Shown here: piece by piece, positions 1 to 64,000 of the stretch | Layout of the letters: every line of letters starts with the position of its first letter | Position numbering within the stretch: the first letter of the stretch is position 1 | Source: Actinomyces vulturis | GTDB taxonomy: Bacteria > Actinomycetota > Actinomycetes > Actinomycetales > Actinomycetaceae | Length of the DNA stretch: 64,000 nt | Assembly: GCF_001687305.1 (NCBI RefSeq) | Contig: NZ_KV700386.1 | Coordinates: forward strand, 186,001-250,000 | Direction of reading: 5' to 3' | Program-made: the position numbers and the translations under genes | Notes under the pieces: generated by a model | What the model was told of the DNA's origin: nothing | The model's input: only the letters and a program-made list of their open reading frames with translations | The model's database searches: none

Positions 1-1
1 T

Positions 2-1960
2 CTTGGCGCTACTGGTACCGGTAAATCTGCCACTACTGCGTGGCTCATTGAACAAGTCCAGCGCCCTACCCTCATTCTCGAGCCCAATAAGACGCTTGCC
101 GCTCAGATGGCTGCAGAGTTCCGCGAACTGCTGCCAAATAACGCAGTGGAGTATTTCGTCTCCTACTACGACTACTACCAGCCTGAGGCCTACGTCCCTC
201 AGACCGATACTTTCATCGAGAAAGACTCATCCATTAACGATGAAGTGGAGCGTTTGCGTCATAGCGCCACTAACTCGCTTCTTACCCGCCGTGATGTGGT
301 GGTGGTTGCATCGGTTTCCTGCATCTACGGCTTGGGTACGCCCCAGGAATACGTTGAGCGTATGGTCAGTCTGGAAGTGGGCCAAGAAATTGACCGTGAC
401 GCCATGCTACGTATGTTCGTTGACATGCAGTACACCCGCAATGACATGGACTTCACCCGTGGCACTTTCCGAGTTCGCGGTGACACTGTGGACATTATTC
501 CCGTCTATGAGGAACTGGCCCTGCGTGTAGAAATGTTCGGTGATGAAATTGAATCACTGGCTACGCTTCATCCCGTCACCGGTGACGTCATTGAGCAGGT
601 GGAACAGGTCTTTATCTTCCCGGCATCGCATTATGTGGCCGGTCCTGAGCGCATGAAACGAGCGATTGAAGGTATCGAACAGGAGTTAGCTGCGCGCCTA
701 ACTGAGCTGGAGCGCAGTAACAAGTTGCTGGAAGCCCAGCGTTTGAAGATGCGCACCACCTATGACTTGGAGATGCTTCAACAAATTGGTATGTGTTCGG
801 GTATCGAGAACTACTCACTCCATATTGATGGTCGTGAGCCTGGGACTCCGCCGAATACGCTTCTCGATTACTTCCCTGATGATTTCCTTCTCGTCATCGA
901 TGAGTCACATGTGACCGTACCTCAGATTGGTGCCATGCATGAGGGTGATGCCTCACGGAAGCGCACTTTGGTTGATCACGGTTTCCGTCTTCCTTCCGCA
1001 CTCGATAATCGGCCGTTGAAGTTCTCTGAATTTGAAAACCGTATCGGGCAGACCGTGTACCTGTCCGCTACACCAGGCAAATACGAGTTAGAACGCAGTG
1101 ATGGAGTGGTGGAACAGATTATTCGTCCCACCGGCCTGGTAGATCCCAAAGTGGTAGTTAAACCTACCGAGGGGCAGATTGACGACCTTCTTGGCGAAGT
1201 GCGTCAACGCGTTGATCGTGGCGAACGCGTGTTAGTAACCACCTTGACTAAACGTATGGCTGAAGACCTCACTACCTACCTAGCAGAGCGAGGTATTCGC
1301 GTGGAGTATCTGCACTCTGACGTGGACACGCTTCGCCGTGTGGAATTGCTCCGTGAATTGCGCTTAGGGCAATTTGATGTGTTGGTGGGCATTAACTTGC
1401 TTCGTGAAGGCTTGGATTTACCTGAAGTGAGTTTGGTAGCCATTCTCGACGCCGATAAAGAGGGCTTCCTGCGCTCATCCACTTCTCTCATTCAGACAAT
1501 CGGCCGCGCGGCTCGTAATGTTTCTGGTGAAGTGCACATGTATGCTGACCGCGTCACTCCAGCAATGGCTCAAGCTATTGAGGAGACTGAGCGCCGCCGT
1601 ACTAAGCAGATCGCCTATAACACCGAGCACGGCATTGATCCGCAGCCTTTGCGTAAGAAGATCGCGGACGTAACAGACATGCTGGCCCGTGAGGACGTGG
1701 ACACGGAAGAACTTTTGGCCGGGGGATACCGCGGTCATGAAGATTCCTCTGCTCGCCTCAAACGGAAGAAGAACGCGGAAAGCAGCGTACGTGAGAAGTT
1801 GGCTGGTGCCGCTGAGGGTGAATTGGTGCAACTGATTGAGGAACTGACCGCCCAGATGCATCAGGCTGCGGAGGATCTCCAGTTCGAGTTAGCTGCCCGT
1901 TTGCGTGATGAAGTTAAGGACTTAAAAAAAGAATTACGTGTGATGCGTGAAGTCCAGTAG
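2..1960 (+). CDS. uvrB: UvrABC system protein B, 5'-truncated by the window edge
   Basis: DNA damage-verifying helicase of nucleotide excision repair; it receives the lesion from UvrA and recruits UvrC. The reading frame is open from base 2, with 652 residues visible; the family is usually about 670-700, so only some 40 N-terminal residues are missing. Visible are the Walker A loop ([13 protein letters not shown], first ~15 residues), the beta-hairpin region rich in Tyr ([20 protein letters not shown]), the DESH helicase motif, the QTIGRAARN motif VI, and the C-terminal UVR domain ([19 protein letters not shown]) that contacts UvrC. uvrA lies about 7 kb downstream. No LexA box can be judged because the promoter is outside the window. 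An apparent start at 107 is only an internal Met. Confidence 0.98.
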
Positions 1961-2061
1961 GGTATCAGCGAGACACTGACTCCTGTTTCCTTATCCACCG
2001 GAGAATACGCTCCAGCATGATTTCATCTTTCCTATGGTAACGAGCCATATCAGTTGAGCAT

Positions 2062-3279
2062 TTGCCAGGATCGGTGTGGGCCGTGGCCATCAGTCAAGGT
2101 TTCCAAGCCCTTGCCACAATCTTCTTTCTTCTCTCCGTCACTATCAATGGTGTCACTAATGACAATCTCATCGGGCTTGGTCTTACTTTTGCTGCTTGTA
2201 GTCTTCCTATGATCATCACTCGGTGGAGTATTTGCAGACCGATACAGCGCTGTGACTATTGCGCCGATAAGCCAAATTGTCAGGAGTGTTATTTATCTTT
2301 TCAGCGCAATCACTGTTGCCCTGTACGGTCTAGGCTGGTCACTTCAGGTCCTTGTTCTCATCACAGGTATTGCTCATGCTGCAGGCACTCCAAGTCTCTA
2401 CGCACTCTTGCCAGCACTGGTTGATGAGGCTAACAACATGCGAGCCAATGCCTTAGTGCGGACTTTCCGTCACTTCGTTTCTGGTATGGGAACTCCACTA
2501 GCAGTAACGCTAGCGTTGGTGACATCTGATGCCACGGTTATCGGATTATCCGCAGTGGTGATGGCCCTAACCGCTATCGCATTAGGAGGCGTTCACATTG
2601 ACAATCACGCTACGCCAGAGGCCTCGTTGCTCTCTGACATTCGTAGTCTTGGTGCTGTTATTCGTGCTAATCGTGTGATGGTGACTCTTATCGGATATTA
2701 GGCAATCATTCTTACCGTGGAAGGGGCGGTTGCTTCCATCCTTGCTCCTGGCGCAGTCATTCATCTCACTGCTCCAGGGACATGGTCTTTAGTATCGGCA
2801 AGTTCCGCTGCGGGATACATCCTCGGCTTACTCATATCGTTGCGTTTGCCTACTGTTCGTTACCTGTTAGCAGGTTCTGTGGGATTGATGTCTTTGGCAA
2901 CAGTGCCACTGTTTGCTTTTGCCTATAGCGCCGACCCGCTTATTTGGTGTCTTGCTGGCGGCATCGGAGGAATAGGACTGGAATTATCGGGAGTCTTTTG
3001 TGGGACAGTTCTTCCAACACGTACCTGCGGCTCAGTGATGACAGCGCCAATCGGAGTCTTTTGGGGCCAGTTCTTCAAACACCTACCCAACGTGAGTATG
3101 TAGGTCGCTTATCGAGTTGTGATTATGCCGTGAACTTTGGTTTTTGCTGATCGGTTATGCAATTGCGGGCTTGATAAGCAATGTGTCTTACACTCAACCG
3201 CTCCTTATAGGAAATAGGAATCTTCCTCGTCGTTACTGCATTAATCACCACTACGGCCACCATCCCTGTTGACCGCAAG
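2062..3279 (+). pseudogene. Decayed MFS-type transporter
   Basis: Remnant of a major facilitator superfamily permease, recognised from hydrophobic segments and an MFS motif A (GGVFADRYS). It is broken several times. An extra A near 2218 shifts the frame exactly where IILGGVFADR would be read. A TAG stop sits in frame at 2699-2701 between two matching halves. A frameshift near 2996-2999 separates LELSGV from the continuing LWDSS segment. Another shift lies near 3120, and a 7-bp tandem duplication (ATAGGAA twice, 3207-3220) breaks the last helix. The N-terminus also lacks a proper start. Neighbours are uvrB upstream and the terC leader downstream. The substrate cannot be inferred. Confidence 0.85.
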
Positions 3280-3347
3280 CACCACAGCACTATGTGATGT
3301 CACTTGCAAAGAACCTTTCAGTGCACTGAGGACGCGGAACTACCCCT

Positions 3348-3353
3348 TAGAAT
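3348..3353 (+). promoter_or_regulatory. Probable -10 element of the terC leader transcript
   Basis: TAGAAT lies about 14 bases before the first base of the riboswitch P1 stem, which would place the transcript start near 3360. The -35 region is weak. This is an inference from position and similarity to TANNNT. Confidence 0.4.
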
Positions 3354-3366
3354 GAACCGTCCACAC

Positions 3367-3518
3367 GGAGGGGAGTACTCCCACCAACAGTGACGTCGTC
3401 ATCACGGCCTCTGGTAAGCAGACGTAAACCAGCGCCCGGCGTCACCGGCCACACTGCGACGACTCACGCTACGGCGTCGGAGAACACTCGCGAGAAACAG
3501 TGGCGGGAAGAGACCTCC
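3367..3518 (+). promoter_or_regulatory. yybP-ykoY type (Mn2+) riboswitch aptamer upstream of terC
   Basis: The leader matches the known yybP-ykoY architecture. P1 is GGAGG (3367-3371) with CCTCC (3514-3518). The conserved GGAGTA loop follows the 5' P1 strand (3372-3377). P2 is GTGACG (3390-3395) with CGTCAC (3440-3445), flanked by TCGTCA (3396-3401) and CCGGC (3436-3440). P3 is CTGGT (3411-3415) with ACCAG (3428-3432). A second leg has CACTG (3452-3456) with CAGTG (3498-3502) and CGACG (3457-3461) with CGTCG (3475-3479). GAGACC precedes the 3' P1 strand. This family binds Mn2+ and is known upstream of TerC/Alx, MntP and Mn/Ca P-type ATPases. A covariance-model search was not possible here, so the call rests on manual alignment. 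Confidence 0.85.
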
Positions 3519-3551
3519 GGTACCAACCCCGTACCGGAGGAGCATTCATTG
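3514..3551 (+). promoter_or_regulatory. Riboswitch expression platform: SD-sequestering hairpin and terC start
   Basis: CCTCCGGTAC (3514-3523) is perfectly complementary to GTACCGGAGG (3531-3540), with a 7-base loop. The 3' arm runs into the GGAGGAG ribosome binding site of terC, 6-7 bases before TTG 3549. The first five bases of the 5' arm are also the 3' strand of the aptamer P1 stem, so the two helices exclude each other. Inference: ligand-stabilised P1 frees the ribosome binding site, giving a translational ON switch with Mn2+. Confidence 0.8.
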
Positions 3552-4541
3552 CACGTCCATACTCTCGGATGGATTGGCCTGGCTGCCATCGTCCTGACCC
3601 TCATCACTATTGACTTCGTTGGCCACACCCGTAAATCCCACGCTCCCAGTCTCAAAGAAGCAGCAATCTGGTCTGGTTTCTATATTTTCTTAGCCGCCTC
3701 CTTTGGCGTCATGGTGTGGGCAATTTATGGCAGCCATTACGCCGCCCAGTACTACGCAGGTTGGCTTACCGAATGGTCCCTGAGCGTCGATAATCTCTTC
3801 GTCTTCATCATCATCCTGGGAGCCTTCCGCGTCCCGCGCGAGTACCAGCAAAAAGCCCTGCTTTTCGGTATTGCCACAGCACTTATTCTCCGACTTATTT
3901 TCATTCTGCTTGGCGCCGCTCTTATCGAACACTTCAGTTGGGTTTTCTACTTCTTCGGAGCATTTCTCCTGTGGACCGCCTATAGCCAAGCCAAAGAATC
4001 CGGCGGATCTGAGGAAGACGACGAATACGAAGAAAACCAATTTACGCGAATCATTCGCAAGGTTCTGCCCACTACCGATGGATTTGTGGGTGACAAACTC
4101 TTTCACCGCGTTAACCACCGCACCTACGTCACTCCTCTCTTCATTGCCATCATCGCCCTGGGCAGCGCAGACATCATGTTTGCTTTCGACTCCATCCCGG
4201 CGATCTTTGGCCTGACCCAAGAGCCTTATTTAGTATTTGCAGCCAATGCCTTCGCATTGCTCGGTCTTCGTCAACTCTTCTTCCTTATCGATGGTCTACT
4301 TGAACGTCTCATTTACCTCAACTACGGTCTGGCCATCATTCTGGGATTCATTGGTCTGAAACTCATCAACCACGCGCTGCACCACAATGAAATCCCTTTC
4401 ATCAACGGTGGTCACCCCATCACCGCTATTCCCGAGCCATCAACCATGCTGTCCCTGGGCGTTATTGTGGTCACCCTTGTGCTTACCGCGGTAACCTCAC
4501 TCCTAGCAACCCGTGGACAGGATCAGGTCACCAAGGCCTAA
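3549..4541 (+). CDS. TerC/Alx family membrane protein (probable Mn2+ export or metal homeostasis)
   Basis: 330-residue integral membrane protein of the TerC (Alx) family, several members of which export Mn2+. The two conserved acidic motifs are present: LSVDNLFVF (Asp about 81) and FAFDSIPAI (Asp about 214), within about nine hydrophobic segments; an acidic loop (SGGSEEDDEYEEN) lies between. The start TTG 3549 is chosen because GGAGGAG lies 6-7 bases upstream and the protein then begins like other TerC members, directly at the first helix. An in-frame GTG at 3390 would add 53 hydrophilic residues, but that stretch is the riboswitch and is open by chance. A P-type ATPase gene starts 70 bases downstream with no terminator between, so the two are likely co-transcribed. 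Confidence 0.93.
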   Translation: MHVHTLGWIGLAAIVLTLITIDFVGHTRKSHAPSLKEAAIWSGFYIFLAASFGVMVWAIYGSHYAAQYYAGWLTEWSLSVDNLFVFIIILGAFRVPREYQQKALLFGIATALILRLIFILLGAALIEHFSWVFYFFGAFLLWTAYSQAKESGGSEEDDEYEENQFTRIIRKVLPTTDGFVGDKLFHRVNHRTYVTPLFIAIIALGSADIMFAFDSIPAIFGLTQEPYLVFAANAFALLGLRQLFFLIDGLLERLIYLNYGLAIILGFIGLKLINHALHHNEIPFINGGHPITAIPEPSTMLSLGVIVVTLVLTAVTSLLATRGQDQVTKA

Positions 4542-4611
4542 TTAGTCACGAGCCGACTACCCATGTTCAGGCCATATCGATGATGTGACCGCACACCAAC
4601 AAGGAGTACAC

Positions 4612-7065
4612 GTGAGTACACCCGTGCCTGTGGAACCAACCGACGGACTTGTGGACGCCGGCGGCCTCACTCAGGCGCGGGTCGCAGAACTCACCCACGA
4701 CGGTTACACCAACGCCTACAAAGAACGCTCTTCACGTTCGGCTGCACAGATCCTGAGAGCGAATATCTTCACGATCTTTAACGCCATCCTTGCTGGCGCT
4801 GTTGTTATTGTTCTGGCCGTTGGCCACTGGCAAGACGCCGTGTTCGGATTTGTTCTGCTTATCAACACGGCCACCGGCACTATTGCCGAAATCCGTGCTA
4901 AGCGCGCACTGGATAAACTCAGCGTACTTGCTGCCCCTACAGCTACCGTGATCCGCGGCGGAGAAGTAGCCACCATTGAGGCAGAAAAACTGGTGCTCGG
5001 TGACTTGATGAAAATCAGTGCCGGTCAGCAAATCCCTGCTGATGGTGTGGTCCACGAATCCTCCGGCGTGGAAATCGACGAATCCATTCTCACCGGCGAA
5101 TCGGACACAGTTCGTAAACGTCGTGGCGAGATGGTGATGAGTGGAACTACCGTCACCGCAGGCAGCGCATTAATGGAAGTTACTGCCGTGGGTGCTCATG
5201 CCTACGCACGGCGCTTGGCTGCCCAAGCCAAGAAATATTCTGTGGTCCGTAGCGAACTGCAAGAAGGTACGAACAAGGTCTTACGCTGGATCAGTTGGGT
5301 TATCGTACCGATGACGATCCTTCTGGTCTGGTCTCAACTGCGAGTAGCCGGGGGAGTAGTGACCTCTTGGGATGATGGTGCTTGGAAACCTGCGGTAGTC
5401 CTCGCCGTTGCTGGCGTGGTGGGCATGGTCCCGCAGGGCCTAGTTCTGCTCACCAGCGTGAACTTCGCGGCCGCATCGATATCATTGGCCCGTAAGAACG
5501 TCCTGGTTCAGGAACTCCCTGCCGTAGAAGTCCTCGCCCGCGTGGACAGTCTCTGCCTGGATAAAACCGGCACGCTCACCACCGGCGCCATAGGCCTTCA
5601 TGACGTCAAACCCTGCGGGGACTACACCCAGGACACCGTCAACGCTGCTCTCCTCGCCCTTGCACGAGTAGGCGAAGCGAACGCCACCGCCACTGCTATT
5701 GACTCTGGCCTGGGAGAGTCCATTACCGCACTTGATGTTGTAGATTTTGTTCCCTTCTCCTCGGCCCGCAAGTGGAGCGCCATCCGCACGAATGCTCCGC
5801 AATCACATGGCACCTGGGTGCTTGGCGCTCCTGAGATTGTTCTTGCCCAGGCTGAGGGCGGCGAGCACACTCTCGCTATCGTGAACGAGATTGCGTGCGG
5901 GGGAGTGCGTGTGGTGGCCCTGGCTCATTCACCAGCCACTATCAATGCCTCCGACGCCGAACCCTCACTCCCATCGCCCCTCACCCCAGCCGCTTTGGTC
6001 ACCCTCGGTGAAAAAGTTCGCCCCGATGCAGCACAGACGTTGGCCTACTTCAAAGATCAAGGTGTGCAAGTCCGCATTATCAGTGGTGACAACCCCACCA
6101 CTGTGGCTGCGATCGCTGCCAGTGTTGGCGTGAGCGCACCTGATGGTGGCCCTGTGGAGGGTATTGATGCCCGCACACTTCCACACTTGGCAGATAATCC
6201 CCGCGGTCTGGCTCAGGCACTGGAAGATGGCCGCGTCTTTGGTCGCGTCACTCCTGAGCAAAAGCGTGACTTCGTCTCCGCACTCCAGTCCCGAGGCCAT
6301 GTGGTGGCCATGACGGGTGACGGCGTCAATGATGCTCTCGCTCTCAAAGATGCTGACCTCGGTATTGCTATGGGTAACGCCGCTCCCGCCACCAAGGCTG
6401 TCGCGCGACTCGTTCTTCTCGACGGTCAGTTCTCTTCACTGCCCAGTGTGGTTGCCCAAGGACGCCGCGTTATGGCCAATATGGAACGCGTCGCCTCACT
6501 CTTCCTCGCCAAAACCACCTACGCCGCACTCATTGCACTCGTGGTGGCAATGTTGGGAATTGGGTACCCTTTCTTGCCACGTCAATTAACGATTGTGGGT
6601 TCACTGACGATCGGTATCCCTGCGTTCATCATGGCGCTTGCCCCCACGTCGCAGCGCTACCGTTCTGGGTTCCTTGAGCGTGTTCTTCGTTTAGCCGTAC
6701 CATGCGGCCTGGTGGTCGGCATTGGTGTGCTTGTGACTCGTACGTGGCTGGTGTGGACCCATACCCCCGATCTTCAGGTGGCAACCGGTTCCACGCTGGT
6801 GTTGGTGGCTGGAGGCCTGTGGCTGCTGTCTATGACGGCTCGCCCCTGGGAACTGTGGCGCATCGCGTTGGTAACTGTCATGGCTGCGAGCGCCGTGCTT
6901 GCCGTGTTCATTGAACCGGTCCGTCATTTCTTTGCCCTTGAATGGCCCGATGCTCATACCTGGATGGTTATTGCCATCATGGGAACGATTGTTTGTGCTG
7001 CTGTTGAGGCTGCGGGGCGATTCGGTGCTGTTGTTGAACTACCGTCACGCAAGTCTCGCCGCTAA
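4612..7065 (+). CDS. CtpE-like P-type cation-translocating ATPase
   Basis: 817-residue P-type ATPase that resembles mycobacterial CtpE (a P2-like Ca2+ transporter) throughout. Motifs: TGES in the actuator domain (about 161-164), the phosphorylation motif DKTGTLT with Asp about 317, TGDGVNDALALKDADLG (from about 568), and the C-terminal FLPRQLTIVGSLTIGIPAF helix region typical of the CtpE group. The M4 motif reads PQGL (about 274-277) where Ca2+ and many other P2 pumps have PEGL, so the usual M4 carboxylate is Gln. The GTG start at 4612 is preceded by AAGGAG with a 5-6 base gap; an earlier in-frame GTG at 4585 lacks this. The position 70 bp behind the riboswitch-controlled terC suggests Mn2+ and/or Ca2+ as substrate; this is inference. 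Confidence 0.92.
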   Translation: MSTPVPVEPTDGLVDAGGLTQARVAELTHDGYTNAYKERSSRSAAQILRANIFTIFNAILAGAVVIVLAVGHWQDAVFGFVLLINTATGTIAEIRAKRALDKLSVLAAPTATVIRGGEVATIEAEKLVLGDLMKISAGQQIPADGVVHESSGVEIDESILTGESDTVRKRRGEMVMSGTTVTAGSALMEVTAVGAHAYARRLAAQAKKYSVVRSELQEGTNKVLRWISWVIVPMTILLVWSQLRVAGGVVTSWDDGAWKPAVVLAVAGVVGMVPQGLVLLTSVNFAAASISLARKNVLVQELPAVEVLARVDSLCLDKTGTLTTGAIGLHDVKPCGDYTQDTVNAALLALARVGEANATATAIDSGLGESITALDVVDFVPFSSARKWSAIRTNAPQSHGTWVLGAPEIVLAQAEGGEHTLAIVNEIACGGVRVVALAHSPATINASDAEPSLPSPLTPAALVTLGEKVRPDAAQTLAYFKDQGVQVRIISGDNPTTVAAIAASVGVSAPDGGPVEGIDARTLPHLADNPRGLAQALEDGRVFGRVTPEQKRDFVSALQSRGHVVAMTGDGVNDALALKDADLGIAMGNAAPATKAVARLVLLDGQFSSLPSVVAQGRRVMANMERVASLFLAKTTYAALIALVVAMLGIGYPFLPRQLTIVGSLTIGIPAFIMALAPTSQRYRSGFLERVLRLAVPCGLVVGIGVLVTRTWLVWTHTPDLQVATGSTLVLVAGGLWLLSMTARPWELWRIALVTVMAASAVLAVFIEPVRHFFALEWPDAHTWMVIAIMGTIVCAAVEAAGRFGAVVELPSRKSRR

Positions 7066-7184
7066 GGACTCCTCGTAACCACAGTTCGCGGATAGGAACC
7101 GTCCTTAGTGAACAGTTCATTGTCATCTCTCTTGAGACGTGCTGCGGACAGTAACGGTTCTCGGCTAACAGTGCATCGTGAAGC

Positions 7185-8207
7185 CTAGTGACTGTGATTG
7201 GTATCGGCAGCATGTGGAGTTACCTCCTGCGCAGGTGCCTGAACCATAGAAACCTTGCCGTGAATGAGTTTGCGTTCTGAGCGCGTTTGACGCCGAGTAA
7301 AACGACCGAGTTGATGGGCTTTCCAGGCAAGAACTGCGCTGACAGCACACAAGATAAGCACCGTGACAATCGAGCCTTCCATGCCCATCGAACCACCCGA
7401 GAGAATCTCGGGTCCGCTCATGTGGGAGGTGAAGAATCCGCCTGATGTCCCTGTTCCTGATACATCCCCGCCGAAGAGCCCTAGTTGAAGTGCATTCCAC
7501 GCAGTGTGGACACCTGCACACATCCATAGCCGCCGCGTGATGATGAATAACAATCCGAATAACACGCCTGCCTCCAAGGCAATGGCGATTACGCCCCAAA
7601 TGGTGGCACCGGAGTTTGTGATGTGCAGGCCGCCGAAGATCGCTGACGTAAGAATCAACGCAGGAACAGAACCCATTAATCCATCAAGCAGACGCATTCC
7701 TGTGGCGCGCATGAGGAATTCTTCGCTGAATCCCGGAGCAATTCCAACCGCTAACCCTGTCAGCATGACTGGCGACCATCCCACGCTGTCGACGTGGTAG
7801 ACGCCGATAAGAGCCAGCACACCGAAACATAACGAGACCAGCACGCTTCCGGCGAGGAGCCCAAGAGCGAACTCACGCACACGTCCTGGACCGCCGAGAA
7901 GCAAACCGGGGCGCTGTCCAATAAAACGTATCACCAGTGCTAAGCCACTCACGCACAAAATGGCAAGGAGGCATGCAAGAACAACCTGAATCAGCCCGTC
8001 TGGGTATGACTCCGCAGGACGCATTAGAGGTGTGGCAGGGAATAACCAGGCGGATAGCAACTGCGTGATCACCATGCTGACGATATACACTGCAAACAGA
8101 GCGAAGAACTGGGCCACGCGATGTCGATCAGTCCGGTCAATCGGTGACAACGCCAGTCCGAGGAACTGAGGACGTTGCTGATCTGACAACTGGGGATGCT
8201 CGTCCAT
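7185..8207 (-). CDS. CPBP family intramembrane metalloprotease
   Basis: 340-residue multi-pass membrane protein of the CPBP (Rce1/CAAX-like, ABI) family. The catalytic motifs are visible: SEEFLMRA (EExxxR), FGGLHITN (FxxxH) and the third His in AGVHTAWNA, all in predicted membrane helices. The N-terminal about 30 residues and the C-terminal tail are hydrophilic. CPBP members cleave within the membrane or process prenylated or peptide substrates; the substrate here is unknown. No Shine-Dalgarno precedes the ATG. Instead TATTCT (complement of 8215-8220) lies 7 bases upstream, as in other leaderless candidates in the window. The gene is in the same orientation as the BASS gene, 51 bp downstream of it. 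Confidence 0.9.
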   Translation of the reverse strand: MDEHPQLSDQQRPQFLGLALSPIDRTDRHRVAQFFALFAVYIVSMVITQLLSAWLFPATPLMRPAESYPDGLIQVVLACLLAILCVSGLALVIRFIGQRPGLLLGGPGRVREFALGLLAGSVLVSLCFGVLALIGVYHVDSVGWSPVMLTGLAVGIAPGFSEEFLMRATGMRLLDGLMGSVPALILTSAIFGGLHITNSGATIWGVIAIALEAGVLFGLLFIITRRLWMCAGVHTAWNALQLGLFGGDVSGTGTSGGFFTSHMSGPEILSGGSMGMEGSIVTVLILCAVSAVLAWKAHQLGRFTRRQTRSERKLIHGKVSMVQAPAQEVTPHAADTNHSH

Positions 8208-8214
8208 GCGATGA

Positions 8215-8220
8215 AGAATA
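8215..8220 (-). promoter_or_regulatory. Probable -10 element for leaderless CPBP gene
   Basis: TATTCT on the minus strand ends 7 bases before the ATG (8207), which puts the expected transcript start at the start codon. No ribosome binding site is visible. Confidence 0.45.
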
Positions 8221-8258
8221 ACGTGATGTTCTCAGGCGAAAACAGTGTTTCCGAAAAC

Positions 8259-9224
8259 TTATGCAGCGTGGCTTCGGGCAAGAGAAGAGGCGATGAGGCC
8301 ACAGGCCACTAACTGCAACGCGTGGAACACAATCAACGGCACGGCTACGCCCGCAGCCACAGCAGGAGTAAAGATCGCACCGGCTAAAGGCAGACCTGTG
8401 GCTAAAGACTTCTTTGATCCGCACATCAGTAACGCCACTCGGTCCCCATAGGGAAGCTTCAAGACTGAACCGGAATACCAGGTGATTGCTAGCATGACGA
8501 GCAGGATGATGAGGCACACCATCATCATCACGAGCAGGCTTGTTGCGTCCACACCGGACCATACGTTCTCACGCACGGATTCAGCCATTGCCGTGAGGAC
8601 CACAAGCCAAATGACGCTCTGGTCCCACCATTTGAGCATCAACTTATGCCTTCGAACCCGCTGACCAATCCACCGCTCACACAGGTGCCCGATAATGAAA
8701 GGAATAAGGATCTGCTTAATGACGCCAAGGAACCCCGCCGCACCGGTTGATCCGTGGGTTCCTAGCACCATAAAGGCCAGCAGGGGAGTAACGAACATAC
8801 CCAGCAGAGTTGATGCTGTTGCCGCACACACTGCGCCGGCAATATTGCCTTTGGCTACGGACGTGAACGTCACCGAGGACTGCACTGTAGAGGGCAAAAG
8901 ACACACAAACATCATGCCCATGGTGAGCGCAGCACCCATCAATGGCTCGGCAACTAGCGTGATGCCTTTGCCGAGGAGAGGAAATACCACGAAGGTTGCT
9001 AATACGATGGCGCCCTGGAGTTTCCAATTTGTGAGCCCAGAGAGAACTTCTTTGGTGTGAAGCCTGGCACCATACAGGAAGAAAAGAATGACAATGCCCC
9101 ACCACTTTGCCACACTCAAAGCGTGAAGAACCGCGTCAGGTAGGGGAATAGTCAACCCTATGACGAGGAAGAAAAGAATCCCAAGTACGAATGGATCGAG
9201 CCAACGAGGCAAAGCAAGGCGCAT
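8259..9224 (-). CDS. Bile acid:sodium symporter (BASS/SBF-like) family transporter
   Basis: 321-residue membrane protein with about nine to ten hydrophobic helices; it begins directly at the first one ([18 protein letters not shown]). The conserved segments [12 protein letters not shown], the [16 protein letters not shown] stretch and the [15 protein letters not shown] block identify the SBF-like subgroup of the BASS family. These are Na+-coupled organic anion transporters or exporters; the substrate here is unknown. The ATG at 9224 is preferred over an upstream alternative at 9296 because the longer form would run into uvrA and adds 24 non-family residues. A -10 element, TAAACT, lies 7 bases upstream with no ribosome binding site, suggesting a leaderless mRNA. 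Confidence 0.9.
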
Positions 9225-9231
9225 GGGCGTC

Positions 9232-9241
9232 AGTTTAGACT
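9232..9241. promoter_or_regulatory. Interlocked divergent -10 elements of the BASS gene and uvrA
   Basis: Only 24 bp separate the two divergent start codons. On the plus strand TAGACT (9236-9241) lies 7 bases before the uvrA GTG (9249). On the minus strand TAAACT (complement of 9232-9237) lies 7 bases before the BASS ATG (9224). The two hexamers share 2 bp, so both promoters cannot be opened at once. Both genes would be leaderless. Confidence 0.55.
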
Positions 9242-9248
9242 GGCAGAC

Positions 9249-12095
9249 GTGAATGATTCTCTGATTATCCGTGGTGCGCGTGAACATAACCTCCAAGGAG
9301 TCAACCTGGATCTGCCCAGGGATTCCATGATCGTGTTCACCGGACTGAGTGGTTCGGGAAAATCATCACTCGCCTTTGACACCATCTTCGCCGAAGGACA
9401 GCGCCGCTATGTGGAGTCTCTGTCCGCCTACGCCCGTCAGTTTCTGGGGCAGATGGATAAACCCGATGTGGACTTTATCGAGGGCTTGAGCCCCGCCGTC
9501 TCCATTGATCAAAAATCCACCTCGCGTAACCCCCGCTCCACGGTGGGCACCATTACCGAGGTCTACGATTACCTTCGTCTGCTCTACTCACGTGCTGGCA
9601 TCCAGCATTGTCCCACCTGTGATGAGGTCATTTCTTCCCAGACCCCACAGCAAATCGTCGACCAAATCATGGCCGAAGACGAAGGCACTCGTTTCGCCGT
9701 GATCGCCCCCGTGGTCAAAGGCCGCAAGGGGGAACACCTTGACGTGTTCGAAGACCTGCGAAGCCGTGGCTTCATGCGCGTGCGCGTGGACGGCGAGATG
9801 TACAAACTCGACGATGTTCCCACCCTTGCCAAGACACGCAAACACACCATTGACGTGGTGGTTGACCGCATGAGCGTCAAGGAATCGACCCGCCAGCGCC
9901 TGACTGACTCGGTGGAAACCGGCCTGGACGTCAGCGGCGGCATTATCATCGCCGACTTCGTTGACCGAGACGAAAAAGACCCCAAGCGCGAACGCCGCTT
10001 CAGCGAAAAGCGCGCCTGCCCGAATGAGCACCCTCTTGCACTCGACGAGATGGAGCCCCGCACCTTCTCCTTCAACGCTCCTTACGGCGCCTGCCCTGAA
10101 TGTACAGGCTTGGGCTCACGACTCGAAGTGGACCCCGAACTCGTGGTGCCCGACGAGGATCTGACCCTCAACGAAGGAGCCGTGGTTCCCTGGACCATCC
10201 ACTCTGACTACTTCCTGCGCCAACTCTCCGCACTCGCCGTCGAACTCGTTTTTGACCTGGATACCCCATGGAAAGCCTTGCCCGAACGCGCCAAGGAAGC
10301 GATTCTGCGCGGCAAGGATTACAAGGTCAAGGTGAAGTATCGCAACCGTTGGGGCCGCGAGCGCACCTACCACTCCGGCTTTGAAGGCGTGCTTGATTAC
10401 GTCATGCGTAAGCATGATGAAACGGAATCGGACCTCAGCCGTGAACGCTACAAGGGTTACATGCGCGAAGTGCCCTGCCCCGCCTGTGGGGGAGCCCGCC
10501 TCAAGCCCGAGGTGCTCGCCGTGCGTGTGGGGGATAAGTCCATCGCTGAAGTTTGTGATATGCCCATTGAGGATGCTCGCGACTTCCTGGCCAACCTCCA
10601 TCTTGAAGGCCAAGCCGCAAAGATTGCTGGTTCCGTACTCAACGAAATCAACGCCCGTCTCGGTTTCCTCGTGGACGTAGGCCTGACCTACCTGACCATG
10701 TCTCGAGCAGCAGGAACACTCTCTGGTGGCGAAGCCCAGCGTATTCGCCTGGCCACACAGATCGGTTCCGGTCTAGTCGGTGTGCTCTATGTGCTCGACG
10801 AGCCCAGCATCGGGCTGCACCAGCGTGACAATGCTCGGCTCATTGAGACCCTCACGCGCCTGCGTTCCCTGGGTAACACCCTCATCGTGGTGGAACACGA
10901 CGAGGACACCATTCGTCACGCCGACTGGATTGTGGACATCGGTCCCGGTGCCGGCGAACTGGGCGGCGAAGTGGTCTACTCCGGCCCCGTCCCCGGCTTG
11001 CTTGAGGCAGAGCGCTCCGTCACCGGTGACTACCTTGCTGGCCGACGCCGCATTGAACTTCCAGCGCAGCGTCGCCCCATCGATAAGAAGCGTCAACTGA
11101 CCGTGGTGGGCGCCCGTGAAAATAACCTGCGCAACATTGACGTCAGTGTTCCCCTTGGCTGTTTTGTTGCCGTCACCGGTGTATCTGGATCGGGTAAGTC
11201 CACCCTCATTAACACGATTCTTTACCAGGTACTTGCCAATAAGTTGAATGGGGCACGTAGCGTAGCTGGGCGTCACAAGAGCGTTAAAGGCTTAGAGCAT
11301 CTGGACAAGGTGGTCCATGTGGATCAATCACCTATCGGACGTACCCCGCGCTCGAACCCTGCTACGTACACCGGCGTGTGGGACCACATTCGTAAGATCT
11401 TCGCCTCGGTTCCTGAGAGCAAGGTTCGTGGCTATGGCCCCGGACGCTTTTCCTTCAACGTTAAGGGCGGTCGCTGTGAAGCCTGTAAAGGTGACGGCAC
11501 ACTGAAGATCGAAATGAACTTCCTGCCTGATGTGTACGTGCCCTGCGAGGTTTGCCACGGTGCACGCTACAACCGCGAAACCCTTGAAATTCGGTTCAAG
11601 GGCAAGACGGTAGCTGAGGTTTTGGATATGACTATCCATGAAGCCAGCGAATTTTTTAGTGCCACCCCGATCATCGCCCGTCACCTGGGCACTTTGGTAG
11701 ATGTGGGTTTGGGCTACGTGCGACTAGGACAAAGCGCCACCACCCTGTCTGGAGGCGAAGCTCAGCGCGTCAAACTTGCTACTGAACTGCAGCGTCGTTC
11801 CACTGGCCGCACCATCTACGTGCTCGATGAACCCACTACCGGCCTGCACTTTGAAGATATTCGTAAACTTCTTGCTGTGCTTCAGGGCCTGGTGGACAAG
11901 GGCAACTCAGTGGTGGTCATTGAACATAACCTTGATGTAATCGCTAGTGCCGACTGGATTATTGATATGGGGCCTGAAGGTGGCAGCGGTGGTGGCACCG
12001 TGGTTGATGAAGGTACTCCAGAAGACTTGGTGAAGCGTGCCAAGGCGACTGGCTCGCATACGGGTGCTTTCCTCGGAGAAGTCCTCAACCGCTAG
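9249..12095 (+). CDS. uvrA: UvrABC system protein A
   Basis: 948-residue DNA damage-sensing ABC-type ATPase of nucleotide excision repair, full length for the family. Both ATP sites are intact: Walker [15 protein letters not shown] near residue 35 and [13 protein letters not shown] near 640; ABC signatures [13 protein letters not shown] and [13 protein letters not shown]; Walker B motifs ending LDEPSIGLH and LDEPTTGLH. The first zinc module has the actinobacterial form CPNEH ... CPEC, and the second has CEAC ... CEVC. The GTG start has no ribosome binding site; TAGACT lies 7 bases upstream, suggesting a leaderless transcript. No LexA box was seen at this promoter. Confidence 0.98.
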
Positions 12096-12263
12096 GTTCT
12101 AGTGATTGGCATTCGATTCACGTCAGCACCACGGTGCAGGCTTGGTATCGCTCAATGGGATGGTCCATCCTCGATGCGGGGGAGTGGAGGCTGCCTGCTT
12201 GATAGCGCTTGGCTCGGCCGGTGGATACAGGGCTGGTAGGAGACAGGTCCTAAAATGTGGGTG

Positions 12264-12275
12264 TTCGACGTCGAA
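12264..12275. repeat. Perfect 12-bp palindrome upstream of the UGPase gene
   Basis: TTCGACGTCGAA is a perfect inverted repeat about 60-70 bp upstream of the likely -10 element of the UGPase gene. Size and place fit a repressor or activator operator, but no known family is recognised. The rest of 12096-12346 contains no gene that can be supported. Confidence 0.35.
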
Positions 12276-12334
12276 AAGCCAACTTTTCCGCACATAAACT
12301 GCCATGTGACGCGACACAATCGAACACAATCCAG

Positions 12335-12340
12335 TACAGT
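12335..12340 (+). promoter_or_regulatory. Probable -10 element for leaderless UGPase gene
   Basis: TACAGT lies 6 bases before ATG 12347. No Shine-Dalgarno is present and the expected start of transcription coincides with the start codon. Confidence 0.5.
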
Positions 12341-12346
12341 GGAATC

Positions 12347-13723
12347 ATGAGCGAAGCCGGATTGCTAGCAGCACAAGACAAGATGCGTGAAGGCGGGGTG
12401 GCGCAAGCAGCCATCGATGTGTTCACCCATTACTACAAGGCCGTTGAGACCGGAGCAACCGGCCTCATTCCAGAGGAAACCATCGAACCTCTTACAGAAA
12501 TCGATTCTCTGGAAACCGTTGAAATCACCGATGATGAAGCACGCGAAGCACTTAGCAAAACTGTGCTCATCAAACTCAACGGTGGTCTGGGAACCTCCAT
12601 GGGGATGGACAAGGCCAAGTCCCTCCTGCCCGTGCGTGATGGCAAGTCCTTCCTCGACCTCATTGTCAATCAGGTACAGAAAGCTCGCGAACATTACGGC
12701 GTGACCCTGCCCCTGATCTTCATGGACTCCTTCCGCACCCGTGAAGATACCCTCGAAGCACTCTCCAAACATCCCGGCATCGAAGTGGATGGACTTCCCC
12801 TGGATTTCCTTCAGAACCGTGAGCCCAAACTCCGCGCCGACGATCTCACCCCTGTTGAATGGGAAGCGGATCCCGAACTCGAATGGTGCCCGCCCGGACA
12901 CGGTGACATCTACACCGCACTCGTCGCCTCCGGCGTTCTTGATGCACTTATCGACAAGGGCTATCGCTACGCCATGACCTCCAACTCCGACAACCTCGGA
13001 GCCACCCCCAGTGCACAAATCGCTGGCTGGTTTGCTCAATCGGGCGCCCCTTATGCCCCTGAAATGTGCCGCCGCACCCCTGCAGATGTCAAGGGTGGTC
13101 ACCTGGCTATCCGCAAGAGTGATGGACGTGTCATCCTGCGTGACACCGCCCAGACTCCCAAGGATCAGATGCACTACTTCACCGACCAGTTCCGTCACCC
13201 CTTCTTCCACACAAACAATCTCTGGTTCGATCTCATTGTTCTGCGTGACACCCTCAAGGAACGCAACGGCATCCTCGGCCTGCCACTTATTAAAAACGCT
13301 AAGACCGTCGATCCTGCTGACTCCTCATCCACCCCGGTTATTCAGATGGAAACCGCTATGGGGGCAGCAGTCGAGGCTTTCGAAGGTGCTACTGCCATTG
13401 AGGTTCCCCGCTCGCGTTTCCTACCCGTTAAGACCACCAACGATCTTCTCCTGGTGCGCTCCGACGTGTACGAACTCGATGACATGGGCGCACTCGTCCA
13501 GCGCGGCGATCAGGCCTGCGTGATCAGCCTCGATAGTCGCTACTACAAGACTATCCACGAGTTTGAAAAACGTTTCCCCTATGGTCCTCCGTCACTACGT
13601 CGCGCCACCAAACTCACCGTTGATGGTGACTGGACCTTCGGCAAGGGCGTGAAGATCGTTGGATCGGTTCGCCTTGAAGATCCTGGATATTCTACTGACG
13701 TTTCTGATGGAGCATTGCTCTAA
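12347..13723 (+). CDS. UTP--glucose-1-phosphate uridylyltransferase, eukaryote-like UDPGP family
   Basis: 458-residue enzyme that makes UDP-glucose from UTP and glucose 1-phosphate, feeding glycan and lipid glucosylation and the Leloir pathway. It belongs to the UDPGP (UGP2-like) family, not the GalU family: the nucleotide-binding loop KLNGGLGTSMGMDKAKS (near residue 82), VDGLPLDFLQNREPKL, the EWCPPGHGDIYTAL segment and the SNSDNLGATP motif are all characteristic. Related enzymes occur in bifidobacteria and Actinomyces-like taxa. ATG 12347 is preferred to an in-frame start 90 bases upstream because family similarity begins soon after it and a -10 element sits immediately before it. Two tandem terminator-like hairpins follow. 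Confidence 0.93.
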   Translation: MSEAGLLAAQDKMREGGVAQAAIDVFTHYYKAVETGATGLIPEETIEPLTEIDSLETVEITDDEAREALSKTVLIKLNGGLGTSMGMDKAKSLLPVRDGKSFLDLIVNQVQKAREHYGVTLPLIFMDSFRTREDTLEALSKHPGIEVDGLPLDFLQNREPKLRADDLTPVEWEADPELEWCPPGHGDIYTALVASGVLDALIDKGYRYAMTSNSDNLGATPSAQIAGWFAQSGAPYAPEMCRRTPADVKGGHLAIRKSDGRVILRDTAQTPKDQMHYFTDQFRHPFFHTNNLWFDLIVLRDTLKERNGILGLPLIKNAKTVDPADSSSTPVIQMETAMGAAVEAFEGATAIEVPRSRFLPVKTTNDLLLVRSDVYELDDMGALVQRGDQACVISLDSRYYKTIHEFEKRFPYGPPSLRRATKLTVDGDWTFGKGVKIVGSVRLEDPGYSTDVSDGALL

Positions 13724-13734
13724 GGAGTAACGAG

Positions 13735-13757
13735 AACTCCTCTTGAGGAGTTTGTTT
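13735..13757 (+). terminator. Rho-independent terminator-like hairpin after the UGPase gene
   Basis: AACTCCTC (13735-13742) pairs with GAGGAGTT (13745-13752), followed by TTGTTT. The loop is only 2 bases in the fully paired form, so 2 bp probably open. Confidence 0.55.
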
Positions 13758-13768
13758 AAGACAACCTT

Positions 13769-13798
13769 GGGTGGGCGCCGCTAATGCGGCGCCCACCC
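13769..13798 (+). terminator. Second terminator hairpin after the UGPase gene
   Basis: GGGTGGGCGCCGC (13769-13781) pairs perfectly with GCGGCGCCCACCC (13786-13798) around a TAAT loop. The 13-bp GC-rich stem has almost no T tract, as is common for actinobacterial terminators. Confidence 0.75.
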
Positions 13799-14080
13799 AT
13801 TTGCTGTGCGTCAACTTAGAGGGCTTCTTGCTTGTTGTACGTTGTATTGCGGTGCTTCCCACTTGTTGTCTTTCGTCTTCTGTGCGTCAGCGTGGTGGTG
13901 CATTCGTTACGTTGAGTGACCGGTAGTTTCATCAAGGTACAAAGAGACGTTTCAGGGGCGTGCGTGTGATGAGGATGGTCCCCTGATGAACTTACAGTTC
14001 CGTTGAGGTGAGGAAATCTCAGAGGTGGCGCATCTCCAGCCGGTGAGGCTGAAGGAGAATCTTGGCGGATACAACAAAAG

Positions 14081-14105
14081 ACCGGAAGAGTTGAACTCTT
14101 CCGGT
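14081..14105 (-). terminator. Terminator of the minus-strand tRNA-Val gene
   Basis: ACCGGAAGAG (14081-14090) pairs with CTCTTCCGGT (14096-14105) around a 5-base loop. Read on the minus strand, the stem is followed by CTTTTGTTG, about 10 bases beyond the tRNA 3' end. Confidence 0.8.
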
Positions 14106-14116
14106 GCTATTGACGG

Positions 14117-14188
14117 TGGGCGATACTGGGTTCGAACCAGTGACCTCTTCGGTGTGAACGAAGCGCGCTACCACTGCGCCAATCGCCC
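14117..14188 (-). tRNA. tRNA-Val, anticodon CAC
   Basis: 72-nt tRNA on the minus strand. The acceptor GGGCGAT pairs with ATCGCCC, followed by discriminator A. The anticodon loop is TTCACAC within the stem CTTCG/CGAAG, so the anticodon is CAC, decoding GUG. The T arm contains GGTTCGAACCC. CCA is not encoded. It differs at only 7 of 72 positions from the tRNA-Val(GAC) on the opposite strand at 14522. Confidence 0.95.
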
Positions 14189-14338
14189 GTGCTGAAACAG
14201 GTTAGTCGCAACAGTGTCATTTGAGCAAATCGCCTTGCGGTGAGGTGGATCACCGGCGAGCCAATTTGCGAAAAGGGTAGGAGGTAGTGTTATTGTTTTC
14301 CAGCACCGCGAAGGTTTGGTCTTCATGCGGTACGCAAT

Positions 14339-14414
14339 GCGGATGTGGCTCAGTTGGTAGAGCATCACCTTGCCAAGGTGAGGGTCGCGGGTTCGAGTCC
14401 CGTCATCCGCTCCA
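14339..14414 (+). tRNA. tRNA-Gly, anticodon GCC
   Basis: 73-nt tRNA body (14339-14411) with the 3' CCA encoded at 14412-14414. The acceptor GCGGATG pairs with CATCCGC, discriminator T. The anticodon stem and loop is CACCTTGCCAAGGTG, so the anticodon is GCC. The T loop is GTTCGAGTC. First of three plus-strand tRNA genes. Confidence 0.96.
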
Positions 14415-14449
14415 TGGAGCCGGGAGCGCCCAGCCTCCAGCTTCACGAT

Positions 14450-14520
14450 GGTGGGTTGGCCGAGTGGCTAGGCACCGGCCTGCAAAGCCGTTTACACCGG
14501 TTCGAATCCGGTACCCACCT
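14450..14520 (+). tRNA. tRNA-Cys, anticodon GCA
   Basis: 71-nt tRNA. The acceptor GGTGGGT pairs with ACCCACC, discriminator T. The anticodon loop CTGCAAA gives GCA. The T arm is CCGGTTCGAATCCGG. CCA is not encoded; tRNA-Val begins two bases later. Confidence 0.95.
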
Positions 14521-14521
14521 C

Positions 14522-14596
14522 GGGCGATTGGCGCAGCGGGAGCGCGCTTCCCTGACACGGAAGAGGTCACTGGTTCGATCCCAGTATCGCCCACCA
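14522..14596 (+). tRNA. tRNA-Val, anticodon GAC
   Basis: 72-nt tRNA body (14522-14593) with CCA encoded at 14594-14596. The acceptor GGGCGAT pairs with ATCGCCC. The anticodon stem CTTCC/GGAAG encloses CTGACAC, giving GAC. It is nearly identical to the minus-strand tRNA-Val(CAC) about 330 bp away. A clear terminator follows. Confidence 0.95.
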
Positions 14597-14605
14597 GTGA
14601 GGATG

Positions 14606-14634
14606 TCCTTAACGCATAGCGTTAAGGATTTTTC
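14606..14634 (+). terminator. Rho-independent terminator of the Gly-Cys-Val tRNA operon
   Basis: TCCTTAACGC (14606-14615) pairs with GCGTTAAGGA (14619-14628) around ATA, followed by TTTTTCTTTTC. Confidence 0.9.
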
Positions 14635-14712
14635 TTTTCTTTCACATGTCTTTTACCGCGTCACGCCACCGTCAAGGAGGCGAACCACGGTAGTCTTACC
14701 TAAGTAATTCGT

Positions 14713-14724
14713 GTGGTTAACCAC
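14713..14724. repeat. Perfect 12-bp palindrome upstream of the ATP-grasp/FemAB pair
   Basis: GTGGTTAACCAC is a perfect inverted repeat about 80 bp upstream of the ATP-grasp start, inside the only promoter-sized gap of that gene group. A hairpin with one mismatch (CACTACCG ... CGGCAGTG) follows at 14731-14751. It may be an operator; no family is recognised. Confidence 0.35.
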
Positions 14725-14804
14725 CGGAGCACTACCGCCTTACGGCAGTGATCAACAGTGGCGACACGTCCTGACCGCTGAGAGTACCGAGCAAGGGAGA
14801 ATCC

Positions 14805-16055
14805 ATGCCCATCACGCGCCCCACGCCACTGCGTCCTGTGATTATTGGTGGCGACATTGGTGTGTATGGCATTGGTCGTTCTTTCCATGAAGCATTTGGG
14901 TGCCTCTGCACGGCTGTGGCATCTGCCCCCGTTGATGCGGTCGCGCGCTCGTCCTTTTTCGAGGTTGAGCCCATCGTTGAGCATGCAGACGATGAGACTC
15001 TTTTGGCTACCCTCATGGACTTGGCTCTGCGCTATGACAACAGTGACCTTGTCCTCATGGCCAACCATGATCTGCACTCTTCCTTCATCGCCCGCAATCG
15101 CAAGGCGCTCTCAAAGTACTACGCACTGCCCTTTCCTGATCTCGAAACTGTTGACCGCGTCACCGACAAGGCCACGTTCGCAGCTATTTGCGACGAACTG
15201 GACATCCCCACCCCCGGAACCGTTGAGGTGGACATGGCAGAAGCGTCCAACCCTGATTGGCAAGCACCTCAGATCCCGTTCGATTTCCCTGTGGTTGCTA
15301 AGGCTGCACGCGGAGACGAATACGATGCCATCGATTTCCCTGGCAAACGGAAGATCTGGTTTATCGAATCTGCTGAGGAACTCGCTCAACTGTGGACTGA
15401 CCTTGCAGGTGCAGGATTCACCGGCGTTTTTCTTGTTCAGGAACTCATCCCCGGTGATAACACTCAGATGCGTTCCATTACCGCCTATGTGGATTCCTCC
15501 GGTTCCACGACCCTCATGGGTAGCGCCCGAGTCCTCCTCGAAGATCATGCGCCGACGATGATCGGTAACCCCGTTGCCATGATCACTGAGCCATTCCCTC
15601 AACTATGGGTCCAGGCGGATCGTTTCTTCAAAGCCACTGGTTACCGAGGTTTTGCCAATTTCGATGTGAAGATTGATCCTCGTGACGGTCGAGCTTTGTT
15701 CTTCGAAGTCAACCCGCGCATCGGACGTAACAATTGGTACATGACTGCAGCGGGGGCGAACCCTATGGTTCCTATGGTTGAGGACCTGGTAGACCACAAG
15801 CGTGTCACTCCGCGTGAAGTCTCCACTCAGGTTCTTTACACCCTCGTTCCCGATAAACTCCTCCTTCATTACATCCGTGATGAGAACCTCCGTTCCCGCG
15901 TGAAATCCATCATCGCCCAGGGACACCGCTACAACCCGTTGTTCTACTCAGCGGAAAAGGATCTGCGACGCAACGTCGTGGTCAGAGCACAAACGCTCAA
16001 CCAGTTCCGTAAATTTAAGCGGTACTACCCCGAACCCACAGACCAATCGTTCTAA
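14805..16055 (+). CDS. ATP-grasp carboxylate--amine ligase (possible D-aspartate-ligase-like, cell wall)
   Basis: 416-residue ATP-grasp protein. The N-terminal part has a Rossmann-like start (PVIIGGDIGVYGIGRSFHEA). The ATP-grasp core includes PVVAKAARGDEY, the FLVQELIPGDNTQMRS lid segment and the Mg2+-binding end FFEVNPRIGRNNWYMTAAG. It resembles actinobacterial carboxylate--amine ligases related to the D-aspartate ligase of peptidoglycan cross-bridge synthesis. The FemAB-like aminoacyltransferase gene starts only 15 bases later, so the two probably act together in building an interpeptide bridge; the substrate amino acid is inferred, not shown. The ATG start is preceded by AAGGGAGA. Confidence 0.82.
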   Translation: MPITRPTPLRPVIIGGDIGVYGIGRSFHEAFGCLCTAVASAPVDAVARSSFFEVEPIVEHADDETLLATLMDLALRYDNSDLVLMANHDLHSSFIARNRKALSKYYALPFPDLETVDRVTDKATFAAICDELDIPTPGTVEVDMAEASNPDWQAPQIPFDFPVVAKAARGDEYDAIDFPGKRKIWFIESAEELAQLWTDLAGAGFTGVFLVQELIPGDNTQMRSITAYVDSSGSTTLMGSARVLLEDHAPTMIGNPVAMITEPFPQLWVQADRFFKATGYRGFANFDVKIDPRDGRALFFEVNPRIGRNNWYMTAAGANPMVPMVEDLVDHKRVTPREVSTQVLYTLVPDKLLLHYIRDENLRSRVKSIIAQGHRYNPLFYSAEKDLRRNVVVRAQTLNQFRKFKRYYPEPTDQSF

Positions 16056-16070
16056 ACACCAGGAGGCATC

Positions 16071-17237
16071 ATGACCCGTACCGAGACACTCCGACGGATT
16101 GACGGCCATGAGATGCGCCTGGCTTCCGGCGGAGGCCGCGAACTTCCCGTCGAACAAACCCAAGCCTGGGACAACTTTGACCGTGCTATGGGCCGTGAGC
16201 CATGGGGTCGCTACGTATACGAAGATAACGGCAAACCTGTCGCTGTTATCGCCCTGACCGAATACACAATCGGTGGTCAGAAGTTCCTTTGGGCCAAGCA
16301 CGGACCAGTCTGGTTGAAGGAACAGTCACCTGAACGCGAAGCTCACTTGCGGCGTCTGCTGGTCAACGAAGTTCGCTCTCTCCAGCCTGAAGTGGCTTTT
16401 ATTCGTATGCATGCTCGCTACAGTGCACCCGACTGCCATGAGTTACTTAACTCCTTGACCTACGATCGCACCTATGTGATTGACTTACGTCCGAAGACTC
16501 CTGAAGCTATCGCCGCCGCGATGCCCAAGGACGGACGTCGGGCAGTCAAGCGCGCTGCTCGCGTCGCTGAGGAAGCCGGGTGCAGTCTCTCCGACGAATC
16601 AGACATCAGTCGTGAAGATTTTGATGCTATTTATGGCGTCATGCTCGAAACCGCTGAGCGTGATGGTTTTACTCCCCACCCTATTGAGACCTACTGGAAC
16701 ATGCTTCAGTCTCTAGGGCGCGAGCACGCACGTCTCTTCGTACTTCGCTATGAAGGCCAGCCGCACGTGTGGGTACTTTGCGTGACCTCCGGAGTTCAAT
16801 CGGTGGCCTACTATGGTGCATCGACCTACGAATCTAGGAAGTTCCGTGGCGCTGAAGCGCTTGATTGGTACTGTGCATGTGTACTGGCTGAAGAAGGCTA
16901 CGAAGGTTACGACCTTATGGGTGCTGGTTCTACACGAGTTCCCGAACTGTACTCCGTAGGACAGTACAAGAAGCGATATGCCCAGCACGTAACCGAAGTG
17001 GACGGCGCATGGGACGTGCCAGTCAACATCCCGATTTTCGCTGCTCTGCTTACTGCCAAGAAGGGTAAGCACCTGGTGCGCGGGGCTCAGTCTATGGCCT
17101 TACAGATGCCTGACACTCTTGCCCAAGCACCTACAAGCGGTGAAGACATTGTTGATTCTGTGCGCTCGCACGCACCTCGTTGGTGGCGTAGTGCTAAAGC
17201 AACCCTGACTCATCAAATTAGTCTGCTGCGTCGTTAA
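16071..17237 (+). CDS. FemAB-like peptidoglycan bridge aminoacyltransferase
   Basis: 388-residue protein of the FemA/FemB/FemX family, made of two GNAT-like folds. Such enzymes use aminoacyl-tRNA to add residues to the stem-peptide lysine or ornithine of lipid II. Visible family features are WGRYVYEDNGKPVAVIAL at the N-terminus, FIRMHARYSAPDC, the KDGRRAVKRAARVAEEAG helix, and the C-terminal YGASTYESRKFRGAEALDW and YDLMGAGST segments. The coiled-coil arm of staphylococcal Fem proteins is not obvious. CCAGGAGG precedes the ATG at a good distance. It forms a two-gene unit with the ATP-grasp ligase and is closed by a strong hairpin. Confidence 0.9.
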   Translation: MTRTETLRRIDGHEMRLASGGGRELPVEQTQAWDNFDRAMGREPWGRYVYEDNGKPVAVIALTEYTIGGQKFLWAKHGPVWLKEQSPEREAHLRRLLVNEVRSLQPEVAFIRMHARYSAPDCHELLNSLTYDRTYVIDLRPKTPEAIAAAMPKDGRRAVKRAARVAEEAGCSLSDESDISREDFDAIYGVMLETAERDGFTPHPIETYWNMLQSLGREHARLFVLRYEGQPHVWVLCVTSGVQSVAYYGASTYESRKFRGAEALDWYCACVLAEEGYEGYDLMGAGSTRVPELYSVGQYKKRYAQHVTEVDGAWDVPVNIPIFAALLTAKKGKHLVRGAQSMALQMPDTLAQAPTSGEDIVDSVRSHAPRWWRSAKATLTHQISLLRR

Positions 17238-17242
17238 TGTCG

Positions 17243-17274
17243 GGGGTGCGTGGTGGCAAGCCACCACGCACCCC
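17243..17274 (+). terminator. Strong hairpin after the FemAB gene
   Basis: GGGGTGCGTGGTGGC (17243-17257) pairs perfectly with GCCACCACGCACCCC (17260-17274). The stem is 15 bp with a minimal loop and no T tract. Confidence 0.7.
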
Positions 17275-17321
17275 ATGCTCACTAGGCCTCTGTAACACTG
17301 TTGCGCAACGAAAAGATCACC

Positions 17322-19637
17322 ATGACTTCCTCCCCTCTGATGCCCTCCGCTCCCTTTGCGCCACAGGCCGGTGCCTCCCACGTTACTGGTGCCCTTATCA
17401 CAGGCCTTAGCCGCAATGATTGGATTGACCGTGCCGACATGATGCTCGGCTCGTTACAGCATTACGCAACCCCCGGGCATGCAGGATTCGATATTCCCGG
17501 ACTCACCTCCATGTCCGGTTACGAATCAGACAAACTTGAAGGATTCGCCCGTTCTTTCCTTCTCGCAGGTTTCCGCCTCGCCGGTTCCCAAGGGCAACCC
17601 GTGTGGCTGGCCGACTTTTACCGTGAAGGACTTATTGCAGGCACTACGCCGGATTCTCCAGAATCATGGCCGCGCCTGTCAGAATGCCCCCAAGCTAAAG
17701 TTGAAGCAGCTTCTATCTGTTTAATCTTGGACATGACCCGTCCTTGGATTTGGGACATGTTATCTGGACGTGAGCAGGCCAATGTCATTCGCTGGCTTGA
17801 GGATTTCGTCGGTGATGATTCCTCCCCACGTAATAACTGGTTGTGGTTCCGTGTGGTTGTGGAAACTTTCCTTCGCTCCGTGGGAGGACCTTGGAGCGAA
17901 CAGGACATCATCACCGATCTTCGCCGCCACGATTCTTATTACCAAACCCATGGATGGCTCAGCGATGGTGCAGCCCGCAGTTACGATTACTACGCAGGTT
18001 GGGCTATGCATCTCTATCCAACGCTTTGGGCGCGTATGGATGGCGCACGAGATTTCGCCTCCCCACGCCGTGAACGCGACCACGAGCGGCTTGAACGTTT
18101 CATTACTGATTACGTGCAACTCATCGCAACGAACGGTGCCCCAATATTCCAAGGCCGCTCACTGATCTACCGTTTTGCAGCAGCCGCTCCGTTTTGGGCT
18201 GCAGCACTCGACGAATGTACTTCTGTTCCCATGGGGCAGTTGCGCACGGCAGCGTCAGCCATGTTGAACTCTTTCACCAACCATGGCACCTTTGGTGATC
18301 CTGAGGCTGGAAGTCTGGTTCACGGCGTCGCTAGTAATCCTGAGGAGGTGACGCGTCTCAAACCAGGAATCTTGAGCCCCGGTTGGCTGGCTTCTGCAGA
18401 AATCATGCGTCAGGAATACTCTGGACCTGCTTCACCTTACTGGGCCAGCAAAGGCATGCTTGGTATTGCCTTGCCCGACACTCACCCCATCTGGCAAGCC
18501 ACTGAAGAACCTCTGCCACACTGGCAGAAGCCCACCATGCGTACCGTAAAAGCACCGGGCTGGATCACTACCCAATCAGAAACTCGTGGAACCCAGCGAG
18601 CGGCCATCATTATCAACCACGGAACCGATCACAGTGCCCCAGGGCATTACTGCGTGGACGCGCCGCTCTATGCGACCTATGCCTACTCCAGCGCAACCAC
18701 CCCCATCATCAATGCTGAGCGTGTAGCCGGGCCTCTGGACCAGCACGTGGGACTCATCGCACCCGTGCCTATTGCACCGCCAGCACTCAATGAGCATGCG
18801 GGGGAGCGCACTTTGGCTGCTAACTTCACCGGTCATGATGGCCAGTGGATTTCCAACCGCACTGGATTCATCACCCGTGCCCTCGGCGCAGATGAACATA
18901 CTCACTGGGCTGTTTCCGAAGGACAAACCACGTGGATCTGGCCCTACGCCGAACAAAATAACTTCGGTGGTGGTCTTGAAGGTCAACCTGTTCCCGCAGG
19001 CCACCTCACTGTGATTTCTCTCGTCCGTGGCGGCTGGGAAGCACGTTGCATCAAAGTCACCAATCCTACCGTTCCAGATGCACGCCTACGTCTGAGCGGA
19101 TGGGCACTGAGCGCTCACGCGGGAGCGCCAACAACTACGCTCTGCCAAGATGGAGCAGACTCCTGTCTCATGGATACTAACGCCGCCCAAGCAGATCAAG
19201 TCCAGGGACACCACTGGCAGGGCGCGGCTATGGGAGCCTCCACACCCCAATACTTCACCTCACAGACTAGCCCTGCGATACAGCTGAACACCCCATGGTG
19301 CGTGCGAACTGAAGCGATCAACGCTTACGGAATGCCCGTCACCGCCTACTTGACCTCTACGTTCCCGGTTGACCTTTCACTCGTCAGCCACACCGGGCAA
19401 TTCCCCATGGGCACCACCATGACCTACCCGCAAGTTAGCCTGGCGTTGACGGAGGACTGGGTGACTATCGGCCTAGGTCTCGAAACGGCAGATGAAGGTG
19501 ATGACTTTACCCACACCGCCTGTGCTAACCCACGCCTGAACGCAACTGTCACAGAAGGCGAAAATACCTGGGAAATTCAGGTCAGTTGGCCCGATGGAAT
19601 CACTACGACCTCAAGCATCAGCGCAAACATCTCATGA
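17322..19637 (+). CDS. DUF2264 domain-containing protein
   Basis: 771-residue cytoplasmic-looking protein with no signal peptide. The N-terminal half resembles the DUF2264 family, which has an (alpha/alpha)-barrel fold like some polysaccharide lyases and unsaturated glycuronyl hydrolases. Recognisable segments include the FARSFLLAGFRLAG helix, NNWLWFRVVVETFLRSVGG, DGAARSYDYYAGWAMHLYP and IFQGRSLIYRFAAAAPFWAA. The C-terminal half is beta-rich. Function is unproven; carbohydrate processing is inferred from fold-family knowledge. ATG 17322 is chosen over TTG 17301, though neither has a strong ribosome binding site. It is followed after 4 bases by the DUF2254 gene. Confidence 0.85.
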   Translation: MTSSPLMPSAPFAPQAGASHVTGALITGLSRNDWIDRADMMLGSLQHYATPGHAGFDIPGLTSMSGYESDKLEGFARSFLLAGFRLAGSQGQPVWLADFYREGLIAGTTPDSPESWPRLSECPQAKVEAASICLILDMTRPWIWDMLSGREQANVIRWLEDFVGDDSSPRNNWLWFRVVVETFLRSVGGPWSEQDIITDLRRHDSYYQTHGWLSDGAARSYDYYAGWAMHLYPTLWARMDGARDFASPRRERDHERLERFITDYVQLIATNGAPIFQGRSLIYRFAAAAPFWAAALDECTSVPMGQLRTAASAMLNSFTNHGTFGDPEAGSLVHGVASNPEEVTRLKPGILSPGWLASAEIMRQEYSGPASPYWASKGMLGIALPDTHPIWQATEEPLPHWQKPTMRTVKAPGWITTQSETRGTQRAAIIINHGTDHSAPGHYCVDAPLYATYAYSSATTPIINAERVAGPLDQHVGLIAPVPIAPPALNEHAGERTLAANFTGHDGQWISNRTGFITRALGADEHTHWAVSEGQTTWIWPYAEQNNFGGGLEGQPVPAGHLTVISLVRGGWEARCIKVTNPTVPDARLRLSGWALSAHAGAPTTTLCQDGADSCLMDTNAAQADQVQGHHWQGAAMGASTPQYFTSQTSPAIQLNTPWCVRTEAINAYGMPVTAYLTSTFPVDLSLVSHTGQFPMGTTMTYPQVSLALTEDWVTIGLGLETADEGDDFTHTACANPRLNATVTEGENTWEIQVSWPDGITTTSSISANIS

Positions 19638-19641
19638 TTAA

Positions 19642-21027
19642 ATGCCCTATGTGAAAAACGCGTGGGCATCATTTATTAACTCGGCACAATCCAAACTCTG
19701 GGTTCTGCCCATGGTCAGTGGCATCATCGGTGCGATCTTGGCCCTCATCGCCACAGAAATCACTATCCCTGAACAGTACTTCTTCGCCCGCTTTTTGTGG
19801 CCCGGTGACGCCAAAGCCGCCTCTGATATGCTCAGTTTCATCGCTTCCACCACGATGACTGTCCTGACTACCACTATCTCGATGACGCTCATCGTGCTTC
19901 AAGTGGCTAGTGGCAACTTTTCCCATCAACTTCTGCGTGACTATATCCAGTCCAAAGCTGTCCGTGTCATCATCGCCGTGTACGTGGGGGTTTTCACCTA
20001 TACGGTGCTCGTGCTGCGCTCCATGGAGGATGACGCAATCGTTCCTCCACAACTGGCCATGACCATGTCCATGATTATGATCTTCATCGCCGTGGCCACT
20101 TTTATTTGGTACGTCTCACGCGTGGTGGACATGGTCCGTGTTGATACCATCATTTCCACGTCCGTGGATCGCACCGTGAAATACGCAGCCATCGCGACTG
20201 ATGATGACACTCCAGCCCCCTCCGAATGCCCGGAGATTCCCGATACCGCATTCCACGTGTTCGCTACCGATTCAGGATACGTTCAGCGTGTGGACCTTGA
20301 CGGTGCTGCTCGATGGGCCAAGAACCATAACGCCACAGTCATTGTTCAAGTTCGCCCCGGGGACCGCGTGATGGAAGGACGTACCCTCCTACGCTGGTGG
20401 ATGAACGAGGAAACTCACTGTGTTGCTGACGCTCCCGTTAATGAACAAGCCCCTGAACACGGCGTAGTCGCCGGCCGCGATCAAGGTGAAGATAGCGCCC
20501 CCACCCCGCCTACTATCGTCAACCTCGACCATGAGCGATCTAGTGGCCAAGACTTCTCCTTGGGCTTGCGTCAGTTGTCTGACATTGCCGTGCGCGCATT
20601 GTCCCCAGGAACTAATGACCCCACGACCGCTCGTCACGTCATTGCTCAGGCAGCTACCGCATTACGTACCCTCGTGGCCAACCCGCCTCAGCCTCACGCT
20701 CGTTTTCTTGAGGAAGACGACGCCGATCAGCCTCGTCTCGTTGTGTGGGCACCTTCACGAGGAGCCGCTGAACTCGTTGACTCCTTTATCGGAGAAATCC
20801 GTCGCTACGCTGAAAGTGAGCCAGGTATTCTTATTGACCTTCTCACTGTGCTTAGTTGGCTCGACCACTCGACCACAGACCCGTGGGTTCACGATGTTGT
20901 TGATGCACAGCGTCATTCCATTGTGGCCGCAGCAAACCGAGGTATTAGCGATGACCGTGATCGTGAGCGTGTTATCGAAGCCGCAGAAGGACGTACCAGC
21001 CACGGAGCCTGGGATTACGGGATGTGA
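19642..21027 (+). CDS. DUF2254 family membrane protein
   Basis: 461-residue protein with four hydrophobic helices in the first about 170 residues, then a long soluble region. The pattern SFIASTTMTVLTTTISMTLIVLQVASGNFSH and the later LGLRQLSDIAVRALSPGTNDPTTA are characteristic of the DUF2254 family, whose role is unknown. It starts 4 bases after the DUF2264 stop and is probably translationally linked with it. Confidence 0.85.
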   Translation: MPYVKNAWASFINSAQSKLWVLPMVSGIIGAILALIATEITIPEQYFFARFLWPGDAKAASDMLSFIASTTMTVLTTTISMTLIVLQVASGNFSHQLLRDYIQSKAVRVIIAVYVGVFTYTVLVLRSMEDDAIVPPQLAMTMSMIMIFIAVATFIWYVSRVVDMVRVDTIISTSVDRTVKYAAIATDDDTPAPSECPEIPDTAFHVFATDSGYVQRVDLDGAARWAKNHNATVIVQVRPGDRVMEGRTLLRWWMNEETHCVADAPVNEQAPEHGVVAGRDQGEDSAPTPPTIVNLDHERSSGQDFSLGLRQLSDIAVRALSPGTNDPTTARHVIAQAATALRTLVANPPQPHARFLEEDDADQPRLVVWAPSRGAAELVDSFIGEIRRYAESEPGILIDLLTVLSWLDHSTTDPWVHDVVDAQRHSIVAAANRGISDDRDRERVIEAAEGRTSHGAWDYGM

Positions 21028-21203
21028 ACGCAGGTTAATTGCTAATAACAATAGATCTCATCGGTGACCCTCCATAGCAGCCACGCGCGCACCATCCTTG
21101 GCCTAAGAGGTGAAACAGCCTGGCCGTACTTGAGGGAGAGAAAGGGCAATGAGCCACTGATCACCATTGCCAGGCGAACGTGAGAATCCATGAAATAGGC
21201 GGG

Positions 21204-21209
21204 TAGACT
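21204..21209 (+). promoter_or_regulatory. Probable -10 element of the thrS lipid operon
   Basis: TAGACT lies about 60 bases upstream of the thrS start, just before an untranslated leader hairpin. The -35 match is weak. Confidence 0.4.
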
Positions 21210-21220
21210 CACTACTTGAG

Positions 21221-21245
21221 AGGAACGCACCAGTACAGCGTTCCT
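21221..21245 (+). promoter_or_regulatory. Leader hairpin in the thrS 5' untranslated region
   Basis: AGGAACGC (21221-21228) pairs with GCGTTCCT (21238-21245) around a 9-base loop ACCAGTACA, 14 bases before the thrS ribosome binding site. It may affect translation, as leader structures do in some thrS genes, but it does not match a T-box and no mechanism can be claimed. Confidence 0.4.
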
Positions 21246-21270
21246 GAGTACTCATATCAAGGAGAATACT

Positions 21271-23322
21271 GTGTCCGAACAACTTACCCTCACCATTAAT
21301 GGCCAGGAACATCAGGTTCCCAGTGGAACCACCGGAACAGAACTCTTTGAGAACACCGCTACTGACAGCCCCATTGTTGCTATGACTGTCAACGGAGAAT
21401 CCTGGGACCTTTACCGCGAACTGCCTGACGGCGCCAGCGTTGAACCTATTACCTTGGATAGTGAAGAAGGCCTCAACATCCTTCGCCATTCCTGCACCCA
21501 CGTCATGGCTCAGGCAGTCCAGGACATCTTCCCCGACGTGAACCTCGGTATCGGGCCCTTCATTACCGACGGCTTCTACTACGACTTCGGCAACATTGAT
21601 CCTGTTACCCCCGAACTGCTCAAGGACATTGACAAGCGCATGAAGCGCATCGTCAAGGAAGGCCAGAGTTTCCAGCGTCGTGACATCTCCGCTGAGGATG
21701 CTGAAAAGGAACTGGCCAACCAGCCCTACAAGCTCGAACTCATCACCACCAAGGGCAAGGGCGCAGAAGGCGCATCCGTGGAGGTCGGCTCCGGTGGCCT
21801 GACCATGTATGACAACGTCCGCCGCAACGGTGACGTGGTGTGGACTGACCTCTGCCGCGGCCCCCACCTGCCTACCACCAAACTTATCGGCCAGGGATTT
21901 GCCCTGACCAAGGCTTCAGCCTCCTACTGGAAGGGCGACCAGAGCGGAGACCAACTCCAGCGCATCTACGGCACCGCATGGCCCAGCAAGGAAGAACTCA
22001 AGGCCTACCAGGACCGCATCGCTGAAGCCGCACGCCGCGACCACCGTAAACTCGGCGCCGAACTTGACCTGTACTCCTTCCCCGAAGAAGTGGGTCCCGG
22101 CCTGGTGCTCTTCCACCCCAAGGGCGGAATCCTGCGCCATGAAATCGAGCAGTACGTTATTAATCGTCACAAGGAATACGGTTTCGACTTCGTCCACACT
22201 CCCGAAATCACGAAGTCCGGCCTGTTTCACACCTCCGGGCACCTTCCTTACTACAAGGAAACGATGTTCCCGCCCATGATCGCCGACGAAGAGCGCGATG
22301 AAGAGGGCAACATCACCAAGCCTGGTCAGGAGTATTACCTCAAGGCCATGAACTGCCCGATGCACAACATCATCTTCCGCTCTCGTGGGCGGTCCTACCG
22401 TGAGTTGCCCCTGCGCTTCTTCGAAATGGGCCACGACTACCGCTACGAAAAGAGCGGTGTGGTCCATGGCCTGACCCGCATGCGCGGATTCACCCAGGAC
22501 GACTCCCACACCTACTGCACCCCCGATCAGGCACGCGATGAAATCAAGCGCCAGATCGATTTCTTCATCTCCATCCTCTCCGCATTTGGACTCAAGGACT
22601 TCTACCTTGAACTGTCCACCCGCGATGAGGACGGCAAGAAGAAGGACAAGTTCATCGGCTCCGATGAAGACTGGGAAAACGCCACCAGCGCATTGGAAGC
22701 AGCATGCGCTGAAACCGGCCTCAACCTGGTTCCCGACCCGGGCGGCGCTGCCTTCTACGGCCCCAAGGTCTCCGTTCAGGTCAAGGATGCGCTGGGCCGC
22801 ACCTGGCAGATGTCCACCGTCCAGTACGACTTCAACCAGCCCGAGCGCTTCGACCTCGAATACACCGCACCTGACGGCAGCCACCAGCGCCCCGTGATGA
22901 TCCACACCGCCAAACTCGGCTCCGTGGAACGCTTCATCGGTGTGCTCGTTGAGCACTACGCTGGCGCATTCCCCGCCTGGCTCTCACCCGTCCAGGTACG
23001 CCTCGTCCCCGTGGCAGAAGCCTTCGACGAGTACTGCCAGAACGTGGCCGCCAAACTCCGCGAGCGCGGCGTGCGCGTTGAGGTGGACCTGTCCGATGAC
23101 CGTTTCGGAAAGAAGATCCGCAACGCCTCGAAGGAAAAGATTCCCTTCGTCCTCATCGCCGGCGGCGATGACGCTGACGCAGGCGCCGTATCCTTCCGTT
23201 ACCGCGACGGCAGCCAGGACAACCAGGTTCCCGTGGACGAAGCAGTGGAGCACATCGTCTCCGTCATCGCTCAGCGTCTGAACGAACCCGGCGAAGAAAA
23301 GCGCTCAAACGCCAACGCCTAA
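21271..23322 (+). CDS. thrS: Threonine--tRNA ligase
   Basis: 683-residue class II aminoacyl-tRNA synthetase that charges tRNA-Thr. Domain order: N-terminal TGS domain (about 1-65), editing domain with the [12 protein letters not shown] zinc/water-binding motif (from about 72), catalytic domain with KAMNCPMH and [10 protein letters not shown] (motif 2 region) and [13 protein letters not shown], and a C-terminal anticodon-binding domain ([32 protein letters not shown]). Full length for the family. The GTG start has AAGGAGA 6-7 bases upstream. It leads a run of close-spaced genes for phosphatidylinositol and PIM lipid synthesis, the same order as in mycobacteria. Confidence 0.98.
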
Positions 23323-23347
23323 GTCACCGGCTAAGGGAGTGGAATCA

Positions 23348-23983
23348 GTGGAGCACCAACAATCTCAGCCCACCCCTGCGCAGCCTTACCAGGACATTCC
23401 TGAAGGCTGCGCGGTAGAAAACCCTGAGGATCGCGTCGGAATCCCTGACGCCTTCCAACGGCTGTGGACCCCACATCGCATGGTCTACATCGGCGGAGAA
23501 AACAAACCCGCTGATTCCACCCCCGGCCAGTGCCCATTCTGTGCCAGCCCCAACCGAGGTGACGATGAGCAAGCACTCATCGTCTACCGCGGCGAACTGG
23601 TGTACGTGATTCTCAATCTCTACCCCTACAACCCTGGGCACTTGCTCGTTTTACCCTACCGCCACGTCGCGGACCTGACAGACCTGACATCTGCCGAGCG
23701 CGACGAGTTGTTCGATGTTTCTGCCCAGGCTATGCGTGTGTTGCGCGCCGTGAGCCACCCCGATGGCTTTAACCTGGGAATGAACCAAGGCGATGTAGCC
23801 GGAGCAGGTATTGCTGCCCACCTGCATCACCATGTGGTTCCCCGCTGGAAGGGGGACGCCAACTTCCTTCCCATCGTGGGACAGACCAAAGCCGTTCCCC
23901 AGCTCCTCACCGAGGCACGCAACGCGTTGGCTGAGGCTTGGTCAACCCATGCACACGACGGCGAGCAAGGAGCAGCATGCTAG
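23348..23983 (+). CDS. HIT-family Ap4A phosphorylase-like protein
   Basis: 211-residue histidine-triad protein that matches the mycobacterial Rv2613c type, which phosphorolyses diadenosine tetraphosphate. Features: CPFCASPN zinc-type motif, NLYPYNPGHLLVLPYRHVADL, and the catalytic HLHHHVVPRWKGD (HxHxH). The start GTG 23348 is preferred to GTG 23339 because AAGGGA (23333-23338) is then about 9 bases upstream. The gene lies between thrS and pgsA and overlaps the pgsA start by 7 bases, so it is translationally coupled. Confidence 0.9.
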   Translation: MEHQQSQPTPAQPYQDIPEGCAVENPEDRVGIPDAFQRLWTPHRMVYIGGENKPADSTPGQCPFCASPNRGDDEQALIVYRGELVYVILNLYPYNPGHLLVLPYRHVADLTDLTSAERDELFDVSAQAMRVLRAVSHPDGFNLGMNQGDVAGAGIAAHLHHHVVPRWKGDANFLPIVGQTKAVPQLLTEARNALAEAWSTHAHDGEQGAAC

Positions 23984-24654
23984 GCCAACACGGACGCTGG
24001 ATCACCAAAGCACTCCTCACCAAACCCGCCCTTGCCTTGGGACGCATGGGCGTAACCCCCAATATGTTGACCGTCACGGGCACTGTCCTGAGTGTCAGCG
24101 TGGCTACTCTCGTCATCCCCACCGGCAACTTCGCCCTGGCACTCGCTTTGCTCATCGTAGTGATCGCCGGCGACGCCTTCGACGGCATCCTCGCCCGCGC
24201 CACCGGAACAGCATCACCCTTCGGTGCCTTCTTGGACTCCACCATGGACCGATTCGCTGACGCTGCCGTGTTCGGGTCCTTTGCCCTGTGGGCCCTGTGG
24301 CACATGCCTTCTGGCCGACTCCAAAGCGTCACCGTAGCATTGTCCGTGGTGTGCGTAGCCTTTGCACTGACCGTGTCTTACGCTCGCGCTCGCGCAGAAT
24401 CTGTAGGAAAGACAGCAGCAGTGGGTATTGCCGAGCGAACTGATCGCCTCATCACCATTGCCCTCTTTGCTTTGGCAAGCCAAATCTTCTCCTACCAGCC
24501 CGCCGTCACCATTGGCCTGGGCGTGGTCGCAGTAGCCAGCTTCATCACCATCATTCAGCGCATGTTCACCGTCAAGCATCAATTCGACGCCGAACGCTCC
24601 ACTTCACACGCCACCTCACCTCACCCTGACATCACAGCCCCGGATACTTTGTGA
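23977..24654 (+). CDS. pgsA: CDP-alcohol phosphatidyltransferase, phosphatidylinositol-phosphate synthase type
   Basis: 225-residue membrane enzyme that joins CDP-diacylglycerol to an inositol phosphate head group, by position the PgsA1 type that starts PI and PIM synthesis. The complete CDP-alcohol transferase motif is visible: DAFDGILAR then GAFLDSTMD (D-x2-D-G-x2-A-R-x8-G-x3-D-x3-D, about 58-85). About six membrane helices. The start at ATG 23977 has CAAGGAG upstream; an earlier in-frame ATG at 23938 would add 13 residues inside the HIT gene. The stop overlaps the next gene by 4 bases. Confidence 0.9.
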   Translation: MLGQHGRWITKALLTKPALALGRMGVTPNMLTVTGTVLSVSVATLVIPTGNFALALALLIVVIAGDAFDGILARATGTASPFGAFLDSTMDRFADAAVFGSFALWALWHMPSGRLQSVTVALSVVCVAFALTVSYARARAESVGKTAAVGIAERTDRLITIALFALASQIFSYQPAVTIGLGVVAVASFITIIQRMFTVKHQFDAERSTSHATSPHPDITAPDTL

Positions 24655-25718
24655 ATACTGATCGACTCTTTGCCTTCGGCTGGGCCAATGCTCGCCGCCT
24701 GCCCACTCCGCTTGGATACGCCCTGGCACACGGCGGTGCCGATGCAGCGTGGCTGGCTCACCGAGCCCTCCAGGCCGTTGGAAAGAAGGGTCTTCGGGGT
24801 TTAGGACAACTCGAAAAGAACATCATCAAGGTTGAGCGCTACGCTCAGCGCCCCACCAATCCGACACGCATTCACCGCCTGTCGCGCAGCGGAATGCGCT
24901 CCTATATGCGCTACTTCTACGAAGCCTTAGCGTTACCCGCAGTGACGCAATCACAACTTCGTGCCCGCGTTCGCGCTGAACTCGACCCACGTCTCGAAGA
25001 CGATCTTGCTGACGGCAGTGTGGTGATGGCGCTACCTCATATGGGTAACTGGGACCTGGCCGGAGCGTGGGCTAGTGCCACCCTGGCAACCGTTCTTACC
25101 GTCGCAGAAAAACTGGAGCCCGAAGAGCTTTTCCACCAGTTCGTCGCCTTCCGCGAATCCTTAGGCATGGAAATCATCGGTCAGGCCAAAGGTGAACGCG
25201 TATTTGACCAACTTGTCTCCCGTGCTCAAACAGGCCACTACTTCATCCCCCTCTTAGCCGATAGGGACCTGTCGATTAATGGCATCACCACACAGTTGTG
25301 TGGCAGTGAAGCTCGAGTCGCGGCAGGTCCGGCTGCGCTTGCTCTTCGCCTTAATCGTCCTCTTTATACTGGCACACTCACCTACGAACGTCTCAGTGGT
25401 GAGCGTCGCCGAGAAGCAGGTAGTTCATGGGGATTGGTGATTGATGTTCGTCGTATTGGTGAGCCAGCAGATTTCGGGTGGACCTCAGAGACCACCCGTG
25501 ATGAAGCCCGCTCTATCACTTCGAAGATGACTCATCAATGGGTACAACAACTCTCCGAGCTTCTCCGAGATACCGTCACAGACTGGCATATGCTTCAACC
25601 TGTTTTCACTGATGACCTTGATATGCAACGCCTCCAGGCCAGCCACGATCGTGCGCGCCAACGCCAAGAGGCTGAAGCTGCCGGTCATCAACTGCTCGAT
25701 ACTCACCAGGAGGCATAG
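24651..25718 (+). CDS. PatA-like phosphatidylinositol mannoside acyltransferase
   Basis: 355-residue LpxL/HtrB-family acyltransferase. The catalytic HxxxxD motif is visible in MALPHMGNWDLAGAW (about 126-131). In actinobacteria with this gene order it acylates the mannose of PIM1/PIM2 at the inner face of the membrane. The C-terminal tail is rich in Arg, Gln and Glu. The GTG start overlaps the pgsA stop (GTGA), and pimA follows after 2 bases. Confidence 0.88.
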   Translation: MNTDRLFAFGWANARRLPTPLGYALAHGGADAAWLAHRALQAVGKKGLRGLGQLEKNIIKVERYAQRPTNPTRIHRLSRSGMRSYMRYFYEALALPAVTQSQLRARVRAELDPRLEDDLADGSVVMALPHMGNWDLAGAWASATLATVLTVAEKLEPEELFHQFVAFRESLGMEIIGQAKGERVFDQLVSRAQTGHYFIPLLADRDLSINGITTQLCGSEARVAAGPAALALRLNRPLYTGTLTYERLSGERRREAGSSWGLVIDVRRIGEPADFGWTSETTRDEARSITSKMTHQWVQQLSELLRDTVTDWHMLQPVFTDDLDMQRLQASHDRARQRQEAEAAGHQLLDTHQEA

Positions 25719-25720
25719 TC

Positions 25721-26920
25721 ATGAGAATCGGACTGGTCTGCCCGTATTCCTTCGATGCTCCTGGTGGCGTCCAAGTTCACATTACTGATTTGGCTCAAGA
25801 ACTAATGCGCCGTGGTCATGAGGTCGAAGTTCTTGCCCCCGCAGGTAAAGAGACATCACTACCATCGTGGGTGACTAGTGCTGGTGAAGCAGTGCCGATT
25901 CCCTATAACGGATCCGTAGCACGTTTGAATTTCGGTGCTGTAGTCGCACGGCGAGCCCGTAAATGGCTGGAACACGGACAATTCGATCTTCTCCACATTC
26001 ACGAACCCATTACCCCTTCTGTTGGCATGCTTGCGCTGCAGGCGGCAACGGGCCCCGTGGTGGCCACCTTCCACGCCTCGGTGGACCGCTCATTAGCGCG
26101 CGAGTTGATTTCCCCGGCAGCAGTGCCACTTATGGAGAAAATCACTGCACGTATTGCTGTGTCCCAGGCAGCACGTCGCACCTTGCTGCAGTATCACGAA
26201 GCAGACGCCGTAGTAATTCCCAATGGTGTTTACGTCAAGCCCTTCCAGGATGCGCCGTCCAGCCCACAATGGGTCGGCACCCCTGAGTCCCCCACTATCG
26301 CTTTTCTTGGCCGTATGGATGAATCTCGTAAGGGACTTCCCATCCTGGCTGGAGCAATCCCACACGTTCTTCGTCAAATTCCTGGCGCACGTTTTTTTAT
26401 CGCAGGCCGCGGCGATGCTACAGAAGCTAAACGTGATTTGGCTCCTTACGCAGATCACGTCCAGTTCCTTGGCGGTATCACCGATGAGGAAAAAATGTCT
26501 CTTCTCTCCAGCGTCGATGCCTACATTGCTCCGCAAACTGGTGGGGAATCATTCGGCATTGTGCTCGTTGAAGGTATGGCAGCAGGAACGAACGTCATCG
26601 CCTCGAACATCCCTGCGTTCGAAGATGTTCTTGATCATGGAGCACTGGGCCACACCTTTATCAATGAAGATAGTGAAGACCTTGCACGCGTCATTATTGA
26701 CACACTGACGAATATCGACGACTCAACTGCACGGCGTGCCGCCGCTGACAAAGCTGTTGGTCGTTATGACTGGTCTACCGTCACTGATTCCATTATTGAT
26801 GTCTACGATATGGCCCTATCTACGGACCATTCACGGGTTACTGTGGACCCCAGTTCAGCAACTTTGCTGGGACGTTTACGAGAGGCATGGTCAGAAATGT
26901 GGGATGAGGTCGATCGATGA
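25721..26920 (+). CDS. pimA: GDP-mannose-dependent phosphatidylinositol mannosyltransferase PimA
   Basis: 399-residue GT4 (GT-B fold) glycosyltransferase that adds the first mannose to phosphatidylinositol. The N-terminus LVCPYSFDAPGGVQVHITDLA carries the GGV loop; LLHIHEPITPSVGML and TFHAS follow. The C-terminal domain has FLGRMDESRKGLPIL and the donor-site ESFGIVLVEGMAAG motif (E-x7-E). CAGGAGG precedes the ATG. It overlaps the next gene by 4 bases. Confidence 0.92.
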   Translation: MRIGLVCPYSFDAPGGVQVHITDLAQELMRRGHEVEVLAPAGKETSLPSWVTSAGEAVPIPYNGSVARLNFGAVVARRARKWLEHGQFDLLHIHEPITPSVGMLALQAATGPVVATFHASVDRSLARELISPAAVPLMEKITARIAVSQAARRTLLQYHEADAVVIPNGVYVKPFQDAPSSPQWVGTPESPTIAFLGRMDESRKGLPILAGAIPHVLRQIPGARFFIAGRGDATEAKRDLAPYADHVQFLGGITDEEKMSLLSSVDAYIAPQTGGESFGIVLVEGMAAGTNVIASNIPAFEDVLDHGALGHTFINEDSEDLARVIIDTLTNIDDSTARRAAADKAVGRYDWSTVTDSIIDVYDMALSTDHSRVTVDPSSATLLGRLREAWSEMWDEVDR

Positions 26921-27618
26921 ACGAACATATGACCACACTGATCATCGTGTTCGTCGTGGTACTCGTCATTGTGGCAGTCGTGCGTTTATATAACCGTGCC
27001 GTGCGTGTAGACCGACTTCACCATCGAGTCTTGGGAGCGCGTGCCACCCTAGATGCCATGCTTCTTTACCGTGCCACTGCGGTCCTTGAAATGCTTTCCA
27101 CCGGAGTTTTCGATGGTGAAGACAAGCAGCGCCTCACCCTGGCCGCCCAGCAAGTACTTCATTGTCAACTCCCCATTGTCGAGGACAACCTCGAACCTGA
27201 TGATGAGCGTACGGATATGCCACCGGTCAGTTGGGGAAGCAAACTTAATCTTCGTGTCACCTCAGCCAAGATCGAGCATGGTGAGGGTACTCATGACGCG
27301 ATGAGGGAGAGGGAATCATCGCATAATTCTCCTCGCGTCACTCAAGAAAACGCCCTGACGACCCTAATTCACACCATGCTCACCCCTGAGGTTCGCCAGC
27401 GCGCAACAGCGAAGCCGGCTCAGGCTCAAGCCATCGAGAACCTCGACCGGGCCATGTACCGTCTGAACCTTGCGATGAGTTTCCACAATATGCACGTGCT
27501 TCAAGCGCAGCGTATTCGCGCTTCATGGGATGCTCGACTCTTCCACCTCGCTGGTCATGCTCCTATGCCGCAACAGTGCCACCTCGCACTAGACCATCCT
27601 GGAGAATTACCTCAGTGA
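26917..27618 (+). CDS. Membrane-anchored protein of the PIM operon, function unknown
   Basis: 233 residues with one N-terminal membrane helix (LIIVFVVVLVIVAVVRLY) followed by a soluble, helical region beginning NRAVRVDRLHHRVLGARATLDAMLL. It resembles the membrane half of mycobacterial Rv2609c, which sits at the same place behind pimA and carries a NUDIX domain in the same protein; here the NUDIX domain is a separate gene 1.25 kb downstream. That correspondence is from memory of the family and needs a profile check. It overlaps pimA and the PrsW-like gene by 4 bases each. Confidence 0.65.
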   Translation: MNEHMTTLIIVFVVVLVIVAVVRLYNRAVRVDRLHHRVLGARATLDAMLLYRATAVLEMLSTGVFDGEDKQRLTLAAQQVLHCQLPIVEDNLEPDDERTDMPPVSWGSKLNLRVTSAKIEHGEGTHDAMRERESSHNSPRVTQENALTTLIHTMLTPEVRQRATAKPAQAQAIENLDRAMYRLNLAMSFHNMHVLQAQRIRASWDARLFHLAGHAPMPQQCHLALDHPGELPQ

Positions 27619-28856
27619 GTACCATTCCCCCCTCGTACCCGCCGTCACACACTCGACAATCGTCGCCTCAAGCGTTACCGGGAATGGACTCGGCATGGCA
27701 AGCACGTCCGGGATATCAATCTGCTCCCGCAGCAACACCGATTACCTATGCACAGACCCCTTTCTGGGCTCAGCCTCAAGCTCCTCAACGTCATGAACGT
27801 GGTGACATCCTCCGCTACATTATTGGAGCTTTCGGCATCCTGGGACTCCTTGGGCTGCTCTGGCTCATTTCCTCCCAAGCAGGCTCTGCAGGCAGTACCA
27901 TCCTTGCCACGGTGTTGGCTTTAGTCCCGTTAGCCATCGTGTTGGCTACTGTCCGGTGGATTGACCGCTGGGAGCCTGAACCGATAACCGTCCTTATCGT
28001 TGCGTTCCTCTGGGGAGCGGGCGTAGCCACCGTCATCTCCCTGATCGTCAATACTTCATCAGCACTAGTGGTTGCCCAACTTACTGGGGATACCACCGCA
28101 GCAGAAACCTTCTCATCCGTGGTTGCTGCGCCATTGATTGAAGAAGGTACGAAGGGGCTCGGTGTACTCATCATTTTCCTGATCTGGCGCCGTTACGTTG
28201 ATGGACCGGTGGACGGTATTGTCTATGCAGCCGTTGTTGCCGCAGGTTTCGCTTTTGCTGAGAACATTCTTTACTTCGTTCAGTATCAGGATGAACTTGT
28301 CGCCACTTTTATTGCCCGTGGCATCGCTTCTCCCTTTGCCCACATTATTTTTACGTCGGTGACGGGTTTGGCTATCGGCCTCAGCGCACGTATGCGTTCA
28401 CGTGTGGCCTGGTTATGGATGTGGCCGCTTGGATATATCGGTGCAGTCACTCTCCATGCCATATGGAATGGCATCGTCGCTGCGAACCCCGTGGTCATGT
28501 ACTTGGTTCTCGAAGTCCCTTTGTTCTTCCTATGCGTCGGTATCGTGCTGTGGCTGCGCTGGAAAGAAAAGAATCTTATCCGTCAGCGTCTAGGTGAATA
28601 TGCTCGTGCCGGTTGGTTTGTCCCGAGTGAAGTGACCATGCTGACCACAGGTTCGGGTCGTCGAAGCGCACGTACTTGGGCAAAAAGCCGGGGGCCTGAA
28701 GCGCGGAGCGCCATGAAGCAATTCCAGAACACGGCACTACGGTTGGCTCATATGCGTCAGCAAGCCATCGATGGACATGCGGGCATTGACTACCCGGTGC
28801 AAGAATCCCGTATGCTCCATTCCATTACCCAACTGCGTATGACTTTCTTGCGATAA
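27615..28856 (+). CDS. PrsW-like intramembrane metalloprotease
   Basis: 413-residue protein with an N-terminal about 70-residue hydrophilic Pro/Ser/Gln-rich stretch, then about eight membrane helices. PrsW-family motifs are visible: PLIEEGTKGLGVL (EExxK), the FAFAENILYF block, SPFAHIIFTSVTG and LHAIWNG, which supply the Glu and His ligands. PrsW proteases cut membrane anti-sigma factors or related proteins; the target is unknown here. GTG 27615 overlaps the preceding stop (GTGA) and has GGAG about 11 bases upstream; a longer form from 27525 would lie within the previous gene. Confidence 0.88.
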   Translation: MSTIPPSYPPSHTRQSSPQALPGMDSAWQARPGYQSAPAATPITYAQTPFWAQPQAPQRHERGDILRYIIGAFGILGLLGLLWLISSQAGSAGSTILATVLALVPLAIVLATVRWIDRWEPEPITVLIVAFLWGAGVATVISLIVNTSSALVVAQLTGDTTAAETFSSVVAAPLIEEGTKGLGVLIIFLIWRRYVDGPVDGIVYAAVVAAGFAFAENILYFVQYQDELVATFIARGIASPFAHIIFTSVTGLAIGLSARMRSRVAWLWMWPLGYIGAVTLHAIWNGIVAANPVVMYLVLEVPLFFLCVGIVLWLRWKEKNLIRQRLGEYARAGWFVPSEVTMLTTGSGRRSARTWAKSRGPEARSAMKQFQNTALRLAHMRQQAIDGHAGIDYPVQESRMLHSITQLRMTFLR

Positions 28857-28869
28857 CCACACTTTTCTT

Positions 28870-29793
28870 ATGTCCACTCACGAGCCACATTGTCACGAAC
28901 CCCAGCACGTATCGTCTCCATCGCCTCAGGGCCAAGCGTTGAGTGAACTGTCTGATGTTTTCGGCGTTGACACGTCACTGCAGACACCCCTCCTCAATAC
29001 GGCAGTAACTAGTGAAGATGGGCACAAGATTGGTGAAGGACTAGTACGTGATGGTGACGGCTGGCGTGATCCTTCACGAGTTCCTGCCAATTGGCGAGAC
29101 CATATTGATGCCCGGGAGTGGATTCTTGGATCTGAAGGTCTGCCTGAACGGGATGCTGCCCGTGTTGTCATTATTCGACGCCGGCCCACTCATTCTTGTG
29201 CATCCCCTCATCAGAGTGCTGTAGCAGAAATAACTGCCTCTGATCTGTCAGAATCGCCTTCAACACTCCAGCCATCAAGCGGCTCCGATGCTGCAATTCA
29301 CGGTGATGATCACCAGAACTCGCTGGGTGGGGAGTGGGAAGCATTCCTCGTTGAAGGCCATGATCGAGACAAACCTGAATGGCACTGGATTTTCACTGTT
29401 GGTGGCGGTTGTCAGCCTAATGAAGATACTCGTGTAGCAGCGGCCCGAGAACTTTACGAAGAAACCGGTATCACGGTCAGTCCTGACACACTCATCGGCC
29501 CTATTGCCACGCGTGACGACCTTTTCGAATTCACAAAAGTTACTGCACGTGCTCACGAGACCTTCTTCGGTCTTATCCTTCCTGACGTCACTGAATCTCA
29601 TGATGATGCCTTGTATGAGATGAGTTTCTCCGGATGGACTGAACAGGAGCATGAACTTCTCGATGGCATGGCCTGGTGGAGCCCTAACGAATTGCGCGCG
29701 CATATGGCCAGTGGGCAAGACGTGTTTCCCACAGATTTGCCCGACATCATCGAACGTCTTGCTAGGGATGGACAATTAACAACATTGCAGTGA
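28870..29793 (+). CDS. NUDIX hydrolase
   Basis: 307-residue protein with a perfect Nudix box (GGCQPNEDTRVAAARELYEE, then TGI; G-x5-E-x7-REU-x-EE-x-GU) near residues 178-200. It hydrolyses a nucleoside diphosphate linked to another group; the substrate is unknown. The N-terminal about 150 residues are hydrophilic and not recognised apart from a short WILGSEGLPERDAARVVIIRR strand region. It is the last gene of the thrS-pimA run and corresponds by position to the NUDIX part of mycobacterial Rv2609c. Confidence 0.85.
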   Translation: MSTHEPHCHEPQHVSSPSPQGQALSELSDVFGVDTSLQTPLLNTAVTSEDGHKIGEGLVRDGDGWRDPSRVPANWRDHIDAREWILGSEGLPERDAARVVIIRRRPTHSCASPHQSAVAEITASDLSESPSTLQPSSGSDAAIHGDDHQNSLGGEWEAFLVEGHDRDKPEWHWIFTVGGGCQPNEDTRVAAARELYEETGITVSPDTLIGPIATRDDLFEFTKVTARAHETFFGLILPDVTESHDDALYEMSFSGWTEQEHELLDGMAWWSPNELRAHMASGQDVFPTDLPDIIERLARDGQLTTLQ

Positions 29794-30146
29794 GTGTGAT
29801 GTGACGGTGTGCTGCATGGTTGTTATGCGGCGTCGAACAACACCGGTGAGATGTGGAGAAGACCTCATCGTGTGCGCGAACATAGACGAGAGCGACGAAC
29901 GCGGTAGAATCGCCGTAGTTCGCTGTGGATCACGGTGACTAACCCGACGAATCAGTGCGGTGGCTTTGAGTGTAACCGCCTGGTAGACGGCTGAGTCCTC
30001 CTGACATTCATCAGTGAAATACGCGCACTGTGTTGAGGTGACTGATACCCTTCCCGCCACGCCGTCTAAGCGTTGGCGTCATGGAAGTAAAGAAGCCGTG
30101 ATGCGCACGCTGCGCCCTAGATCGTGAAGCAACGCAAGGAGAACAC
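29794..30146. other. Intergenic region between the NUDIX gene and yebC
   Basis: 353 bases with no supported gene. A 94-codon minus-strand frame here has no ribosome binding site, family resemblance or sensible composition. A TAGAAT near 29911 could be part of a promoter for yebC-ruvC. A CGAACA half-site (near 29878) lacks the second arm of a LexA box. The pdxS/pdxT genes found near here in mycobacteria are absent. Confidence 0.5.
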
Positions 30147-30911
30147 ATGTCGGGTCACTCTAAATGGGCAACCACAAAGCACAAGAAGGCTGCTATTGAC
30201 GCAAAACGTGGCAAACTTTTTGCCCGTTTGATTAAGAACATCGAAGTTGCAGCCCGTACTGGCGGTGGTGATCCTGCAGGTAACCCCACCCTCTTTGATG
30301 CTATCCAGAAGGCAAAGAAGAATTCCGTCCCTGCTGACAACATCACCCGCGCCGTCAAGCGTGGTTCTGGTGAAGAGGCTGGTGGTGCTGACTGGCAGAC
30401 CATCATGTACGAAGGCTATGGTCCGAACGGTGTGGCTTTCCTCGTGGAGTGCTTGACCGATAATCGTAACCGCGCAGCCTCTGATGTGCGCGTTGCTTTC
30501 TCTCGCAACGGTGGCAACCTTGCAGATCCTGGTTCTGTTGCTTACAACTTCTCACGTAAGGGCGTAGTTGAGGTTGCCAAGGGCGAAGGCATTGACGAAG
30601 ACTCCATTCTTATGGCCGTCCTTGATGCTGGAGCAGAAGAAGTTCTTGATATGGGAGAAAGTTTCGAAATCTATTCTGATCCCAAGGACGTCGTTGCCGT
30701 GCGTTCTGCATTGACCGACGCAGGCATGGATTACGACTCTGCCGAAGTTCAGTTCGTTGCTGGCACTAAGGTTGAAGTTGATGTGGAAGGTGCACAAAAG
30801 TGCTTCCGTCTCATCGATGCGCTCGAAGATTCTGACGATGTTCAGAACGTCTACACCTCCATGGATATGAGCCCGGAGGTAGCAGCAGAATTCGCTGAGG
30901 ATGAGGACTAA
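30147..30911 (+). CDS. YebC/PmpR family protein
   Basis: 254-residue YebC-family protein. The diagnostic start [22 protein letters not shown] is followed by the [16 protein letters not shown] segment, [21 protein letters not shown] and a C-terminal [14 protein letters not shown]. Members act as transcription regulators or, as shown more recently, help ribosomes through difficult sequences such as proline runs. AAGGAG lies 6 bases before the ATG. It overlaps ruvC by 11 bases, the usual yebC-ruvC-ruvA-ruvB arrangement. Confidence 0.96.
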
Positions 30912-31566
30912 TACCTCTGTTTCAACACACGCCCAGGTTGCACAGCAACGCATATTCGGGATTGACCCGGGTCTGACACGCTGTGGCCTGGGCTGTGTTG
31001 ATATCGACCCGCGTCGGCGTGCACGATTGGTGGCTGTCGATGTGGTCCGGACAGGGCCTCACGAATCACCTGAACAACGCCTCCTTACGGTAGCGAACGC
31101 TATTGATGAATGGATTGCCACCTACGGCCCTCATACGGTCGCCATTGAACGCGTCTTCGCTCAAGATAACCTTCGCTCCGTCATGGGTGTTGCCCAGGTA
31201 ATGGGCGTGGCTATGGTGGCTGGAGCCCGTGCAGGCTTAGAAGTTGCTCTTCATACTCCCAGTGAAGTTAAAGCAGCTGTTACTGGTTCGGGTCGAGCCG
31301 AAAAGGCTCAGGTGCAGCATATGGTGGCACGTATCTTGGGGCTCGATTCCGTTCCTAAGCCTGCTGATGCCGCTGACGCGTTAGCCCTTGCTATTTGTCA
31401 TGGATGGCGTGGAGGGGGAACCGGTGCTGATGGCGCTGGAGAAATGGTGTCCGCTGGTGGGTTCGTGCGAGCTAGTGCACGTACTCCCGCTCAAAAGCAG
31501 TGGGCACAAGCACAAGCAGCGGCACGCCGGACCGGGGCAGTAGACCCACGGCGCCGAGCACGCTAA
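30901..31566 (+). CDS. ruvC: Holliday junction resolvase RuvC
   Basis: 221-residue endonuclease that cuts Holliday junctions. The acidic catalytic residues are visible in [15 protein letters not shown] (first Asp), [12 protein letters not shown] (Glu) and [13 protein letters not shown] (Asp pair). The core ends near residue 180, and the C-terminal about 40 residues are a basic, Ala/Gln/Arg-rich tail, longer than in E. coli. The start overlaps the yebC 3' end. A LexA box lies 15 bases after the stop, so ruvA-ruvB can be transcribed separately from ruvC. Confidence 0.96.
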
Positions 31567-31580
31567 TCTACGAAGAGAAA

Positions 31581-31594
31581 CGAACATCTGTTCG
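31581..31594. promoter_or_regulatory. LexA (SOS) box upstream of ruvA-ruvB
   Basis: CGAACATCTGTTCG matches the Gram-positive/actinobacterial SOS consensus CGAAC-N4-GTTCG. It lies 82 bases before the ruvA start, partly overlapping a possible -10 element (TACTCT, 31597-31602). Confidence 0.88.
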
Positions 31595-31675
31595 AATACT
31601 CTGAACTGTGCCGCTTCTTGGACTGTGTTCGTGCTAGGGGAGTGACACACCACCAACCCATACGAGGGGAATGCT

Positions 31676-32356
31676 GTGATCTCATCGATCCGCGGAATTG
31701 TCAGTCATGTAGGCCTGTCTACTACGACCATCGTGACCGCAACAGGTATGGGATTGACCATTTGGGCAACGCCCACTACTCTCTCTCAACTTCGTGTTGG
31801 TGGCGAAACTACTCTTCATACCGAACTTATCGTCCGTGAAGATTCCCTGACGCTCTATGGTTTCTCCGATGCTGACGAACGCGATTGCTTCACCACTCTT
31901 ATGGGAGCCAAAGGGGTCGGCGCCAAACTTGCTCTCGCCATGCTTGCTGTACACACTCCCGATGCTCTTCGCCGTGCAATTGCTTCTGAAGATATTGCTG
32001 CGCTCAAGCGTGTCCCGGGGCTTGGTCCCAAGGGAGCTCAACGTGTCATCATCGATATTGGTGACAAACTTGGCCCTATTCAGGGCACTGACACTTCCGG
32101 TCAGTTAAGTGGTGCGGCGTCTTTCTCTACTCAGGCTCGCAGCGCGCAGGCAGCCTTCTCAAGCGGACAACCCCATCCTGATGTGGTGGCTGCATTGATG
32201 AATCTTGGTTGGAGTGAGGCACAGGCCGCCACCACTGTCAGCCAGGTCCAAGACACCATGGTCGCCGAAGCCGAACGCGAAGGCGCTTCGCTTCCCACCG
32301 TTAGCGATCTCCTCCGTATGTCCTTACGTTCTTTAGGAGGTGCACGTCGTGGCTGA
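31676..32356 (+). CDS. ruvA: Holliday junction branch migration protein RuvA
   Basis: 226-residue tetrameric protein that binds Holliday junctions and loads RuvB. The N-terminal OB fold ([20 protein letters not shown]) is followed by helix-hairpin-helix motifs ([15 protein letters not shown] and [19 protein letters not shown]) and a C-terminal RuvB-contact domain ([20 protein letters not shown]). The GTG start has GAGGGGA upstream. It overlaps ruvB by 8 bases and is under its own LexA-controlled promoter. Confidence 0.96.
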
Positions 32357-33404
32357 TTTCGATCCTGTGATGGGGGTAGGAGGTCTTGGGGCAGACTTAG
32401 TTCGTCCTCAGGCAGACGATCCTGAACGCGCCGCAGAAGCAGCATTACGCCCTACTAGTCTCGAAGAATTCGTTGGTCAAGATGTGGTATGCGGACAGTT
32501 ATCAGTGGTCCTGAGGGCTAGTCTCAACCGTGGAAGCACTCCCGATCACGTTCTCCTTTCCGGCCCTCCCGGACTTGGCAAAACTACTCTGGCCATGATC
32601 ATTGCCCACGAAGTCCATGGAGCCTTGCGCTTGACCAGTGGCCCGGCCATTGCCCATGCCGGAGATCTCGCAGCAATTCTGTCCTCACTTGAGGAGGGGG
32701 ATGTGCTGTTTATCGATGAAATCCATCGTCTAGCCCGAACTGCAGAAGAAATGCTCTACCTTGCGATGGAGGACTATCGCGTTGATATCGTGGTAGGTAA
32801 AGGTCCTGGTGCAACCTCCATCCCTCTGTCGCTTCCACCTTTTACCGTCGTTGGGGCCACCACGCGCGCAGGTCTCCTCCCTGCACCGTTGCGTGACCGC
32901 TTCGGATTCACGGCGCACCTGGATTATTACGAACCTGTGGATCTAGCCAAGATTGTTATGCGTTCAGCTCGCTTGCTCGGTGTGCATCTGGAACCCGACG
33001 CGGCTGACCATCTTTCGCGTCGTTCGCGTGGAACACCGCGTATTGCCAACCGTCTAGTGCGACGAGTCCATGATTGGTCAGATGTACACGGAACCCCCGG
33101 CATACTCGACTTGTCTGCCACGAAGGAAGCACTTGACATGTTCGAAGTGGACTCCCGAGGACTTGACCGTCTCGACCGCCAAGTTCTCCAGGCATTGTGT
33201 GAACGCTTCAACGGTGGCCCCGTAGGCTTAACTACTCTCGCGGTGAGCGTAGGGGAGGAACCAGAAACTGTTGAGACGGTTGCCGAACCGTACTTGGTTC
33301 GTGAAGGATTTATGGTGCGCTCACCTCGCGGACGCATGGCTACTGTTCAAGCTTACACTCATCTTGGCTTGCCTGTGCCTGAACAATGCGGACAGTCTTG
33401 GTAA
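32349..33404 (+). CDS. ruvB: Holliday junction branch migration ATPase RuvB
   Basis: 351-residue AAA+ motor. Features: [11 protein letters not shown], Walker [14 protein letters not shown], Walker [10 protein letters not shown], sensor 1 [10 protein letters not shown], arginine-finger region LRDRFGF, and a winged-helix C-terminus ([17 protein letters not shown]). The start GTG 32349 has AGGAGG 8 bases upstream; an in-frame GTG at 32340 overlaps that site and is less likely. Co-transcribed with ruvA. Confidence 0.97.
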
Positions 33405-33561
33405 ATCTCGTTTACCGCTGTTGGTCGGGTGAGGATCTGCCAGGGGCTGTGTTTCACTTTGATGCGTCTCATTGTTTTGGTTGTGGACAATAAACACGAA
33501 TGGACAGAAAACGGTTAAACTGAGGTGCTGAGGAACACTCCTAATCACCGAAAGAACTTTT

Positions 33562-33930
33562 ATGCCGTCAACTCTCGTAATCTTGGTGCTCTTCCTGCTC
33601 ATGATGATGCTCATGTCCAGTTTTGCTCGCCGCCAGCAACGCAAGCTTACCGAGCAGCAAGCCCAGCAACGTGACGAAGCGTTGGTCGAAGGTAATTGGG
33701 TTCGCACCACTGCTGGTTTCTATGGACGTGTCGTTGAGGTTGATGGTGACGTGGTTACTCTCTCCACCCCTCTTGGTGATGAAACATTGTGGCAAAAGCG
33801 TGCCATCGTGTGTGCCGAAGAACCTCCCTTCGCTTCCACCCAGGACGAAATGGATGTTGCGGCTGTCGAAGAACCTGACATGGCTGAAGATGCCCTTCGT
33901 ACTGACGAAGATCGCGAACCTCAGGCCTGA
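33562..33930 (+). CDS. yajC: Preprotein translocase subunit YajC
   Basis: 122-residue small membrane protein that joins the SecDF complex. An N-terminal membrane helix (STLVILVLFLLMMMLMSSF) is followed by ARRQQRKLTEQQAQQRDEAL, GNWVRTTAGFYGRVVEVDGD and an acidic C-terminus, as in actinobacterial YajC. It has its own upstream gap of 157 bases after ruvB, containing TTGTGGACAA (33481-33490), a DnaA-box-like sequence of uncertain meaning. secD follows. Confidence 0.92.
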   Translation: MPSTLVILVLFLLMMMLMSSFARRQQRKLTEQQAQQRDEALVEGNWVRTTAGFYGRVVEVDGDVVTLSTPLGDETLWQKRAIVCAEEPPFASTQDEMDVAAVEEPDMAEDALRTDEDREPQA

Positions 33931-34008
33931 ATTGCTGGCCACCAGTTACTGACTGTCGCAGTCACTGCTGATGCCACGCGGTGACTATCGATTATGGAAG
34001 GGACCCTC

Positions 34009-35901
34009 GTGTCCACCTATAAAACGAAGCACGCAGGACGTACTCTTATTGTGTTGTTCGTCCTCGTTGCGTTAGCAACAGCCGCCTTGGTTACGGGCGC
34101 TGCCACTCATCGAGCATCGCTCACACCGGGGCTTGCCCTTGATCTTGAAGGCGGAACTCAACTGATCCTCACGCCTACCACCACGGACGGCTCACAGATC
34201 ACTGACGCAGATATTGATCAAGCGATCGATATTATTCGCCAACGTGTTGATGCCTCCGGTGTGGCCGAAGCAGAAATCAACCGCCAGGGCGGACAGAACA
34301 TCGTAGTCTCTTTGCCTGGTAAACCGAGTCAAGAAACCTTGGATTTGGTGCGCTCTAGTGCGGTGCTTTACTTCCGTCCCGTTATTCGCGCTTACTCCAG
34401 TAGCGCCACGGCTATTGCTCAGGCTGAGAACGCTCAGATTCAGCAGGCAGGTCAGCCGGTATCCTCCGCCGCTCCAAGTGATGAAGCCTCCGTATCAGCG
34501 CCTGTACAACCAGATGCTGAGCAGACTGCTGCCGAGACTGAAGCCGTTTCTCCTGCGCCAGAGGCAACGGCACTACCCACTGTGACTGCCCAAGAGGTTG
34601 CCAACCAAATCGCTGACGTCAACCATGACGGAACCATCAGTGATGAGCCACTGCCGTCAACCTCTGATGACAATTCATCAGACAGTTGGATCAGCGAAAA
34701 GATGATCTTTGATGCGTTGATGATGGACTGCAAAGCCCCCGAAAACCTTAAGGGGGGTGCACAGGACCCTGATAAGGCCGTGATTTCTTGCTCTAAGGAC
34801 GGGGACGGTGTGGTTTTCATTCTCGGTCCTGCAGACCTTAAAGGTACAGATATCACCAACGCTACGTCCGGTCTTCAGATGACCTCCCAAGGGCAGGCAA
34901 CCAACACCTGGGTTGTTAACCTCACCCTGGATAAACAAGGCACTGAGATATTTGCTAACGTTTCTCAGCGCCTCATGCAGTACCGCAACTCTCCGACTGA
35001 TCCTCAGAAGAACCGTTTTGCCATTGTTCTTGATGGTCTGACGGTTTCCGCTCCGGGAATCCAGTCACCTATCACTGATGGTCACGCAGAGATTTCCGGT
35101 AGTTTTACCCAAGCCTCTGCGGCAACCTTGGCTAATCAACTATCCTTCGGAAGTTTGCCACTGAACTTTACGGTTCAATCTGAACAGCAGATTTCAGCAA
35201 CATTAGGCAGCGAACAACTGACCTACGGCTTGATCTCGGGACTGATCGGTTTTGCCCTTATTGTCTTGTATCTCTTGTGGCAGTACCGAGGCCTGAGCGT
35301 AGTGGCCGTGGCTAGCCTCTTTATGGCAGCGCTTATTACCTACCTCACCATTACCATTTTGTCTTGGACGATGGGTTACCGACTCAGCCTGGCAGGTGTC
35401 GCCGGTTTGATTATTTCTATCGGTATCACGATGGATTCCTTCGTCATCTACTTCGAACGTGTTCGTGATGAAGTTCGCCATGGCCGCACACTCACGGTAG
35501 CTGTTGATGAAGGTTGGGTCCACGCTCGCCGCACGATCATCGTGTCCGACGCAGTGAACATCCTTGCCGCTGTTGTCCTCTACATCTTGGCCGTGGGCGG
35601 TGTGCAGGGCTTCGCCTTTACCCTTGGTGTGACCACTGTGGTGGATCTGATCATTATCATCATGTTTACCCACCCGATGATGGTTTCTATCCTGAAGTTG
35701 CCCTTCTTCGGACAAGGCCACCGCCTTTCTGGTCTAGATCCCGAACACTTGGGGGCCTCATCCTCGGCAGTTTATGCAGCTGGACGTCAGCGTGTGGCGG
35801 ACAACGTCACCATGTCCTTAGCTCGAAAGAAAGCCCTAGCTCGTGAACAGGCTAAGAAGACGCAATCCACTTCCTCCGAGCAGGATGGAGACAACGCATG
35901 A
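34009..35901 (+). CDS. secD: Protein translocase subunit SecD
   Basis: 630-residue RND-type component that uses the proton gradient to help proteins leave the Sec channel. One helix at the N-terminus and five at the C-terminus (about 395-570) flank a large extracytoplasmic domain. LDLEGGTQLIL and IIRQRVDASGVAEAEINRQG are typical. An Ala/Pro/Glu/Ser-rich insert (about 140-235) is common in actinobacterial SecD; here it contains DVNHDGTISDE, an EF-hand-like loop. The GTG at 34009 is preferred to ATG 33994 because GAAGGGA lies just upstream. It overlaps secF by 4 bases. Confidence 0.95.
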   Translation: MSTYKTKHAGRTLIVLFVLVALATAALVTGAATHRASLTPGLALDLEGGTQLILTPTTTDGSQITDADIDQAIDIIRQRVDASGVAEAEINRQGGQNIVVSLPGKPSQETLDLVRSSAVLYFRPVIRAYSSSATAIAQAENAQIQQAGQPVSSAAPSDEASVSAPVQPDAEQTAAETEAVSPAPEATALPTVTAQEVANQIADVNHDGTISDEPLPSTSDDNSSDSWISEKMIFDALMMDCKAPENLKGGAQDPDKAVISCSKDGDGVVFILGPADLKGTDITNATSGLQMTSQGQATNTWVVNLTLDKQGTEIFANVSQRLMQYRNSPTDPQKNRFAIVLDGLTVSAPGIQSPITDGHAEISGSFTQASAATLANQLSFGSLPLNFTVQSEQQISATLGSEQLTYGLISGLIGFALIVLYLLWQYRGLSVVAVASLFMAALITYLTITILSWTMGYRLSLAGVAGLIISIGITMDSFVIYFERVRDEVRHGRTLTVAVDEGWVHARRTIIVSDAVNILAAVVLYILAVGGVQGFAFTLGVTTVVDLIIIIMFTHPMMVSILKLPFFGQGHRLSGLDPEHLGASSSAVYAAGRQRVADNVTMSLARKKALAREQAKKTQSTSSEQDGDNA

Positions 35902-36989
35902 AATCCCTCGCCACACTCGGTAACGAGCTCTACGCAGGGCGCACCTCCATCCCCTTCGTAGGTAAGCGCAAACTCTGGTACATCATTGCCTCTTGCGCTA
36001 TCGTCATCAGTCTTATTTGCCTGGCCACCATTGGCCTGCAGCCAGGCATTGAATTCAAGGGCGGAACCCAGGTCACCATCACCAGCGTGAAAGATCCTAA
36101 AGAAGGTCCTGCCAATGATGTATTGGCTAAAAATAACTTAGCCACGAGCGCACGCGTGAGTACTACAGGCTCATCATCTGTTCGCGTTCAGACACCGGCA
36201 CTCGATGCTCAGCAACTCACCGGACTGAAAGATGAACTCGCTCAGGCCTACTCGGTGGGCTCTGACGATGTGGCTGCAACAACCATCGGTCCTTCCTGGG
36301 GTAAAGACGTTTCTGCTAAGGCATTGCGTGGCTTAGTGATCTTCTTTGTACTCGTCGGCGTACTGATCTGGGTCTACTTCCGCACTTGGAAAATGAGTGT
36401 GGCAGCATTGCTTGCCCTGACTCATGACGTGATTATCACTGTCGGTGTGTACTCCTTGTCCCGCTTCGAAGTTACTCCCGCAACCGTCATTGGCGTGCTC
36501 ACTATTTTGGGTTACTCCCTCTATGACACGGTGGTGGTCTTCGACAAGATTCGTGAAAATACGGCGGACGTTCTCACCCAGAAGCGATCTACCTACGGAG
36601 AATTGGCTAACTTAGCGGTAAACCAGACCTTCGTCCGCTCTATTAATACTTCTGTTGTTGGACTGCTTCCTGTTGCCTCTATTTTGTTTATTGGCAGTGT
36701 TATTTTGGGAGCAGGAACCCTCCGCGACATTTCCCTTACCCTCTTTATTGGCATGATTGCAGGCGCAGCATCCTCGATCTTTTTAGCCACCCCACTCCTT
36801 GTCGACCTTCGCTCTCGCGAAGCAGATATCAAGGCTCACGATGAGCGCGTGCTTGAAGAACGCGGCGAACGTCGTACGCAAGCCGAAGCTCGTGGTGAAA
36901 CTATTGATGACATTCCGGTTGCTGCACCGGTCCGCCCCGGCCACCACCTTGGCCATGCTGCTCAACCCAAGAGGAAGAAGAAGTCATGA
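35898..36989 (+). CDS. secF: Protein translocase subunit SecF
   Basis: 363-residue partner of SecD with six membrane helices. Signature segments: GIEFKGGTQVTIT near the N-terminus, ALRGLVIFFVLVGVLIWVYF, the LGYSLYDTVVVFDKIREN motif and LAVNQTFVRSINTSV. The C-terminal tail is basic (QPKRKKKS). Overlaps both secD and apt by 4 bases, so yajC-secD-secF-apt is an operon. Confidence 0.96.
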   Translation: MKSLATLGNELYAGRTSIPFVGKRKLWYIIASCAIVISLICLATIGLQPGIEFKGGTQVTITSVKDPKEGPANDVLAKNNLATSARVSTTGSSSVRVQTPALDAQQLTGLKDELAQAYSVGSDDVAATTIGPSWGKDVSAKALRGLVIFFVLVGVLIWVYFRTWKMSVAALLALTHDVIITVGVYSLSRFEVTPATVIGVLTILGYSLYDTVVVFDKIRENTADVLTQKRSTYGELANLAVNQTFVRSINTSVVGLLPVASILFIGSVILGAGTLRDISLTLFIGMIAGAASSIFLATPLLVDLRSREADIKAHDERVLEERGERRTQAEARGETIDDIPVAAPVRPGHHLGHAAQPKRKKKS

Positions 36990-37531
36990 GCACCCCTCAG
37001 CCTATCTCTCAGCACTTGACCGATCTCGTGCTGAACAACCTGCGTGAAATCCCTGATTTCCCTGAACCGGGAGTGCTCTTTCGAGACATTACTCCGTTGC
37101 TGGCTAACGGTGAAGCTTTCCGGGAACTCATTAGTGGTTTGGCTGATCACTACCGTGGTCGCATTGATGCCGTCGCTGGCCTGGAATCACGAGGTTTTAT
37201 CCTTGCTGCGCCATTGGCAGTTTCCCTTGGTATCGGCATGATTACCGTGCGTAAGTCAGGCAAACTTCCCGGTCCAGTTATCGGGCGAGAGTACAAACTT
37301 GAGTACGGCACTGCGTGTATGGAACTACGCCCCGATTCGGTCGTTGATGGCTCTCGAGTTCTTGTGATTGACGACGTTCTTGCTACTGGTGGTACCGCAG
37401 CAGCATCCATCGAACTGCTCGAAGAGGCCGGTGCGAGCGTGGAAAGCGTCTGTATGCTCATGGAACTTCAAGCCTTGGGCGGACGCAGTAAACTCGAAGG
37501 TCGCATCATTGATGCGGTGGTGAGTTTCTGA
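36986..37531 (+). CDS. apt: Adenine phosphoribosyltransferase
   Basis: 181-residue purine salvage enzyme that makes AMP from adenine and PRPP. It has the IPDFPEPGVLFRDITPLL N-terminal hood segment, GLESRGFILAAPLA, and the PRPP-binding motif VLVIDDVLATGGTAAA. Full length. It overlaps secF by 4 bases and is followed by a strong hairpin before rel. Confidence 0.97.
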   Translation: MSTPQPISQHLTDLVLNNLREIPDFPEPGVLFRDITPLLANGEAFRELISGLADHYRGRIDAVAGLESRGFILAAPLAVSLGIGMITVRKSGKLPGPVIGREYKLEYGTACMELRPDSVVDGSRVLVIDDVLATGGTAAASIELLEEAGASVESVCMLMELQALGGRSKLEGRIIDAVVSF

Positions 37532-37549
37532 CCTTGAAATTTTTGCTCG

Positions 37550-37597
37550 GTGTGGGGCTGCTCTGGTGCCAAAATGCACCTGACCAGCCCCACACCA
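37550..37597 (+). terminator. Compound terminator hairpin after apt
   Basis: GGTGTGGGGCTG (37550-37561) pairs with CAGCCCCACACC (37586-37597), with an inner stem GGTGC/GCACC. It separates the yajC-apt operon from the promoter of rel. Confidence 0.75.
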
Positions 37598-37631
37598 GCG
37601 TTATAGGCTCTCAACGTGTTGGTACATTGAC

Positions 37632-37637
37632 TATGAT
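37632..37637 (+). promoter_or_regulatory. Probable -10 element for leaderless rel mRNA
   Basis: TATGAT lies 6 bases before the rel ATG (37644); no ribosome binding site precedes the start. Confidence 0.55.
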
Positions 37638-37643
37638 CAGTCC

Positions 37644-39944
37644 ATGAGTGAGAGCAAGAGCACGCAGAACACGTCCGACACTGTGGTTCCGGGATCACGT
37701 GTTCGTAGCCGTTTGGCATGGTTCGGTGCGCGGGGACACTCCACCCCACCTGCTATCGAACCGCTCTTGCGTGCCGTGCGTGCCCATCACCCTAAAGCGG
37801 ACACGTCGCTCATCGTCCGTGCATATACCGTGGCCGAAAAATGTCACCAAGGTCAACGCCGTAAGAGCGGCGAACCCTACATCACTCATCCTGTCGCTGT
37901 AGCGACCATTCTTGCTGAACTGGGTATGACTCCCCAAACCCTTGCCGCAGCACTGCTCCATGACACGGTCGAGGATACAGATTTTACTCTCGATGACCTG
38001 CGCGCGGACTTTGGTGATGAAATCGCTCTTCTTGTTGACGGCGTTACCAAACTCGACAAACTCCAATATGGAGAAGCCGCACAGGCTGAAACTGTGCGCA
38101 AGATGATCGTTGCCATGAGTAAGGACATCCGCGTCCTCGTGATCAAACTTGGTGACCGTCTCCATAACGCGCGTACTTGGAAGTACGTTAACCCCGAATC
38201 TGCCGCTCGTAAAGCACGCGAAACGCTCGAAATTTATGCGCCGTTGGCTCACCGACTTGGTATGAACACCATCAAGTGGGAGCTTGAAGATCGTTCCTTC
38301 AAAGCTCTCTACCCAGGTGTCTATGAAGAAATCGAACACATGGTGGCCGAACGGGCACCTGCACGTGAAGAGTACCTTCGTGCCGTGCGTGTCCAGATCG
38401 AAGAAGATCTGCGTATCAACAAAATTAAGGGCACGGTCACGGGTCGCCCTAAGCACTATTACTCCATTTATCAAAAGATGATCGTCCGCGGTAAGGACTT
38501 TGACGACATCTACGATCTGGTTGCTGTTCGCATCATTGTGGATACGGTTCAAGATTGCTACGCCGCACTCGGCGCTATGCACGCACGCTGGACCCCTATG
38601 AGTGGGCGATTTAAGGATTACATCGCCATGCCTAAGTTCAATCTCTATCAGTCGCTTCATACGACTGTGGTTGGACCCCAGGGCAAACCCGTTGAAATTC
38701 AAATCCGTACCCATGACATGCATCGCATGGCTGAATACGGTGTGGCGGCTCACTGGAAGTACAAGGAAGATCCCAATGCTCAAGGGGCTGCGAACCTTAG
38801 CGGTCCTGCTGCTGATAGCGGTGGCTCAGAAATGGGATGGTTGCGCCAACTTGTGGATTGGCAGCGCGAAACGCAGGATCCAGCAGAATTCCTTGACTCG
38901 CTGCGCTTCGAGATGGGGGGCCAGCAGGTTTACGTCTTCACGCCTAAGGGTGACGTGGTCCAGCTACCGGCGGGCGCAACGCCTGTGGACTTCGCCTATT
39001 CCGTCCATACTGAGGTTGGTCACCGCACTGTGGGCGCCCGTGTCAATGGACGCCTCGTTCCTCTTGATTCTCACCTCGACAACGGTGACACGGTGGAAGT
39101 CTTCACCTCGAAGGCTGATAATGCTGGCCCCAGCCGCGACTGGCTGAGTTTCGTTGTCTCTCCGCGTGCTCGCTCCAAGATTAAAGCCTGGTTTTCCAAA
39201 GAGCGTCGTGAGGAAGCTATCGAAGAAGGAAAGGCTCAAATTGCTCGCCTCATGCGCAAGCAGAACTTGCCTCTTCAGCGCCTGATTAATCATGACTCTC
39301 TAATGGACGTGGCTACCACCCTGGATAAGCAGGACGTGGATGGTCTTTACGCTGCTGTTGGTGAAGGCCATATCTCCGCTCAGCATGTGGTTAAGACCCT
39401 CGTTGCTTCTATGGGCGGCGAAGCGGGTACAGAAGAAACCCTCGCCGAAGGAACCCTACCCAGTAAGAGCATCGGCTCACGCACTAATTCTCAAGATTTT
39501 AGTGGTGTTGTAGTTGCTGGAATGGATGCCGGTGACGTCTACGTGAAACTCGCCCGTTGCTGCACACCTATGCCCGGTGACCCGATTGTCGGTTTCATTA
39601 CTCGCGGATCAGGCATTTCCGTCCATCGTGAAGACTGCCAGAATATGGAGACTTTGCGTGGTGAGCCTGAACGCATCGTTGATGTGTCCTGGTCCTCCAC
39701 TTCTCATTCTGCTTTCCTTGTTCAACTTGAGGTGGAAGCACTTGATCGTGGCGGTCTCCTTGCTGATATGACCCGTGTGTTGGCTGATAACCATGTCAAC
39801 CTCATAAGCGCCTCGATGTCTTCTACACGTGATCGTGTGGCTACTGGCCGCTTCGTTGTGGAATTGGCAGACGCCGCACATTTGGAACATACACTCAACT
39901 CGCTTAGGCGCATTGATGGCGTGTTCAATGCACGGCGCCATTAA
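37644..39944 (+). CDS. rel: Bifunctional (p)ppGpp synthetase/hydrolase (RelA/SpoT homolog)
   Basis: 766-residue stringent response enzyme. Hydrolase domain: THPVAVATILAEL and the HD..ED metal motif (LLHDTVEDTDFT, about 106-111). Synthetase domain: GRPKHYYSIYQKM and EIQIRTHDMHRMAEYGVAAHW. Regulatory C-terminus: TGS domain (VYVFTPKGDVVQLPAGATP), a Cys-containing zinc-finger/CC region (LARCCTPMPGDPIVGFITRG) and an ACT domain. Both catalytic halves look intact, so the protein should both make and degrade (p)ppGpp. Placement after apt matches other actinobacteria. Confidence 0.97.
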   Translation: MSESKSTQNTSDTVVPGSRVRSRLAWFGARGHSTPPAIEPLLRAVRAHHPKADTSLIVRAYTVAEKCHQGQRRKSGEPYITHPVAVATILAELGMTPQTLAAALLHDTVEDTDFTLDDLRADFGDEIALLVDGVTKLDKLQYGEAAQAETVRKMIVAMSKDIRVLVIKLGDRLHNARTWKYVNPESAARKARETLEIYAPLAHRLGMNTIKWELEDRSFKALYPGVYEEIEHMVAERAPAREEYLRAVRVQIEEDLRINKIKGTVTGRPKHYYSIYQKMIVRGKDFDDIYDLVAVRIIVDTVQDCYAALGAMHARWTPMSGRFKDYIAMPKFNLYQSLHTTVVGPQGKPVEIQIRTHDMHRMAEYGVAAHWKYKEDPNAQGAANLSGPAADSGGSEMGWLRQLVDWQRETQDPAEFLDSLRFEMGGQQVYVFTPKGDVVQLPAGATPVDFAYSVHTEVGHRTVGARVNGRLVPLDSHLDNGDTVEVFTSKADNAGPSRDWLSFVVSPRARSKIKAWFSKERREEAIEEGKAQIARLMRKQNLPLQRLINHDSLMDVATTLDKQDVDGLYAAVGEGHISAQHVVKTLVASMGGEAGTEETLAEGTLPSKSIGSRTNSQDFSGVVVAGMDAGDVYVKLARCCTPMPGDPIVGFITRGSGISVHREDCQNMETLRGEPERIVDVSWSSTSHSAFLVQLEVEALDRGGLLADMTRVLADNHVNLISASMSSTRDRVATGRFVVELADAAHLEHTLNSLRRIDGVFNARRH

Positions 39945-40003
39945 TTCATCTTTTGAGGGCAGATTCACTGTCACAGTGGTTTGTTGAGAGGCACTGTGAT
40001 GTG

Positions 40004-40036
40004 AAACGCCGGCACCCTGCATGGGTGCCGGCGTTT
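40004..40036. terminator. Bidirectional terminator between rel and the MBL hydrolase gene
   Basis: AAACGCCGGCACCC (40004-40017) pairs perfectly with GGGTGCCGGCGTTT (40023-40036) around TGCAT. It is suited to both convergent genes. Confidence 0.85.
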
Positions 40037-40098
40037 AGCGTTGAATGATCGCGCACTGCTTGATTGCGCCAACCCCTATGATCCAAACAACTAAGGGG

Positions 40099-40896
40099 TT
40101 ACAGTGACTGCTCTCCTCCGTAGACCTTGGCTTCAGCCAGATAAGGGTTTGCGTGATGCTCGTGTTTCATTGTGGTGATTGCACCATGACCAGGAAGGAG
40201 AATCGTTGAAGGGCTCACTGCTTGAGCCAGGAAACGCAAGGTAGCCATCATTTGTACCTGATCACCACCCGGCAGGTCAGTACGGCCCACAGCGCCCTTA
40301 AAAATTACATCGCCATCAAGAGCAAATAGTTCAGGAGCAGAATCGTCAGCCTCAACCTCAGCCTCAATGAGCATGCCATCATCATCAAGGCTGCCTTCAA
40401 AGAAAATCAACGAGGAACCTTCGGTGTGTCCTGGAGCGGGAACAGCGCGCATTGCAATGCCATCGACGAGTTCTTCAGCCTGAGTAAACATGCTCTGGGG
40501 GAGTGGCCGCACATCATCAGGTTTTACCCATTCACTCCCGGCCATTTGGGGGAAGGTAGCACCGAATGTGCGAGCGCCGCCGGTGTAGGTGTGAGGAGCA
40601 TCGAGGCGATAGAGGTCTGGCTCAGGGATGTAGACCGGAATGGTGGTGTGACCGGGAGGCAACAACTGGGCGTCGGCACACAAGGAGATTAAACGAGCCG
40701 TGTCCCAACAATGATCAGCGTGACCATGAGTGAGCAGGACACAGCCTAAGGTCAACTGATGTGAACGAAGCAAAGCTACGGCTCCAGCAGCACTACCAGC
40801 ACCAGGATCCACCACAATGGCCTGTGAGCCATTCTTTGGGGCAATCACATAGCAATTTGCAGCAAAAACCGGGGCGATCGTGCGTTCAATAATCAT
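40099..40896 (-). CDS. MBL-fold metallo-hydrolase (glyoxalase II-like)
   Basis: 265-residue metallo-beta-lactamase-fold hydrolase. The metal-binding motif is LLTHGHADHCWD (HxHxDH), with later ligands in PAPGHTEGSSLIFF, the GDVIFKGAVGRTDLPGG segment and LLPGHGAITTM. It corresponds by position to mycobacterial Rv2581c, between rel and hisS. It likely hydrolyses a thioester; the substrate is unproven. The ATG has no ribosome binding site; TATGCT lies 6 bases upstream. Confidence 0.9.
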   Translation of the reverse strand: MIIERTIAPVFAANCYVIAPKNGSQAIVVDPGAGSAAGAVALLRSHQLTLGCVLLTHGHADHCWDTARLISLCADAQLLPPGHTTIPVYIPEPDLYRLDAPHTYTGGARTFGATFPQMAGSEWVKPDDVRPLPQSMFTQAEELVDGIAMRAVPAPGHTEGSSLIFFEGSLDDDGMLIEAEVEADDSAPELFALDGDVIFKGAVGRTDLPGGDQVQMMATLRFLAQAVSPSTILLPGHGAITTMKHEHHANPYLAEAKVYGGEQSL

Positions 40897-40902
40897 GTCC
40901 TA

Positions 40903-40908
40903 AGCATA
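40903..40908 (-). promoter_or_regulatory. Probable -10 element for leaderless MBL hydrolase gene
   Basis: TATGCT on the minus strand ends 6 bases before the start codon at 40896. Confidence 0.5.
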
Positions 40909-41007
40909 CGTGCGTCAGGCAGTGGATAAACAACGATTTATGTGCAGCCCACACAAAAAACCCGTAAACTTCCTGGGGAATGGACCTTCCTTAGTCCATC
41001 ACCTCAC

Positions 41008-41013
41008 TACAAT
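41008..41013 (+). promoter_or_regulatory. Probable -10 element of the DUF349 gene
   Basis: TACAAT lies about 75 bases before the start. The leader contains the small hairpin CCCAGTATGACTGGG (41017-41031) and a conventional ribosome binding site. Confidence 0.4.
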
Positions 41014-41087
41014 CCACCCAGTATGACTGGGCGAGAACGGAAGTGCCTGAACATTAGGCATATCCCCGTCAAATGAAGGAGCGCACC

Positions 41088-42686
41088 GTGACCGATAATC
41101 TCGAGTCCGTAACCGAGCCCACCGAGGCTCCTCAGACCACACCGGAAGCCCCCGTGCAGCCTGAGACTGCCGAAGCTGTCCAGCCCGAGCCTGCTGTTCA
41201 AGAAAGCCAGGAGACGGTAGCACTTGACGCGGCGGCCACCGAGAATGCTGCAGAAACTCTTGCTCCCGGCGCTGCCGCCCAGCAGGATGACACCGCCCAT
41301 CAGGAGCAGGCTGAGCAGAGCGAGGAAACCTCAGAGGAATCTGCCGGTAGCCAGGCACCAACTCCCAATGCCATTCGCAGCGGTGAAGCCGATGAAGCGG
41401 AGAAGAACGCCAATCGTGTCGCTCCTCCCATTGACCCCGAAGAAGCACTTGACGCTTCCAAATGGGGCCGTGTTGACGGCGAAGGCAACGTTTACGTGCA
41501 GGATGCTGACGGTGAACGCATCGTTGGTCAGTTCAAGGATGTTCCGGTCGCAGAAGCCATGGCTCTCTACATTCGCCGCTTCCTTGATCTCAAGGCGCAG
41601 GTCACCCTGTTCGCCACTCGCCTTCCCCAGTTGAGCGTGAAGGAAATCGATTCCACTATCGCCACTTTGGATGAAGCACTCAAGGAGCCCGCAGCAGTCG
41701 GCGACCTTGATGGTCTTCGCGCGAGTTTCCAAGCCCTTAAGGGGGTAGCAAGCGAACGCCGTGCAGCCGTGGCCGCAGAGCGCGCTGCCCTTAAGGAAGT
41801 GGCATTGGCACAGCGCACTGCGCTGGTCGAGCGTGCTGAAGCGATTGCGGCTCAGGATCCTGCACGAACCCAGTGGAAGTCTTCCTCCACCGAACTGCGT
41901 GAGTTGCTTGAACAATGGAAGGAGGCTCAGCGTCGCGGACCGCGCCTGGATCGTCCCACTGAAGATGCTCTATGGAAGCGCTTTAGCCACTCCCGAACCG
42001 CTTTCGACCGCCATCGTCGCCAGTTCTTCAGCGAACTCGACGCCAAACAGGCACAGGTCAAGGCCGCTAAGGAAGCCCTCATCAAGCGTGCTGAAGAACT
42101 TCAAAACTCTACCGACTGGGGTCCGACCTCAGTTAAGTACCGCGAACTTATGGAAGAGTGGAAGAAAGCTGGACGAGCCTCCCGCAAGGAAGATGATGCA
42201 CTGTGGGCACGCTTCCGCGCTGCTCAGCAGGTCTTCTATGACGCACGTCGCGCTAAGGATGAAGCCACCGACGCTGAGTACGAGGCGAACCTTAAAGTCA
42301 AGGAAGAACTCCTCGTCAAGGCAGAAGCACTCCTGCCCATCAAGGACCTCAAGGCCACTAAGCGAGCCCTTCGTCCCATCCAGGATGCATGGGACGAAGC
42401 AGGCCGTGTGCCTCGCGCGCACGTTCGTCGCATCGAAGGGCGCATGCGTGCTGTGGAAGATGCTGTTCGCGAAGCAGAACAGGCCGAATGGCGCCGTAGC
42501 GATCCTGAGACTAAGGCTCGTGCCGAAGGTCTAGCGGGACAGTTACAGGATTCCATCGCCTCCCTGGAAAAGGATCTTGAAAAAGCTAAAGCCAAGGGTG
42601 ACGAAAAGGGCATTGCCGAAGCAGAGGCAGCTCTGACCGCACGCAAGGCATGGCTTGAGCAGGTTTTGCGTTCTGCGCAGGCCTAA
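41088..42686 (+). CDS. DUF349 repeat protein
   Basis: 532 residues. The first about 110 residues are an acidic, Glu/Ala/Pro/Gln-rich disordered region; the rest is charged helical sequence with several DUF349 repeats (W-x-R-F-x-A-type units, for example WKRFSHSRTAFDRHRRQFF and WARFRAAQQVFYDARRA). Coiled coils are likely. DUF349 proteins often neighbour rel or hisS in actinobacteria; the role is unknown. The GTG start 41088 has AAGGAG (41076-41081) 6 bases upstream; an ATG at 41073 lies before that site and is less likely. Confidence 0.85.
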   Translation: MTDNLESVTEPTEAPQTTPEAPVQPETAEAVQPEPAVQESQETVALDAAATENAAETLAPGAAAQQDDTAHQEQAEQSEETSEESAGSQAPTPNAIRSGEADEAEKNANRVAPPIDPEEALDASKWGRVDGEGNVYVQDADGERIVGQFKDVPVAEAMALYIRRFLDLKAQVTLFATRLPQLSVKEIDSTIATLDEALKEPAAVGDLDGLRASFQALKGVASERRAAVAAERAALKEVALAQRTALVERAEAIAAQDPARTQWKSSSTELRELLEQWKEAQRRGPRLDRPTEDALWKRFSHSRTAFDRHRRQFFSELDAKQAQVKAAKEALIKRAEELQNSTDWGPTSVKYRELMEEWKKAGRASRKEDDALWARFRAAQQVFYDARRAKDEATDAEYEANLKVKEELLVKAEALLPIKDLKATKRALRPIQDAWDEAGRVPRAHVRRIEGRMRAVEDAVREAEQAEWRRSDPETKARAEGLAGQLQDSIASLEKDLEKAKAKGDEKGIAEAEAALTARKAWLEQVLRSAQA

Positions 42687-43010
42687 GTCATGTGACGTCT
42701 CGTATTCTTCTCACCTGATTGCTGAGAATCCATTGCGTGATTCCCTGTCAATAGCGGGCGGTCATGGAATGAATGAGGATTCATCGGTAACAATGTGAGA
42801 CATGATTTCATCGGTGGGGGTGCCAACCTGATGGTTGGCACCCCCACCGATGTCTCTGGGACACAGGGAGTTGGGGCATATTCGTTTCCAATCGCTGGCA
42901 GCCTTAGTGTTTCGCAAGGCAGTGTTGAGATTGGGGAGGAGTTATCCACAGTTTTTGCTGAATTTTGGCGAATGCATTCGACGTAGCCAGCAAGTTTATA
43001 CGCTGTCGTT
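42687..43010. other. Intergenic region between the DUF349 gene and the 43-kb orphan gene
   Basis: 324 bases with no supported gene. Contains the strong hairpin at 42809-42852, a single TTATCCACA (42942-42950) that matches a DnaA box, and a TACGCT -10 candidate (42999-43004) directly before the next start codon. Confidence 0.6.
42809..42852 (+). terminator. Long perfect terminator hairpin after the DUF349 gene
   Basis: A 20-bp perfect inverted repeat, 42809-42828 with 42833-42852, around TGAT; the core is GGTGGGGGTGCCAACC. No T tract follows. Confidence 0.75.
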
Positions 43011-43808
43011 ATGAGCCCACTAACTCCTGGACACTCACGAAACTTTGAACACTCACGAGTTGCTAAATGCACTCGCTTTTCTGATGACAATCAATTTTCT
43101 GAACTGTATCAACTCTCTAAACACGCCAGAATCTTAGAAAATCCTCGAATTCTTGACCGCTGCCCAGATGTGCACCATAGTGATGAATTTCGAAGCCTCG
43201 CGCCTTCAAGTGTGTGGGCACTGAACTATTGGAACACTCCACCTTGTCAGCATTACCTCGATACCACCAGTGATGAGACCACTGTGTTGTCTGTTGACAC
43301 GGACACGTTATCGCGGTGCTACCGCCTGGGACACTTCCTCATTCCTCACGAGCAGTGTCGAACACCTGAACAGCGATGGCGCGCACTCGATACTCTCATC
43401 GGCCCAATGCTTGATAAGAACACCACAATGTGCGGGCGAACCGCCCTCTGGATACACATGGGAACCGCCCAGAACGTCCCTCTTGATTTTTCCCATCCCC
43501 GTGGCAGGGGAGTAGTCGATGGGCATGATGTGCGCCGCCACCATCATGAGGAGGATGAATGCGAAAGACTGCCACGCGGCGTCGTTCTTCCCTGTTTGTC
43601 ACTGACCTATGCCGCAATTGAAACTGCCTGCTGCGCATCCCCTTCTCAAGCCATCACCACCTTGCTGCTTGCGCGCGACTATGGAAGCACGATTGAGGAA
43701 CTTGACGCGGCCGCGCATGAGATTCACATACGCCCAGGACTTCCCTCTGTTCGGCGCATCATTAACCAGTTGCGGCAGTTGGATGTATCGCGCTCCAATG
43801 TCTCGTGA
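43011..43808 (+). CDS. Orphan protein of unknown function
   Basis: 265 residues, not recognised with confidence. Unlike its neighbours it is richer in A/T-ending codons, His and Cys. The middle contains VVDGHDVRRHHHEEDECERL. The C-terminal third (SLTYAAIETACCASPSQAI, then DYGSTIEELDAAAHEI and RPGLPSVRRIINQLRQLD) vaguely recalls the helical region of actinobacterial AbiEi-like/DUF559 proteins, but the nuclease-like part that follows there is absent, so it may be a shortened relative. This is only a suggestion. The ATG has no ribosome binding site, and TACGCT lies 6 bases upstream. It sits alone between a terminator and hisS. Confidence 0.6.
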   Translation: MSPLTPGHSRNFEHSRVAKCTRFSDDNQFSELYQLSKHARILENPRILDRCPDVHHSDEFRSLAPSSVWALNYWNTPPCQHYLDTTSDETTVLSVDTDTLSRCYRLGHFLIPHEQCRTPEQRWRALDTLIGPMLDKNTTMCGRTALWIHMGTAQNVPLDFSHPRGRGVVDGHDVRRHHHEEDECERLPRGVVLPCLSLTYAAIETACCASPSQAITTLLLARDYGSTIEELDAAAHEIHIRPGLPSVRRIINQLRQLDVSRSNVS

Positions 43809-43836
43809 TGAGGACAAGACGTGAGAGAATGCCCCC

Positions 43837-45228
43837 ATGGCCAAAGCATCATTGTCTGGATTCCCTGAATGGTTACCTACAGGGCGCATTATCGAACAAT
43901 CGTTCCTTGATACGCTGCGCGAAACCTTTGAACGTCACGGTTTTAGCTCGATTGAAACTCGTGCAGTAGAACCCTTAAGCGAACTTACCCGCAAAGGCGA
44001 AACCAGCAAAGAGGTCTATCTTCTCTCACGCCTCCAGGCAGAACCTGGTCAAGAAGACCACGATCCTCGCAAACAACTTGGTCTTCACTTCGATCTCACG
44101 GTGCCCTTTGCGCGCTATGTGCTTGAACATGCCGGCCAGTTGAACTTCCCGTTTAAGCGCTACCAGATTCAAAAAGTTTGGCGTGGTGAACGTCCTCAAG
44201 AAGGCCGCTTCCGCGAATTCATCCAAGCAGATATTGACGTTGTTGGTGATGGCACTTTGCCGTTGCACTATGACGCAGAACTGCCCCTCATCATGCATGA
44301 GGCGCTGAGCACCCTGCCCATTCCAGCGGTAGTTCTCCATATTTCCAATCGGAAAGTTGCCCAGGGCTTCTACGAAGCCATTGGCCTGAATGATGATCAA
44401 ATGGTGGAAGTGCTCCGCGTCGTGGATAAACTCGACAAGATCGGTGCCGAAGCTGTTGCTGCGGAACTCGTTGACTCGGTGGGGACTACCCCTGAGCAGG
44501 CTCAACGAGCTCTGCAACTAGCCGAAATCATCAGCGATAATCCTGATGAGATTGAACAGGCAGTCGCTCAAGCCCTTAACGGCACTGAGCCGACCGAACT
44601 ACTCACTGAAGGCTTGGGAGAACTGCGTCACGTTATCGAAACTGCAGCACGCCGCCGACCCGGTGCCGTGGTCGCTGATCTCAAGATCGCTCGCGGTTTG
44701 GATTACTACACCGGCACGGTCTACGAATCTGTCCTCGTTGGCCATGAAGATCTTGGTTCCATTTGCTCGGGCGGTCGTTACGATTCTCTCGCCTCCAACG
44801 GCAAGCGCACCTTCCCCGGTGTGGGGCTATCTATCGGCGTTTCCCGTTTGCTTGCCCGCATTGTGGGCGCAGGACTCGTGCAGAGTTCTCGTCCCGTGCC
44901 CACCTGTGTCTTAGTGGCCGTGGTCGATGAAGAGCAGCGCGCCGTCTCCGATTCTGTGGCAGATCAACTGCGAGCACGCGGTATTAGCGCTGATGTTTCT
45001 CCTAGCGCAGCCAAGTTCGGCAAGCAGATTAAGTTTGCTGACAAGCGTGGCATTCCCTTCGTTTGGTTCCCTGGAACAGAAGGTGACACAGACTCGGTGA
45101 AGGATATCCGTACCGGTCAGCAGGATGATGCTGACGCAGCCACCTGGCAGCCACCGGCTGAGGATCTTCACCCCCGTGTCTTCGCTGTTGAACATGAGGC
45201 AATCGGCCACATGGGACAAGGACAGTAA
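43837..45228 (+). CDS. hisS: Histidine--tRNA ligase
   Basis: 463-residue class II synthetase. Visible: class II motif 2 (FKRYQIQKVWRGERPQEGRF), REFIQADIDVVG, the histidine-A motif GLDYYTGTVYE, and GVGLSIGVSRLL (motif 3), followed by an anticodon-binding domain that starts PTCVLVAVVDEEQRA. The C-terminus is extended by about 25 residues. The ATG has no ribosome binding site; GAGAAT lies 6 bases upstream, so it may also be leaderless. Two GTPase genes follow closely and are probably co-transcribed. Confidence 0.96.
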   Translation: MAKASLSGFPEWLPTGRIIEQSFLDTLRETFERHGFSSIETRAVEPLSELTRKGETSKEVYLLSRLQAEPGQEDHDPRKQLGLHFDLTVPFARYVLEHAGQLNFPFKRYQIQKVWRGERPQEGRFREFIQADIDVVGDGTLPLHYDAELPLIMHEALSTLPIPAVVLHISNRKVAQGFYEAIGLNDDQMVEVLRVVDKLDKIGAEAVAAELVDSVGTTPEQAQRALQLAEIISDNPDEIEQAVAQALNGTEPTELLTEGLGELRHVIETAARRRPGAVVADLKIARGLDYYTGTVYESVLVGHEDLGSICSGGRYDSLASNGKRTFPGVGLSIGVSRLLARIVGAGLVQSSRPVPTCVLVAVVDEEQRAVSDSVADQLRARGISADVSPSAAKFGKQIKFADKRGIPFVWFPGTEGDTDSVKDIRTGQQDDADAATWQPPAEDLHPRVFAVEHEAIGHMGQGQ

Positions 45229-45230
45229 CC

Positions 45231-47039
45231 ATGAGCGAGTACGGGCATGTGCCTGCTCCGCAGGGATACGGAATCGTTCCGTCCTCTCCCCAAACAGTTA
45301 ATTCTGCTGCCTCTGTTGGAGCAAGCGCAGCCCTCGAACGGATGGCTCATGATCTCCGTTCGCTCACGCTGCCTTATGAGATAGCAGGCACCCAGGTGGC
45401 AATGGACGAAGCACGCGTTTTGTCCACCCAGGTCACCGACTACATCGTCCCGCGCCTGAAATCTATTGACGCGCCCCTTCTGGCAGTAGTCGGTGGCTCG
45501 ACCGGCGCGGGAAAGTCCACTCTGGTGAACTCCATTCTCCAGATGACGCTCACATCCTCATCAGCGATCCGTCCGACCACGCGTCGCCCTCTTCTGGTGC
45601 ATTCACCTCACGATGCACCATGGTTTGAGGGAGACCGAGTCTTGGCTAGCCTTGCTCGCGTTCGAGTTGATTCCTCTGCTCCTCCCACCCCACCTATGGA
45701 GATCGGTCCTGCCGGTGGTATTCGTGAGGTAGAGATACGCTCTAGCCAGGCGCTACCGCCTGGTCTTGCTCTTCTTGATGCACCAGACGTGGACAGTGTG
45801 GTTGACGATAACCGCGACCTTGCCACGCTTCTTCTTGCCAGTGCAGACCTGTGGCTGTTCGTCACCACTGCAGCTCGCTATGCCGACGCTGTACCTTGGC
45901 AACATCTTCATGAAGCAGCACAGCGCAACATCGTGGTGGCTATCATTCTTGACCGCGTTCCGCCGGGTGTAGAAAACGACATTCGCGCGGACCTCCGCAA
46001 TCGACTTAACGCTGCTGGCCTGGACCAAGCCCCCATTTTTGTGGTGCCTGAAGCACGCCTTGATGAGCGTGGCATGCTTCCGGACCAGTACATTGTTCCC
46101 ATTCGTCATTGGCTCACTACATTGGCTGACGACGCCGCAGCGCGCAGTGCTGTAGCGGTGCGTAGCGTAGTAGGTGCTGTGGAATCGAGTGTGAATCGTT
46201 CCGGCGTTCTTATCGACATCGTGCGCCGTCATGAAGAAGCCCGTGACGAACTCATTGCTGCAGCTACGCAGGCCCATGAAGATGCCATTGCTCGTTGTGA
46301 TGCCGCAACCAGTGACGGCACACTGCTGCGTGGTGAAGTCCTTGCACGCTGGCAGGAATACGTGGGAACAGGAGAATTCTTCCGATCTCTCGAAGCGCAA
46401 GTTGGCCACTGGCGTGATCGCTTGGGGGCAGCACTGCGCGGCAAGCCCGCTCCTGAACGCCAGGTGGAAGACGCGATTGAATCCGGCCTACTTACCCTCG
46501 CACTAGCAGAAACCGCTCGGGCAACTGCCCAAACGGAACGAGCCTGGCGCCGCCTAGGCACAGCCCCTGAAGCCACGGCCGCCCTGAACAACGTTCTTCC
46601 CAGCGAAGAACAACTGACCGCTCAAGTTTCCGAAGCCATCCGCCAATGGCAAGGATCTGTGCTCGCGATGGTGCGTAGTGAAGGCGCAGACAAGCGCTTT
46701 ACTGCACGCCTGCTGTCCGCTGGCATTAACGGCGTAGGCGTGGCCCTGATGATTGTGGTCTTCGCTCATACTGGTGGTTTGACCGGCGGTGAAATTGGCA
46801 TCGCCGGCGGAACAGCAGTGGTTGCCCAACGCATGCTGGAAGCTGTATTCGGTGATCAAGCAATGCGCTCTATGGCTGAACGCGCACGTGCCGATCTCAC
46901 CTCACGTATCCGCGCCCTGGCCGAACAGCGCCTTGCAGCAACGCTCAGCGTGCTCCCCACGATTAACCCCTCATCCGGTGAACTTCACCAGACCATCACC
47001 GAGGCCATCACGAGCATCGAAGGGCTAGTCAATGACTGA
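45231..47039 (+). CDS. Dynamin-like/YfjP-type GTPase, first of a pair
   Basis: 602-residue P-loop GTPase: G1 loop AVVGGSTGAGKSTLVNSI (about 85-100), a G2-like Thr-rich switch (RPTTRRPLL) and G3 ALLDAPDVDSV. The expected N/TKxD G4 is replaced by IILDRVPPG. A long helical region (about 290-480) precedes a short hydrophobic segment (VGVALMIVVFAHTGGLTGG) that may dip into the membrane. This is the layout of bacterial dynamin-like proteins. It starts 2 bases after hisS and overlaps the second GTPase gene by 8 bases; the two may work as a heteromer, as known for some adjacent bacterial dynamins. Confidence 0.8.
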   Translation: MSEYGHVPAPQGYGIVPSSPQTVNSAASVGASAALERMAHDLRSLTLPYEIAGTQVAMDEARVLSTQVTDYIVPRLKSIDAPLLAVVGGSTGAGKSTLVNSILQMTLTSSSAIRPTTRRPLLVHSPHDAPWFEGDRVLASLARVRVDSSAPPTPPMEIGPAGGIREVEIRSSQALPPGLALLDAPDVDSVVDDNRDLATLLLASADLWLFVTTAARYADAVPWQHLHEAAQRNIVVAIILDRVPPGVENDIRADLRNRLNAAGLDQAPIFVVPEARLDERGMLPDQYIVPIRHWLTTLADDAAARSAVAVRSVVGAVESSVNRSGVLIDIVRRHEEARDELIAAATQAHEDAIARCDAATSDGTLLRGEVLARWQEYVGTGEFFRSLEAQVGHWRDRLGAALRGKPAPERQVEDAIESGLLTLALAETARATAQTERAWRRLGTAPEATAALNNVLPSEEQLTAQVSEAIRQWQGSVLAMVRSEGADKRFTARLLSAGINGVGVALMIVVFAHTGGLTGGEIGIAGGTAVVAQRMLEAVFGDQAMRSMAERARADLTSRIRALAEQRLAATLSVLPTINPSSGELHQTITEAITSIEGLVND

Positions 47040-48906
47040 GAACACCGACCGTAGCCTCGAGCCCCTCACCACTGAAGGTGAAGAGTTGCCTTCACAAGAA
47101 CTCGCGCGCACCGATGAGGACATCATGCGCAACCCCACTGCTGACATGCCTATCGTCAGTTCTCACCACGCACCCAAACAAGGAATTATGGCTCGTTCAG
47201 CATCCGCCGGACAGTCCATGATGAAGAAACTCCTGGGACGTGAAGACCACGTGATGAGCGTGGACGAATCACTGACGACCCTGGCTACCGTGGTGGAAAT
47301 GGGACGCAGGCGCCTGACTCCTGAACAACTGGCACCAGCCATCGATGTGCTCTCCCGCGCCAAAGCACGCCGCGATTTAGCTCCGGACGTGACCGTAGTG
47401 GCGCTCCTCGGTGCCACCGGTAGCGGAAAATCAACACTTTTCAACGCCATTATGGGCGCTGAAGTGGCACGCAGCGCAGTCACTCGCCCCACTACCACGC
47501 GTCCTCTGGCAGCGGTACCAACTCCCAGTGACCCCACGTCTACCCAGGTTCCCGCATTGCTGGACTGGCTGGGCGTTGATGACCGTGTTGAGATTCCTTC
47601 CACCGCTGCTGTGCGCCAAGGCGTGGTGGTCATGGACTTGCCTGACATTGACTCCACGGACGCCACGAACCGCCAAATTGCCAACCATATGGCTGGACAC
47701 GTGGACGTGCTCGTCTGGGTACTTGATCCCCAAAAATATGCAGACGCCGTGGTGCACAAGCAGTATCTCGCACCCATGTCCCGTCACGCTGGCGTGACCA
47801 TCGTGGTGCTCAACCAGGCCGATCGCCTCACCTACGACGAAACTCAAGAAGTTCTCAACCACTGCTCCACACTGCTGCACGACGATGGACTCGATGACGT
47901 TCCGCTCCTGGCCGTTAGTGCACGGACCGGCGCGGGCGTTGACCATCTGACTCAAGCAATTGATGACGTGGTCACGTCCAAGGCTGCTGCAGGGGAGAGG
48001 CTGATGGCTGACGCTCATGCTGTGGCTGAACGTCTGGCCAAAAATGTGGGTATTCGTAGCAGTGAAGCCCAACGCATCGACATGGGGTCCAATTCCACGG
48101 CACGCGAAGAAATGGTTAACGCTGCAGCCACAGCAGCTGGAGTGGAAACTGTTGTCCGTGCAGTGGAACAGTCCATGAAACTTCGCGCCTCGCACCGCAT
48201 TGGTTGGTTACCCATCCGCTGGGTGAATTCCTTCCGCTCTGACCCGTTGCGTACCCTCCACCTTGCTTCACCCAAGGCACGCACCAAGGACGTAGGAGGC
48301 TCAGACATTGAAGCCCCCTCCATCACCTCCCTGCCCTCTGCCTCACCTGTCGCTGCACGAGCACTGGAAGGCTCTCTGGGAACATGGGCCATGCGAGCCG
48401 TGGCAGACATTCCCCATCAATGGGGCGGCACCATCGTTGACGACGTTCGCGATAACGTCACGCGACTTCCTGGATTGCTTGACGTAGCCGTTGCATCCAC
48501 GGATCTTGAACAAGGCAAGCGCCCCTGGTGGTGGTCCGTGATGAACTTCCTGCAGTGGATTTCCCTGCTCACCGCTGTTGTCGGTGCAGGATGGCTGGGA
48601 ACCCTTGCCGTCATGGATCGCGTGTTCCTCAAGCCCGGCCCCATGCCACCAGAAATTGGACCTCTGCCATGGCCCACGGCCCTCCTTCTGGGAGGGCTCG
48701 CCCTGGGTATTCTCTTGTGGCTGCTAGCAACACCGTTGTCGATTCTCAGTGCGCGCCGGCGTGCCTCACGCTGCAGGAAGCGCCTACGCAGCGCAGTCGA
48801 CAAGTGCGTGGAAACCGCCATCATTCAGCCCTTGACCGCGGATATCGAAGAATACGAACAGTTCCGCGCATCAGTAACCACATTGGCTGGAGTACACACC
48901 TCGTAA
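47032..48906 (+). CDS. Dynamin-like/YfjP-type GTPase, second of a pair
   Basis: 624-residue GTPase with a disordered N-terminus of about 60 residues. G1 is VALLGATGSGKSTLFNAIMG (near 125), the G2 region is RPTTTRPLAA, G3 is VMDLPDIDSTD and a normal G4 is VVLNQADRL. Two membrane helices lie at about 500-570 (FLQWISLLTAVVGAGWLG and WPTALLLGGLALGILLWLL), followed by a basic, then helical C-terminus. Resembles E. coli YfjP in general layout. Paired with the preceding GTPase; the role is unknown, membrane remodelling or stress is possible. Confidence 0.82.
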   Translation: MTENTDRSLEPLTTEGEELPSQELARTDEDIMRNPTADMPIVSSHHAPKQGIMARSASAGQSMMKKLLGREDHVMSVDESLTTLATVVEMGRRRLTPEQLAPAIDVLSRAKARRDLAPDVTVVALLGATGSGKSTLFNAIMGAEVARSAVTRPTTTRPLAAVPTPSDPTSTQVPALLDWLGVDDRVEIPSTAAVRQGVVVMDLPDIDSTDATNRQIANHMAGHVDVLVWVLDPQKYADAVVHKQYLAPMSRHAGVTIVVLNQADRLTYDETQEVLNHCSTLLHDDGLDDVPLLAVSARTGAGVDHLTQAIDDVVTSKAAAGERLMADAHAVAERLAKNVGIRSSEAQRIDMGSNSTAREEMVNAAATAAGVETVVRAVEQSMKLRASHRIGWLPIRWVNSFRSDPLRTLHLASPKARTKDVGGSDIEAPSITSLPSASPVAARALEGSLGTWAMRAVADIPHQWGGTIVDDVRDNVTRLPGLLDVAVASTDLEQGKRPWWWSVMNFLQWISLLTAVVGAGWLGTLAVMDRVFLKPGPMPPEIGPLPWPTALLLGGLALGILLWLLATPLSILSARRRASRCRKRLRSAVDKCVETAIIQPLTADIEEYEQFRASVTTLAGVHTS

Positions 48907-48944
48907 AACGAGGCTGAACACTTAACCACCACCAGCAGAATGAC

Positions 48945-48986
48945 AAGGTGTGGGGCCATCCGAGTAAACGGATGGCCCCACACCTT
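48945..48986. terminator. Bidirectional terminator between the GTPase operon and the helicase gene
   Basis: AAGGTGTGGGGCCATCCG (48945-48962) pairs perfectly with 48969-48986 around AGTAAA; 18 bp, serving two convergent transcripts. Confidence 0.85.
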
Positions 48987-49021
48987 TGAGGTCAGAAGCG
49001 GTCAGTAATCACCGCGTAGGC

Positions 49022-51712
49022 TCAGTAGCCGCGAGAACCGCGTCCACCACGGCCGCCAAAACCATCGCGCTTGCCGCGGAATCCTCCGCGGTTGTCGTCG
49101 CGGTCAAACTTGCGATCGCCTCGGTCTGCGAAGTCGCGCTTGCCGCGGAAGCCGCCACGGTCGTTATCGCGGTTACCGCGGTAGCCGCCGCGGTTGTTGT
49201 CGCGGTCGAACTTGCGATCGCCTCGGTCTGCGAAGTCGCGCTTGCCGCGGAAGCCGCCACGGTCGTTATCGCGGTTACCGCGGTAGCCGCCGCGGTTGTC
49301 GTCGCGGTCGAACTTGCGATCGCCTCGGTCTGCGAAGTCGCGCTTGCCGCGGAAGCCGCCACGGTCGTTATCGCGGTTACCGCGGTAGCCTCCGCGGTTG
49401 TCGTCGCGGTCGAACTTGCGATCGCCTCGGTCTGCGAAGTCGCGCTTGCCACGGAAGCCGCCACGATCGTTATCGCGATCGCCACGGTAACCACCACGGT
49501 CGCCGTCACGATCAAACTTACGACCACCACGGTCGCCGTCGAAAGAACGACGGGGACGATCAGAACGATCGTTAGGACCAGACCAACCGTTACCGGGGCC
49601 CTCATCCTTACGGATACGCAACTCGCGACCTGCGAAAGTGGCGCGACCCATGCGCTCGAGAGTCTCGGCGTCGAGAGGAGTATGAATCTCGACCAAGGAG
49701 AAGGACTGGAGAATATCGATCTTGCCAATATCGGAACCGGAGATGCCGCCCTCGTTGGCGAGTGCGCCAACGATCGCGCCGGGCAGAACACGGTCGCGGT
49801 GACCGACCTCGACGCGGTAGGTGGTGCCGGAGCCCTCAGGCTGGCGGCGTCCACCACGCTGAGCGCCACGCTTTTCATCGCGCTGACGTGAAGGACGATC
49901 CTCACGGTCACGGCCACCCTCGAAAGTGGCGTGCATGAAGGTGCCTTCAGCATCGACGGTTTCTTCGCGGCGGGTGCGGGGCTTGCCCTCAGTGTTACGA
50001 GGACGGGGGCCGTCATCGCCCACGGCAAGAGCCAGCAGGGTAGCGGCGAGGTCTTCCACGTCAACGTTGAGTTCACTGCTGTGAGCCTCAACGAGTTCGC
50101 GGTACATGTCCAAGCGGCCACGCTCGAAACGAGCCTGAACCTTGGTCAGTAACTTGCCTGCGCGATGCTGGCTGACGTCGGCAGGAGTCGGAAGAGTAAT
50201 TTCCTCGAGTTTGGTGCCGGTGAGTTTTTCAATCTGGCGGAGCTTGCCCTTTTCCTTGGGGGTAAGGAAGGTGACGGCTTCGCCACTACGACCTGCACGG
50301 CCGGTACGGCCAATACGGTGGACATAAGCTTCAGCTTCGCGGGGAACATCGAAGTTCACCACAAGACCAATACGGTCCACGTCAAGGCCACGAGCAGCAA
50401 CGTCGGTTGCCACGAGCACGTCGAGGGTGCCGTTGCGCAGACGCTCCACGAGACGCTCACGTTCACGCTGAGGTACGTCACCACTAATAGCTGCGGCCTG
50501 AATTCCGCGACCAGCCAGTTCGATGGCCACATCTTCAGCAGTGGACTTGGTTCGCACGAACACGATCGCAGCATCAGCGCTGGTCACGGCCAGCACGCGG
50601 GAGACAGCACCCACCTTGTGCTTGAAAGGAACCACAGCGTAGGTCTGGTGCACGGTAGACACCGTGGAGGACTGGCGGGAGACCTCAACGCGAACGGGGT
50701 TGTTCAGGTGGTGAGCAGCCACGCGCTTGATGGCGGGAGGCATGGTGGCGCTGAACAGTGCGGTGCGGCGGTCTTCAGGCAGAGAGGAGGCGATGGTGTC
50801 CACGTCTTCGGCGAAGCCCATGCGGAGCATCTCGTCGGCTTCGTCGAGAACGAAGTAGCGCACGTCGTCGAGAACAAGAGCGCCCTTTTCGATGAGGTCG
50901 ATGACGCGGCCGGGGGTGCCCACAACCACTTGAGCCCCATCCTCCAGCGCATGAATCTGGGGGCCGTAGGAGGAACCACCGTAGACGGCAACAACATCTA
51001 GACCACGGGAACGAGCAGCCATATCAGTGATGGCGTCAGCGCTCTGCAGAGCCAGTTCGCGGGTGGGGGCTAGGACCAGTGCCTGGACTGTCCCAAGATT
51101 CTGGTCTACGGCGTCAAGAAGGGGAAGGCCAAAAGCAGCGGTTTTACCAGTACCAGTCTGAGCTACACCAACCACGTCACGGCCGGAAAGAAGCATGGGG
51201 ATAGCTTCGCGCTGAATGGGGGTAGGGGTCTTAAATCCCATGTCCGTGATGGCTTTGAGTAGGTCAGCGGGAAGACCGAGGTCAGCGAAAGTAACGTCTT
51301 CGGGGTTCTTTTCTGCAGCAGGTGCTTCGTCGGCACTGGAAGCAGAGGTTGCGGAACTAGCGGAATCGATGAAGCCGACGTTCAACGGATCAGAGTTCTC
51401 ATCAAGTTCAATGCCGTCATCAAGGTCCTCATCATCGTCAATGTCAGGGTCAACCTCGGGAGGATTGTGGTCCTCATCATCGGGTTCATCGTCATGATCG
51501 ATGTTTTCGGGATCCTCGGGATCGTCGATGAAATCATCAGGAGTTGAGGCATTGGAAGTGGAGTGCGCGTACTCATCAGCCATGTCGTGATCGGATGCAG
51601 AATCAGCGGATACGGCGCTAACTGCGGAGCCGCTAACCTCTGCAGCAAACAGATCATCGAGACTTAAAGGGGAAGAATCGGGCGTAGAAATGCCAGAGTC
51701 ATGAATATTCAA
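49022..51712 (-). CDS. DEAD-box RNA helicase with DbpA-like RNA-binding domain and RGD-rich repeat tail
   Basis: 896-residue ATP-dependent RNA helicase of the DeaD/CsdA type. Order: an acidic, disordered N-terminus (about 1-150), Q motif FADLGLPADLLKAITDMGF, Walker A AQTGTGKTAAFG, DEAD box VLDEADEML, SAT, motif VI HRIGRTGRAGR, a DbpA-like RNA-binding domain (YRVEVGHRDRVLPGAIVGAL) and a tail of about 170 residues made of Arg/Gly/Asp repeats. The start appears to be TTG at 51712 with only a weak ribosome binding site, so it is uncertain. The likely role is ribosome assembly or mRNA turnover, often cold-linked. It has a 438-base upstream gap. Confidence 0.93.
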   Translation of the reverse strand: MNIHDSGISTPDSSPLSLDDLFAAEVSGSAVSAVSADSASDHDMADEYAHSTSNASTPDDFIDDPEDPENIDHDDEPDDEDHNPPEVDPDIDDDEDLDDGIELDENSDPLNVGFIDSASSATSASSADEAPAAEKNPEDVTFADLGLPADLLKAITDMGFKTPTPIQREAIPMLLSGRDVVGVAQTGTGKTAAFGLPLLDAVDQNLGTVQALVLAPTRELALQSADAITDMAARSRGLDVVAVYGGSSYGPQIHALEDGAQVVVGTPGRVIDLIEKGALVLDDVRYFVLDEADEMLRMGFAEDVDTIASSLPEDRRTALFSATMPPAIKRVAAHHLNNPVRVEVSRQSSTVSTVHQTYAVVPFKHKVGAVSRVLAVTSADAAIVFVRTKSTAEDVAIELAGRGIQAAAISGDVPQRERERLVERLRNGTLDVLVATDVAARGLDVDRIGLVVNFDVPREAEAYVHRIGRTGRAGRSGEAVTFLTPKEKGKLRQIEKLTGTKLEEITLPTPADVSQHRAGKLLTKVQARFERGRLDMYRELVEAHSSELNVDVEDLAATLLALAVGDDGPRPRNTEGKPRTRREETVDAEGTFMHATFEGGRDREDRPSRQRDEKRGAQRGGRRQPEGSGTTYRVEVGHRDRVLPGAIVGALANEGGISGSDIGKIDILQSFSLVEIHTPLDAETLERMGRATFAGRELRIRKDEGPGNGWSGPNDRSDRPRRSFDGDRGGRKFDRDGDRGGYRGDRDNDRGGFRGKRDFADRGDRKFDRDDNRGGYRGNRDNDRGGFRGKRDFADRGDRKFDRDDNRGGYRGNRDNDRGGFRGKRDFADRGDRKFDRDNNRGGYRGNRDNDRGGFRGKRDFADRGDRKFDRDDNRGGFRGKRDGFGGRGGRGSRGY
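49088..49522. repeat. 102-bp tandem repeats encoding the helicase tail
   Basis: Three complete 102-bp units (49142-49447), each coding for 34 residues beginning KRDFADRGDRKFDRD, with a partial unit on the 3' coding side (49088-49141) and a degenerate one on the 5' side (49448-49522). The units are nearly identical at the DNA level, including codon choice, pointing to recent duplication or gene conversion. Confidence 0.95.
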
Positions 51713-52150
51713 CTGTGGTGTCCCATCAGATGCAGCGGAACGTGGGGATAAGCCGTTCGCCTATCACTCTTGCCGCACCGTAACCCACCACACTCGCCCT
51801 ACCGTCCTACCTGTGTTACTAGGCGGTCACTGGGCTTGACGCACAGACTCACTCAATTGCTTGCCAGCAAACTGACCAATTGATTCAGGTTCTATCAGGG
51901 GCGCGGATCGCTCCTTTACCCCCCTAACTTTACGGGGTGAGGATGACTATTGGAGGGCAGGACGGGGGAGAGTCTGGGTGAGTTCTCTCTCGTCAGATAC
52001 TTCTAAGTCACCAAATTGTGATTAACGACGTCTATTTTTCTGCCAGGACGGAGTCGTCTTGCCGGGCAAGCAATCGGAAAATGACGATTGCTGTCAAAGT
52101 GGCACCCACGTTTAGAGGACAGAATATGGGGGATAACAATAGAGACGAAA
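51713..52150. other. Gene-free region upstream of the DEAD-box helicase
   Basis: 438 bases without a supported gene, between the helicase 5' end and the 3' end of the glycerophosphodiesterase gene, both on the minus strand. It should contain the helicase promoter and perhaps a long 5' leader, as is common for cold-linked helicases. Seen: CAATTG at 51853 and 51879 flanking TTGCTTGCCAGCAA, and a pyrimidine/purine-biased stretch near 51915-51975. No known RNA family was recognised. Confidence 0.5.
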
Positions 52151-52909
52151 TTACTGAGCGGAGATAGAGGAATCGAGATGAATGAGCTTATCGCACGCAT
52201 CAGTAAAGACACCGCTGACTCCCCAGTTAAACAACTCGTTAGCACGAGCCACACTGTTGACTGTCCAGACGTTCACTTCCAGGCCAGCGTTTACCAACTG
52301 CTGAACGTGGTGACGGGTAAGACCTGCGTTATCGGGATGAATATAGCGAGCGCCTACGAGTTCGCAGGTCGTTTTCCAATCCGGCCAGAGCGGGAACTTT
52401 TCATACAAACACGCTAGAGGAAGAGAAGAATCCATTGAATGCAAGCGGTGCAAGATGACGTGATTAAAACTCGAAACGATTAACTCACAGCCAGAATTTA
52501 AACGATCTAACTGTTCGCATACGGACTCCAAGAGACGATAGGTCATTTCAGCACCTGCCTCATTGGGCTTAATTTCGATATTGGCGTTCATTCCCGTGGT
52601 ATTACACCAATCGATTACGCCTTCAAGAGTTGGCATGGGCGTGCCCGCAAATTCAGGGCCGAACCATGAACCAGCGTCAATGGACGGCAAATCTGCTGCG
52701 GTGAGGTCGTAATACAAGCCTGAGCGATTAGTGGTGCGATCGAGCAACGTATCGTGGCAAATAATTGCCGTACCATCGCCCAGAATATCGACATCAGTTT
52801 CAATCCATCGAGCCCCAACTTCATAAGCCGCCTGGAAAGCAGGCATGGTGTTTTCTGGAGCAACCGTATTGAGACCACGATGGGCAATGATGCGAGTGTG
52901 TTGGCTCAT
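52151..52909 (-). CDS. Glycerophosphodiester phosphodiesterase family protein
   Basis: 252-residue GDPD (TIM-barrel) enzyme that splits glycerophosphodiesters into glycerol 3-phosphate and an alcohol. Active-site pieces are present: IIAHRGLNTVAPENTM (HRG and PENT), WIETDVDILGDG (ExD) and the catalytic IICHDTLLDRTTN. The C-terminus has the usual VNVWTVNS and GVFTDACD. No signal peptide, so it is cytoplasmic. The ribosome binding site is weak (GGA about 15 bases upstream). Confidence 0.92.
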   Translation of the reverse strand: MSQHTRIIAHRGLNTVAPENTMPAFQAAYEVGARWIETDVDILGDGTAIICHDTLLDRTTNRSGLYYDLTAADLPSIDAGSWFGPEFAGTPMPTLEGVIDWCNTTGMNANIEIKPNEAGAEMTYRLLESVCEQLDRLNSGCELIVSSFNHVILHRLHSMDSSLPLACLYEKFPLWPDWKTTCELVGARYIHPDNAGLTRHHVQQLVNAGLEVNVWTVNSVARANELFNWGVSGVFTDACDKLIHLDSSISAQ

Positions 52910-53027
52910 AGCAGTAGTTTTCCATGTTCAGGCTGGTAAGGGAATGGTCGGGGCATTGCTGAAAGGATTTTTCAAGCACGCGTCGTGATGGTGCTGCTTT
53001 GAACGTAACTTTTTCACTGCGTTGTTT

Positions 53028-53777
53028 TCAGGACAATTGCGAAGGTCGCAGAGAAAGATCCTCCACGCAGGCATCAAATCCCATATCCACCATTAACCGT
53101 AGTGCCTTGACCACACTGATTACATCCATATGCTCATCAGGGTTGTAATCGCGCTGCAGGTAATCGCGTTGAATTCGCTCCTGCATGGGAGTATTCACAC
53201 GGCCGGGATAGAGCGTAGCTACACGAATTTTCCCTTGTTCTTCAAGACGTAAAGAATCAGCGAAAGCTCTCAGTGCATATTTCGATGCGCAATAAACGCT
53301 TTGCTCAGGCCAGGCATGGAGGCCTGCGCCTGAGTTAATGAAAATTGTTTGTCCGTGGCATGCACGCAGGAGAGGAAGAACAAGTTGAGTGAGATAAGCC
53401 GGAGCGATGACATTGAGATTAAGTGCGCTGCGCCACCGCTCCGGCGTAATTGTTTCGACATTATCCACGCGCCCGCCCACTTCGCAGCCGGCGCTATGAA
53501 TGATTACGTCAAGATGATCGATAGTTGACGAGCCATGAATGTGAGCGAGAGTATCTAGACCTTTGTCGGTGAGTTGTGAGATAGCGTGTGCTACGGCGTC
53601 GTCATCTTGGAGGTCTACGCTCATCGTGACTACTGATGAACCTAACTGATCGAGACGCTTCTTATTACGCCCCCACGCAATCACTGTATGGGTGGTTGCT
53701 AGGTCCTGAGCGATTGCTTGACCAATGCCACTGGAGGCGCCAGTGATGAGAGCAAGTGGACGAGAAGGGGAGGGCAT
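53028..53777 (-). CDS. Short-chain dehydrogenase/reductase
   Basis: 249-residue SDR oxidoreductase. The NAD(P)-binding motif is LITGASSGIGQAIAQDL at the N-terminus; IIHSAG corresponds to NNAG; the catalytic Ser lies in IFINSGAG, and Tyr and Lys in YCASKYALRAF. The cofactor is likely NADP(H), from the basic segment WGRNKKRLDQL after strand 2. Substrate unknown. GAAGGA lies 5 bases before the ATG. Confidence 0.92.
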   Translation of the reverse strand: MPSPSRPLALITGASSGIGQAIAQDLATTHTVIAWGRNKKRLDQLGSSVVTMSVDLQDDDAVAHAISQLTDKGLDTLAHIHGSSTIDHLDVIIHSAGCEVGGRVDNVETITPERWRSALNLNVIAPAYLTQLVLPLLRACHGQTIFINSGAGLHAWPEQSVYCASKYALRAFADSLRLEEQGKIRVATLYPGRVNTPMQERIQRDYLQRDYNPDEHMDVISVVKALRLMVDMGFDACVEDLSLRPSQLS

Positions 53778-53815
53778 AGTAATCCTTCGGGCTCTATGGG
53801 GGCGGGAGGTGGGGA

Positions 53816-54349
53816 TCAGGCTGGAACTTCATAAGTGGCTGTGAGAATAGCGCGGGCTAAGCAGTGGAAGGAGATGTGAGCTGCTGCTTCCGTTGCTGGG
53901 GTCTCATCATCAAGTTCAAGGCTTTCTACATCAAGTGCATGAACAGCAAAAACATAACGATGAGGGCCATCGCCTGCCGGTGGGTAAGGGCCAGACCATG
54001 CCCATTCGCGAGAATCATTACGCAGGTGGAAGGCAGGCCCTTCCAGGGTGAGATCGCTGGTGCCAGCACCCTGTTCCAGGCGTGTCATCGTTACGGGGAT
54101 ATCAAGGACTGTCCAGTGCCACCAACCAGAAGGCGTGGGGGCATCCGGATCAAAACACGAGACAACAAAAGACTGGGTTTCTTCTGGGAATCCGTTCCAT
54201 TCCAAAGCGGGAGAGAGATTGTCATGAATCTGGGTGAAACGAGAATCCATAGGCTGACCGTCAGTGAGGTCAGGGGAGGTGAGGGTGAATGAGGGAACCT
54301 GGGGCATAAGGTCGTAGGGGAATGGGGCCTGGGGTCGAGTGATGTTCAT
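53816..54349 (-). CDS. YbhB/YbcL family Raf-kinase-inhibitor-like (PEBP) protein
   Basis: 177-residue phosphatidylethanolamine-binding-protein fold. Family motifs: FTLTSPDLTDGQPM, LSPALEWNGFPEETQSFVV, CFDPDAPTPSGWWHWTVLDI and YPPAGDGPHRYVFAVHALD. Bacterial members are cytoplasmic and of unknown function. AAGGA lies about 10 bases upstream of the ATG. It is 38 bases upstream of the SDR gene in the same orientation. Confidence 0.92.
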   Translation of the reverse strand: MNITRPQAPFPYDLMPQVPSFTLTSPDLTDGQPMDSRFTQIHDNLSPALEWNGFPEETQSFVVSCFDPDAPTPSGWWHWTVLDIPVTMTRLEQGAGTSDLTLEGPAFHLRNDSREWAWSGPYPPAGDGPHRYVFAVHALDVESLELDDETPATEAAAHISFHCLARAILTATYEVPA

Positions 54350-54484
54350 GAGGGTTGTCTTCCTTGGTGTGCCTTTGGTGCGATGACTTGCTTCAGTCGT
54401 CGTGATGAACGAAAAAGAGTGAATGAGTAGGTGGGTGTGAAGCGATGTTGAGTTGATGTCGGCGGGTGGTCATACCATCATAGT

Positions 54485-54498
54485 CGAACATGTGTTCG
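54485..54498. promoter_or_regulatory. LexA (SOS) box of the imuA'-imuB operon
   Basis: CGAACATGTGTTCG, a perfect CGAAC-N4-GTTCG palindrome, directly abuts a -10-like CATAGT (54479-54484). It is identical over 18 bp to the dnaE2 box. LexA bound here would cover the transcription start. Confidence 0.93.
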
Positions 54499-54543
54499 AA
54501 AACTGATGTGGACCACCTCTTCTTCATCGAAAGGAGCGCCGTC

Positions 54544-55629
54544 ATGGCTGCTGACATATACGAGCGTAACCAACGTTTGTATTCGGCGCGCCTAGCTTTA
54601 ACTCATGCAGAGGAAAAAGCGGGACTTCAACAGGCTCACCAACGAGAAATTAGTGATTTTTTCCAGGAAAAAAATTTTTCTTTTGAATCCATTATTTTCA
54701 CCTGGGCGCATGATGGGGGAGTTATCCAAATATCGCACTCCACCACAGTGATGCTGACCTGCGCGGGCATCCTTCAACGTGAAGGGCAATGGTGCATTAT
54801 CGCTGGCTGGCCGGAAATTAACCTCGATGCGGCAGCTGAATGTGGGATCGATTTACATCGAACACTGGTGGTTGGTGAGGGGGAGGGAGTTTCCCCTCTT
54901 TCCATGATTAATACCTGTATCGATGGAGCGGCAATTGTCATCCTAGGACCGGGACTTGGGGCAATATTGCAGCCTTGTCAGCAGCGCTCACTTGTGGCTA
55001 AAGCACGTCAGCGGCACAGCATTGTGTTCACTTCTGATAAGTGGGTATCGGCACGTCGATGTACAGCACACTTAGAGTCTCTTGCTGACGGTCTGATAAA
55101 AGAGAGGCCTATTGATGGCTTGGCAGAAGGGGTCTTTATTGACTTCCTAGAGAATGACTGCCTAGGGAAAAAGGTTTTTGCTGATGGGGTGCTAGAAGAG
55201 GCTCCTATTAACAGTTTGCAGGAAGAAAACTTTGCTGATGGGGTGGAGAAATCCTGCCTCGTCTCTCGTGCTTTTGCAATGCCCGCCCAATCGGGCAGTA
55301 TCATGCCCTACGGCTACATCCGCCAACTGACCTGGAATGTCGATTTTCTTTCTCCGCATCGCCCCGCAGCCGCGTGCATTCACGGAGAACAATGGGCAGA
55401 GGGAGCACTTAGTAAGCGTCCCTATCCTGGGAAATCGTCGCGATTCGAGGAGCAAAGGCTGCACCTACCTTCACGGGGTGGAGAATCCGCACCACATGCA
55501 GGAGGCGTTGAAGGTTTGCGGGGAGTCCCGAGGGGTGCAAAACACATCTCATCCGTAGGCTATGGAATTGACACTGAGCGCCATCTTGCTGCTGTTGATA
55601 CCGATATACCGTTGAAGGCGGTGGGATGA
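54544..55629 (+). CDS. imuA': ImuA'-like SOS mutagenesis protein
   Basis: 361 residues, a degenerate RecA-like protein of the SOS mutasome that partners ImuB and DnaE2 in translesion synthesis. The core QWCIIAGWPEINLDAAAECG with IDLHRTLVV resembles the RecA-type fold of ImuA', and AIVILGPGLGAIL follows. No Walker A lysine loop is visible. Between the core and the C-terminus is an insert of two diverged 32-residue repeats (55084-55275). The start ATG 54544 has AAGGAG (about 9 bases before); an earlier in-frame ATG (54490) lies inside the LexA box. It overlaps imuB by 4 bases. Assignment relies on operon context as much as on sequence. Confidence 0.8.
   Translation: MAADIYERNQRLYSARLALTHAEEKAGLQQAHQREISDFFQEKNFSFESIIFTWAHDGGVIQISHSTTVMLTCAGILQREGQWCIIAGWPEINLDAAAECGIDLHRTLVVGEGEGVSPLSMINTCIDGAAIVILGPGLGAILQPCQQRSLVAKARQRHSIVFTSDKWVSARRCTAHLESLADGLIKERPIDGLAEGVFIDFLENDCLGKKVFADGVLEEAPINSLQEENFADGVEKSCLVSRAFAMPAQSGSIMPYGYIRQLTWNVDFLSPHRPAAACIHGEQWAEGALSKRPYPGKSSRFEEQRLHLPSRGGESAPHAGGVEGLRGVPRGAKHISSVGYGIDTERHLAAVDTDIPLKAVG
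55084..55275 (+). repeat. Diverged 32-residue tandem duplication inside imuA'
   Basis: Two 96-bp units (55084-55179 and 55180-55275) both start with ADG, have Phe at positions 18 and 32 and a Cys-Leu pair at 27-28; 14 of 32 residues agree by direct comparison. Each unit divides into 18 plus 14 residues ending in Phe. Confidence 0.65.
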
Positions 55630-57332
55630 GGAACTCACGCTACCTCTGCCTCTGGGTTCCTGATTGGCCCATCATTGCTACATGCATGAGTAGTGAAGAT
55701 GACCCCTATCGAGAACCCATTGCCATTATTCGTGGCTCAAAAATTACCTACACCAATGTCCTGGCCCGCCAGGCAGGAATTCGCCAGGGAATGTCCTTAC
55801 GTCATGCTCGCTCGCTATGCTCTTCACTTATTACCCACCGCCATCAACCAGAGCAGTGGGATGCTCTTTTTGATTCTGTTGCCCATAGCGTTGGCAGCGT
55901 TATTGCTGATCCCTGCATTGTGCGTCCAGGGATTGTTGTTGCCAGTGCTTATCGAGCACAACGCTGGCTAGGTAGTGAAGAAGAGGCTTGCGCTCTCATT
56001 ACTGACGCAGTTGCTGATGATATTGGGGTGGAATCCCTAGCGGGTGCTGGGCAAGGAATCCTCACCAGTATCGTGGCCGCTCGCGAAGGAAATGTTATTC
56101 CTCAGCGGCAGACGCAATCTTTTCTGTGCAAACAAGCACTGAGCAGCATCCTTTTGGCTCTTCCTGATGGCCGTGCACGCCACGACATGGAACAGGTCAT
56201 TAGCCTCTGCCATAGCATCGGCCTTCGTACGCTAGGAGATATTGTCGGACTGGGAAAACGTGCCATAGTAAGCCGCTTTGGTCATGGAGGCCTCATCTTG
56301 TGGGGATATGCCACGGGAGAAGAACACCTTGCTATGCGTCCCACCGCGCAGCCGGACAACCTCACTCATAACGAAGAATGTGATCCACCAATTACTCATG
56401 CTGAGCACGCCCTCTTCGTTATCAAAAAAGCTGCTGATGCCCTATGCAACCAGATGGAACGTGGTTCTTACACTTGCGATCGTCTAATCATCACCTTCCG
56501 CACACACCACAACCGCACACTTGAACGTTCATGGATGGTGGGAGGAACTCCGCGGCCCACTCACGTTACAGACCGAGCGCGCTGGCAAATCGATTCTTGG
56601 TTAGCACGTCTTCGCGCAGCAGCGCAGGCAGGTGATAGAGAAGAACATGGGCTCATCACTCATATCGCCATTACAGCAACAGGGCTATCCCCGGCACGCA
56701 ATGGCAGGCAGGCCCTCTGGGGGTACAACACCAATACTGACGATGATCGTCTTTACCGAGCAGCAGAACGCCTACGAACCCTGCCTGGTAACTACAGTGT
56801 CTCTACTCCTTATCCAACGGGAAGTCGCCGCTATGAGACACGAATACTCCTCCAGCCCTGGGACAGTTCTTCCCAGAAATCGTCTTTAGTCTCGTCATCG
56901 CTCGCATCTTCATCTACCTCTCCACTGTCATTGTCACCTTCATTTACGCAGCATGGGGGAGAAGCACAAACGGGTGGACGCGAAGAACTGTGGTGGGGAG
57001 CTTTACCGTCGCCAGCGCCAAGTCTTCTTGTGCAAAGCACTATGCCCATCGGTGTCTACGCACTCAATGATGAGGATCTCACAATCTCTGCTCGCGGAGT
57101 CCTGAACGCTGAACCTGCGTATATTCACCTAGGCGGAGAGGGTCTTACTCGCTACCCTATGCTTCACCGTGGTAGCCATCGCATCGATGCCTACGCAGGC
57201 CCTTGGCTGGTGGGAGACGGGTGGTGGAAAAACGACCCTCCGAGTGCCTACCTCCATGTGGTCTGCCCAGGAATTCCGCCCCTTTTACTGATGCGCCAAC
57301 AAGGATGGACACTCATCGGAATCTACGACTAA
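55626..57332 (+). CDS. imuB: ImuB, catalytically inactive Y-family polymerase homolog
   Basis: 568 residues; the hub protein of the SOS mutasome that links DnaE2 and ImuA' to the sliding clamp. The N-terminus SRYLCLWVPDWPIIATCM is typical; the acidic catalytic residues of active DinB polymerases are missing. The helix-hairpin-helix region (RTLGDIVGLGKRAIVSRFG) and little-finger region follow. RQALWG (Q362-G366), followed by an acidic stretch, is placed like the clamp-binding motif QLPLWG of other ImuB proteins. A Ser-rich linker lies at about 415-440. The ATG overlaps the imuA' stop. Both genes share the LexA box at 54485. Confidence 0.92.
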   Translation: MRNSRYLCLWVPDWPIIATCMSSEDDPYREPIAIIRGSKITYTNVLARQAGIRQGMSLRHARSLCSSLITHRHQPEQWDALFDSVAHSVGSVIADPCIVRPGIVVASAYRAQRWLGSEEEACALITDAVADDIGVESLAGAGQGILTSIVAAREGNVIPQRQTQSFLCKQALSSILLALPDGRARHDMEQVISLCHSIGLRTLGDIVGLGKRAIVSRFGHGGLILWGYATGEEHLAMRPTAQPDNLTHNEECDPPITHAEHALFVIKKAADALCNQMERGSYTCDRLIITFRTHHNRTLERSWMVGGTPRPTHVTDRARWQIDSWLARLRAAAQAGDREEHGLITHIAITATGLSPARNGRQALWGYNTNTDDDRLYRAAERLRTLPGNYSVSTPYPTGSRRYETRILLQPWDSSSQKSSLVSSSLASSSTSPLSLSPSFTQHGGEAQTGGREELWWGALPSPAPSLLVQSTMPIGVYALNDEDLTISARGVLNAEPAYIHLGGEGLTRYPMLHRGSHRIDAYAGPWLVGDGWWKNDPPSAYLHVVCPGIPPLLLMRQQGWTLIGIYD

Positions 57333-57378
57333 CCCCTCGTTGTCACGGTGAGGAAGGGAATAAGACAAACGCTAACAA

Positions 57379-58158
57379 TTACTTCCAGCACAGTCCTTGA
57401 CGATGTAATACATCAAGAATCTCGGACTGCTCAGAGGCTCCTAGGCCTAGCAGAGTGCTGATACGGTGAGAAAAGGAGGTCAATGGTGTCGAGGGATCAC
57501 GCAGATCATAATAGTGCGTCACCGAATCGTTGTAGTCGCGAAATGCTTCGCTCTCCTGGTCAATCGGATCATAAGAATCCGTCATTACCGTCACGGCAGA
57601 AGGGAGACGCGGCTTGAACTGAGGCTCCTGATCAGGGTAGCCCACGAGCATGCCGACTAATGGGAAGGTCAACTCCGGTAAATGGAGAATCTCGATCATA
57701 CGTGCAGGATCAGAAACAATTGAACCCAGATATACGGTCCCTAGCCCAAGAGACTCTGCAGCCACACACACGCTCTGCGCACTAATGAGGGCATCTTCGC
57801 AGCCTTGAAGGAATAGGTTCGTTCGATGAAGCGAAGTAATACTTGCCCCATTGCGGCGGCGAATTTGTGCGTTGCGGTAGAGATCAACAACAAAAATCAA
57901 TAACTCACCACGATCACCACCCACATATGGTTGGCCGCTGACAGCAGCCACCTCTTGGCGAACCTGAGCATCGCGCACATGAATCATGCTCATCTGCTGC
58001 AGGTATGCACTCGTTGCACTGTGGCGTGCCACATCGAACAGCGTGTCCATAATGTCATCAGTGACACGTTCAGAACTAAAGGCGCGGATGCTGCGATGTG
58101 CCATCAGTATGTCGATAGTCGAATTACGAACTTCAGTAAAGGGAGGTTCTTTGTGCAT
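57379..58158 (-). CDS. NADPH-dependent nitroreductase family protein (NfsA/NfrA type)
   Basis: 259-residue FMN-binding oxidoreductase. Features: MAHRSIRAFSSERVTDD (FMN phosphate-binding Arg-Ser-Arg), HSATSAYLQQMSMIHV, CVAAESLGLGTVYLGSI and LPLVG-like LTFPLVGMLVGYP. The start ATG 58158 is chosen with AGAGAGG upstream; a longer frame up to 58347 would overlap the PAP2 gene and has no family similarity. It is convergent with imuB and co-directional with the PAP2 gene 31 bases upstream. It interrupts the imuA'-imuB-dnaE2 grouping. Confidence 0.88.
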   Translation of the reverse strand: MHKEPPFTEVRNSTIDILMAHRSIRAFSSERVTDDIMDTLFDVARHSATSAYLQQMSMIHVRDAQVRQEVAAVSGQPYVGGDRGELLIFVVDLYRNAQIRRRNGASITSLHRTNLFLQGCEDALISAQSVCVAAESLGLGTVYLGSIVSDPARMIEILHLPELTFPLVGMLVGYPDQEPQFKPRLPSAVTVMTDSYDPIDQESEAFRDYNDSVTHYYDLRDPSTPLTSFSHRISTLLGLGASEQSEILDVLHRQGLCWK

Positions 58159-58189
58159 CACTTCGCCTCTCTGTGGAGTATGTAACACC

Positions 58190-58879
58190 TCAGGTTCTAC
58201 TGTAGTGCCCCACCATGCTGATTGCTGTAACCCACATGCCGAGCCAGGCACATCCAAGAAGCCAACCACCCAACACGTCGCTGGGCCAGTGATAACCCAA
58301 GACCACCCGACTGACTCCCACCAATGCGATAACAAGTCCAAGAACAAACTGAGCAGCCAGGGCTATTCGACGCGGTGACTGGCGGCTGTGAACCTCAGAA
58401 AACTTACCTGCTCGCCACATACCAATAAGAAGAATGCATAGACCGCCAGTTGCCATTGTGGCCGCACTATGACCTGAGGGCCACGAAGCCCAGCGAGCAG
58501 GATCGCCGAATAGATCCGCAATTGGAGGACGTGAACGATCAATAAACGCTTTGATCCACCGAATACTTAGGCCACACCCACTCATAGTGAGAAAAGAAAA
58601 GAAGGCGAGTGAACGGCGTCGTCTAAGAAGAAGAACGATGATGATGAGGGAATCGAGAATCCAGATTGTTTGCGTCGAGCCCACCACGGTGATCAGTGAG
58701 AAAAAATGTGTCACACCAGCGCTTCGATAGGTGACTACCCAATCATGAATGTGTGAATCCACGGTGCTGAGAAAGCCTGCCCTACCAGTAGCCAGCCCAG
58801 CCCCCATGAGGACAAGAAACACCAGGCACAGCACAATGTTCATCGTGGCGACGGAGAAGTGGTGTATTGGCAATCTCAT
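58190..58879 (-). CDS. PAP2 superfamily membrane phosphatase
   Basis: 229 residues with about six membrane helices. The three phosphatase motifs are intact: KAFIDRSRP (KxxxxxxRP), WPSGHSAA (PSGH) and SRVVLGYHWPSD (SRxxxxxHxxxD). It likely dephosphorylates a lipid phosphate such as undecaprenyl pyrophosphate or phosphatidic acid outside the membrane. CATAAT lies 7 bases before the ATG (minus strand), so the gene may be leaderless. Confidence 0.92.
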   Translation of the reverse strand: MRLPIHHFSVATMNIVLCLVFLVLMGAGLATGRAGFLSTVDSHIHDWVVTYRSAGVTHFFSLITVVGSTQTIWILDSLIIIVLLLRRRRSLAFFSFLTMSGCGLSIRWIKAFIDRSRPPIADLFGDPARWASWPSGHSAATMATGGLCILLIGMWRAGKFSEVHSRQSPRRIALAAQFVLGLVIALVGVSRVVLGYHWPSDVLGGWLLGCAWLGMWVTAISMVGHYSRT

Positions 58880-58965
58880 GGGAGTGATTATGGACTACCC
58901 AGCGTTCGTAGGCCGGTAAGATGTGGGAAGCAACCCACCCCTCATAGAATGAATAGGTCTGACAC

Positions 58966-59562
58966 GTGGCCAAACTATATTTCCGCTACGGCGCAATGAA
59001 TTCCGGTAAAACTACCGGACTGCTCCAGACCGCATACAACTATGAGGAACGGGGTCAGCGTGTTTTGCTCATTAAAGCTAGCGTGGATACTAAGGGCAAT
59101 GATCGTGTGGTCTCTCGCCTTGGGGTGGAACGCCGCGTCGACCTTCTCGTTAGCCCGGACGACGATGTGCGTGCACTTGTTCACTCCACAATTCGTGGAA
59201 TGGGGGTCGAGAAAATTGACTGCGTGCTGGTTGATGAAGCTCAATTTCTCACTCCGCGGCAGGTGGACCAGTTGCTTGAGTTGGTCCTGTGCGATGACCT
59301 TCCCGTTTTAGCTTATGGCATCCGAACAGACTTTAGAACAGAAAGTTTCCCCGGCTCTAAACGATTGCTTGAAGTGGCCCACTCCTTAGAAGAACTCAAA
59401 ACAATTTGCCGGTGTGGACGAAAAGCAATTTTCAACGCTCGTAAGATTGATGACCACTTCGTCTTCGAAGGTGGACAGGTCGCCATTGACGGTCAGGATG
59501 TTACCTATGAGTCCCTGTGCGGTAAGTGCTATCTAGGCGCCGGAGGAATACTTCCGTACTGA
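58966..59562 (+). CDS. tdk: Thymidine kinase
   Basis: 198-residue type II thymidine kinase, making dTMP from thymidine with ATP. P-loop GAMNSGKTTGLLQ, Walker B LVDEAQFL, and four zinc Cys in CRCGRKAIF and CGKCYLG. The lasso segment VAIDGQDVTYESLCGKCY is complete. The GTG start lacks a clear ribosome binding site. It lies divergent from the PAP2 gene and 171 bp upstream of dnaE2; no LexA box of its own was seen. Confidence 0.95.
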   Translation: MAKLYFRYGAMNSGKTTGLLQTAYNYEERGQRVLLIKASVDTKGNDRVVSRLGVERRVDLLVSPDDDVRALVHSTIRGMGVEKIDCVLVDEAQFLTPRQVDQLLELVLCDDLPVLAYGIRTDFRTESFPGSKRLLEVAHSLEELKTICRCGRKAIFNARKIDDHFVFEGGQVAIDGQDVTYESLCGKCYLGAGGILPY

Positions 59563-59720
59563 TTTACTCTCTCGTATGTTTAAGCAGTGCTTGTTTGTGT
59601 TTGTCTTGGGCCAGTAGTTTTTCTGCTCAGAGGCAAGCATTAGGTGTTGTGCTACTCACGGGATGTGTCAATGGGGGAGAGATGCATTGTGGCGGATGAA
59701 TAATCGTCGAAAACCACCCC

Positions 59721-59740
59721 TATAATCGAACATGTGTTCG
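59721..59740 (+). promoter_or_regulatory. dnaE2 promoter with LexA box that contains the start codon
   Basis: TATAAT (59721-59726) is followed immediately by the perfect LexA palindrome CGAACATGTGTTCG (59727-59740). The dnaE2 GTG start (59734-59736) lies inside this operator, 7 bases after the -10, and no ribosome binding site precedes it. Confidence 0.9.
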
Positions 59741-62700
59741 AAAGATTTTCAGGCTACGCAGAACTTCATGCTCACTCATGCTACTCCTTTGCTGATGGCG
59801 TCAATGAGCCAGAAGAACTCGTTTACGCTGCCCAAACCCATCAACTTAGCGCATTAGGCCTTATTGATCATGATGGCTTTCCCGGCGTCATGCGCTTCGC
59901 TAGTGCTGCACGGGAGCATCACATGCCCACCATGGTGGGCACAGAACTCACCACACCATACGGTGCCCACATCCCTCTGCTCACACGTAACCTCCAAGGA
60001 TACAAAGATGCTTGCCGGATGATTTCCCAACGTAACCTCGAAGCCGGCAAACGTATAGAACAACACTATTCAGTAAGTGATCTAGCCCAGTACAACCACG
60101 GTAATTGGATGTTCCTTACTGGCACCCGCAATGGACCACTACGCCGAGCACTCTGCTCAGAACATTCCACCTCACCCCATCGATGGGATATGGCCAAGGC
60201 ACAACAGTGTCTCGACGAACTCATGGATCTCTGGGGGAGAGACAACCTCATTGTTGAACTCACCCTTGATGGCACAGCAATGGATGTTCCAATCACTACG
60301 GCGCTCGCGGATCTGGCGAAGAAGAATAGCCTTCCTCTTGTGGCAACAGGAGCGGTACGCTGCGCTACTCCGGCTTCTGCTCATCTTGTTGATGTGGCTG
60401 CCGCTTTGCGTCATGGATGTACCGTTGAAGAACTCCGCGCTAGCACACCTGCTTATGGATCATGGATTCGCTCCACGCAGGAAATGATTCGTCTCTACCG
60501 CCACTGCCCTCAATCTGTTGAAGTAACACGAGAATGGGCGCAAGAACTGTCCTGGGATATTTCCCTCCTTCATCCGGGACTTCCTCTTCCTGATGTTCCA
60601 GAGGGAATGACTATTGAGAACTATCTCAGAGAACTGACCTATCAAGGTGCCCAACGCTATTACGGTACGCGCCAAGAACACCCGCGAGCTTGGCAAACCA
60701 TTGACCATGAACTCGAGGTCATCGAAAGTCTTGGATTTAGTGGTTACTTTCTTATCGTTTATGACATTGTGCAGTTCTGTCATCAGCAAGGAATTTTTTG
60801 TCAAGGACGAGGATCTGCGGCTAACTCGGCGGTCTGCTACGCACTGTCTATTACTGCCGTTGATGCAGTGCGTCATCAGATGCTGTTTGAACGATTTCTC
60901 TCCTCCGGTCGTACTGGACCTCCTGATATTGACCTCGACATTGAATCGAAGCGTCGCGAAGAAGTCATCACCTACGTTTATGAGCGTTACGGCCGCGAAT
61001 GCGCCGCCCAAGTTGGAACCTTCATCACTTACGGTCCACGATCCGCATTACGCGATGCGGGACGCGCTCTGGGCTACAGCACTGGAGTACAAGACAGTTG
61101 GATCCGTCAGATGGATCGCAGTTTTCGCCAGGCCTTACGCCATGGTGACAACGGCCCCGTTCCTTCTGTGGTTGCAGATATTGCTCGCCAACTTCTGGAT
61201 CGGCCGCGCCATAGTGGTGTCCACTCAGGAGGAATGGTCCTGTGTGCTGAACCCGTGACACAGATTGTTCCCGTGCATTGGGCCGCAATGAAAGGCCGCA
61301 GTGTTGTTCAGTGGGACAAAGAGGATTGCGCTGAAGCAGGGTTGGTGAAATTTGATCTCTTGGGATTAGGGATGTTGACCGTTCTTCGCCTGGCTATGGA
61401 ATCTCTTTCATATCGTGGAATCCAACCACCTACTCGCCCTGGAGAACGCCCATTATTACAGGAAATAAATGGGGATGGTGGCCACACAGTTAAGGAACAT
61501 GATCATGTGAGTGAGGAACACGAAGCCCACTTAGACACCAGTGTGCCTTTAGTGGAGGAAGTAGTAGCCGCTCGCTTTATCAAAGAATGGAAACTTCAAG
61601 ACCTTCCCCATGATGATCCTGAGGTCTACGGTTTACTGTGTGCTGCGGACACTGTAGGGATCTTTCAAGTGGAATCACGCGCACAAATGGCCACCCTTCC
61701 GCGTCTCAAACCTCAGTGCTTCTATGACATCGTCATTGAAGTAGCCATTATTCGTCCCGGCCCCATTCAAGGTAACGCTGTTCACCCTTATATCCGTCGC
61801 CGTATGGGGAAAGAAAAAGTTACGTATCTTCATGAAAAAGTTAGACCCTCAGTAGAAAAAACATTGGGTGTAGCGCTTTTTCAAGAACAACTTATGAACA
61901 TTGCGATCGAAGCAGCATCCTTCACTCCTCGCGAAGCAGATGAATTACGTAGCGCAATGACTTCAAAACGTTCCCAGCGACGTATGGCGCGAATTAAAGA
62001 TCGCTTTTACCAGGGAATGAGAAGCAATGATGTTGATGAACCCACTATTGAGACGGTGTGGACCAATATCGAAAGTTTTGCTCTTTACGGATTTCCTGAG
62101 TCACATGCTTTCTCTTTTGCTTATCTCGTCTATACCTCAGCCTGGCTTAAAGTGCATCACCCGGAAGATTTTTATGCCGCCTTGCTCAGCGCACAACCGA
62201 TGGGTTTTTGGTCTCCGGCTACCATTGTCTACGACGCTCAACGTCATGGTGTTCGTGTTGCTCCCATCGATATTAATTTTTCTCAGGTGACCGCTCATGT
62301 ACGCCAATGCAGCGATAGCGACCATAGGGTCGCTGTGATTGAAGGCGATCAGTTTCAAGAACTTCCATGTTCTGATGATGCTGTTTTTACTCTCCATGTT
62401 CATTCAGAGTATGAAGTTCGCCTAGGTCTGGCTTCTGTTCAAGGAATCAGCGTGGATAAAGCAGAAGAAATCATTTGTGAACGCGGCAATAACGGCCCTT
62501 TTACTAGCGCAGAAAACCTTGTTGACCGTGTTTCCCTTACCCGTCAAGAAATTGAGGCATTAGCTCATAGTGGAGCCTTGGAATCTTGTGATGGACCACG
62601 AAGGAAAAGCCTCTGGAACGCCCAGCATTTAGCAGCAAGAAAAGATCATCCAAACGGTACTCGTTGCTTGCCAGGGCTAGAGATTGATAACAACACGCCT

Positions 62701-63123
62701 TCACTTCCTTTGATGAGCAACGATGAGCAACGAGTGGCTGATATCCGCTTCAGTGGAGTGACCGTTCGTGGACACGTTATGGGCGCCTACCGAGAGGCAC
62801 TGTCCGCTCAAGGAATCGTCTCAACCAATGAAGTAGATCAACACGCACAGCAGCGAATCCGTGTAGCCGGGGTCATTACTCACCGTCAACGCCCTCACAC
62901 TAAAACCGGCATGATTTTTTTGAACCTCGAAGATGAACACGGCCTGTTAAATGTCATGTGCCCGGCACCTGTATGGGCTCGCTATAAAACTGTCGGCCTC
63001 ACCTGTGAAGCAATCATTGTGAGAGGAATGGCTCAAAAAGAAGGCGCTGTGGTAGCAGTGATGGCAGAAGTCTTAGAACCTTTGGTGCCTAGGGGAATGA
63101 TTCAAGGGCGCAACTGGTGCTGA
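59734..63123 (+). CDS. dnaE2: Error-prone DNA polymerase DnaE2 (ImuC)
   Basis: 1129-residue C-family polymerase for SOS translesion synthesis. N-terminal PHP domain: YAELHAHSCYSFADGVNEPE and LIDHDGFPGVMRF. Catalytic Asp residues: PDIDLDIE (Asp about 398 and 400) and KFDLLGLG (Asp about 541). FQVESRAQMATLPRLKP, the IIRPGPIQGNAVHPYIRR segment and GFPESHAFSFAYLVY are DnaE2-type. The C-terminal OB domain (RVAGVITHRQRPHTKTGMIF) is present. A hydrophilic insert of about 45 residues (about 568-615) separates the third Asp region from the next conserved block. The GTG start fits a leaderless transcript from the LexA-controlled promoter. Confidence 0.95.
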   Translation: MFERFSGYAELHAHSCYSFADGVNEPEELVYAAQTHQLSALGLIDHDGFPGVMRFASAAREHHMPTMVGTELTTPYGAHIPLLTRNLQGYKDACRMISQRNLEAGKRIEQHYSVSDLAQYNHGNWMFLTGTRNGPLRRALCSEHSTSPHRWDMAKAQQCLDELMDLWGRDNLIVELTLDGTAMDVPITTALADLAKKNSLPLVATGAVRCATPASAHLVDVAAALRHGCTVEELRASTPAYGSWIRSTQEMIRLYRHCPQSVEVTREWAQELSWDISLLHPGLPLPDVPEGMTIENYLRELTYQGAQRYYGTRQEHPRAWQTIDHELEVIESLGFSGYFLIVYDIVQFCHQQGIFCQGRGSAANSAVCYALSITAVDAVRHQMLFERFLSSGRTGPPDIDLDIESKRREEVITYVYERYGRECAAQVGTFITYGPRSALRDAGRALGYSTGVQDSWIRQMDRSFRQALRHGDNGPVPSVVADIARQLLDRPRHSGVHSGGMVLCAEPVTQIVPVHWAAMKGRSVVQWDKEDCAEAGLVKFDLLGLGMLTVLRLAMESLSYRGIQPPTRPGERPLLQEINGDGGHTVKEHDHVSEEHEAHLDTSVPLVEEVVAARFIKEWKLQDLPHDDPEVYGLLCAADTVGIFQVESRAQMATLPRLKPQCFYDIVIEVAIIRPGPIQGNAVHPYIRRRMGKEKVTYLHEKVRPSVEKTLGVALFQEQLMNIAIEAASFTPREADELRSAMTSKRSQRRMARIKDRFYQGMRSNDVDEPTIETVWTNIESFALYGFPESHAFSFAYLVYTSAWLKVHHPEDFYAALLSAQPMGFWSPATIVYDAQRHGVRVAPIDINFSQVTAHVRQCSDSDHRVAVIEGDQFQELPCSDDAVFTLHVHSEYEVRLGLASVQGISVDKAEEIICERGNNGPFTSAENLVDRVSLTRQEIEALAHSGALESCDGPRRKSLWNAQHLAARKDHPNGTRCLPGLEIDNNTPSLPLMSNDEQRVADIRFSGVTVRGHVMGAYREALSAQGIVSTNEVDQHAQQRIRVAGVITHRQRPHTKTGMIFLNLEDEHGLLNVMCPAPVWARYKTVGLTCEAIIVRGMAQKEGAVVAVMAEVLEPLVPRGMIQGRNWC

Positions 63124-63281
63124 GAGATCACGTAGTCGTGCCCCGGAGTGATGCTGAGTGTCTTTTGAGAATGTAACTGGAGGAAAAGAATTGGCCGTGT
63201 CTGTCGTGGAGCAGTGGTAGTCACAAGGGTCACCGACAAGATGACGTATTGATGAACCATGCCGACATATGCACCTAGGAT

Positions 63282-64000
63282 TTAGTTGTCTAGCGCAACA
63301 ACTTCCTCGTCTTCAGATAACGGTGGCTGTGTAGCGGATAGATCTTCCTCGTCATTTTCATTCTCATCGGAACGTTCATAACTAGGAAGTTCGCCCTGAA
63401 GGGGAGCATCTTTTTCGTGAAGTTCGGAGTAAACAGACCACGTTACTCCAACGATTGGAACGGCAATCACTGCCCCTAAGAGTCCTGCAGCGAAGGTGCC
63501 AATAGCTACGGCAATACCGACCACAGCAGGATGGAGACTTACCTGGCGGCCCATGATCAGCGGTTGAAGGATATGACCCTCGATTTGACCAATGCCGGCA
63601 ACACCTAAGCACACCACAATCATGGTCACCACACCCCCAGTGGCTAGCCCAACCATCATGGCTACCAGCATGGCCAAGGGGGCACCCACCATGGGGATGA
63701 AAGCGCCGATAAAAACAAGCACGCCAAGTGGGGCAGCAAGCGGCACATGAATGATCTGCAGGAAGATCCCTGCCAACATACCGTCGGTTAATGCAACAAT
63801 GACTGTTCCGCGAGCGTAGGCGGAGAAGGTGTACCAGCCGGCGCCAGCAGCACGGTGAACAGACTGACGTAGGTGTGCCGGAAGTTCATTGAGGAACCAG
63901 CGCCACATATCGCTGCCAGAAGCGAGGAAAAAGATTGTCGTGAATAAAGCCAAAGCAAGCACGGTGAAAATAACCACCACGGTACCGGCATTGTTGAGGA
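63282..64000 (-). CDS. AI-2E family transporter, 5' end beyond the window
   Basis: The reading frame is open to the window edge, giving about 239 C-terminal residues of a membrane protein. The order of segments (SDMWRWFLNELPAHLRQSV, GTVIVALTDGMLAGIFLQI, VPLAAPLGVLVFIGAFIPM, then GHILQPLIMGRQVSLHPAVV) is that of the AI-2E/UPF0118 exporter family. The C-terminal about 40 residues are acidic and hydrophilic. Substrate unknown; members include AI-2 exporters and Na+/H+ antiporters. It is convergent with dnaE2. Confidence 0.9.
   Translation of the reverse strand, partial: LNNAGTVVVIFTVLALALFTTIFFLASGSDMWRWFLNELPAHLRQSVHRAAGAGWYTFSAYARGTVIVALTDGMLAGIFLQIIHVPLAAPLGVLVFIGAFIPMVGAPLAMLVAMMVGLATGGVVTMIVVCLGVAGIGQIEGHILQPLIMGRQVSLHPAVVGIAVAIGTFAAGLLGAVIAVPIVGVTWSVYSELHEKDAPLQGELPSYERSDENENDEEDLSATQPPLSEDEEVVALDN

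Follow-up and report, generated by a model that had tools for sequence, protein, structure and literature searches.

The leader described here lies upstream of terC in Actinomyces vulturis, which has a genome of 2.2 Mb. The analysis was centred on a stretch of 64,000 nucleotides of this genome, referred to below as the window. Along the locus, uvrB is followed by a broken-looking MFS transporter region, then by the leader, by terC and by a gene encoding a P-type ATPase (Table 1). The MFS transporter-like region (2252-3103) is split into two ORFs, which gives it the look of a broken gene; ORF 2252-2701 has an MFS_1 match under the Pfam cut-off and ORF 2717-3103 has no match. The closest relatives of TerC within the named collection compared were found in Schaalia, Actinomyces and Georgenia (60-68% identity). 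TerC scores 370.6 bits against the NCBIfam model TIGR03718 R_switched_Alx (cut-off 246.4), and Pfam TerC was matched in the longer reading frame used for the Pfam scan. The gene directly behind the leader belongs to a metal transport family known as a yybP-ykoY target (TIGR03718 R_switched_Alx). A full Rfam scan of the window returned four tRNAs and nothing else; these four tRNA genes are clustered at 14117-14593.

Table 1. Features of the terC leader and of the two genes behind it, with positions in the window.
Feature	Position	Strand	Remarks
Presumed promoter -10-like hexamer TAGAAT	3348..3353	+	loose hexamer kept upstream of aptamer
P1.1, 5' strand CGGAGG, identical to Shine-Dalgarno strand	3366..3371	+	pairs with 3514-3519
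L1, 5' side	3372..3378	+	conserved GGGGAGUA covers 3370-3377
P1.2, 5' strand	3379..3382	+	pairs with 3505-3508
5-nt linker at the P2 position of four-way-junction members; P2 absent	3383..3387	+	
P3.1, 5' strand	3388..3398	+	pairs with 3437-3447, one mismatch
L3, putative metal-site loop UCAUCAC	3399..3405	+	A3401 aligned to A41 (L. lactis) / A48 (X. oryzae)
P3.2 and apical hairpin	3406..3436	+	3406-3408/3434-3436, 3411-3415/3428-3432
P3.1, 3' strand	3437..3447	+	first bases are the conserved CGG
P4 with long hairpin insertion	3448..3504	+	3448-3452/3500-3504
P1.2 3' strand (3505-3508), L1 3' side AGAGA (3509-3513), P1.1 3' strand CCUCCG (3514-3519)	3505..3519	+	
Expression platform, 10-bp hairpin hiding Shine-Dalgarno GGAGG (3536-3540)	3514..3540	+	stem 3514-3523/3531-3540, loop 3524-3530
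terC, encoding a 330-aa TerC family protein of the Alx type	3549..4541	+	TIGR03718, Pfam TerC, start position common to relatives
P-type ATPase gene, start GTG 4612	4612..7065	+	Pfam E1-E2_ATPase; NCBIfam TIGR01494 above cut-off

A promoter with a transcript start near 3360 is presumed from a loose hexamer, TA[ACG]A[ACT]T, that is found 11-20 nt upstream of the aptamer in all 30 genus loci. A still looser pattern precedes the aptamer in 12 of 29 loci from the wider phylum. A promoter scan of 3200-3620 found no sigma-70 consensus promoter.

The preliminary description had read the leader as a manganese riboswitch of the yybP-ykoY class and had proposed helices P1, P2 and P3 together with the conserved loop bases of that class. 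P1 (as P1.1 and P1.2), P3 and the loop bases GGGGAGUA and UCAUCAC were all found at the positions given in Table 1. The L1 internal loop between P1.1 and P1.2 is present, with GGGGAGUA on its 5' side and AGA on its 3' side. The conservation of these elements was followed in two alignments, A1 (38 terC leaders from outside the window's genus, aligned by sequence only, none identical to any genus aptamer) and A2 (59 loci aligned by covariance model, among them the window's own copy, L124). The box GGGGAGTA occurs in 38/38 A1 and 58/59 A2 sequences; GGGGAGUA is invariant in A1 and present in 58/59 A2 rows. The L3 loop contains CGTCA in every A1 row and GTCA in every A2 row. The UCA that carries the putative Mn-contacting adenosine is invariant in both (38/38 and 59/59). 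The L3 adenosine is described as invariable in the class and contacts Mn2+ in crystals, where it is A41 of L. lactis, within UCAAUUC, and A48 of X. oryzae, within ACAUACU (PMC6754395). A3401 of the window is equated with this adenosine by alignment, not by structure.

The proposed P2 helix did not stand, as P1.2 and P3.1 are separated by only 5 nt (3383-3387). This linker measures 4-8 nt across all rows of A1 and 4-9 nt across all rows of A2. The third junction helix is P4, and the aptamer is a three-way form built from P1, P3 and P4. P2 and a four-way junction are not regarded here as required for yybP-ykoY membership, because the E. coli alx leader also has no room for P2 and a three-way form has been described for mgtA of S. 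pneumoniae.

The class assignment rests on comparison among terC leaders. A pattern search with the two boxes GGGGAGTA and RGAGACYT located both upstream of terC in 88 of 110 loci (89 with a slightly looser pattern), at a distance from the TerC match that is usually 118-223 nt and larger in 3 loci. The 22 loci missed by the pattern include 14 genus loci on the minus strand, which the one-strand search did not read. RNAalifold recovered P1.1, P1.2, P3.1, P3.2 and P4 from A1, with compensatory changes at 21 of 29 pairs, and a covariance model (R1) was built from these 38 leaders. R1 recovers the element in the 14 minus-strand loci and in L002, for a total of 103/110 terC loci; in the flanks of the remaining seven (L013, L029, L034, L038, L039, L049 and L073), no element was found at E<=1. 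The window is matched by R1 at 3365-3520 (66.2 bits, E 5.1e-14). The E. coli alx leader is matched over the whole model (40.9 bits, E 7.2e-8), and these two were the sole R1 matches at E<=10 in 86,002 bases. E. coli mntP was unmatched. In A2, which was fitted to the structure and so favours both figures, paired cells reach 92.7% (79.7% in shuffled alignments, with 0/500 shuffles as high) and the covariation score is 0.355 (0.137 shuffled; slid controls <=0.09). P1, P3 and P4 are backed by covariation in A1 and A2. The yybP-ykoY assignment is therefore supported by comparative evidence, through the R1 matches to both the window and alx. Judged by the R1 match, the leader is homologous to the E. 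coli alx riboswitch, a tested member of the family.

The element was found in all 49 genomes of the genus that were searched. R1 gives one match each in 48 of them; in the other (G030) the leader scores 19.5 bits and has one L3 base changed. The loci studied in detail are the best 30 of the 48 genus matches (L122-L151, own included), and all of these lead into TerC. Across the phylum, R1 matched 57 of 296 sampled genomes, the window's own included; this count is a lower bound because the search was strictly filtered. The phylum loci (L152-L180) were taken from the better-scoring R1 matches, with weaker members covered in less detail. Among the 27 of these 29 loci with readable downstream DNA (L156 and L178 have too little), the downstream gene encodes TerC in 20, a P-type ATPase in 5 and another protein in 2. 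The five ATPase loci (L157, L159, L160, L170 and L174) carry the same riboswitch type before P-type ATPases about 30% identical to that of the window. At L180 the R1 match is followed by an unusual target, a gene for an M50 peptidase-like protein that has a CBS domain, and at L172 by a gene for a 288-aa protein without a Pfam match at E<=0.001.

Between the aptamer and terC lies the expression platform. An exact 10-bp hairpin, CCUCCGGUAC/GUACCGGAGG (3514-3523/3531-3540), pairs the P1.1 3' strand with the Shine-Dalgarno sequence, just as had been proposed. The sequence CGGAGG occurs twice, in the P1.1 5' strand (3366-3371) and in the Shine-Dalgarno strand (3535-3540), and the two copies are rivals for CCUCCG at 3514-3519. 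The 10-bp stem is present in 30/30 genus loci examined, own included (24 with Watson-Crick pairs throughout, 6 with one G-U). Variants such as CGAAGG/CCTTCG/CGAAGG alter all three strands jointly. More widely, a Shine-Dalgarno stem of >=7 bp was found in 91 of 135 distinct loci, compared with 15% of controls with shuffled downstream sequence; the stem falls below 7 bp in the other 44. The 135 loci are what remains of 148 after removal of 11 duplicate aptamer sequences and 2 loci with too little downstream DNA.

The predicted minimum-energy fold without ligand is the state with the Shine-Dalgarno hidden and P3 and P4 formed (-75.2 kcal/mol, vs -69.2 kcal/mol for the P1.1 state). The pairing probabilities in this calculation are 1.000 for the Shine-Dalgarno stem, 0.98 for P3.1 and 0.88 for P4, and forcing P1.1 costs about 6 kcal/mol. 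A resting state of this kind is what an ON switch would be expected to have. With P1.1 forced, four of the five bases of the Shine-Dalgarno remain paired in the prediction, to other parts of the sequence. The conservation of the competing hairpins provides comparative support for the proposed translational control by competition between P1 and the Shine-Dalgarno.

Of the 30 genus terC loci L082-L111, the window's own among them, 29 have a relative of the window's P-type ATPase next to terC; L100 has none within its flank. An ATPase relative also lies beside terC in three Schaalia loci (L002, L004 and L006) and in Actinomyces locus L003; none was found within 1.5 kb of terC in the other 76 of the 110 terC loci. 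The ATPase gene probably comes second in the regulated operon and would then be co-transcribed with terC. Two terC copies are present in 10 of 49 genus genomes (G005, G007, G009, G011, G013, G017, G026, G033, G038 and G045), with one R1 match in each of these; G029 carries terC fragments and was left out of the count. Taken together, the ATPase gene order and the numbers of terC copies and R1 matches suggest a small metal-efflux regulon.

It is very likely that positions 3365-3540 form a P2-less, three-way yybP-ykoY Mn2+ riboswitch that acts as a translational ON switch for terC. At low Mn2+, the CCUCC strand (3514-3519) would pair with GGAGG (3536-3540) in the 10-bp hairpin, and the hidden Shine-Dalgarno would leave terC untranslated. 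Binding of Mn2+ between L1 and L3 would stabilise P1.1, whose 5' strand would reclaim CCUCC and free the Shine-Dalgarno. TerC would then be made from TTG 3549, probably together with the P-type ATPase, and through their putative transport function the cytosolic metal would be lowered. Counted against this reading were the silence of the Rfam model RF00080, the missing P2 of the crystallised four-way architecture, the failure of R1 to match mntP, the 7 of 110 terC loci in whose flanks no element was found, the 44 of 135 loci with a Shine-Dalgarno stem below 7 bp and the pairing of Shine-Dalgarno bases that persists in the forced P1.1 state.

The aptamer may have the same fold and another ligand, either Ca2+ or both Mn2+ and Ca2+, with its main role in Ca/Mn efflux by the P-type ATPase. 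The three-way aptamer of S. pneumoniae mgtA, which controls a P-type ATPase, is reported to have a higher affinity for Ca2+ than for Mn2+ (PMC9495176), and an ATPase of this kind lies directly behind terC in the window. Against this, the same report has mgtA transcription activated better by Mn2+ than by Ca2+ (PMC9495176). The putative Mn-contacting adenosine and both loops are conserved in the window, and the first gene is of the Alx type. The calcium alternative is thus considered unlikely.

The Mn2+ riboswitch could also switch by transcription termination rather than translation. Among the RF00080-type members elsewhere in the phylum, inspection by eye often shows a final hairpin with a T run behind it. 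At 3200-3620 of the window, no intrinsic terminator-like site was found, and the alternative hairpin holds the Shine-Dalgarno and stops 8 nt short of the start codon, which makes termination very improbable here.

A covariance match to RF00080 had been predicted in the preliminary description, with the lack of one to be held against the class; none was found at 3100-3700, even at E<=10. As a control, the same model was applied to E. coli. It misses the alx riboswitch at E<=10 and gives mntP 44.9 bits, 0.1 bit short of the cut-off of 45. Because RF00080 misses alx, its silence at the window is uninformative, and RF00080 was rejected as a direct test of the class. A match elsewhere in the window's genome (C1:379713-379741; 8 bits, E 5.7) was set aside as chance. 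Within the genus, 16 of 49 genomes had RF00080 matches at E<=10, of which none was over the cut-off and none lay at a terC leader by position (best match 20 bits, E 0.002). Rfam gave 0 matches at the gathering score in 20 related terC loci, and 2 matches, both unrelated, at E<=1 in 17 loci. In the 296 sampled phylum genomes, RF00080 matched 13 at E<=0.01 (1 over the cut-off), again a lower bound because of strict filtering. Compared with the 57 genomes matched by R1, this means that an RF00080 no-match cannot count as absence. No genome is common to the two lists; the handles suggest that both samples come from one draw.

A hairpin between P1.2 and P3.1, identified as P2, was seen by eye in 11 of the 12 RF00080 loci that were fetched. 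The exception, L181, has about 14 nt there and no clear hairpin; it is also the sole RF00080 match above the cut-off in the phylum sample (49.1 bits). Since L181 passes the cut-off without a clear P2, the absence of P2 was ruled out as the whole reason for the RF00080 misses. Differences in base composition and divergence of the sequences may also contribute. R1 matches 8 of the 12 fetched loci at E<0.05, which indicates that R1-type and RF00080-type members are homologous; the best of these is L181 (34.1 bits), where the R1 match overlaps that of RF00080.

The silence of RF00080 is the point in favour of an unrelated structured terC leader that merely resembles yybP-ykoY, such as the Rfam terC motif RF03067, with which the leader has the terC name in common. 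This model has 59 positions and gave no match over the cut-off in 11 genus genomes (150 candidates scored per genome); the window's own genome (150 candidates scored) yielded nothing even at E<=10. Weak matches at E<=10 in 9 of the 11 genomes, none above the cut-off, led to its rejection as the family. E. coli alx, by comparison, is matched by R1 from end to end (E 7e-8), and an unrelated leader is hardly credible.

The preliminary description also held that the reading frame stays open through the riboswitch and that terC starts at TTG 3549. The open frame from 3390 to 4541 is real and its openness reaches back to the TAG at 3348. TTG 3549, 8 nt after GGAGG, is supported as the start by its position in genus relatives, behind a strong Shine-Dalgarno. 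The distance from aptamer to start is 26-28 nt in 27 of 29 genus loci and 34 nt in two, where the rule picked a later in-frame GTG; the survey covers 29 of the 30 genus loci, with L127 lacking a start by the rule used. The TIGR03718 alignment begins at TerC residue 4. The upstream frame was rejected as coding evidence because it is not conserved: an in-frame stop lies between the aptamer and the terC start in 17/29 genus loci. As 124 of 177 frames through aptamers are open, openness is common, and chance is the best explanation of the long frame. A TerC that starts at GTG 3390, with the RNA fold incidental, would account for the frame open from 3348, but is barely tenable given these stops and the frequency of open frames, the compensatory changes that track an RNA structure, the position of GTG 3390 inside P3.1 and the start of relatives at the TTG 3549 position.

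The manganese riboswitch reading places terC, and probably the adjoining P-type ATPase gene, under predicted manganese control. A literature search found little on manganese control of terC or the ATPase in this bacterial group. The practical value lies in a corrected terC start codon in the genome, a predicted manganese regulon and a gap in the Rfam model. The yybP-ykoY manganese riboswitch class is established (PMC6754395, PMC9603457), and Corynebacteriaceae and Mycobacteriaceae are listed among the groups surveyed in 2013 for RNA motifs including yybP-ykoY (PMC3766115). The leader of the window belongs to this already known riboswitch family. It is not new in kind, since yybP-ykoY elements, their actinobacterial listings and the three-way mgtA form have already been described. 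A more tentative idea, for which the odds are somewhat unfavourable, is that the P2-less actinobacterial leaders make up a distinct Mn-riboswitch subclass largely invisible to Rfam. Such a subclass would join a three-way junction to a translational platform whose P1 5' strand is a copy of the Shine-Dalgarno, and would further have a TerC-ATPase operon and perhaps a shifted Mn2+/Ca2+ preference.

Several known systems resemble the leader in part. The C. glutamicum terC gene (cg2157) also has an actinobacterial terC leader, which scored 49.13 bits against RF00080 with the Rfam of the time; the 2013 report gives prediction and transcript only (PMC3890552). The S. pneumoniae mgtA element has a three-way-junction yybP-ykoY aptamer and a P-type ATPase as target, but it is described as acting on transcription, and its target is the ATPase gene and not terC (PMC9495176). 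The four-way yybP-ykoY members (E. coli mntP, L. lactis and X. oryzae) have L1, L3, P1, P3, P4 and the Mn-contacting adenosine in common with the window. Unlike the window, they have P2, in the mntP fold and in the four-way junction reported in PMC6754395, and RF00080 sees mntP (44.9 bits). Another such system is E. coli alx, reported as a Mn-responsive yybP-ykoY riboswitch (PMC9603457). The alx helices all differ from those of the window in sequence, GC is lower, and the leader as a whole has a greater length and another stretch ahead of its start. In common with the window, alx has the L1 sequence GGGGAGUA, the L3 sequence UCGUCAUyACG, the motifs CCGG and GAGACCU, no room for P2, a full-length match to R1 and an Alx gene downstream.
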